Position numbers and translations under genes: made by a program. A stretch of 42,160 nucleotides of DNA from Sneathiellales bacterium (lineage in GTDB: Bacteria; Pseudomonadota; Alphaproteobacteria; Minwuiales; Minwuiaceae): NCBI GenBank assembly GCA_026992315.1, contig JALXAG010000215.1, positions 1 to 42,160 on the forward strand, written 5' to 3'. The number at the start of each line of letters is the position of its first letter. Within the stretch, counting starts at the first letter, position 1. This document shows positions 1 through 42,160 of the stretch, piece by piece. The notes beneath the pieces were generated by a model. It worked only from the letters and a program-made list of their open reading frames with translations, made no database searches and had not been told where the DNA came from.

Positions 1-1
1 C

Positions 2-685
2 TCGATGTTTCCGGAGGCGCGGGTGATGGAGCTGTCGTCCGACACGGCGGCGAAGGCCGGGGAACTGCGCGCGGTTCTGCAGGCCATGGATGAGGGGCGG
101 ATCGATATTCTGGTCGGCACCCAGATCATCGCCAAGGGCCATCATTTTCCCATGCTGACCCTGGTCGGGGTGATCGATGCCGATCTGGGGCTGGAAGGCG
201 GCGATCTCAGGGCCTCGGAACGGACCTATCAACTGCTGTCGCAGGTGGCCGGACGCGCCGGGCGGGCCGAGCGGCCGGGGCGGGTGCTGTTGCAGAGCCA
301 CGCCCCGGATCAGCCGGTGCTTCGCGCCCTGGTGAACGGCGATGTCTCCGGTTTCATCGCCGCCGAGCTGGCGGCGCGGCGTTCCGCGGGCATGCCGCCT
401 TTCGGCAGGCTGGCGGCGATTATTCTTTCGGCGGAGGATCAGGCGCTGGTGTCGTCCTTCGCCAACGCCCTGGCCCGCCATGTGCCGCAGGATGCGCGCA
501 TTCGCGTTCTGGGGCCCGGTCCGGCGCCGCTGGCACTGATCCGCGGCCGCCACCGCTACCGCTTCCTGGTTCAGGGGCCGCGTGAAGTGCTTTTGCAACC
601 CTTTATAAGGCGCTGGCTCGATGCCTGCCCGCCGCCGCGCAATCTGCGCCTGGACATCGATATCGATCCCCAATCCTTCATGTAG
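2..685 (+). CDS. priA: Primosomal protein N' (replication restart helicase PriA), C-terminal part, truncated at window start
   Basis: Helicase C-terminal motifs (DILVGTQIIAKGHHFPMLTLVGVIDADLGL, QLLSQVAGRAGRAERPGRVLLQS) typical of PriA; upstream of atpH as in many alphaproteobacteria. Confidence 0.93.
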   Translation, partial: SMFPEARVMELSSDTAAKAGELRAVLQAMDEGRIDILVGTQIIAKGHHFPMLTLVGVIDADLGLEGGDLRASERTYQLLSQVAGRAGRAERPGRVLLQSHAPDQPVLRALVNGDVSGFIAAELAARRSAGMPPFGRLAAIILSAEDQALVSSFANALARHVPQDARIRVLGPGPAPLALIRGRHRYRFLVQGPREVLLQPFIRRWLDACPPPRNLRLDIDIDPQSFM

Positions 686-788
686 TTCATGCTGTTTTCG
701 CCGGGGTGGTTTCCGCCATGTGTTCCGCCGCTGCCTGCAGGCAGCGGCACGGGCGGCGGCGTGGGGCGAATTATCGCTTTCTGACCGG

Positions 789-817
789 TTGCGCTTGGCA
801 AAACCCTGTGCTAGAAC
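789..817 (+). promoter_or_regulatory. Candidate sigma-70 type promoter for the atp operon (TTGCGC-N17-TAGAAC)
   Basis: -35-like TTGCGC at 789-794 and -10-like TAGAAC at 812-817 with 17-bp spacing, about 190 nt upstream of atpH. Confidence 0.4.
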
Positions 818-1009
818 CCCGGTGCTTTTTGCCAAGGGGGGCGTGCGCGTTCCCTCATCAATGGCACCGTTTTGCACAGCCCGCCGCGGCAGGCTGTCTT
901 TAAACGAGCCGCTTTCGGAAATGTGCCGGGGCGGATCTGGTTTTATCCGGCAAAGGCTGGCTTCTCCCCGGGGGTGGCCGGCCTTTACAGAAAAACGAGG
1001 GGTAGCCTC

Positions 1010-1569
1010 TTGGCCGCCGAAACAAGCATCGTATCAGGAATAGCCGGGCGCTATGCGGCCGCGCTTTTCGATCTCGCCCGGGAGCGCGATGCGCTCGATT
1101 CCGTGGCGGATGAACTGAACCAGCTCGCGGGGCTGCTGCAGGAAAGCGCCGATCTCCGGCGCCTTGTTTCCAGCCCGATTCTTCAGCGTGAGGCTCAGGC
1201 CGCGGCGATGGACGCCGTGCTTTCCAAGGCGGGCGCCAGCGATATCGTCAGCAATTTCGTCGGTGTTCTGGCCAAAAACCGCCGTCTCAATCTTCTCGCC
1301 GATATCATCCGCGACTTTTCGCGCCTCTTGTCCCGCCATCGCGGCGAGGTCGAGGCCGAGGTGGTGTCGGCCAAGGCGTTGACCAAGGGGCAGATGACAT
1401 CCCTGGTTTCAGCGCTCAAAGACGTCGCCGGTCGGGACGTGTTGCTCCGCACCCGCGTTGATGACAGCCTGATCGGCGGGCTTGTCGTCAAGGTGGGGTC
1501 GCGGATGATCGACACGTCGATCCGCACCAAACTGCAGAATCTCCAGCTTGTTATGAAAGGGGTGGGGTG

Positions 1570-1570
<1 letters not shown>
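1010..1570 (+). CDS. atpH: F1F0 ATP synthase subunit delta
   Basis: TTG start gives [25 protein letters not shown]..., C-terminal [34 protein letters not shown] typical of delta; first gene of atpHAGDC. Listed ORF (872) is over-extended. Confidence 0.92.
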
Positions 1571-3099
<1,529 letters not shown>

Positions 3100-3130
3100 G
3101 GCGACGGCGCGGGAGTAGGGAGCAACCCTC

Positions 3131-4018
3131 ATGGCCAATTTGAAGGAGCTTCGCAAGCGGATCGGAAGCGTGACCTCCACGCAGAAGATCACCAAGGCGA
3201 TGCAGATGGTCGCCGCTTCGAAGTTGCGTCGCGCGCAGGAAGCCGTGGAAGCGGCCCGTCCTTATGCGGAGCGCATGGAAAAGATCATCGGATCCCTGGC
3301 GTCGTCCCTGCAGGGGTCCGACGGGGCGCCGAAACTGCTGGTCGGTACCGGCAGCGATCAGGTGCATCTGGTGATCGTGGCGACATCGGAACGCGGTCTT
3401 TGCGGCGGCTTCAACGCCAATATCGTCAAGGGCGCCCGTCAGCATGTTCACGAGCTGATCGCGGCGGGCAAGACGGTCAAGCTGATCTGCATCGGCAAAA
3501 AGGGCTTCGCCCTGCTGCGCCGGGAATTCGAGGACAGGATTCTCGAAGTGATCGACATGTCGCATGTGCGGCGTCTGGGCTACAACGATGCCCTGCCGAT
3601 CGCCCAGAAGATCATGCGCATGTTCGATGACGGCGAGTTCGATGTCTGCACGCTGTTCTACGCCAAATTCGTCACCGTCCTGACCCAGGATGTGACGCCG
3701 CTTCAGCTCATTCCCGCCCATGTCGAAACGGCGGGCGAGAGCCTCGATGCGGATCTGGGCGGCGCCGTGCATGAATACGAGCCGAGCGAGGAAGAAATTC
3801 TGGAAGATCTGCTGCCGCGGAACATGGCGACGCAGGTCTATCGGGTTCTGTTGGAAAATGCCGCCAGCGAGCAGGGTGCCCGCATGACGGCAATGGACAA
3901 CGCCACACGCAATGCCGGGGAGATGATCGACAAGCTGACGCTGACCTATAACCGGGAACGTCAGGCGACCATCACCAAGGAACTGATTGAAATCATTTCC
4001 GGCGCCGAGGCCCTTTAG
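3131..4018 (+). CDS. atpG: F1F0 ATP synthase subunit gamma
   Basis: [37 protein letters not shown]-terminus and [16 protein letters not shown]-terminus. Confidence 0.98.
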
Positions 4019-4052
4019 GGCTGCCGGAAGTTTTACAAGATTGAGGAGCTGA

Positions 4053-5480
<1,428 letters not shown>

Positions 5481-5493
5481 GGATAAGCTAAGA

Positions 5494-5514
5494 GCCGGGT
5501 CTCCCTGACCCGGC
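5494..5514 (+). other. Intercistronic hairpin between atpD and atpC
   Basis: GCCGGGTC-TCCCT-GACCCGGC, perfect 8-bp stem. Confidence 0.6.
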
Positions 5515-5528
5515 CGGGAAGAGAAGCC

Positions 5529-5933
5529 ATGGCAGAAATGTTAGCCTTTGAATTCGTATCGCCGGAACGGCTGCTGATGTCCGAAGAGGTCGAGCAGGTG
5601 GTCGTTCCCGGTACAGACGGCGATTTCGGCGTGCTGGCCGGGCATGCGCCCGTGGTTTCGACCATGCGCCCCGGCAGGGTCGAGATCTATAACGGCGGGT
5701 CCGAGCCGGTGAGCTATTTCGTCGGTGGCGGCCTAGCCGAAATGGCCAACAACCGTCTGACGATTCTGGCCGAGGAGGTGATACCGATCGCCGATCTCGA
5801 CCGGGCGGCGATCGAAAGGCAGATCCGCAACGCCGAAGAGGATGTCGAGGACGCCAAGACCGATGAGCGCCGCCGTCAGGCGCAGGAGCGTCTCGATCAT
5901 CTGCGCGATATATTGACGGCGCTGAGCGCCTGA
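5529..5933 (+). CDS. atpC: F1F0 ATP synthase subunit epsilon
   Basis: AFEFVSPERLLMSEEVEQVVVPGTDGDFGVLAGHAPVVSTMRPG typical epsilon beta-sandwich; last gene of operon. Confidence 0.96.
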   Translation: MAEMLAFEFVSPERLLMSEEVEQVVVPGTDGDFGVLAGHAPVVSTMRPGRVEIYNGGSEPVSYFVGGGLAEMANNRLTILAEEVIPIADLDRAAIERQIRNAEEDVEDAKTDERRRQAQERLDHLRDILTALSA

Positions 5934-5949
5934 TGATCTGCAGATCTGG

Positions 5950-5976
5950 AAAAGCCCGCCTCGTGCGGGCTTTTTT
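5950..5976 (+). terminator. Intrinsic terminator of the atp operon
   Basis: AAAAGCCCGCCTCGTGCGGGCTTTTTT, GC stem followed by T6. Confidence 0.9.
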
Positions 5977-6137
5977 GTATCCGGGCGGCGTTCCTGCCCG
6001 ATGCCGGCGGCAGAAGGGTTCCGCGCCGGCGCCATTCGCAGCGCCGCCATGGTGCGGCGAAGAGCAGCAGTGATCAGAAGGGCCCGAATCAATAGAATAC
6101 ATACAAACGGGGACGGGCAGCAGAAGGGGGCCGGGAA

Positions 6138-6917
6138 TTGAGGCTCAGTCAAAGACAGACCAAAATCGTCGATCTGGTGCGCAAGGAAGGCTTTGTTTCC
6201 ATCGATTTCCTCGCCCAGCATTTCCGCATGACGCCGCAGACGATCCGCCGCGATATCAACGATTTGTGCGGCAAGGGGCTGCTGCGTCGCTATCATGGCG
6301 GCGCCGGGCTGCCGTCGAGCGTGGAGAACACCTCCTACGGTACGCGGCAGGTGATGAACCTGCGCGAGAAACGGGCGATTGCCCGGCTGGTGGCCTCGCA
6401 CATCCCCGACGATGCCTCCCTGTTCATGAATATCGGTACCACGACGGAGGAAATCGCCTCCGCCCTGCTGCATCACAAGGGCTTGCGGATCATCACCAAT
6501 AACCTGAACGTCGCCAATATCCTGCTGCGCAACGATACCTTCGAGGTGATTGTCGCCGGCGGGGTGGTGCGCAACCGCGACCGGGCGGTGGTCGGGGAAA
6601 CGGCGATCGACTTCATTTCGCAGTTCAAGGTCGATTTCGGCATCATCGGCATTTCGGGTATCGATCTCGATGGCACGCTGCTGGACTTCGATTACCGCGA
6701 GGTGCGGGTGGCCCAGGCCATTCTGCGCAATTCGCGCAGCGTTTTCCTGGCCGCCGATCACAGCAAGTTCGGCCGCAATGCCATGGTGCGCCTGGGCAAT
6801 ATCGCCGACATCGACGTGCTGTTCACCGATCAGGAACCGCCGGAGGAAATCCTGCCGGTTCTGGAGGCCGGCGATGTGCTGGTCTGTACCCCGCAGCAGG
6901 ACGGCCCCGCCGACTGA
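6138..6917 (+). CDS. glpR: DeoR-family regulator, GlpR-like
   Basis: QTIRRDINDLCGKGLLRRYHGGAGLPSSVENT, NNLNVANILLRNDTFEVIVAGG, ADHSKFGRNAMVRLG closely resemble GlpR; TTG start. Confidence 0.8.
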   Translation: MRLSQRQTKIVDLVRKEGFVSIDFLAQHFRMTPQTIRRDINDLCGKGLLRRYHGGAGLPSSVENTSYGTRQVMNLREKRAIARLVASHIPDDASLFMNIGTTTEEIASALLHHKGLRIITNNLNVANILLRNDTFEVIVAGGVVRNRDRAVVGETAIDFISQFKVDFGIIGISGIDLDGTLLDFDYREVRVAQAILRNSRSVFLAADHSKFGRNAMVRLGNIADIDVLFTDQEPPEEILPVLEAGDVLVCTPQQDGPAD

Positions 6918-6956
6918 GAAAGCGGTTGCCCTTTGCCCGGCCAATGCGGTTGGGGG

Positions 6957-8417
6957 TTATTGGAAGGCCGGTTCGTCGAAACTGCGCAACTTGCGTGAAT
7001 GCAGCTGTTCGACCACCGAATCGCGCAGGCTGTTGATGGTTTCGATGCCGATGCGCAGATGCTGCCCCACCCGCTCGCGATAAAATTTATTCGCCATGCC
7101 CGGCAGCTTGATTTCCCCGTGCAGCGGCTTGTCGGAAACGCAGAGAAAGGTGCCGTAGGGCACGCGGAAACGATAGCCGTTGGCGGCGATGGTGGCCGAT
7201 TCCATGTCCACGGCAATGGCGCGGGACTGGTTGAAGCGCTTGACATAGGCATCGCGGCGCAGTTCCCAGTCGCGGTCGTCGGTGGTGAACACGGTGCCGG
7301 TGCGCAGGCGGGTCTTCATGTCGCGGCCTTTCAGGCCGGTGATCTTCTGTACCGAGGCGGTCAGCGCCACCTGCACCTCGGCAATGGCCGGAATCGGCAC
7401 CCAGGGCGGCAGATCGGCATCGAGCACGTGATCGTCGCGCACATAGGCATGGGCCAGCACGTAATCGCCGAGAAGCTGTGTGCGGCGCAATCCCCCGCAA
7501 TGGCCGATCATCAGCCAGCAATGGGGGCGCAGCACCGCCAGATGGTCGGTGATCGTCTTGGCGTTTGAGGGTCCGACGCCGATATTGATCAGGGTGATGC
7601 CGGCCCGTCCCGCCCGGGTCAGGTGATAGGCGGGCATCTGCGGCAGGTGCTCCGGCCGCGCGCCCCGGCTTTTGGTCGTGCCGTTGCTTTTGGTCGTAAT
7701 CACATTGCCCGGTTCGACAAAGGCATCGTATTCGCCGCCTTCGTCAATGGCCTGGCGGGCATAGGCAATGAATTCCTCGACATAGCGCTGATAATTGGTG
7801 AACAGCACAAAACGCTGGAAATATTCAGCCCTCGTCGCCGTGTAATGGGCCAGCCGCAGCAGGGAATAATCGATCCGTTCGGCGCTGAACAGCGACAGGG
7901 GCTTGGCGTGTCCGGCCGGGCTGTGATGATCGCCATTGGCGATGGCATCGTCGATGCGCGCCAGATCGGGCAGGGTGAACAGCCGCTGCAGATCGCGCAT
8001 GTCATCGGCACTGATGGCAGCGCTGGCGGTTTCGATCACATAGGGCAGGGGGATCGGATCGTCGCTGAGGCCGATGGTGACGGGGCGGTTGTGATTGTCG
8101 ATCAGCAGGGCGATCTGCTCGAAGAGATAATCCTCGAATATGTCGGGGCGGGTGATGGTGGTGCGATAAGTGCCCGCTTCGGCCAGGGCGCCGTAGGAGC
8201 GCCGGGTATCGAAGCGCAGATCCCCGGGTCCGATCGTGCAGGCGATATAGGGATAGCGGGCATCGACGCCGGGGCTGCTGCGATCGCCGTCGGCAAAGGC
8301 GGCAAAGCGCTGGCGGAGCATGTCCCGCTGCCGATCGTACAGGTTTCTGATATGGGCCACGGCGGCACCGGCATCGGTGAAGGCTGCGGGCGGTACGTCG
8401 ATGCGCTGTCTTTTCAT
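6957..8417 (-). CDS. amn: AMP nucleosidase
   Basis: Amn N-terminal domain and phosphorylase-like C-terminal domain (LINIGVGPSNAKTITDHLAVLRPHCWLMIGHCGGLR; AVDMESATIAANGYRFRVPYGTFLCVSDKPLHGEIKLPG). Confidence 0.93.
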   Translation of the reverse strand: MKRQRIDVPPAAFTDAGAAVAHIRNLYDRQRDMLRQRFAAFADGDRSSPGVDARYPYIACTIGPGDLRFDTRRSYGALAEAGTYRTTITRPDIFEDYLFEQIALLIDNHNRPVTIGLSDDPIPLPYVIETASAAISADDMRDLQRLFTLPDLARIDDAIANGDHHSPAGHAKPLSLFSAERIDYSLLRLAHYTATRAEYFQRFVLFTNYQRYVEEFIAYARQAIDEGGEYDAFVEPGNVITTKSNGTTKSRGARPEHLPQMPAYHLTRAGRAGITLINIGVGPSNAKTITDHLAVLRPHCWLMIGHCGGLRRTQLLGDYVLAHAYVRDDHVLDADLPPWVPIPAIAEVQVALTASVQKITGLKGRDMKTRLRTGTVFTTDDRDWELRRDAYVKRFNQSRAIAVDMESATIAANGYRFRVPYGTFLCVSDKPLHGEIKLPGMANKFYRERVGQHLRIGIETINSLRDSVVEQLHSRKLRSFDEPAFQ

Positions 8418-8510
8418 GAGGATCCTCTTTTCTTGTTATTGTTGCCGCCCGGCGGTTTGCCGGGTGCGGTTGTATAGGCGCTGCCGCCCGTTATTTCAAT
8501 TTCTGTCGGT

Positions 8511-8972
8511 TCAATCCTCCGCCAGGCGTTTGAGCAGGCTGAGCAGCAGGGTGTGTTCCTCCTCGCTCAGATGGCGCGCGATGTCCTTTTCGTGCTGCAT
8601 CACCCGCCGCCGGGCCATGGCAAGGATCTTCTTTCCCTTCTCGCTCAGATACAAGGCATAGGAGCGCCGGTCGTTGGGGGCCGGGCGGCGTTCGGCCAGG
8701 CCCAGCCGTTCGAGGCGGTCAATCACCGAAACGACGGTGGAGCGATCGACCCCCATGGCGTTGCCGAGTTCGCTCTGATTCAGTCCGGCATTGGCATTGA
8801 TCAGCGCCAGAACGCCGAACTGGCCCGGTGTCAGGTCCAGATCCGCCATATGCCGGGAAAAATCGTTGAATACGCGCACCTGGGCCCGGCGCAGCTGATA
8901 TCCGATCAGATCCGGCAGCGGGCCGTAATCGGTCTTCCGGGCTCCCCCCCGGCTGTTTTTTTTCTTGTTCAT
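8511..8972 (-). CDS. MarR-family transcriptional regulator
   Basis: MNKKKNSRGG...LTPGQFGVLALINANAGLNQSELGNAMGVDRSTVVSVIDRLERLGLAERRPAPNDRRSYALYLSEKGKK, classic MarR winged helix. Confidence 0.9.
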   Translation of the reverse strand: MNKKKNSRGGARKTDYGPLPDLIGYQLRRAQVRVFNDFSRHMADLDLTPGQFGVLALINANAGLNQSELGNAMGVDRSTVVSVIDRLERLGLAERRPAPNDRRSYALYLSEKGKKILAMARRRVMQHEKDIARHLSEEEHTLLLSLLKRLAED

Positions 8973-9098
8973 TGCTTTCCCCGAAAGCTTCAGCATCTTA
9001 TCCTGCTGTGATTTTTCGCCATCATAAGCGAAGACGGGCCGGCGGGCACCCCAAATTCTGCAATACGCCCTGCGGCCGGAAGACAAGGATACAGGCGC

Positions 9099-9671
9099 AT
9101 GGAGAGGGAAAACCCCGAATACGGCGATATCCCCGCCCCGTTCGTTCATCTGGCGGCATTCTGCCGGCGGGTGCCGTGGTTCTCTGCCACCGGAAAGGGG
9201 CTGAACGACGAGGAACGGGCGGCGGCGCAGGCCCTGCTCGATGGCATGGGCTTTCCCGATGCAGCCATCGTTCCGGTGCCGGATTGGCAGGAGGCTGCCG
9301 AAATTGCCGCCAATCCCGACTGGAACACCGACTGGTGGGAGGCGGAGGAACAGCGGCGCATCGCCCTGGCCGGAGAGGCCGCGCGACTGATCGGGGATGA
9401 GGAGATCCTGCTGGCCGGGCTCAATCTGGTCAGCGGTGTGGCCGGCGAGGCGGCCTACGGGCGGATCGAGGGGCTGCTCGATGCCGAGGGGACGAACGAT
9501 CCCGCCCTGCTGCGCGCTGCCGCCGGTGCCGCGGCCCAGGCAGCCTATCATGCGGCGCTGATGATGGTGTGCGAGACGGAAGAGGATCATCCCTTTTACC
9601 GCAGGTTCCGCCTCTTCGAGCTCGGCCGCTGGCCCCTCGGGGTCGTCGGCCGCTCCCTGTCGCTGTTCTGA
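9099..9671 (+). CDS. Uncharacterised protein (190 aa)
   Basis: Intact ORF divergent from marR, no family recognised; contains NPDWNTDWWEAEEQRR. Confidence 0.65.
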   Translation: MERENPEYGDIPAPFVHLAAFCRRVPWFSATGKGLNDEERAAAQALLDGMGFPDAAIVPVPDWQEAAEIAANPDWNTDWWEAEEQRRIALAGEAARLIGDEEILLAGLNLVSGVAGEAAYGRIEGLLDAEGTNDPALLRAAAGAAAQAAYHAALMMVCETEEDHPFYRRFRLFELGRWPLGVVGRSLSLF

Positions 9672-9722
9672 ACCCTTTCAGCCCATTTCATCAATCCGAC
9701 TTCATCGGGGGAATCGTTTTCC

Positions 9723-10517
9723 ATGACCTTGTCCGTTATGACCTGGAACATCAATTCGGTGCGTCTGCGCCTTGGTCTGCTGCAGGAAGCGGCGGTCCGC
9801 CACGACCCGGACGTCATCTGCCTGCAGGAAACCAAGGTGCGCGACGATCTTTTTCCGGCAGCGGAGATTGCCGGGATGGGATATGTGCATCAGGCCATAT
9901 TGGGGGAGAAGGGCTATAATGGCGTCGCCATTCTCTCCCGTCTGCCGATTGCGGAGCAGAGGCCCCATTACTGGTGCGGCAAGCAGGATTGCCGCCATCT
10001 CGCCGTCAGGCTGGAGAACGGCATTACGATTCACAATCTCTATGTGCCGGCGGGCGGGGATGTACCGGATCCGGAGCAAAACCCGAAATTCGCTCACAAG
10101 CTGCAGTTTCTCGACGAGCTGACGGATTTTTTCAGCCAGAACAAACCGCGAAAAAGCATCCTGGTCGGGGATCTGAACATCGCGCCCAGCGAATACGATG
10201 TCTGGTCGCACCGGCAGTTGCTGAAGATCGTCAGCCATACGCCGGTGGAGGTGGAGGCGCTGCAGCGCCTGTACCGCGCGGGCGGCTGGGTCGATGCGGT
10301 GCGCCATATCATTCCGGAGCCGGAAAAAATCTATTCGTGGTGGAGCTATCGTGCCCGCGACTGGCGCAAGGGGGATCGCGGCCGCCGCCTCGATCATGTC
10401 TGGGTCTCTCCCGACCTTTCGGAAACAATAGACAATGTGCTGATCGACCGCGAGGCGCGCGGGTGGGAGAAACCCTCCGATCATGTGCCGGTGCGCGCCA
10501 GTTTCGCGCTCGGCTGA
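9723..10517 (+). CDS. xthA: Exodeoxyribonuclease III
   Basis: MTWNINSVRLRLGLLQEAAVRHDPDVICLQETKV, VGDLNIAPSEYDVW, DHVWVSPDL, SDHVPV endo/exonuclease/phosphatase motifs. Confidence 0.95.
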   Translation: MTLSVMTWNINSVRLRLGLLQEAAVRHDPDVICLQETKVRDDLFPAAEIAGMGYVHQAILGEKGYNGVAILSRLPIAEQRPHYWCGKQDCRHLAVRLENGITIHNLYVPAGGDVPDPEQNPKFAHKLQFLDELTDFFSQNKPRKSILVGDLNIAPSEYDVWSHRQLLKIVSHTPVEVEALQRLYRAGGWVDAVRHIIPEPEKIYSWWSYRARDWRKGDRGRRLDHVWVSPDLSETIDNVLIDREARGWEKPSDHVPVRASFALG

Positions 10518-10598
10518 AGCGCCTGTCAGGGCGAAGTCTGCTATGCTTGCCGCTGCAGCCTGTTGTCAGGCCGGCGGATGCAACGAAGGTGAGGCACG

Positions 10599-11561
10599 AT
10601 GATCGATCTTTACCCCTTTTCCGGTTTCACCGTTGCGGTGTTGGGCCTGAACGATGAAGGCCGCACCGCCGCCACCGCCCTGCGCCTGAGCGGCGCCACG
10701 GTCTGGGCCTGGGACGATGACGAGGGGCGCAGAAAGGCCGCGGCGGCAGAGGGTATCCCCCTTAAAAATCTATATGAATGCGATTGGCGCGAGCCGGTGT
10801 CCCTGGTGATCGAGGCGGCAATTGCCCATGAGGGCAAGGATGCGCATCCGATCGTTGCGCTGGCCCGTCAGGCGGGGGCGGAGGTGATCGGCGATGCCGA
10901 GCTTCTGATCCGTGCCCAGCGCGATGCCGCCTATATCGGCATTTCGGGGCATCATGCGCCGGCGACCGTCGCCCTTCTGGCCTATATCCTGCAACTGTCG
11001 GGGCAGGAATGCGAATGGACGGGCGGCCCCGCCCCGGCGGACGGGCGCCCGCGCACGGCCCTGTCGCTGCATCCGCTGGATCTCGGCGGTACCTACATTC
11101 TGGACATGCCCGCATCCAAGCTGGATATCACCTTTTCCATTACCTTCGATGTCGCTGTCTATGCGGGCGGCGGGGGAGGGGGCGAAAAACTGAAGATGCT
11201 GTTCCACCGCCAGACCGATCCGCGCAGCGCCGTCGTCTTCGCCGACGACGATGCGGGCACGGCCCTGCTGGCCCATTTGCGCGCAGCGGGCGATCAGATC
11301 ATCGTTCCCGTGTCCCTCCGCCAGGCGGCGGAAGGCGGTGTTTATCTTAAGAACGACTGGCTGATCGACGATCGCGAAGGCAAGCGCATCGAGGTGATCG
11401 ATCTTGGCGTCAGCGGCCGCTACGATGCCCCGGGGCGCCGCGAGGCCGCCCTTCTGGCCTATGCTGCCGCCACCGCGCACGGCATTGCCCCGCCCGCGGT
11501 CATGGCCTGTCTGAACAGCTATGACTTTTCCGCCCCCGACCGCGGCCGCCTGCAGGCATGA
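10599..11561 (+). CDS. Degenerate MurD-like protein (UDP-MurNAc-Ala-D-Glu ligase paralogue without ATPase motif and without C-terminal domain)
   Basis: N-terminal MurD Rossmann (MIDLYPFSGFTVAVLGLNDEGRTAATALRLSGATVWAWDDDE), YIGISGHHAPATVALLAYILQLSG at the position of GITGTNGKSTTTAL, LDLGGTYILDMPASKLDITFSITFDVAV aligned with the MurD central domain; ends at 320 aa. Confidence 0.75.
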   Translation: MIDLYPFSGFTVAVLGLNDEGRTAATALRLSGATVWAWDDDEGRRKAAAAEGIPLKNLYECDWREPVSLVIEAAIAHEGKDAHPIVALARQAGAEVIGDAELLIRAQRDAAYIGISGHHAPATVALLAYILQLSGQECEWTGGPAPADGRPRTALSLHPLDLGGTYILDMPASKLDITFSITFDVAVYAGGGGGGEKLKMLFHRQTDPRSAVVFADDDAGTALLAHLRAAGDQIIVPVSLRQAAEGGVYLKNDWLIDDREGKRIEVIDLGVSGRYDAPGRREAALLAYAAATAHGIAPPAVMACLNSYDFSAPDRGRLQA

Positions 11562-11575
11562 GCGGTGCCGCAAGG

Positions 11576-11694
11576 GGGCGGTGAGGGAAACCCCGCCCAA
11601 GGCGGAGGACAGCGGTATTTTCGGCTGGTATCCTCGCACTTCACGGGGGGAATATCCTTGTCCCGTGAAATGCGGCCATGGTGTGAGCCATGGC
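11576..11694 (+). promoter_or_regulatory. Hairpin-rich 5' leader of mtnA (possible cis-regulatory RNA)
   Basis: Four successive stems by eye: GGGCGG/CCGCCC (11576-11598), GAGGA/TCCTC (11605-11635), TTCACGGG/CCCGTGAA (11640-11669), GCCATGG/CCATGGC (11675-11694). Confidence 0.4.
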
Positions 11695-11724
11695 GCGACG
11701 ATAGCAGCAGAAGGAGCGTTTCCT

Positions 11725-12807
11725 GTGTCCGCAAGCAATCAGAGCACGATAAGCACGCTATCCGCCGATGCCCTGCCGCGCGCCGTCGAATGGCGGCAGG
11801 GAGAGCTGTACCTTCTCGATCAGACCCGGCTGCCCCATGAAGCGGCGATGGAAAAACAGGAAAGCGCCGAACAGGTCTGGCAGGCGATCAAGATGCTGAA
11901 GGTTCGCGGCGCCCCGGCCATCGGGGTCGCGGGGGCCTATGGCCTGTGCGTTGCCATGCGCGGGCACAGGGATCTGACGGCCGAGGCGTTCCTGGCCGAG
12001 ATGGACCGTCAGGCCGCTTATCTGGACAGTTCCCGGCCCACGGCGGTCAATCTCGGCTGGGCCTTGAAGCGCATGTGCGATGCCGCCCGGCGTTCCGCCG
12101 CCGGTGACGGGCGGGCGCTGTATGACGTGCTGGTGGCGGAGGCCGAAGCGATTCACGAGGAGGACCGCCGGCTGTGCCTGGGGATGGGGCTGAACGGGGC
12201 GGATCTGATCCGCGATGGCATGGGCATTCTCACCCACTGCAATGCCGGGGCGCTGGCCACCTCCGAACTGGGCACGGCCACCGCGCCGATGTATGTGGCC
12301 CAGAGCCGCGGGGTGAAGTTCCGTGTCTATGCCGACGAAACCCGCCCGCTGCTGCAGGGGGCGCGGCTGACGGTATGGGAGCTGCAGCGTTCGGGCATAG
12401 ACGTTACCCTGATCACCGACAACATGGCCGCGCAGATGATGAAGGAGGGCCGGATCGACCTGGTGATCACCGGCACCGACCGTGTGGCGGCCAATGGCGA
12501 TGTCGCCAACAAGATCGGCACGCTGGGGGTCGCCATTCTGGCACGGTATTTCGACATTCCCTTCTACGTCGCCTGCCCCTCCTCGACCATCGATCTGAAC
12601 GCGGCGACGGGGGAGGACATCCCGATCGAGGAGCGGGACGAAGAAGAGGTAACGGCCTTCGGCGGCCGCCGTACGGCGCCGGAGGGGGTCGGCGTCCGCA
12701 ATCCTGCCTTCGACGTCACCCCCAACGCGCTGGTCGCCGGGTTGATCACGGAAAAAGGCATCGTGCGCGCGCCTTATGAGGAAAATCTGCGCGCGCTGTT
12801 CGGCTGA
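11725..12807 (+). CDS. mtnA: S-methyl-5-thioribose-1-phosphate isomerase
   Basis: KMLKVRGAPAIGVAGAYG, GILTHCNAGALATSELGTATAPMY, VYADETRPLLQGARLTVWEL, ITGTDRVAANGDVANKIGT; GTG start with AAGGAG RBS (listed ORF over-extended). Confidence 0.93.
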   Translation: MSASNQSTISTLSADALPRAVEWRQGELYLLDQTRLPHEAAMEKQESAEQVWQAIKMLKVRGAPAIGVAGAYGLCVAMRGHRDLTAEAFLAEMDRQAAYLDSSRPTAVNLGWALKRMCDAARRSAAGDGRALYDVLVAEAEAIHEEDRRLCLGMGLNGADLIRDGMGILTHCNAGALATSELGTATAPMYVAQSRGVKFRVYADETRPLLQGARLTVWELQRSGIDVTLITDNMAAQMMKEGRIDLVITGTDRVAANGDVANKIGTLGVAILARYFDIPFYVACPSSTIDLNAATGEDIPIEERDEEEVTAFGGRRTAPEGVGVRNPAFDVTPNALVAGLITEKGIVRAPYEENLRALFG

Positions 12808-12862
12808 CGGCATCCGGCGCTATCAATGATCATTTGTGCAATTTCGAAGGAGAGGGCATTTC

Positions 12863-14917
12863 ATGGAATCGCTCTGGCGTGATCGGGATGCTGCCGATTA
12901 TATCGCCCGTTATGGGGAACGCGGCATTGGCGAGGACCTGGCCCTGCGGGTCTACACGACGCGTCTGCTGGGGGGGGATCCGCGCCTGGTGCTGCATGGC
13001 GGGGGGAACACGTCGGTCAAGACACGGATGAAGGATCTGCTCGGCGACGAGCACGAGGTGCTCTGCGTCAAGGGCAGCGGCTGGGACATGGCGGTGATCG
13101 AACCGGAGGGGCTGCCCGCGGTCAGGCTTGCCCCCCTGCAGCGCCTGCGCGACCGCGACGTGCTGAGCGATGAGGACATGGTGGCCTTTCAGCGGGCCAA
13201 TCTGCTCGATCCCGCCGCGCCCAACCCCTCGGTGGAGACATTGCTGCATGCCTTCCTGCCGCATAAATTCATCGATCACACCCATGCGCTGGCAGTGCTT
13301 TCCATCTCCGATCAGCCCGATGGCGAGGCGATCTGCCGCGATGTCTACGGCGATGAAATGGCGATCGTGCCCTTCATCATGCCGGGTTTCGACCTGGCCC
13401 GCGCCGCGGCGGAGGTTTACGAAAACAATCCGGATGTGGCCGGGCTGATCCTGCACAAGCACGGTATTTTCACCTTCGCCGATACGGCCCGGGAATCCTA
13501 TGAGCGGATGATCGCGATGGTCAGCCGGGCCGAAGCGCGCATCGCCGCTGCCGGGCGCAGGGTTTTTCCCGTGGCTTCCCTGCCGCAGCGGCTTGCCGCC
13601 ACGGCCGATATTGCCCCCGTTATTCGCGGCGCCTGTGCCATGGATCGCGGCGATGGCAGATGGGACCGTCTGATCTGCGATTTCCGCAGCGGCGGGCGGA
13701 TTACCGAATTCGTCAACCATGCCGACCTGGCCGATCTGGCCGGGCGGGGCGTCGTCACCCCCGATCATATCATCCGCACCAAGAATTGGCCGCTGGTGCT
13801 GCCGGCGCCTGCGGCGGAAGATCCGGCCGCGTTCAGGAAAACGGTAAGGGAACGGGTCGCCGATTATCAGGCGCTCTATCATGACTATTTCACCCGCAAC
13901 AACGCCCGTCTCGGCGGGGTAAAGACAGAACTGGATCCGATGCCGCGGGTGGCGCTGGTGCCCGGTATCGGCCTGTTCGGCATGGGCAAGAGCAAACGGG
14001 ATGCCATCATCGCCGCCGATCTGGCCGAGGCGGCGATAAGCTGCATTCTCGATGCCGAGGCCGTCGGCCGCTATGAGGCGCTGCCGCCCGAAAAACTGTT
14101 CGATATGGAATACTGGTCCCTTGAACAGGCCAAGCTGGGCAAGGCAGCGGAAAAGCCGCTGGCGCGCCAGGTGGCGGCGATTACCGGCGGCGCCGGGGCC
14201 ATCGGGCGGGCGACCGCCCTGCTGTTCGCCGCCAATGGCGCCGAGGTGGCGGTGCTGGATCTGGACGGCGATGCCGCCGCTGCCGTGGCGGCGGAAACCG
14301 GTGCTCATGCCCTGGGGCTGGCCTGCGATGTGACCGATCCTGCGGCAATACAGGCCGCTTTCAGCCGCATCTGTGAAAATTTCGGCGGCATCGATATCGT
14401 CGTTTCCAATGCCGGGGCTGCCTGGCAGGGACGGATCGGGGAACTGGATGACGGCGTTTTGCGCAAAAGCTTCGAGCTGAACTTCTTCGCCCATCAGAAC
14501 GTTTCCAAGGCTGCCGTGGCCGTGATGCGCGCCCAGGGCACCGGCGGGGTGCTGCTGTACAACACCTCGAAACAGGCGATCAATCCCGGCCCCGATTTCG
14601 GCGCATACGGCCTGCCGAAGGCGGCGACGCTGTTTCTGTCCCGTCAATATGCCCTCGAATACGGCCGGGACGGCATTCGCGCCAATGCGGTCAATGCCGA
14701 CCGGATCAGAAGCGGTCTGCTGTCGGACGAGATGATCGCCGCCCGTGCCCGCGCCCGGGGCCTCAGCGAGGAGGATTACATGGCCGGCAATCTGCTGGGG
14801 CTGGAAGTTACGGCCGAGGATGTTGCCCAGGCTTTTCTGCACCATGCGCTGGCACGCAAGACCACAGGGGATGTCACCACCGTCGATGGCGGCAATATCG
14901 CTGCCTGTCTGCGCTGA
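12863..14917 (+). CDS. Bifunctional class II aldolase / short-chain dehydrogenase
   Basis: Aldolase_II domain (LHGGGNTSVKTR, FIDHTHALAVL, LILHKHGIFTFADTARESYERM) fused to an SDR (AITGGAGAIGRATALLFAANGAEVAVLDLD, VSNAGAAWQG, YGLPKAATLFLSRQYALEYGRDGIRANAV); AAGGAGAG RBS before ATG 12863. Confidence 0.9.
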   Translation: MESLWRDRDAADYIARYGERGIGEDLALRVYTTRLLGGDPRLVLHGGGNTSVKTRMKDLLGDEHEVLCVKGSGWDMAVIEPEGLPAVRLAPLQRLRDRDVLSDEDMVAFQRANLLDPAAPNPSVETLLHAFLPHKFIDHTHALAVLSISDQPDGEAICRDVYGDEMAIVPFIMPGFDLARAAAEVYENNPDVAGLILHKHGIFTFADTARESYERMIAMVSRAEARIAAAGRRVFPVASLPQRLAATADIAPVIRGACAMDRGDGRWDRLICDFRSGGRITEFVNHADLADLAGRGVVTPDHIIRTKNWPLVLPAPAAEDPAAFRKTVRERVADYQALYHDYFTRNNARLGGVKTELDPMPRVALVPGIGLFGMGKSKRDAIIAADLAEAAISCILDAEAVGRYEALPPEKLFDMEYWSLEQAKLGKAAEKPLARQVAAITGGAGAIGRATALLFAANGAEVAVLDLDGDAAAAVAAETGAHALGLACDVTDPAAIQAAFSRICENFGGIDIVVSNAGAAWQGRIGELDDGVLRKSFELNFFAHQNVSKAAVAVMRAQGTGGVLLYNTSKQAINPGPDFGAYGLPKAATLFLSRQYALEYGRDGIRANAVNADRIRSGLLSDEMIAARARARGLSEEDYMAGNLLGLEVTAEDVAQAFLHHALARKTTGDVTTVDGGNIAACLR

Positions 14918-15053
14918 TTTTTACGTTTTTCTCCTGTTGAATCCAGCGGGATAGGGAATATCTGTTAGAAATACGCACCGAGGCTGCTAAGCTTCGTGTG
15001 CGGCCGTGCCGCCGGCGGTGCGGATTCCCGATCTTTCGACAATGGGGGTAGCG

Positions 15054-16274
15054 ATGACGGAACAGGGCGATTCCAGGCAGGGCGACATCGCCGATCGGAG
15101 CGGCGGCGAAGGAAAGGAAAAGCCTTCTCTTGCCCGCCGCATGGCAGAAACCGTCGTCGGTATGGCCGTGCTGGCGCTGATCGGCTATGGCGCTTTTGCC
15201 CTGCATGGGAAAAGACTGGAAGCCCTGCAGCGCACCCCTGCGATGAACGAATATCCCTGGGCGTTGCGCAGCGCTACTGTCGAACGCCAGGACCTGACCG
15301 TCGGCTTTCCGGTTCTCGCCCGGATGGATTCGCGCAGCGAAGTGACGATCTCCCCGCAGATTTCCGGTGTCATTCAGCAATTGGGCCCGCGGGAGGGGCA
15401 GGCGGTCAAAAAAGGCTGGCTGCTGGCCCGCATCGATACGCTGGAGCTTGAAAACAGCCTGGCGGCCCTGAAGGCCAGCCTGGCCGGGGCCAAGGCCGAT
15501 GCCGATTATCAGGCCAAGGAGCTGAAGCGGCAGAAGGCATTGCTGAAAAAAGGCTTTGCCGCACAGGATCTCGTCGACCGGCTCAGTGCCCAGCTCGATG
15601 CATCCCGCCAGCGGGTCAAGCAGCTTCGCGGGCAGATCGAGGCGCTGAAGACCCGCCTGGCCTATGGCACCATTCTTTCCCCCGTCGATGGCGTGATCGC
15701 CGCCCGTCTGCAGGAAGTGGGCGATCTGGCCAGCCCGGGGCGGCCGCTGTACCGCATCACCGCCGAGGGCGGGGTGAAAATATCCGTCTCCGTTCCCCAG
15801 CACGTGCTGGAGAAGCTGCAACCCGGCAGCAAGATCGTTCTCACCCAGGACGACCGGCAGCAAACGGTTCGCGTCACCCGGATCTTTCCCGATCTCGATG
15901 CCCTGTCTCTGGGCACGGTGGAAGCGGATGTGGACAGGATGCCCTTTCGCCTGCCCAGCGGTGCCCGGATTCCCGGGCGTGTGATCATGGCCGAATATCC
16001 GGGCAGTCTGGTGGTGCCGCTGGCGGCGGTGGCGTTTTCCCCCGATGACCGGCGGGGCGTCGTCTTCAAGCTGCAGCGCAAGGATGGCGAAAACGGCTAT
16101 GTGCTGAAAAGGGTGCCTGTGCAGATTGCGGCCCGGGGGCATGAAGGCGTTGGCGTCAAGGGCGATCTGCAGCCCGGCGACAAGGTGGTGACGGCGAAGG
16201 AAAGCATTCTGCTGAGCCTGCGGGACAACGATCCCGTCGTGCCGGAGCCGGAAAGCCGGGAGCCGCGCCAGTGA
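15054..16274 (+). CDS. RND efflux periplasmic adaptor subunit (HlyD/MFP family)
   Basis: Single N-terminal TM, RMDSRSEVTISPQISGVIQQLGPREGQAVKKGWLLARID, coiled coil and ILSPVDGVIAARLQEVGDLASPG lipoyl half. Confidence 0.9.
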   Translation: MTEQGDSRQGDIADRSGGEGKEKPSLARRMAETVVGMAVLALIGYGAFALHGKRLEALQRTPAMNEYPWALRSATVERQDLTVGFPVLARMDSRSEVTISPQISGVIQQLGPREGQAVKKGWLLARIDTLELENSLAALKASLAGAKADADYQAKELKRQKALLKKGFAAQDLVDRLSAQLDASRQRVKQLRGQIEALKTRLAYGTILSPVDGVIAARLQEVGDLASPGRPLYRITAEGGVKISVSVPQHVLEKLQPGSKIVLTQDDRQQTVRVTRIFPDLDALSLGTVEADVDRMPFRLPSGARIPGRVIMAEYPGSLVVPLAAVAFSPDDRRGVVFKLQRKDGENGYVLKRVPVQIAARGHEGVGVKGDLQPGDKVVTAKESILLSLRDNDPVVPEPESREPRQ

Positions 16275-19200
16275 AAGCGGTTCTCTCGCAGAAGCACGTC
16301 ATCCTTGCCCTGTATCTGCTGATCGTGCTGGCCGGCATCTTTGCCTATCGCAAAATACCGTACAATCTGTTCCCCAATGTCAACCGGCCAATGGTTTCCG
16401 TTGTCGTGCAATGGCCGGGCGCGGCATCGGACGATGTGGCGCGCGAGGTCACCCACCCGCTGGAGGTGCGCTTGGCCGCCATCGACGGGGTGCGCAAGGT
16501 CACATCGACTTCGCGCGATGAGGTGTCGGCGGTGCGGGTGGAATTCGAATACGGCATCAGCATCGAGGATGCCGCCAACCGCGTGACCACGGAACTGCCC
16601 AGGGTCACCGGCAGTTTCCCGGCGGGAACCCGCAGCCCGCTGGTGCTCAAGATCACCGAGGCCGCCCGTCCGGCCGTGGTGCTGGCGGCCAGCCCGGCCG
16701 AGGGCTACGATCTGGATCTGGGGCAGGTGCGCCGGATCGCCGCCAACCCCCTGCGTGATGCCCTGCTGCGTCTTGACGATGTGGCCGAGGTGGAGATCTT
16801 CGGCGGCGATATTCGCCAGGTGGCCGTCGATCTGGACCGCAACAGGCTGCAGGCCTACAACATTACCGTGGCACAGGTGGCCCGGGCGCTGGAAAACGCC
16901 AATCTCTCCTTCCCCGCGGGGCTGGTGCACCGCGAAGGGCTGCGTCTGCTGCTGACGGCCAGGCGTCTGGCGGAACTGCCAGCCGATCTGGCGGCGGTTC
17001 TGGTGCCGTTGCCCGGCGGCAGGCATGTGCGTGTCGGCGATCTCGGCCGGGTCGGCTGGGGGGCGAAGGATCCGACATCGCTGTATCGCGGCGATATGCG
17101 CCCTGCCGTTGCCGTATCGGTACTGCGCAGCGAACACGGCACCGCCGATGCGACCGTGCGCAGGGTGAACGAAGCCCTGCCCGAACTGCGCAAACAGTTT
17201 CCGATGCTCAATCTTTCCGTTGCCGATACCCAGGGGCGGCTGATCCATCTGACGGTGGATAACATGCTCTCCTCCCTGCGCGATGCGGTGATCATGACCC
17301 TGGCGGTGATTTTGCTGTTTCTCAGCAATTCCCGCGCCGCCTTCATCACGGCGCTGTCCATACCCTTCACCTATCTGATGACCTTCGCCATCCTCTGGCT
17401 GATCGGTTACGAATTCGATATGGTGACGCTCAGCGCCATTATCATTGCCGTCGGGCGGCTGGCCGACGATGCCATCGTCGTGATGGAAAACATTGAACGG
17501 CGCATGCGCCAGAATGGCGAACCGGGCATGCTGGCGGCGGTACGCGGCACGTCGGAAATTCTTCGCGCCGATGCTTCCGGCACGGTCACGACCATCGCGG
17601 TGCTGGTGCCGATCATGTTTGTCGGCGGGTTCGTGCAGACGGTTCTGCGGCCGCTGACGGTGACGCTTTCCATTGCGCTGGCGGCATCGCTGATCGTTTC
17701 CGTGACCATCATTCCGCTGATGGTGCCCTGGCTGCTGAAGCCGGGCAGCCGCGATCCGCTGGGCTGGGTCCTGCGTCCCTTCGACCGCTTTTTCATTACG
17801 CCGGTGCGCAGCTTTTATGTGGCGCTGGTGAAGGTGGCATTGCGCCGTCCGCTGGCCGTCGTGCTGTTTTTCGTCGCTGTATTCGCCTTTTCCCTGCCGC
17901 AGCTCAGGGTTCTGGGCCGGGAGCTGATGCCGCTGATGGATACGGGGGTGCTGAAGATCAGTTTCGAAGCCGAACCCGATACCGATGAAGCGCGGATGAA
18001 GCGCATCGCCCGGCAGATCGAAGAGGCGCTGAAGGCCGAGGTGCCCGAAGACTGGATCCTGAATGTTTCCACGGTTATCGGGGCGGAACCGGGGGTGAAG
18101 TCCCTGGGCGGCGATCAGGTTTTTCAGAAGGGATCGGTGACCGTCAATCTGATCAATCGGTTCCGCCGCGACCGCAGCATTTACGATATCGAAGAAGGGC
18201 TGCGCAAGCGGGTCAACCGCATTGCCGGGCTGATTTTCGCCAATGTCGTCGAATTCGGGGCGACGCCCTTATCCTCCATCCGCGCGACGGTCGATGTGAT
18301 GATCACCGGCGAGGATCCGGTCGTGCTCAACCGGCTGGGCGATGAGGTGATGACCCGCCTGCGCAAGGTCAGGGGGCTGACGGGGATAGAACGCACCTGG
18401 CAGGGCGATGCCGCCCGCCTCAACCTTGAGATCGACCCGGTGAAGGCGCGCTTGTACGGGCTGACCGCCGGCGATGTGGCGGCCCAGGTCGCCGCGCAGG
18501 TCAAGGGCATTCCGGGCGGTACCCTGCGCGTGCCGGCGGAAAACGCCATTCCGGTTCTGGTGCGTCTGCAGCCGGGGCAACGCTCCCTGCCGGAGGATAT
18601 CGCCGCCCTGCCGATCCGTACGGCGGCGGGGCGCTATGTGCCCTTATCGGCCATGGCCGATCCGCAGATCATTCGCGCGGCGACAGCGGAAACCCATGAA
18701 GCCCTGCTGCCGACGATCGATGTTCTCGGTTATCGCGGCGATATCGATGTCATTCACCTGCATGAAAACGTCGAACGGGCCCTGGCCGATCTGCCGCTGC
18801 CAAAGGGCTATACGATCAGCTATGAGGGCGAATACAAGCAGGCGGTCGAATCCTTCCGCCGTCTCGGCGTTTCGCTGGGGCTCGGCCTCATTCTGCTGTT
18901 TCTGATGCTGATCGTCACCTTCCGTTCCTTTATCGATCCGCTGGCGGTCATGGGCAGCCTGCCGTTATCGGTGATCGGCGGGGCCTGGGCGCTGATGCTG
19001 GCCGGGAAACACGGTTCCATGCCCGCTTTCATGGGGCTGATCCTGCTGATGGGCATTGCCGTGAACAACGGTATTCTGCTGATCGATTTCGCCCGACGCG
19101 CCCAGGAAGACGGGATGGCGCTGAAGGATGCGATTCTCAAGGCGGTCGAATTGCGCACCCGCCCCATTCTGATGACGGCCGGTGCCTCCGCCATCGGCAT

Positions 19201-19366
19201 GGTGCCGATCGCCATGGAATGGGCGGTGGGTATCGAACGCCTTTCGCCGCTGGCGGTGGTGGCGATAGGCGGGTTGCTGGTCGGCACCTTCCTGACCCTC
19301 CTCGTCGTGCCGGTGTTCTATTATCTGCTGGAATCCCTGCGGCTGCGTTTCTCTCATAAGGCGTGA
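16271..19366 (+). CDS. RND efflux transporter permease
   Basis: 1031 aa; RKIPYNLFPNVNRPMVSVVVQWPGAASDDVAREVTHPLE; TM4 GRLADDAIVVMENIERR; overlaps adaptor stop. Confidence 0.95.
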   Translation: MKAVLSQKHVILALYLLIVLAGIFAYRKIPYNLFPNVNRPMVSVVVQWPGAASDDVAREVTHPLEVRLAAIDGVRKVTSTSRDEVSAVRVEFEYGISIEDAANRVTTELPRVTGSFPAGTRSPLVLKITEAARPAVVLAASPAEGYDLDLGQVRRIAANPLRDALLRLDDVAEVEIFGGDIRQVAVDLDRNRLQAYNITVAQVARALENANLSFPAGLVHREGLRLLLTARRLAELPADLAAVLVPLPGGRHVRVGDLGRVGWGAKDPTSLYRGDMRPAVAVSVLRSEHGTADATVRRVNEALPELRKQFPMLNLSVADTQGRLIHLTVDNMLSSLRDAVIMTLAVILLFLSNSRAAFITALSIPFTYLMTFAILWLIGYEFDMVTLSAIIIAVGRLADDAIVVMENIERRMRQNGEPGMLAAVRGTSEILRADASGTVTTIAVLVPIMFVGGFVQTVLRPLTVTLSIALAASLIVSVTIIPLMVPWLLKPGSRDPLGWVLRPFDRFFITPVRSFYVALVKVALRRPLAVVLFFVAVFAFSLPQLRVLGRELMPLMDTGVLKISFEAEPDTDEARMKRIARQIEEALKAEVPEDWILNVSTVIGAEPGVKSLGGDQVFQKGSVTVNLINRFRRDRSIYDIEEGLRKRVNRIAGLIFANVVEFGATPLSSIRATVDVMITGEDPVVLNRLGDEVMTRLRKVRGLTGIERTWQGDAARLNLEIDPVKARLYGLTAGDVAAQVAAQVKGIPGGTLRVPAENAIPVLVRLQPGQRSLPEDIAALPIRTAAGRYVPLSAMADPQIIRAATAETHEALLPTIDVLGYRGDIDVIHLHENVERALADLPLPKGYTISYEGEYKQAVESFRRLGVSLGLGLILLFLMLIVTFRSFIDPLAVMGSLPLSVIGGAWALMLAGKHGSMPAFMGLILLMGIAVNNGILLIDFARRAQEDGMALKDAILKAVELRTRPILMTAGASAIGMVPIAMEWAVGIERLSPLAVVAIGGLLVGTFLTLLVVPVFYYLLESLRLRFSHKA

Positions 19367-19494
19367 TGATCTTCGACATATGCAACCCTTGCATGCGTGT
19401 GGCGGGCTGCAGGAGAGTCGGGTTTCTTTACACATTGCCGCGATCCGGCAGGGGATGGAATCCTATTTCATTGTAAGCAAACAAATTTTTTTCA

Positions 19495-19509
19495 TGGCAT
19501 GTTTTTTGC
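19495..19509 (+). promoter_or_regulatory. Candidate sigma-54 (RpoN) -24/-12 promoter
   Basis: TGGCATG-TTTT-TTGC matches consensus TGGCACG-N4-TTGC with GG-N10-GC spacing, upstream of PEP-CTERM gene at 19583. Confidence 0.7.
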
Positions 19510-19564
19510 TTGTTTTTGTGTAGATGCAGTTTGATGCAATGAGCAGGCCACACACAAAAACAAG
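19509..19564. repeat. 13-bp perfect inverted repeat with 30-bp spacer
   Basis: CTTGTTTTTGTGT (19509-19521) and ACACAAAAACAAG (19552-19564). Confidence 0.8.
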
Positions 19565-19582
19565 GCCGTTACGGAGAACGAC

Positions 19583-20254
19583 ATGCTGAAGAAAATGAAC
19601 ACAGCACTCATGGCTCTTACCCTGGTAATGGGGGTTGGGCTGGCGGCGCAGTCGCAGGCTGCGACCTATACGATCGATTTCGACACGCTTCCCGGCGGCG
19701 GTGCCCTGGCTGACGGTTCGGTGCTGAGCGATCAGTATTCGGCCTGGGGGGTGACCTTTTCCGGTTTCGAGAACGGCTCTCCTGTGGAACAGCCTTTGGC
19801 AACAACGGCGTTTTCCTTCGAAAACGGCGGCGCGCCGGTGGCGGGTAACGTACTGGAAAACCGGGATGTCAACAATTCCCGTGCCGATGTGATCCGCATT
19901 GAATTTGCCAGCGGCGTTTCCGGCATCGAGTTCGATTTCATCCCCTTTGGCTCAAGCGGGCCCGACACGCAATTCAAGGCCTATGATGCGGCGGATAATC
20001 TTCTGCTCAGCACCACGGCGGGCGGTCCTGCCGGATCATATATCAATTTCCATTATACGGGGCTGAGCGGCCTGAGCGGCGTTGCCCGCCTCGATATTCT
20101 TCAGCCCAACGATTCCTGGGTCTGGGGACTGGATAATTTCCGCTTTACCAGCAATGCCGGTCCGACCTCGGTGCCGGAGCCGGGGACGCTGGCGCTGCTG
20201 GGCATCGGCCTTGCCGGGCTCGGTGCGCTGCGGCGGCGGAAATCTGCTGCCTGA
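19583..20254 (+). CDS. PEP-CTERM sorting domain-containing protein
   Basis: Signal peptide MLKKMNTALMALTLVMGVGLAAQSQA; C-terminal VPEPGTLALLGIGLAGLGALRRRK. Confidence 0.93.
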   Translation: MLKKMNTALMALTLVMGVGLAAQSQAATYTIDFDTLPGGGALADGSVLSDQYSAWGVTFSGFENGSPVEQPLATTAFSFENGGAPVAGNVLENRDVNNSRADVIRIEFASGVSGIEFDFIPFGSSGPDTQFKAYDAADNLLLSTTAGGPAGSYINFHYTGLSGLSGVARLDILQPNDSWVWGLDNFRFTSNAGPTSVPEPGTLALLGIGLAGLGALRRRKSAA

Positions 20255-20371
20255 GCGATTGAACGGTCATTTTTATCGACGGGATCGGGCGGAGTGGTTT
20301 GGTGCCGCTTCGCCCTTTCCTTTCATGAGCGGAGCGGAATTTCCCGCTAGCATGCTACAAGGGGGTGGAAC

Positions 20372-21109
20372 ATGAAAAACAATATTCTGGCAGGGGTGAT
20401 TGCCGTTCTGTCCTTATGGTTGGGAGGGCAGGCACAGGCGGCCCTTCTTTTCGATCAGAATGTCACACCCGATGTGATCTTCGGTTCCGGCAACAGTAAT
20501 GGCGGCTGGACGGTTGACCGGCGCAATGGCGTCGAAGTGGGGCTGCGGGCGAAGAAGCGTTTCGTCGGCGATGTCAACAGCAACGGCGATGGCACCTACA
20601 GCCACGATGCCGGCCCCTATTCGCCCGGCAGCAGCGTTGCCCTGTGGAATTACGAGATGGCCGTCAATGTCGATTATAACGGGACAAGTTTCTACACATT
20701 GGCCGATACGCAGATCCTGCTTTCCATCGATACCGATGGCGGTGCGGGGGTCAGCTATGTCACCTTTCCGATTTTCGCTTTTGGCGATAACGCCTACGGT
20801 ACCAACAGCACACCCAATGGCGGCGGGACGGTAACGAACAACCCTGCTGTCTATGGCGGGCTGAACGTTGTGCAGAATTCCCAGAATCTCGGTTTCGGGT
20901 CGCCGGCCTTTTTCGATCCTTCCGCCGATGCGGAATGGAATTTCAGGCTGCAGGTCTTCGATGCCGGCGGATCGACATTGCTGGCCGAATCGGAAATTAC
21001 GGTCATAGTCGGCAATGGTGCCACCGCTGTGCCGGAGCCGGGGACGCTGGCGCTTCTCGGTATCGGCCTTGCCGGGCTGGGCGCGCTGCGACGCAGGCGC
21101 CGGTCCTGA
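20372..21109 (+). CDS. PEP-CTERM sorting domain-containing protein
   Basis: Signal peptide MKNNILAGVIAVLSLWLGGQAQA; C-terminal VPEPGTLALLGIGLAGLGALRRRRRS. Confidence 0.93.
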   Translation: MKNNILAGVIAVLSLWLGGQAQAALLFDQNVTPDVIFGSGNSNGGWTVDRRNGVEVGLRAKKRFVGDVNSNGDGTYSHDAGPYSPGSSVALWNYEMAVNVDYNGTSFYTLADTQILLSIDTDGGAGVSYVTFPIFAFGDNAYGTNSTPNGGGTVTNNPAVYGGLNVVQNSQNLGFGSPAFFDPSADAEWNFRLQVFDAGGSTLLAESEITVIVGNGATAVPEPGTLALLGIGLAGLGALRRRRRS

Positions 21110-21171
21110 AGGACAGACTGAAAGCGCTTTTGCTGGCTGATAGCCGCGGGCGTCTGAAAGGTTTTTGCATC

Positions 21172-21200
21172 ATGCCGGGGTCGTTATGGCCCCGGCATTT
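21172..21200. terminator. Bidirectional terminator-like hairpin between convergent genes
   Basis: ATGCCGGGG-TCGTTATGG-CCCCGGCAT, 9-bp perfect stem. Confidence 0.65.
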
Positions 21201-21209
21201 CATTTGCTG

Positions 21210-22019
21210 TCAGGCCGCTTTGTCCTTACCGTCGGCAATGACGGTATGCACCGATGCTTCCGCCAGCATGGCAGCGATATCGGGCGGCGGCGGGGCATCG
21301 GTTACCAGGGTGCCTATTTCCTCCGGCGCGGCCAGGCGGATCGGGGCATGGCGGCCGAATTTTGCCGCATCCGCGGCAATGATGGTGTTTTCTGCCGCAC
21401 GCATGATCTCGCGCGAGAATTCCGCCTCCTGCATGTCGAACAGCATGAAGCCGTTCTCTTCGTCGATGGCGGCGGCGGAAAGCACGGCATAACGCACGCT
21501 GAACTGCCTTACGAAGCGGATGGCCTCATGACCGAAGGCACCGCCATCGTGGCTGCGCAATTCACCGCCCGCCATGAAAACACGGTTGTTGTTGCGGGTG
21601 GCCAGGGTCTGGGCAACGGCCAGGGAATTGGTGACCACGAACAGATCCTGATGGCCGCGCAGGGCGCGGGCGACATAGGCGGTTGTCGATCCGATATCGA
21701 GAATGAGCGAATCGCCGTTGCGGATCATTCCCGCCAGCCGGGCGGCGATGCGGCGCTTGGCTTCGGGGTTTTCGTTCATGCGCTGGGTGAAGCTCGCCTC
21801 CTGCGCGGCTTCCGGCAGGTAGACGCCGCCATGAACCTTGCGCACCAGCCCCTTGGTCGCCAGTTTCTTGACATTGCGCCGGATCGTTTCTTCCGACACA
21901 TCGAGGCGGCGGGCAAGGTCCTGTATCCGGCAGGATCCGGACAGTTTCAGTTCCTCCAGAATGGCCATTTCCCGGTGCGTGGCATGCATGCTTTCTGTGC
22001 TCCGTGCGTCTGTTGCCAT
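21210..22019 (-). CDS. DeoR-family transcriptional regulator
   Basis: REMAILEELKLSGSCRIQDLARRLDVSEETIRRNVKKLATKGLVRKVHGGVYLP HTH and DeoRC sensor (ILDIGSTTAYVARAL, ADAAKFGRHAPIRLA). Confidence 0.9.
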   Translation of the reverse strand: MATDARSTESMHATHREMAILEELKLSGSCRIQDLARRLDVSEETIRRNVKKLATKGLVRKVHGGVYLPEAAQEASFTQRMNENPEAKRRIAARLAGMIRNGDSLILDIGSTTAYVARALRGHQDLFVVTNSLAVAQTLATRNNNRVFMAGGELRSHDGGAFGHEAIRFVRQFSVRYAVLSAAAIDEENGFMLFDMQEAEFSREIMRAAENTIIAADAAKFGRHAPIRLAAPEEIGTLVTDAPPPPDIAAMLAEASVHTVIADGKDKAA

Positions 22020-22093
22020 GGCTGTGACATTGCCGGAACGATATGGCAATCACGGCCCTTCAGGCAATGATAACCGTCTCTATCCCACAAAAA

Positions 22094-22118
22094 CACATAA
22101 TATATGTTGACATATGTG
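22094..22118. promoter_or_regulatory. AT-rich nested inverted repeat, candidate operator/promoter
   Basis: CACATA(N13)TATGTG enclosing ATATGT-TG-ACATAT; overlaps a -35-like TTGACA (22107-22112); lies between divergent deoR and proX. Confidence 0.5.
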
Positions 22119-22171
22119 GATTTTCCTTATCGAATTAGGTTGGGAGCAGAAAATGGTCTGCCGGACGCCAT

Positions 22172-22208
22172 GCCCCCCGGTCGGGGGGCGAAACCGGCGG
22201 CCGGTTTC
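22172..22208 (+). promoter_or_regulatory. Twin hairpins immediately upstream of the proX ribosome-binding site
   Basis: GCCCCCC-GGTC-GGGGGGC (22172-22189) and GAAACCGG-CGG-CCGGTTTC (22190-22208), then AAGGGGAGG and ATG 22225. Confidence 0.55.
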
Positions 22209-22224
22209 AAGGGGAGGCTGAATC

Positions 22225-23175
22225 ATGCGCGTTTCAGGATTAATGGCAGCGGTGGCGGGAATTGCCATCTGTCTGGGGGTCGGCACGGCGGCGGCAGAGG
22301 TGGAATCGAAGGATCCCATCAAACTGACGCTGCATGACTGGACCGGCCAGCTGATCACCACCAGGATCATGGGGTCGGTGCTGAAGGAAGCCGGCTACAA
22401 TGTTGAATATGTTCAGGCCGATTACATTGCCCAGTTTGCGGGGCTGAAAACCGGCGACCTGCATGTGGCGATGGAGATCTGGGAGACCACCGGCCGCGAG
22501 GCGATGGACGAGGCGACGGCAACGGGCAAGGTCGAAAATCTCGGCAAGACCGGCATGATGGCGATCGAGGAATGGTGGTATCCTGCCTATATGAAGGAAC
22601 GCTGCCCCGGTTTGCCGGACTGGCGGGCACTGAACGATTGTGCCGAAGCCTTTGCAACCCCGGAAACGGCGCCGCGCGGGCGCTATCTGGGGGCGCCGGT
22701 CACTTGGGGGGGATTCGATGACGAGCGTGTAGAGGCGCTGGGACTCGATTACGAAGTCGTCCATGCCGGCACCGATGCGGCCCTGTTTGCTGAACTCGAA
22801 TCCGCCTATCAGCGCAAGGCGCCGATTCTGCTGTGGGTTTATGCACCGCACTGGGCGCCGATCAAGTACAAGGGAGAATGGGTGCAGTTCCCCAAATACA
22901 CTCCCGAATGCTACAAGGATCCTTCCTGGGGCATCAATCCCGACATGGCCTATGACTGCGGCAAGCCGCGCGGCCCGATCTGGAAGGTTGCCTGGAGCGG
23001 CGTGAAAGACAAATGGCCCGGTGCCTACAAGGCGATCAAGGCCTTTCACATCACCAATGACGTCATGGGCAAGCTGATCACAGACGTCGATCTGAACGGC
23101 AAGGATCTGGATGCGGTGGTTGCCGATTGGATGGCCAGAAATGAAAGCACCTGGAAGGCCTGGATCGGCAAGTAG
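22225..23175 (+). CDS. ProX/OpuAC-type quaternary amine ABC transporter substrate-binding protein
   Basis: Signal peptide; DPIKLTLHDWTGQLITTRIMGSVLKEAGYNVEYVQADYIAQFAGLKTGDLHVAMEIWE; Trp-rich binding segments; followed by ProV/ProW. Confidence 0.87.
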   Translation: MRVSGLMAAVAGIAICLGVGTAAAEVESKDPIKLTLHDWTGQLITTRIMGSVLKEAGYNVEYVQADYIAQFAGLKTGDLHVAMEIWETTGREAMDEATATGKVENLGKTGMMAIEEWWYPAYMKERCPGLPDWRALNDCAEAFATPETAPRGRYLGAPVTWGGFDDERVEALGLDYEVVHAGTDAALFAELESAYQRKAPILLWVYAPHWAPIKYKGEWVQFPKYTPECYKDPSWGINPDMAYDCGKPRGPIWKVAWSGVKDKWPGAYKAIKAFHITNDVMGKLITDVDLNGKDLDAVVADWMARNESTWKAWIGK

Positions 23176-23189
23176 CGCCACGTCGCGAT

Positions 23190-23252
23190 GAACCGGACAA
23201 GCCACCAGGCCGCCCGGCTCGTGTTTGAGTGACGGCATGTCATGTCCGGTTC
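23190..23252 (+). repeat. 10-bp inverted repeat in the proX-proV intercistronic gap
   Basis: GAACCGGACA (23190-23199) and TGTCCGGTTC (23243-23252). Confidence 0.6.
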
Positions 23253-23296
23253 CGGCCGGACCCCGGTAACCGGATAAGCTGTGAGTGTGAGAGGCA

Positions 23297-24343
23297 ATGC
23301 CGCAGAAGCCCGTAAAGCTGGTATGCCGCAACATATGGAAACTGTTCGGCGAGGGGGCCGAACGTTTCCTGCATGACCGGCCGGAGCCGCCAGATGCGGC
23401 AGAGATCGAGGCAGCGGGGCTGATCGGCGCCGTGCGCGATGCAACGATCGAAGTGCATGAAGGCGAGATTTTCGTCATCATGGGCCTGAGCGGGTCGGGG
23501 AAATCGACCCTGATCCGCTGCCTGTCGCGCCTGGTCGAACCTACGGCGGGAGAGATCCTGTTCGAAGGGCGCAATCTGCTGGCGGCCAGCGAACGGGAGA
23601 TGATCGAGATCCGCCGCCATAAAATGGGCATGGTCTTTCAGCACTTTGCCCTGCTGCCGCATCTGAGCGTTCTGCAGAATGTTGCCTTCCCGCTGGAGGT
23701 ACAGGGGGTTGACCGTCGCCGGCGTGAGGAGCGGGCGCGGGAGGTGATCCGCCTGGTCGGTCTGCAGGGTCGGGAGGACAATTTCCCCCGTGAACTCTCC
23801 GGCGGCCAGCAGCAGCGTGTCGGCATTGCCCGTTCTCTGGCGGTGGAACCGGAGCTGTGGTTTCTCGATGAGCCGTTTTCGGCGCTCGACCCGCTGATCC
23901 GCCGCGAAATGCAGGATGAATTCCTGCGTTTGCAGAATGTGCTTCGCAAGACCATCGTGTTCATTACCCACGATTTTGACGAGGCAATCCGTCTGGCAGA
24001 CCGGATTGCGATCATGAAGGACGGGGCGGTGATCCAGACGGCAAGCCCCGAAGAACTGGTTCTGGCACCGGTAAACGATTACGTTGCCGAATTCACCAGA
24101 CATATTCCGCGCGCCAAGGTGCTGACCCTGGGGTCGGTCATGGTACCGGGGCCGCCATCGGGCCCGGTCGCGGGTATCCTGGCGGCCGACACGCGGGTGG
24201 AGGCGGCGGCCGACAAGGTGGAAGCGGCCACCCTGCCTTATGGCGTGGCGGATGAGGACGGCAATATCATCGGCACCGTCGACGGGCGGATCATCGTCGA
24301 TGTGCTGATCGGCCGGGAAACGAGGCGGGAGAGCCGCCAATGA
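23297..24343 (+). CDS. proV: Glycine betaine/proline-type ABC transporter ATP-binding protein (ProV-like)
   Basis: IMGLSGSGKSTLIRCLSRLVEPTAGEILFEGRNL, LSGGQQQRVGIARSLAVEPELWFLDEPFSALDPLIRREMQDEFLRL. Confidence 0.92.
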   Translation: MPQKPVKLVCRNIWKLFGEGAERFLHDRPEPPDAAEIEAAGLIGAVRDATIEVHEGEIFVIMGLSGSGKSTLIRCLSRLVEPTAGEILFEGRNLLAASEREMIEIRRHKMGMVFQHFALLPHLSVLQNVAFPLEVQGVDRRRREERAREVIRLVGLQGREDNFPRELSGGQQQRVGIARSLAVEPELWFLDEPFSALDPLIRREMQDEFLRLQNVLRKTIVFITHDFDEAIRLADRIAIMKDGAVIQTASPEELVLAPVNDYVAEFTRHIPRAKVLTLGSVMVPGPPSGPVAGILAADTRVEAAADKVEAATLPYGVADEDGNIIGTVDGRIIVDVLIGRETRRESRQ

Positions 24344-26343
24344 AGAGGGCATTGCATCCGGGCCGCCACGCGAACACCGTGCTGTGGTTGCTGCTGGCGG
24401 CGGTGACGGCATTCCTGTCGCAGTATGGACGCGATATTGCCCGAAGCTTCGATGCCAGATGGCTGCTGAAAGTACCGTTCGCCATGCGGATACCGATGAA
24501 GGCGGAAATCGGCGCCTTCATGAAATGGCTGGTGGATGAGGCGCATTTCGGCCCGGTCACCTTTACCGATCTGACCCGGGCTGTCGCCTGGGCGATCGAT
24601 CAGCCCTATCGTCTGGTCCGAGCCCTGCTGGAAAGCGGGTTTGTGCAGGGCCAGGGCAATGATGCGGTACAGATTCTGCCGCCACTGTCCTGGCTGGCGG
24701 TGGTGTTCGTCGTCATGGCCATAGGGCACTATGTCCGTAGCTGGAAACTGGCGGTTTTTGTCGGGGGATGTTTCCTCTATCTGGCGGTCTTCGGCCAGTG
24801 GGACAGCGCCATGATCACATTGGCTTCGATCGTGATTGCGGTGCCCTTCGGTGTTGTCGGCGGGTTGCTGCTCGGCATCGGCGGTTATCGCTGGCGCTGG
24901 TTCGAACGGTTGCTGGTGCCGGTCCTCGATCTGATGCAGACGGTGCCCATTTTCGCCTATCTGGTGCCGATCCTGTTTCTGTTCGGTTTCGGCCCGGTTT
25001 CGGCGCTGGTCGCCACCGTCATCTACGCGATGCCGCCGATGGTGCGCATCACCATGCTGGCCCTGCGCAGCGTGCCCGATGAAATCCGCGAATTTGGCCG
25101 GATGGTTGGCTGTACGCGCCATCAGATGACATGGCGGGTGCTGATACCATCGGCCGTGCCGATGCTGATGGTCGGGGTCAATCAGGTGATCATGCTGTCG
25201 CTGAACATGGTCATCATCGCTTCCATGATCGGTGCCGGCGGTTTGGGCTATGACGTTCTGACCTCCCTGCGCAGGCTGGATATCGGCGGCGGCCTGGAGG
25301 CCGGCATCGCCATCGTGGTGCTGGCCGTGGCACTGGACCGGCTCAGCCAGGCCTTTGCCGAGCGTTCGTTGCCCTCCCGCCAGCCGGAGAATGCGTCTTT
25401 CCTGCGCCGGTTCCCGCGGATGACAATGTCTGTGGCCGTGATCGCGGGACTGGCCGTGGCGGGGTTGTTCTGGCCTTTCCTGCAGGACTATCCGGCTGGT
25501 GGCGAAATCACCACGGGACCGTTCTGGCAGGATCTGGTGCGGGCGATCAATGTCAATTTCTTCGATCAGCTCGAAGCGGCGAAAACATTCATGCTGCTGT
25601 CCTTCCTGATCCCGGTGAAACGTTTTCTGCTGTCGCTGCCCTGGCCGTGGGTGGTGTTTCTGATCACGCTGGCCGGCTGGCAGCTCGGCCGCTGGAAACT
25701 GGCGCTGCTGTGTTTTCTTCTGTCCATGTTCATCGCTGTCAACGGGCTGTGGGGAAAGGCGATGGTCACCATCTATTTATGCGGGGTTTCGGTGGTGATT
25801 GCCGCGCTGATCGGCATCCCGCTCGGCATTCTGGCGGCAGGGAACGAACGGGCGGGGCGCATCATCGGCGGCTTTATCGATACGCTCCAGACCCTGCCCA
25901 GCTTTGTCTATCTGATACCGGTGGTGATGCTGTTCCGCGTTGGCGACTTCTCGGCGATGATCGCCGTCATCCTCTATGCCCTGGCTCCGGCCGTCCGCTA
26001 CACTGCCCATGGCATCCGTGCCATCGACCCGCAGCTTGTCGAGGCCGGAGTCGTTTCCGGCTGTACCAGGGGACAGTTGCTCGGCCGGATCCGGTTGCCG
26101 CTGGCCCTGCCCGAAATCATGCTCGGCATCAATCAGACGATCATGCTGGCCCTGTCCATGCTGGTGATCACGGCGCTGGTCGGTACCCGCGATCTGGGGC
26201 AGGAAGTTTATATCGCACTGACCAAGGCCGATACGGGCCGCGGCATCGTCGCCGGGGTGTCCGTTGCCTTCATCGCCATCATGGCCGACCGGCTGATTGC
26301 CGCGGCAGCGGCGCGGACACGCCGCCGCCTTGGCCTGGCATGA
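24340..26343 (+). CDS. ProW-type ABC permease, tandem fusion of two permease domains
   Basis: 667 aa with two copies of the BPD_transp_1 EAA region (EIREFGRMVGCTRHQMTWRVLIPSAVPMLMVGVNQVIMLSLNMVIIASMIGAGGLG and LVEAGVVSGCTRGQLLGRIRLPLALPEIMLGINQTIMLALSMLVITALVGTRDLG). Confidence 0.92.
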   Translation: MKRALHPGRHANTVLWLLLAAVTAFLSQYGRDIARSFDARWLLKVPFAMRIPMKAEIGAFMKWLVDEAHFGPVTFTDLTRAVAWAIDQPYRLVRALLESGFVQGQGNDAVQILPPLSWLAVVFVVMAIGHYVRSWKLAVFVGGCFLYLAVFGQWDSAMITLASIVIAVPFGVVGGLLLGIGGYRWRWFERLLVPVLDLMQTVPIFAYLVPILFLFGFGPVSALVATVIYAMPPMVRITMLALRSVPDEIREFGRMVGCTRHQMTWRVLIPSAVPMLMVGVNQVIMLSLNMVIIASMIGAGGLGYDVLTSLRRLDIGGGLEAGIAIVVLAVALDRLSQAFAERSLPSRQPENASFLRRFPRMTMSVAVIAGLAVAGLFWPFLQDYPAGGEITTGPFWQDLVRAINVNFFDQLEAAKTFMLLSFLIPVKRFLLSLPWPWVVFLITLAGWQLGRWKLALLCFLLSMFIAVNGLWGKAMVTIYLCGVSVVIAALIGIPLGILAAGNERAGRIIGGFIDTLQTLPSFVYLIPVVMLFRVGDFSAMIAVILYALAPAVRYTAHGIRAIDPQLVEAGVVSGCTRGQLLGRIRLPLALPEIMLGINQTIMLALSMLVITALVGTRDLGQEVYIALTKADTGRGIVAGVSVAFIAIMADRLIAAAAARTRRRLGLA

Positions 26344-27236
26344 GAGGGGAGGGTGCTGCCGTGAAGGATGCCAAAACCAGGGCCGCCAGCCTGCCGTTCT
26401 GGAGCGGACCCGTCGAGCCCGAACCGCTGGGCGGGGGCATTACCAATGTCAATTTCCTGGTACGCGACGGCGGGCGGAAATATGTTGCGCGCATCGGCGG
26501 CGATATTCCCGTCCATCAGGTCATGCGCTTCAACGAACTTGCCGCCAGCCGTGCGGCGGCGGCGGCGGGGCTGTCGCCGGCCGTGCTGTATCACGAACCC
26601 GGTGCGCTGGTGATCGATTATATCGAGGGGCGGACGCTGAGCGATGAGGACATCCGCGATCCGGCGATGCTGCAGCGCATCGTTCCCCTGATCCGCCGTT
26701 GCCATTGCGAGGTGGCCCGGCATCTGCGCGGTCCGGTGCTGATGTTCTGGGTTTTTCACGTCATCCGCGATTATGCCCGGACCCTGCGTGAGGCAGACAG
26801 TCGCCATTGTTCGCGCCTGCCGGATCTTCTGGCGGCTGCCGGTGTGCTGGAACAGGCGGTCGGCCCCGTGGAAATCGTATTTGCCCATAACGATCTGCTG
26901 GCGGGAAATTTCATCGATGACGGGGAGCGCCTCTGGCTGATCGACTGGGATTATGCCGGCTTCAACAGCCCGCTGTTCGATTTGGGCGGATTGGCCTCCA
27001 ACAATGCCCTGACGGAGGCGCAGGAAGAAATGCTGCTGGAACAGTATTTCGGACAGGCGCCGGACGATGCGCTGCGCCATCGTTACCGGGCGATGAAATG
27101 TGCCTCCCTCCTGCGCGAGACGATGTGGAGCATGGTGTCGGAAATCCATTCGGACATCGATTTCGACTATGCCGCCTACACGGCCGGAAACCTTGCCCGC
27201 TTTGCGGCCGCCTATGATCAATTTACAAGGAGTTGA
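26340..27236 (+). CDS. Choline kinase-like phosphotransferase (APH/ChoK fold)
   Basis: GGGITNVNFLVRDGGRKYVARIGG, VFAHNDLLAGNFIDDGERLWLIDWDYAGFNSPLFDLGGLASNN ChoK motifs; ATG overlaps the permease stop (GTG 26361 alternative). Confidence 0.85.
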   Translation: MRGEGAAVKDAKTRAASLPFWSGPVEPEPLGGGITNVNFLVRDGGRKYVARIGGDIPVHQVMRFNELAASRAAAAAGLSPAVLYHEPGALVIDYIEGRTLSDEDIRDPAMLQRIVPLIRRCHCEVARHLRGPVLMFWVFHVIRDYARTLREADSRHCSRLPDLLAAAGVLEQAVGPVEIVFAHNDLLAGNFIDDGERLWLIDWDYAGFNSPLFDLGGLASNNALTEAQEEMLLEQYFGQAPDDALRHRYRAMKCASLLRETMWSMVSEIHSDIDFDYAAYTAGNLARFAAAYDQFTRS

Positions 27237-27244
27237 GCGTTATC

Positions 27245-29695
27245 ATGGCAGAATTTCCCACAACGGCAAAAGCGGTGATCATCGGCGGCGGCATCATCGG
27301 CTGTTCGACGGCCTATCATCTCGGCAGGCTCGGCTGGAACGATACGGTACTGCTGGAAAGCCACAAGCTGACATCGGGATCGACCTTTCATGCGGCGGGG
27401 CTGGTCGGTCAGCTGCGCTCGAATGCCAATATCACCCAGCTTCTGGGCGATTCGGTCGCCCTTTATGACCGGCTGGAGGAAGAAACCGGCCTGTCGACCG
27501 GCTGGAAGATGAATGGCGGGCTGCGCCTGGCCTGCACCGAGGAACGCTGGATCGAGGTCAGGCGCCAGGCGACGACGGCGCGTTCCTTCGGGCTGGAGAT
27601 GCATCTGCTGAGCCCGGGCGAAGCGCAGGAACTATGGCCGCTGATGCGGGTGGACGATGTGATCGGTGCCGCCTTTCTGCCGACCGACGGACAGGCCAAT
27701 CCTTCCGATATCACCCAGGCCCTGGCCCGCGGCGCCCGCCGGAGCGGTATCCGTATCTTCGAGGATACGCCGGTGCGGCGTATCGAGGTCGAAAACGGGC
27801 GCATCGCCGCCGTCATCACCGAGCGCGGGCGGATCGAATGCGAAACCGTCGTTTGTTGCGCCGGACAATGGACCCGCCATCTGGCGGCCACGGTCGGGGT
27901 CAATGTGCCGCTGGTGTCGGTCGAGCATCAGTACATGGTTACCGAACCTGTCGAAGGGGTGGAGGCGGGGCTGCCGACCCTGCGCGATCCCGACCGGCTG
28001 ACCTATTACAAGGAGGAGGTCGGCGGGCTGGTCATGGGCGGTTACGAACCCAACCCCGTTCCCTGGGCGGTGGACGGTATCCCGGAAGGGTTTCACTACA
28101 CATTGCTCAATGCCGATTTCGATCATTTCGAACAGCTGATGGAGCTGGCGCTGGGCCGTGTCCCGGCTCTGGAAACGGCCGGGGTGCGCCAGTTGATCAA
28201 CGGGCCGGAAAGCTTCACGCCGGATGGCAATTTCATTCTGGGCGAAGCGCCGGAATTGAAGAACTTCTACGTCGGGGCCGGGTTCAATGCCTTCGGCATC
28301 GCTGCCGGCGGCGGTGCCGGCATGGCGCTGGCGGAATGGGTTCATGCCGGCGAGCCGCCTTACGATCTGTGGCCGGTCGATATCCGCCGTTTCGGCAGAC
28401 CGCATTTCGATACCGACTGGGTGCGCACCCGGACCCTGGAAGCCTATGGCAAGCATTACACCATTGCCTGGCCGATGGAGGAACATGACAGCGGCCGGCC
28501 GTGCCGTCGCTCACCCCTTTATCATCTGCTCAAGGAACAGGGTGCCTGTTTCGGGGAAAAGCTGGGTTGGGAGCGGCCCAACTGGTTTGCCGATATCGCG
28601 GGGGGGGAGGAACCGGCCGATCGCTACAGCTTCACCCGTCCCAACTGGTTTGCGGCGGTCGGGCGCGAACATGAGGCCACACGCAATGCGGCGGCCCTGT
28701 TCGATCAGAGCAGCTTCGCAAAATTCGCCCTCAAGGGGCCGGATGCCGAAGCGGCCCTGAACTGGATCTGCGCCAACGATATCGCCAAACCGCCCGGTTC
28801 TCTGACCTATACCCAGATGCTGAACCGCCATGGCGGCATCGAATGCGATCTGACGGTGGCACGGATTGCCGAAGACGAATTCTATATCGTTACCGGTACC
28901 GGCTTCGCCACCCATGATTTCAACTGGATCGCCCGCAATATTCCGGACGGTCTGAATGCGCAGCTTTTCGACATTACTTCGGCCAATGCGGTGTTGTCGC
29001 TGATGGGGCCGCATGCGCGCGACATTCTGCAGCGTGTGACCCGCGCCGATGTTTCCAATGCGGCCTTTCCCTTCGGCACGGCACGGCATATCGGCATTGC
29101 CGGCTGCCCGGTGCTGGCATTGCGGGTCACCTATGTCGGCGAGCTGGGCTGGGAACTGCATATGCCGAGCGAATATGCCGTCAACGTCTATGAGGCGCTG
29201 ATTGCGGCGGGGCGCGATTGCGGCTTGATCAATGCCGGATACCGGGCGATAGAAACCCTGCGCCTGGAAAAGGGTTATCGGGCCTGGGGGGCGGATATCG
29301 GTCCCGATCACACGCCTGTGGAGGCAGGGCTGCGCTGGGCGGTAAAGCTGCGCAAGGATATCGATTTTCTGGGGCGTGCCGCCATCGAGGCGCAGTTGCG
29401 CGATGGCGTGCGCAAGATGCTGGCCTGCTTCACCATCGACGATCCGGATACGGTATTGTGGGGGCGGGAGACGATCTACCGCAACGGCGAGCGTGTCGGC
29501 TGGCTGACCAGCGCCGGCTTCGGCCATACAATCGGGAAATATATCGGCTATGGCTATGTCCGTAACGAGGGCGGTGTCGATGCCGATTATATCCGCGAGG
29601 GGCGCTATGAGCTGGAAGTGGCAACGCAACGGGTGCCGGCAAAAGTCCATATGCAGCCGCTATACGATCCGAAGATGGCGCGGGTGAAGGCGTAA
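27245..29695 (+). CDS. FAD-dependent oxidoreductase with C-terminal GcvT domain (dimethylglycine/sarcosine dehydrogenase-like)
   Basis: AVIIGGGIIGCSTAYHLGRLGWNDTVLLESHKLTSGSTFHAAGLVGQLRS FAD N-terminus; GcvT domain (LTYTQMLNRHGGIECDLTVARI, ELGWELHMPSEYA, IETLRLEKGYRAWGADIGPDHTPVEAGLRWAV). Confidence 0.9.
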   Translation: MAEFPTTAKAVIIGGGIIGCSTAYHLGRLGWNDTVLLESHKLTSGSTFHAAGLVGQLRSNANITQLLGDSVALYDRLEEETGLSTGWKMNGGLRLACTEERWIEVRRQATTARSFGLEMHLLSPGEAQELWPLMRVDDVIGAAFLPTDGQANPSDITQALARGARRSGIRIFEDTPVRRIEVENGRIAAVITERGRIECETVVCCAGQWTRHLAATVGVNVPLVSVEHQYMVTEPVEGVEAGLPTLRDPDRLTYYKEEVGGLVMGGYEPNPVPWAVDGIPEGFHYTLLNADFDHFEQLMELALGRVPALETAGVRQLINGPESFTPDGNFILGEAPELKNFYVGAGFNAFGIAAGGGAGMALAEWVHAGEPPYDLWPVDIRRFGRPHFDTDWVRTRTLEAYGKHYTIAWPMEEHDSGRPCRRSPLYHLLKEQGACFGEKLGWERPNWFADIAGGEEPADRYSFTRPNWFAAVGREHEATRNAAALFDQSSFAKFALKGPDAEAALNWICANDIAKPPGSLTYTQMLNRHGGIECDLTVARIAEDEFYIVTGTGFATHDFNWIARNIPDGLNAQLFDITSANAVLSLMGPHARDILQRVTRADVSNAAFPFGTARHIGIAGCPVLALRVTYVGELGWELHMPSEYAVNVYEALIAAGRDCGLINAGYRAIETLRLEKGYRAWGADIGPDHTPVEAGLRWAVKLRKDIDFLGRAAIEAQLRDGVRKMLACFTIDDPDTVLWGRETIYRNGERVGWLTSAGFGHTIGKYIGYGYVRNEGGVDADYIREGRYELEVATQRVPAKVHMQPLYDPKMARVKA

Positions 29696-29754
29696 TCCCC
29701 AGTTTGCCGGGGGTGCCTCGTTCCCTATTTCACCCGCGCGGGAATCGAGGCCGG

Positions 29755-29780
29755 CGCCGGGGTTGCCCGGCGTCGTTTTC
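29755..29780 (+). terminator. Terminator-like hairpin after the oxidoreductase gene
   Basis: CGCCGGG-GTTG-CCCGGCG followed by TCGTTTTC. Confidence 0.6.
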
Positions 29781-29795
29781 TCCGGGTTTGCCGTT

Positions 29796-31940
29796 TCAGG
29801 CGGCGTTGATGCGGGATGTGAATTCCTGCACCTTGTTTTTCAGCGATGCGGCGCTTTGTGCCAGTTGGTCGGCAGCGCCGAGCACCCTGTCCGCGGCTTG
29901 TCCGGTATCGGTGATGGCGGTTTCGACGGTCTGAATATCCGAGGACATCGCCACCGCCCCCTGGGAAACCTGAGTCACGTTCTGGGCGATGTCGCGGGTG
30001 GCCGCACCCTGTTGTTCGACCGCCGCCGCGATGGAGGATGAGACGTTGTCCATCTCGCCAATGGTGCCGCTGATCGCCTGAATGGCGGAGACGGCAGCCT
30101 TGGTGCGCCCCTGAACGTTTTCGATCTGATTGCGGATTTCATCGGTGGCCCGCGCTGTCTGGGTGGCAAGGCTTTTGACTTCATTGGCGACGACGGCAAA
30201 GCCCTTGCCCGCTTCGCCGGCGCGGGCGGCTTCGATGGTGGCATTCAGGGCCAGAAGATTGGTCTGGGCGGCGATGTCGGTGATCAGATCGACGACCTCG
30301 CCGATCGCCTGCACGGCGTCCGCCAGTTCCTTGACCGTGACATAGGTGGAATCGGACTGTTTCACCGCGCCATCGGCGATATTGTTCGACAGCACCACCT
30401 GCTGGCTGATTTCCTGAATGGCATTGGACAGCTGTTCGGTCGCCGCGGCAACGGCCTGGGCATTTTCCCGTGCCGTGTCGATGGTGGCGGAAACGGTTTC
30501 CGTGCGCTGCTGGCTGATGCCGGTGCTCTCTGCCATGGTTTCGGCGCTTTGGCGCAGCTGCACTGCGGCATTGGCGACATTGTCGATGATGGTGGTGACT
30601 TCCGCCGTGAAGGATTCGGTGGCGCGGATACGCTCCTCGATTTTCCGGCGCTCGGCGTTTTCGCGGGCCAGTTTTTCTTCGGCCAGGCGGCGCTGTTCAT
30701 CGGCGCGGGCGATGGCTTCCCGTTTGTCCTGTTCCTCACGGGCGCGCTTTTCCTCCTCCATGCGCCGGTTTTCGATGGCTTGCTCTTTGAACACTTCGAC
30801 GGTACGGGCTATGTCGCCGATTTCATCGCGGCGGCTGCGGCCGCTGATGTCGATATCCAGCCTGCCTGCAGCCAGATCCTTCATCCGTTCGACTATTTCG
30901 GCCAGCGGTTCGGTGATGCTGCGCGCGATGCGTATGCCCAGCCAGGAGGAAACGGCCAGCAGCAACAGAATACCGGCCAGATCGGCGAACAGGACGGTCA
31001 GTGCGCTGTTGCGCATTTTTGTGGCATAGGCTGTCAGTTCTTTCTCTGTCAGATCTTCGAGTTTCTTGAGCAGATCGATCTTGACGGTAATGGTTTTGAA
31101 CCAGGCGCCGGGGTCGACGTCGGCAGGTTTGCCGGTGGCAACGCTTTCATCGGCAATGCGGCGCATTTTTTCGACCTCGGCGATTGACGGATCCTGTTTT
31201 ATCTTCTGATACAGGGCCGCCTGTGCAGGCGAGGGATCCTGCAGGAAGCGTTCCATGAAAACATCCTGCTGGGCGCGCAGTGAAATGAATTTCCGGTACA
31301 GTTCAGGGCTGAAATGCCGGCGGGCGAAGCCGGCCCCGCCAATGGCCCGTTCCAGCCCGGCCCGTTCCTTGGCCTGCAGGAGCCCGGAATAGGCATCGAT
31401 CTGGCGCACCAGGTGCGGATCTTCGCTCAAATGCCCCATTTCATCGATCAGGGTCAGCAAACTGGCGATGGTCGGCGTGTAATAGGCGGCCATGTCGCCG
31501 ACGGTGGGGCGGAGTTCATCGACGGCCTTGCGCATGGCCGCCAGCTTGTCGAGGCGCTTGATGGCGGCGGCGGCATCGGTGGCGAAGCGTTCGGACAGGG
31601 CTGAAAAATCAAAAGCGGAGAAAGCTTCGCGTAAATCCTGAAGTGCCTTATCGCTGCTGCGGCGCTGCCGCGGCAGGGAATCGGTAAACTTCTTTCCCTT
31701 GCTGCTGAGGAAAACCGCCGATTGTCCGCGTTCCTTCTGCAGTTCATGGACGGCACTGCCGATCTTCGGCGCCAGAATGGCCATGTCCCTGACGGTATCC
31801 ATTTCCGTAGCCGTGCCGTAGCGTTCATAAAGCAGCATGCCGGCGAGGAACAGGGAAGCGATCATCGGCAGGGCCAGGGCCAGGGCCATCCGGCGGCCGA
31901 TGCGGATATCGTTGAAGAGTGTCAGGAACATCATGATCAC
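29796..31940 (-). CDS. Methyl-accepting chemotaxis protein with nitrate/nitrite-sensing (NIT) domain
   Basis: N-terminal [26 protein letters not shown] motif; HAMP; MCP signalling hairpin ([48 protein letters not shown]). Confidence 0.88.
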
Positions 31941-32052
31941 CTCGGGGCAACGGTCATATGCAAGGCGTTATATCGATGCTCTTTGTTTAGCCGCAAACAG
32001 GTAAACACCTTGTTAAACCGGGGGGCGGGCCAACAATTATTTTTGCAGTGCA

Positions 32053-32349
32053 CTATGTGGGGAGAAGGCGCAGGCCCTGGATGATGAACAACAATGCCAG
32101 AATGCCGAGCAGCAATATGAGAAAGGCCGTAAACCCCCGGCCCCAGCCGCCCGAAGCCGCGCGCAGGTTGAGATAATCGCGCAGAACGATGCGGGCCTTG
32201 AAGAGAGTAATGGCCGCAAGTGCGGCGATCCAGGCCGGTCCCAGAGCGTCGCCTCCGCTGACATGGCCGCTGATCATGGTGCCGGCTGTCAATGCCAGCA
32301 GCGTCAGCCAGGCGGTGATCAGGATTTTGCGGGAAGGGGGATTGTGCAT
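32053..32349 (-). CDS. norF: NorF-like small membrane protein (cytochrome oxidase subunit IV-like)
   Basis: 98 aa, three predicted TM helices (ITAWLTLLALTAGTMISGH), last gene of norCBQDEF. Confidence 0.8.
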   Translation of the reverse strand: MHNPPSRKILITAWLTLLALTAGTMISGHVSGGDALGPAWIAALAAITLFKARIVLRDYLNLRAASGGWGRGFTAFLILLLGILALLFIIQGLRLLPT

Positions 32350-32360
32350 TGCGATATCCG

Positions 32361-32978
32361 TTAGCGCATCAGATAGACGACGGGAAACAGCAATATCCAG
32401 ATCAGATCGACCATATGCCAGAAGGCGGCCCCGGTTTCGAGATTTTCCAGGCTGTTGCGCCAGCCGACAATGATCAGAATGACGATGCCGAGAACCACAT
32501 GGAGGGCATGAAACCCTGTCAGCAGATAATACAGGGTATAGAAATTATTGGTATCGATGCCGATGCCTTGGGCGGCCTTGTCGGCATATTCCATGCCCTT
32601 GACCACGAGAAACACCAGGCCGAGCAAGGAAGCCGCCGCCAGCCACCAGCGTGCCGCATTGCCCTGTTTGCGGGACTGGGCCTCGACCGCCAGGGCCGCG
32701 CAGAAGCCGGATGACACCAGCACCATGGTGTTTATGCCGCCCGCCAGACGGTTGAGCGTTGCCTGGGACTGGCGGAACGTTTCCGGATCCAGGATCCAGG
32801 CAATGGCGAAACCGATAAGGCCGAGGCTGAAAACCGCCAGTTCGCTCCAGATCAGCAGCCACATCATGGGATTGCCGGGCAATGCTGCCAGCGGCCCCCA
32901 TTCCGCCCGGTCCTCGTCCGCCGCTGCATCGCCCGCGGTTTCGGGCATGACGGTGCCTGTCCGCTCCGTATCCCGCAT
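32361..32978 (-). CDS. norE: NorE-like cytochrome c oxidase subunit III family protein
   Basis: PGNPMMWLLIWSELAVFSLGLIGFAIAW...FYTLYYLLTGFHALHVVLGIVILIIVGWR; start at 32978 (listed ORF over-extended). Confidence 0.87.
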   Translation of the reverse strand: MRDTERTGTVMPETAGDAAADEDRAEWGPLAALPGNPMMWLLIWSELAVFSLGLIGFAIAWILDPETFRQSQATLNRLAGGINTMVLVSSGFCAALAVEAQSRKQGNAARWWLAAASLLGLVFLVVKGMEYADKAAQGIGIDTNNFYTLYYLLTGFHALHVVLGIVILIIVGWRNSLENLETGAAFWHMVDLIWILLFPVVYLMR

Positions 32979-34927
32979 CAGGCGCTGACCAGCTGGCGAT
33001 AGAGTTTCGGCAGGGCCTGCATCAGCTTGTCGGCATGGCTGGTGATGGCATAGGCATTGCGCCCGAAAATATGGGGAAAGTAATCCTGAGCCCTGGCGTC
33101 GATGGTGACACCGAAAACGGCCTGTCCTTTCTGGCGGGCCTCCTGAATGGCGCGGCGGGTGTCCTCGACGCCGTAGCGCCCCTCGTAATGGTCGAGGTCG
33201 TTGGGCTTGCCGTCGGTGATGACCAGCAGCATCCTGCGCTGATTGGGACGTGCTTCCAGCAGGCGGGAGACGTGACGTATGGCCGCCCCCAGGCGGGTAT
33301 AGAAGCCGGGCTTCAGGGCGCCGATGCGCGAGAAGACCTGTGCCCCCAGCGATTCGTCGAAATCCTTGACGGTCGAGACGAAAACACGGTCCCTGCGCAG
33401 GGAGGAAAAGGCGAACAAGGCGTGTTCGTCGCCGCAGGCGCTCAGGCCCAGGGCCAGGGCGGCCATGGCTTCGCGGGCGATTTCGATCACCTGGCGGCCG
33501 CGGACCCAGCTTTCGGTGGAACGGGAAATGTCGATCAGCACCGCCACCGCCAGATCGCGCCCCTGTTCGCGGGGCTGCAGGTAGATGCGGTTCGATCCTT
33601 CCCCCTGGGCGATGAAGTCGCAGCGCGAACGGATCAGGGCGTCCATGTCGAATTCGGCCCCGTCCAGCTGGCGGCGAAGGATTTCCCGGCGCGGACGCAG
33701 GGCTTCGAACTGGCGCTTTACCGCCCGGATGCGCCGCCTGGCGGCCGTAGTCGGCCGCCATTCCTGCCCGGGCGGGCAGACGGGGGCGGTGCTGGCCAGC
33801 ACCCGGCACTGATCGGGCAGATAGGCGTTCTGGCGGTAGTCCCACTCCGGATACAGGTGCTTGCCGGCAAGGCGTTCGCGTTCGGCATCCTCCGGCGACA
33901 GATCCAGATCGAATTTCAGGCGGCTGGCGGCTTTTTTCGAGATGGAGACCAGGCTGATTTCGTCCATGTCGTCTGCGGCCTTGCGGGCGCTGTCCTCGTC
34001 CTCATCCTCGACCTTGCGGTTGATATTGGCCATTTCAGCCCAGGAAAGAACGGATTCGAAACGGTGCAGGATGATCGAATCCCGCCGCTCGACCTGATCG
34101 GCCCTGCGGCGGCGGGCCTTGTAGGTTTTCTCCGGCATCTCATCGTCGTTGCCGGGCAGGGAGGTCTGCGGATCCTCTTCCTTTTCCGTGCCGTGTCTTT
34201 CCCCGTCCCTCTCAGGGCTTTGCACCGCCCAGAGCAGAAGCGGCATGAAAGGGCGGTAATGCCGCCCCGCCTGCCATTGCCCAGTCGTGTCCCTGTCGTC
34301 GAGAATGGCGGCCAGCAATGCCGCATCGGCGCCGGCCGTTCTGTCGCCGAGGAGATGGCGGATACAGGTTTCCACCGCGGCTTCCTGGGGCGGCAAGTTG
34401 CGCAGGGGCCGTTCGCTCAGGAAAGCGCGGCGCAGGGTCTCATAGCGCATGCGCAGGCCGGGAAAACGGAACAGCACCCGCTGTGTCACCCGGTGGGCGT
34501 GGCGCAGGAAGGCGATGTCCCGCTGCAGGGGATCGGCGGGCAGGGCGGGGGCCTCGTCCCTGGCGCATACCGCCCAGGCGGTCAGCCAGAAATACAGATC
34601 GCGGTTGAGGGCGGTTTCCGGCAAGGCGTCGATGACTTCGGGCAGGAACAGGTGCTCGTCCGACAAGCGTGCCTGAACGATCCGCGCCTCGTCCATACCC
34701 AGTTTTTCCCGCCAGCGCAGCCGGTGGGCGGAGGCTTCGGCGCCAATGGCCTTGAGAGTGATGCCATGATCGCCCCCGAGCCCGCGATAGAAAACGCCCA
34801 ACCGCCCCTTGAGGCTGGCGAAAGTCACGGCCGCCTGAGGATAACCGCTGGCCGTGGCCCGCCCGATCAGACGGTGCCACAGGGCGCCGACGGCCTCCTC
34901 GGGTTCGAAGAAATGGCTGAATTTCAT
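32978..34927 (-). CDS. norD: NorD, VWA-domain nitric oxide reductase activation protein
   Basis: C-terminal VWA: AVLIDISRSTESWVRGRQVIEIAREAMAALALGLSACGDEHALFAFSSLRRDRV; between norQ and norE. Confidence 0.93.
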   Translation of the reverse strand: MKFSHFFEPEEAVGALWHRLIGRATASGYPQAAVTFASLKGRLGVFYRGLGGDHGITLKAIGAEASAHRLRWREKLGMDEARIVQARLSDEHLFLPEVIDALPETALNRDLYFWLTAWAVCARDEAPALPADPLQRDIAFLRHAHRVTQRVLFRFPGLRMRYETLRRAFLSERPLRNLPPQEAAVETCIRHLLGDRTAGADAALLAAILDDRDTTGQWQAGRHYRPFMPLLLWAVQSPERDGERHGTEKEEDPQTSLPGNDDEMPEKTYKARRRRADQVERRDSIILHRFESVLSWAEMANINRKVEDEDEDSARKAADDMDEISLVSISKKAASRLKFDLDLSPEDAERERLAGKHLYPEWDYRQNAYLPDQCRVLASTAPVCPPGQEWRPTTAARRRIRAVKRQFEALRPRREILRRQLDGAEFDMDALIRSRCDFIAQGEGSNRIYLQPREQGRDLAVAVLIDISRSTESWVRGRQVIEIAREAMAALALGLSACGDEHALFAFSSLRRDRVFVSTVKDFDESLGAQVFSRIGALKPGFYTRLGAAIRHVSRLLEARPNQRRMLLVITDGKPNDLDHYEGRYGVEDTRRAIQEARQKGQAVFGVTIDARAQDYFPHIFGRNAYAITSHADKLMQALPKLYRQLVSA

Positions 34928-34956
34928 CTCCGCTCCTGCCCGCCTTGGCGGATCCT

Positions 34957-35775
34957 TCAGCCGATGACCGCCTGGACCACATCGCGCAGCCCGGATTTGA
35001 CGTCCTCGTCGTCGCTCAGCGGTTCGATCAGGGCGACGTCGATGGCCTGTTCCATCGGCATGCCGGCAGCGATCAGGCTGGCGCAATAAACGATCAGGCG
35101 GGTCGAGGCCCCTTCCTCTATATCCAGTCCCTTGAGATCGCGCAGCCGGCCGGCCAGACGCACCAGCAGGTGGCAGCGGCTTTCATCGAGGCCGCTTTCG
35201 GCGGCGACGATGCCGGTTTCGGTTTCCGCAGGCGGATAATCGAAGGTCAGGGCAAGAAAACGCTGACGCGTGCTCGGTTTCAGCGATTTGAGAATGTTCT
35301 GATAACCGGGGTTGTAGGAAACGACCAGCATGAAGTTGTCGGCGGCTTCCAGTACCTCCCCGGTGCGTTCCAGCGGCAGGATGCGCCGGTCGTCGGTCAG
35401 TGGGTGAAGAACGACGGTGACATCCTTGCGTGCTTCCACCACCTCGTCGAGATAGCAGATGCCGCCCTCGCGCACGGCCCGGGTCAGGGGACCGTCGGTC
35501 CAGACCGTCTCTCCGCCCTGCAGCAGATAACGCCCGGTCAGATCCGCCGCCGTCAGGTCGTCGTGACAGGCGACCGTGTACAGCGGCAGACCCAGCCGGT
35601 GTGCCATATGGGCGACGAAGCGGGTCTTGCCGCAGCCCGTCGGTCCCTTCAGAAGCAGAGGCAGTCTCAGGCGGTGGGCGGCCTCGAAGACCGCGCATTC
35701 CCCGCCCTGCGGCTGGTAGAACGGCGCGGTCTTCATGGCCTCTGTCCGTTTTTCAGACATCCGGTTCATGGTCAT
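34957..35775 (-). CDS. norQ: NorQ, MoxR-type AAA+ ATPase
   Basis: LLLKGPTGCGKTRFVAHMAHRLGLPLYTVACHDDLTAADLTGRYLLQGGETVWTDGPLTRAVREGGICYLDEVVEARKDV. Confidence 0.95.
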   Translation of the reverse strand: MTMNRMSEKRTEAMKTAPFYQPQGGECAVFEAAHRLRLPLLLKGPTGCGKTRFVAHMAHRLGLPLYTVACHDDLTAADLTGRYLLQGGETVWTDGPLTRAVREGGICYLDEVVEARKDVTVVLHPLTDDRRILPLERTGEVLEAADNFMLVVSYNPGYQNILKSLKPSTRQRFLALTFDYPPAETETGIVAAESGLDESRCHLLVRLAGRLRDLKGLDIEEGASTRLIVYCASLIAAGMPMEQAIDVALIEPLSDDEDVKSGLRDVVQAVIG

Positions 35776-37139
35776 TCAGCCGGTGCTGCCGATGCCCGCT
35801 GCGGTGTCTTCGCGCTTGCCGGAACGAAGGTGGCATAGAGGAACATCAGTACCCCGATGACCACCACGGCGCCGGAACCGAAGCGCATCCAGTAGAAGAC
35901 GGGCAGCTGGTCCTGCACATCCATATAGCCTTCGCCCAGAACCCGTTGCAGGTGGGTCTGGATCGTGCCGGCGAAGGTCAGGGTGAAGGTCATGAAGGCC
36001 ATGCCCGCACTCATCACCCAGAAGCTGGCCATGTTCAGCACCTGGTTATAGGGTTCGCGGCCCAGCAGATGCGGCATGGCATAGGTGATGATCGCCAGAT
36101 TGATCGATACATAGGCGCCGAAGAAGGCCAGATGGCCGTGCGCCGCCGTGATCTGGGTGCCGTGGGTGTAGTAGTTCACCGGGGCGAGCGTATGCAGGAA
36201 GCCCCAGACGCCCGCGCCGAAGAAGGCCAGCACCGCGCAGCCGAGGCTCCACAACAGCGCTGCCTTGTTCGGATGATCGCGGTGGCCTTTCCACACCATC
36301 ATGAAGGCAAAGACCACCATGGCGAAGAAGGGTGCAACCTCAAGCGCCGAGAAGACGCTGCCGATCCACTGCCAGTAACCCGGGGTGCCGATCCAGTAAT
36401 AGTGATGACCGGTGCCGAGCAGCCCGGTGAACAGCGCCAGGGCGACGATGGAATAGACCCATTTCTCGATCACCTCGCGGTCGACGCCGGTCAGTTTCAG
36501 CATCAGGAAGGCAAGGATCGATGCCAGCACCAGTTCCCAGACGGCCTCGACCCACAGATGCACCACATACCACCAGTACATCTTGTCGAGCACCAGATTG
36601 CCCGGATTGTACAGCGAGAACAGGAAGAAGATTGCAATGCCCCATAATCCGATCAGCAGGATATTGGTGATGGCGGTCTTGCGCCCCTTCAGCACGGTCA
36701 TGGTGACGTTGTAGAGGAAGATCAGCGCCGCCACGACAATGCCGAGCTTCACCCACAGGGGCTGTTCGAGGAATTCGCGCCCTTCCTTGCCCAGCAGCCA
36801 GTTGCCGGGAAACAGGTCGAACACATAGGTGACGACGACGCCCAGCGTGCCGATGACCAGGATGATCAACTGCAGATAGGCGAGCATCGGGCTTTCGATG
36901 TCCCGTTCTGCCTCTTCGGGAATCAGGTAGTAGGTAGCGCCGAAGAAGCCGAGCAGCAGCCACACGATCAGCGAATTGGTGTGCAGCATGCGGATGATGT
37001 TGAAGGGCAGAATGTCGGAGAGGAAATTCGGTGCGACATAGACATAGCCTGCCAGCAGGCCGCCGAGTACCTGAATGGCGAAAAGCGCCATCGCCACGGC
37101 GAAATAGGCCAGTGCGATTTTCTGTGTTGGGTATTTCAT
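35772..37139 (-). CDS. norB: Nitric oxide reductase subunit B (cNOR)
   Basis: Heme-copper oxidase-like 12-TM protein: VHLWVEAVWELVLASILAFLMLKLTG, HHYYWIGTPGYWQWIGSVFSALEVAPFFAMV. Confidence 0.97.
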   Translation of the reverse strand: MKYPTQKIALAYFAVAMALFAIQVLGGLLAGYVYVAPNFLSDILPFNIIRMLHTNSLIVWLLLGFFGATYYLIPEEAERDIESPMLAYLQLIILVIGTLGVVVTYVFDLFPGNWLLGKEGREFLEQPLWVKLGIVVAALIFLYNVTMTVLKGRKTAITNILLIGLWGIAIFFLFSLYNPGNLVLDKMYWWYVVHLWVEAVWELVLASILAFLMLKLTGVDREVIEKWVYSIVALALFTGLLGTGHHYYWIGTPGYWQWIGSVFSALEVAPFFAMVVFAFMMVWKGHRDHPNKAALLWSLGCAVLAFFGAGVWGFLHTLAPVNYYTHGTQITAAHGHLAFFGAYVSINLAIITYAMPHLLGREPYNQVLNMASFWVMSAGMAFMTFTLTFAGTIQTHLQRVLGEGYMDVQDQLPVFYWMRFGSGAVVVIGVLMFLYATFVPASAKTPQRASAAPAE

Positions 37140-37150
37140 GGCTTGCCTCC

Positions 37151-37594
37151 TCAGCCGGCGTCGTTCGGCGGCCAGTTCTGCGTCTTGATCGTGCTGACCC
37201 AGCGCAGGAATTCCGTCAGATCGTTGATTTCCTGATCCGTCAGGTTGAATTGCGGCATCTGCCGCCGCCCCTCGACCCCGGACGGTTGGGATTTCATCCA
37301 GTCGCGGATAAATTCGCGCGCGACTTCCGGATCGTCCGGATCGCCGCGACGGATCCAGACATTGCCCAGTTCAGGTGCGTAATAGGCCCCTTCTCCCAGA
37401 ATGGTATGGCAGTCGATACAGGCGTTCTTTTCCCAGACGCGCTTGCCGCGGACGACCGCTTCCGTCAGCCCTGCCTGGTCGGTGGAGACGTTCAGGGCGT
37501 ACAGATGGCTGTCCACGGTCAGGGCGACGAAGATCACCAGAAAGAACAGCGATCCGCCATAAAAGATATTCCGGGCTGCGGATTTCGTTTTCAT
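37151..37594 (-). CDS. norC: Nitric oxide reductase subunit C (membrane-anchored cytochrome c)
   Basis: NACIDCHTILGEGAYYAPELGNVWIRRG heme c motif; precedes norB. Confidence 0.96.
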   Translation of the reverse strand: MKTKSAARNIFYGGSLFFLVIFVALTVDSHLYALNVSTDQAGLTEAVVRGKRVWEKNACIDCHTILGEGAYYAPELGNVWIRRGDPDDPEVAREFIRDWMKSQPSGVEGRRQMPQFNLTDQEINDLTEFLRWVSTIKTQNWPPNDAG

Positions 37595-37659
37595 GCCGCT
37601 TCCCCCATTTAACAAGTGGCTTCGATTTCTTCAGGATAGGTCAGGGGATGTTTCACGCC

Positions 37660-37673
37660 TTGATTGAAATCAA
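37660..37673. promoter_or_regulatory. CRP/FNR-family box 1 (TTGAT-TGAA-ATCAA)
   Basis: Perfect palindromic half sites; about -41.5 from a plausible norC start site with -10-like TATCCT on the minus strand (37638-37633). Confidence 0.85.
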
Positions 37674-37703
37674 GTCTCTCAATTGTGGCGATTTTTGCCA
37701 TAT

Positions 37704-37717
37704 TTGACTTAGGTCAA
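37704..37717. promoter_or_regulatory. CRP/FNR-family box 2 (TTGAC-TTAG-GTCAA)
   Basis: Perfect palindromic half sites in the same intergenic region. Confidence 0.75.
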
Positions 37718-37725
37718 CCGATTAG

Positions 37726-37739
37726 TTGACCTCTATCAA
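37726..37739. promoter_or_regulatory. CRP/FNR-family box 3 (TTGAC-CTCT-ATCAA)
   Basis: Half sites TTGAC/ATCAA; about -41 from a plausible nirS start site (-10-like TACTCT at 37761-37766). Confidence 0.8.
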
Positions 37740-37747
37740 TGTTTTGA

Positions 37748-39478
<1,731 letters not shown>

Positions 39479-39489
39479 TTTCGTGCAAT

Positions 39490-39515
39490 GGGGCGGACGG
39501 GCAACCGTCCGCCCC
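39490..39515 (+). other. Strong hairpin with GCAA tetraloop between nirS and nirE
   Basis: GGGGCGGACGG-GCAA-CCGTCCGCCCC, perfect 11-bp stem, no T-tract. Confidence 0.75.
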
Positions 39516-39562
39516 GTCCCTCAAGGGAACCTAAGCGGAAAAACAGGGCGGGGAGCGGACAT

Positions 39563-40345
39563 ATGAACAAGCAGGGAAAGGTCGTTCTGGTCGGGGCCGG
39601 GCCCGGGGATCCGGATCTGCTGACCCTCAAGGCGCTGAAGGCGCTGAACGATGCCGATGTCGTGGTTTACGACCGCCTCGTTTCAGCGGAAATTCTCGAC
39701 CTCATCCCTGCGGGCACGGTGCTGATCGGTGCGGGAAAGAGCCCCGGCCGGCACACGATGAGCCAGGAGGAAATCAACGATCTTCTGGTTACCCTGGCCC
39801 GGACGGGGCGGCGGGTCGTCCGCCTCAAGGGCGGGGATCCGTTTATTTTCGGCCGTGGCGGGGAAGAGGCGCTGGCGCTTGCCCGTGCCGGGATCGACTG
39901 CGACATCGTGCCCGGTATCACCTCTGCCCAGGGCTGTGCGGCAGCGGCACGGATTCCGCTGACCCATCGCGGCATTGCCAACAGCCTGCGCTTCATCACC
40001 GGACATTGCCGGGAAGGGCGGGAACTCGATCTGGACTGGCCGTCGCTGACGGGCGAGGACTGCACGCTGGTCGTCTATATGGGCCATGCCAGCATGGCGC
40101 GCATCGCCGAGGGTCTGATCGGCCACGGGATGAAGGCGGATACACCCGCCGCCGCCATCATGTGCGGCACGACGGGCCGTGAATGGAAGGTTGCCGCACC
40201 GCTGCATGCCATTGCAGCGACGGCACGGGATGCTGGCATGACCTCTCCGGTGCTGTATATCATCGGCCGGGTGGTGGATACGGCCACAGCTTTGGGATTT
40301 CAGACGGATGAATGCACGCAGGATCACAGCGTCTGTCTTGGTTAG
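39563..40345 (+). CDS. nirE: Uroporphyrinogen-III C-methyltransferase (SUMT), NirE
   Basis: VVLVGAGPGDPDLLTLKALKAL, VVRLKGGDPFIFGRGGEE, VPGITSAQGCAAAARIPLTHRG; located between nirS and nirC. Confidence 0.93.
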   Translation: MNKQGKVVLVGAGPGDPDLLTLKALKALNDADVVVYDRLVSAEILDLIPAGTVLIGAGKSPGRHTMSQEEINDLLVTLARTGRRVVRLKGGDPFIFGRGGEEALALARAGIDCDIVPGITSAQGCAAAARIPLTHRGIANSLRFITGHCREGRELDLDWPSLTGEDCTLVVYMGHASMARIAEGLIGHGMKADTPAAAIMCGTTGREWKVAAPLHAIAATARDAGMTSPVLYIIGRVVDTATALGFQTDECTQDHSVCLG

Positions 40346-40643
40346 CCTGTTGCTGTATCCGGCTGTTTCGCAGGCGGGCGGCGCCGTGCCCGATCCGTCC
40401 CGCCGCCAGCAGCTCATATATCTGCTGCGTCAGGATTGCGGTTCCTGCCACGGCATGACGCTGAAGGGCGGTCTGGGGCCGGCTCTTTTGCCCGAGGCCC
40501 TCGCAGGGCGGCGGGCGGAGGATCTGGCGGCAAGCATTCTCGACGGCGTGCCGGATACGCCCATGCCGCCCTGGCGAGGCGAAATCAGCGAGGACGAAGC
40601 CCTGTGGCTGGCCGGGCAATTGCTCAAAGGACTGAAGGAATGA
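40308..40643 (+). CDS. nirC: Small periplasmic cytochrome c, NirC-like
   Basis: Signal peptide MNARRITASVLVSLLLYPAVSQAGG, heme motif CGSCHG; between nirE and nirF. Confidence 0.85.
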   Translation: MNARRITASVLVSLLLYPAVSQAGGAVPDPSRRQQLIYLLRQDCGSCHGMTLKGGLGPALLPEALAGRRAEDLAASILDGVPDTPMPPWRGEISEDEALWLAGQLLKGLKE

Positions 40644-41836
40644 TCGCGGTTTTCAGAAAGACGCTGCAGCTTCTGGCGATGATGTTTCTCGGCATCGCCA
40701 CCGCCCGGGCCGACGGGCTGCGCGGCACGGGCGATCTGGGCGTCGTCATCGAACGGGCCGGCGGATCGGTGCTGATCGTCGAAACCACGGGGCAGACCGT
40801 GCTGGGCCGGGTGACGGGGCTTGGCGATCTCAGCCATGCTTCCGTCGTCTTTTCCCGCGATGAACGCTATGCCTATGTGTTCGGCCGCGATGGCGGGCTG
40901 AGCAAGATCGATCTGCTGACCCGCCGGCTGGTCGGGCGGATCATCCAGTCGGGCAATGCCATCGGCGGGGCCATTTCCGATGACGGGCGGCTGGTCGCCG
41001 TTTCCAACTACACCCCCGGCGGGGTGCGTATTTTCGATGCGAAAACCCTGGCGCCGGTGGCCGATATCGCGGCCATTTACGGACCGGCCGGCCAGCGTTC
41101 GAAGGTCGTCGGGCTGGTCGATGCGCCGGGCGGGCGGTTTGTCTTCTCCCTTTACGATGGCGGCGAGATCTGGATGGTCGATTGCCGCCTGTGCATCGAC
41201 GGCGGCAAGCCGGTGCTGACCCGCATAGGCCGGGCCGGGAAACTGCCCTATGACGGGCTGATTACCGGCGACGGGCGTTTCTATATCGCCGGCCTGTTCG
41301 GCGAGGACGGGCTGGCCATGGTCGATCTGTGGCAGGATCCGCCTGTCATCCGCCGGATCATGGACGGTTACGGTAAGGGCGAGGCAAAGCTGCCGGTCTA
41401 CAAGATGCCGCATCTGGAAGGATGGGCGCTGGCCGACGGGCGCTTTTTCTTTCCTGCGATCGGCCGTCACGAGGTGCTGGTCGCCGATGCCGGCAATTTC
41501 CGCGAAATCGGCCGGATCAAGATGCACGGCCAGCCGGTTTTCGCCATGGCCCGCCCCGATGGCCGCCAGATCTGGGTCAATTTCGCCCATCCGCTGAACG
41601 ACACGGTGCAGGTGATCGACGTGCCCAGCCTGAAGATCGTCAAAACCTTCACTCCCGGTCCGGCGGTCTTGCATATGGAATTTACCCCGCGTGGCGAACA
41701 GGTATGGATCTCGGTGCGCGATAAGGACCGTATCGATATTTACGACACCCGGACGCTGAAGCGCGTCAAATCCCTGCCGGTGCGCAAGCCGAGCGGGATC
41801 TTCTTCACGGCGCGGGCACACAGGATCGGATTGTGA
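40640..41836 (+). CDS. nirF: NirF, heme d1 biosynthesis protein
   Basis: d1-propeller-like sequence (RGTGDLGVVIERAGGSVLIVETTGQTVLGRVTGLGDLSHASVVFSRDERYAYVFGRDGGLSKIDLLT), ATGA overlap with nirC. Confidence 0.93.
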   Translation: MIAVFRKTLQLLAMMFLGIATARADGLRGTGDLGVVIERAGGSVLIVETTGQTVLGRVTGLGDLSHASVVFSRDERYAYVFGRDGGLSKIDLLTRRLVGRIIQSGNAIGGAISDDGRLVAVSNYTPGGVRIFDAKTLAPVADIAAIYGPAGQRSKVVGLVDAPGGRFVFSLYDGGEIWMVDCRLCIDGGKPVLTRIGRAGKLPYDGLITGDGRFYIAGLFGEDGLAMVDLWQDPPVIRRIMDGYGKGEAKLPVYKMPHLEGWALADGRFFFPAIGRHEVLVADAGNFREIGRIKMHGQPVFAMARPDGRQIWVNFAHPLNDTVQVIDVPSLKIVKTFTPGPAVLHMEFTPRGEQVWISVRDKDRIDIYDTRTLKRVKSLPVRKPSGIFFTARAHRIGL

Positions 41837-41838
41837 CC

Positions 41839-42160
41839 ATGCGGATCGACGACCGCCAGCGCCGCCTGATCAACCGCTATCAGCGCGATTTCCCGCTGAC
41901 GTCCCGCCCCTTTGCCGTGATCGGCGCGGAACTGGGCCTGAGCGAGGAGGACACCATCGCCCTCTGCCGCGATTTGCAGGAAAGCGGCGTGATCGGACGC
42001 ATCGGGGCGGTGGTGCCGCCGCATCGGGCCGGGGCCAGTACCCTGGCGGCGATGGCGGTGCCGGAAGAAGCGCTGGAGGCGGTGGCGGCAATCGTCTCCG
42101 CCCATCCGGAGGTCAATCACAATTACGCCCGCGAACATCGCTTCAATCTTTGGTTTGTGG
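41839..42160 (+). CDS. nirD: NirD/AhbA-type siroheme decarboxylase subunit (Lrp/AsnC-like), truncated at window end
   Basis: Translation from ATG 41839: MRIDDRQRRLINRYQRDFPLTSRPFAVIGAELGLSEEDTIALCRDLQESGVIGRIGAVVPPHRAGASTLAAMAV...HPEVNHNYAREHRFNLWFV; open at window end so absent from the ORF track. Confidence 0.87.
   Translation, partial: MRIDDRQRRLINRYQRDFPLTSRPFAVIGAELGLSEEDTIALCRDLQESGVIGRIGAVVPPHRAGASTLAAMAVPEEALEAVAAIVSAHPEVNHNYAREHRFNLWFV

Follow-up and report, generated by a model that had tools for sequence, protein, structure and literature searches.

A small, probably repurposed family of MurD-derived pseudoenzymes in Alphaproteobacteria

Results

Gene at positions 10599–11561 and its motifs

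The window was the whole stretch of DNA analysed (42,160 nt), and the protein of its open reading frame (ORF) at 10599–11561 was designated the window copy. The frame encoded 320 aa, had no internal stop and started at an ATG with a clear Shine-Dalgarno sequence before it. Around the gene, nothing resembling a promoter or terminator was found. The features of the locus were as follows:

10584..10593, plus strand: Shine-Dalgarno-like sequence GAAGGTGAGG, 5' of the ATG, read directly
10599..11561, plus strand: probable MurD-derived pseudoenzyme gene, with MurD domains 1 and 2 and without domain 3
10812..10820, plus strand: codons 72–74, Glu-Ala-Ala, where MurD has the SPG loop; Glu72 is invariant in the family
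10947..10967, plus strand: codons 117–123, GHHAPAT, where MurD has the P-loop GTNGKST
11103..11123, plus strand: codons 169–175 (DMPASKL region), where MurD has EMSSxQ; Pro171 is invariant and residue 174 is basic
11160..11162, plus strand: point of the 11-residue deletion (DHLDR motif), between V187 and Y188

The MurD-like N-terminal and central segments quoted in the original prediction were present in the uninterrupted frame, and the full length of the window copy was 41–50% identical to domains 1–2 of Rhodospirillales-type MurD. The homology indicated by these alignments is far beyond chance. The roles of the motifs were assigned from established MurD enzymology. The P-loop, GGN, ExSSxQ, DHLDRH, the lysine that is carbamylated in MurD and HNxxN were all altered or deleted in the window copy. 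The alignment bore out the predicted replacement of GTNGKST by GHHAPAT and of GGN by GGP, as well as the loss of domain 3: the C-terminal end corresponded to the domain 2/3 border of MurD, and the domain that carries NDSKAT and the glutamate site was missing. The DHLDRHG region had been described as replaced by AGGGGGGEK; instead, 11 residues (LLNISADHLDR) were deleted in the alignment with MurD L036, after which YAGGGGGGEKLKMLFHRQTDPR of the window copy aligned with YAGMDGYIAAKKMIFHRQTDPR of that MurD.

Pfam gave no match for the window protein, and the NCBIfam MurD model TIGR01087 gave 38.2 bits, far under its curated cut-off of 211.95. The window copy was like the MurD of this model in the homology and predicted fold of domains 1–2 but did not belong to it by score, P-loop, DHLDRH with the active-site Lys, or domain 3, and it was also unlike MurD in GGN, ExSSxQ and HNxxN. 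The ORF is a genuine gene for the front two-thirds of MurD with every catalytic part gone.

The gene was located between xth and mtnA, outside a dcw cluster as predicted. Elsewhere in the window, a 190-aa ORF upstream of xth (9099–9671) had no Pfam match, two neighbouring genes (19583–20254 and 20372–21109) both had a PEP-CTERM sorting motif at the end, and a 667-aa choline/betaine-type ABC permease (24340–26343) looked like two fused permease domains.

Host genome and its genuine MurD

The only atpA of the host genome was in the window, so the window belongs to the host chromosome, and a contaminant or stray contig was ruled out. The host carried a separate MurD on contig C138 (C138:1-940, L001), followed by ftsW, murG and murC in a dcw context, which excluded a host without another murD. 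The contig end truncated this MurD at about residue 128; its first ~127 residues fell in an assembly gap, and all motifs of the visible part were intact. Among alphaproteobacterial MurDs, the fragment had a long branch (1.13). It was hardly similar to the window protein (E 0.06), and the lack of a significant match together with differing tree positions ruled out recent duplication of the host MurD as the source of the window copy.

Members and distribution of the family

When the window protein was searched against the class, most matches were true MurDs, but some had short frames. One short match (G206) was left out because it was a true MurD truncated at the end of its contig. Individual reading of the short-frame matches revealed a second kind of protein, comprising G364 (317 aa), G201 and G293, and a profile of these led to G401 and G406, from the same genus as G364. 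The five relatives, which had the same architecture, came from two other families (G364/G401/G406 and G201/G293). All six proteins lacked every catalytic motif, none contained GKS/T, and their end points differed by no more than a few residues. The DHLDRH stretch and the active-site Lys of domain 2 were deleted or replaced in 6/6. S8, L30, V67, E72 and P171 were invariant in all six but seldom or never seen in MurD (E72 occurred in 0/37 MurDs compared), and position 174, which is Gln in MurD, was Lys or Arg throughout.

A six-member profile gave E ≤1e-141 for the family and ≥1e-99 for true MurDs; by this measure, the dead family and true MurD are cleanly separate. No further members were found in three overlapping class-wide draws of 384–388 genomes. 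By species, the gene was present in 3/11 of one genus, in 2/2 of another and in 1/9 of the window host's order, where the window genome was alone and no nearer orthologue was found. The family is rare. An intact MurD in the dcw cluster was present in every host (cut by the contig end in the window host), which speaks against the absence of another murD that the original prediction had named as a refutation. Membership of an already known family was ruled out by the Pfam and NCBIfam results. The window copy is likely to be one member of a small family of MurD-derived pseudoenzymes that has no name in the libraries searched.

Genomic context

In 5/6 genomes, from two genera, the dead gene adjoined fdhA–fdh3B–cytochrome b and a gene for a WD40-cytochrome c protein. 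In the G364/G401/G406 genus, it came immediately downstream of DUF6352, the gaps being about 28–160 bases. These arrangements raise the possibility that the protein belongs to a respiratory module of formate dehydrogenase, WD40-cytochrome c and DUF6352, as an accessory component or a sensor. Against this, the window gene lay elsewhere, although its host has DUF6505, DUF6352 and the fdh genes on another contig; G201 and G293 had the neighbourhood without DUF6352; and the context was common to only two independent lineages. The link of the family to the formate-dehydrogenase neighbourhood is suggestive and not more, and the role itself is tentative.

DUF6352 and DUF6505 occurred together beside formate dehydrogenase genes in the window host (L113:8047-10858, G000:C247) and in the G364/G401/G406 genus (L069:5489-8399). 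The WD40-cytochrome c gene beside the pseudoenzyme of G364 (L052:8835-9488) had ~160 propeller residues fewer than those of G401 and G406. Nothing relevant on DUF6352 was found in the open-licence literature, to which the search was confined.

Predicted structure and ligand sites

The AlphaFold model of the window protein, calculated from an alignment with six MurDs, had a pLDDT of 86.5 and a pTM of 0.86. Confidence was lower in blocks around 141–150 and 191–200 and in the tail. The best PDB matches of the model were MurD crystal structures (3lk7 at the top, TM 0.74), an agreement that was partly expected as the other alignment rows were MurDs. With this reservation, the model, a check suggested in the original prediction, is a confident prediction of the MurD domain 1–2 fold.

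In MurD, the SPG loop holds the phosphates of UDP-MurNAc-L-Ala (UMA). The Ser of this loop was Glu in all six family members, and the Asn of GGN and the Ser/Gln of ExSSxQ were gone. UMA binding by the family is unlikely because SPG has given way to an invariant Glu and both GGN and SSxQ are lost; the suggestion that the protein binds UMA was thus disfavoured. Moreover, the alignments show that the sites for ATP, metal and glutamate are gone, which would exclude MurD chemistry for the family.

These changes bear on whether the protein directly controls peptidoglycan synthesis, either as a prozyme-like partner of the real MurD or of some other Mur protein, or by binding UMA. Such a role would agree with descent from MurD. 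Inactive paralogues often regulate active relatives (for example PMC5201418), and a bound protein, MigC, can inhibit MurD in Acinetobacter (PMC12208494). However, the UMA contacts were lost, the gene was not near dcw genes, and the family derived from another MurD clade than the hosts' own MurD. This role is consequently rather doubtful.

Origin of the family

In a maximum-likelihood tree, the six dead proteins formed one clade with a support of 100/99. The support was still 100/99 when the active-site columns were masked. In that tree, the clade branched from within the Rhodospirillales-type MurDs (L036, L037, L039) and apart from the MurDs that G201, G293, G364, G401 and G406 carry in their dcw clusters. 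The masked tree left out the MurD fragment of the window host, which in the first tree was also placed elsewhere than the clade. In AU tests, a scenario in which the window copy arose separately was not rejected (p 0.12–0.29), and for this reason a single origin is favoured by the trees and not proven.

Similar MurD copies could also have been truncated twice, in the window lineage and independently in that of the other five, and have converged on the same shape. Besides the AU tests, the window copy was equally similar to MurD L036 and to its five relatives, as such convergence would allow. The clade nevertheless persisted with the motif columns masked, the end point was shared by all six to within a few residues, and five family-specific invariant residues were shared, of which S8, L30 and V67 lie outside the known catalytic motifs. 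Convergence is accordingly unlikely.

Selection

Close orthologues of one genus had dN/dS values (NG86) of 0.096, 0.117 and 0.111, and those of the other genus 0.106; the true MurD of the same species had 0.17, 0.165 and 0.20 in the first genus and 0.06 in the other. These ratios are approximate, with dS >1. In one genus, the dead protein is under tighter constraint than the living enzyme. Five orthologues with dN/dS of 0.10–0.12 in close pairs, not near 1, agreed with the original prediction of a gene under selection, and simple decay of the family was ruled out by these values.

The window copy had no close orthologue, and selection on it rests on codon-position asymmetry. Its own branch had changed at 21%, 15% and 48% of codon positions 1, 2 and 3, respectively, among sites conserved in the others (p = 1e-4), and the G201 member had the same pattern. 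Furthermore, a stop-free frame survived neutral drift at 0.5 hits per site in 0.6% of simulations.

The window copy might be decaying even with the rest of the family functional. It had no close orthologue in the host's order, it was the longest branch in the family, and it alone carried the 11-residue deletion and a glycine run. The intact frame, the Shine-Dalgarno sequence and the codon-position pattern argue against decay, which is unlikely because dN/dS is 0.10–0.12 in the close pairs and the window branch is constrained by codon position; we regard it as improbable. An enzyme of another kind, binding a dinucleotide via the Rossmann fold of domain 1, is still more improbable: domain 1 had weak profile matches to Rossmann proteins that bind NAD(P), but both fold and loop already exist in MurD domain 1, so such matches are expected, the loop of the window copy is GLNDEG, and no new catalytic residue pattern was seen.

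Discussion

Few enzymes targeted by antibiotics are as conserved, or have been studied as much, as the Mur ligases. The window copy is an enzyme homologue that has lost its catalytic residues, under purifying selection across species (by codon-position asymmetry on the window branch), as is expected of a pseudoenzyme. It is probably a repurposed MurD-derived protein, kept by purifying selection and acting as an adaptor or regulator by binding; the orthologues, the dN/dS of 0.10–0.12, the separate MurD of the hosts and the predicted fold all speak for the repurposing over decay that was originally proposed. A copy of a Rhodospirillales-type murD would have been stripped of domain 3 and of every residue that binds ATP, Mg or substrate, and would have become fixed outside the dcw cluster. 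Purifying selection would then maintain the two folded domains as a protein whose function is binding, not catalysis. We infer that it may be an adaptor or regulatory subunit acting via the surface of domains 1–2, with the old active-site cleft rebuilt around the conserved Glu72, Pro171 and Lys/Arg174. On the sequence evidence, a non-catalytic adaptor or regulator is the most probable role. The two best candidates for its partner would be a protein of the Mur pathway and the formate-dehydrogenase-linked module that adjoins the gene in 5/6 genomes. The position of the window copy outside the neighbourhood common to the other five was counted against the explanation as a repurposed pseudoenzyme.

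Besides MurD itself, two known systems resemble the family. The nearest parallel, by analogy, is the plant MurE-like PAP11 of the plastid RNA polymerase complex, a relative of the Mur ligases that has been linked to a job outside cell-wall synthesis (PMC4080259). Unlike the window copy, PAP11 is derived from MurE and acts in plastid transcription, in another lineage and with another partner. The prozyme of trypanosome S-adenosylmethionine decarboxylase is likewise an inactive enzyme copy kept by selection beside an active one (PMC5201418); in contrast to it, the dead MurD family lacks a whole domain as well. No bacterial MurD pseudoenzyme was found in the open-licence papers searched.

In the papers and family libraries searched, no bacterial Mur ligase had been described that lacks the ATPase site and the third domain and is yet maintained by selection. 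A non-catalytic role of the Mur fold can be tested in the species that carry the family, and annotation pipelines are likely to leave it nameless or to miscall it MurD. More speculatively, these two-domain Mur pseudoenzymes of Alphaproteobacteria may form an ancient family with a single origin that left cell-wall synthesis; it would then have a structural or sensing function in a respiratory (formate dehydrogenase/WD40-cytochrome) module, or might link that module to peptidoglycan synthesis.
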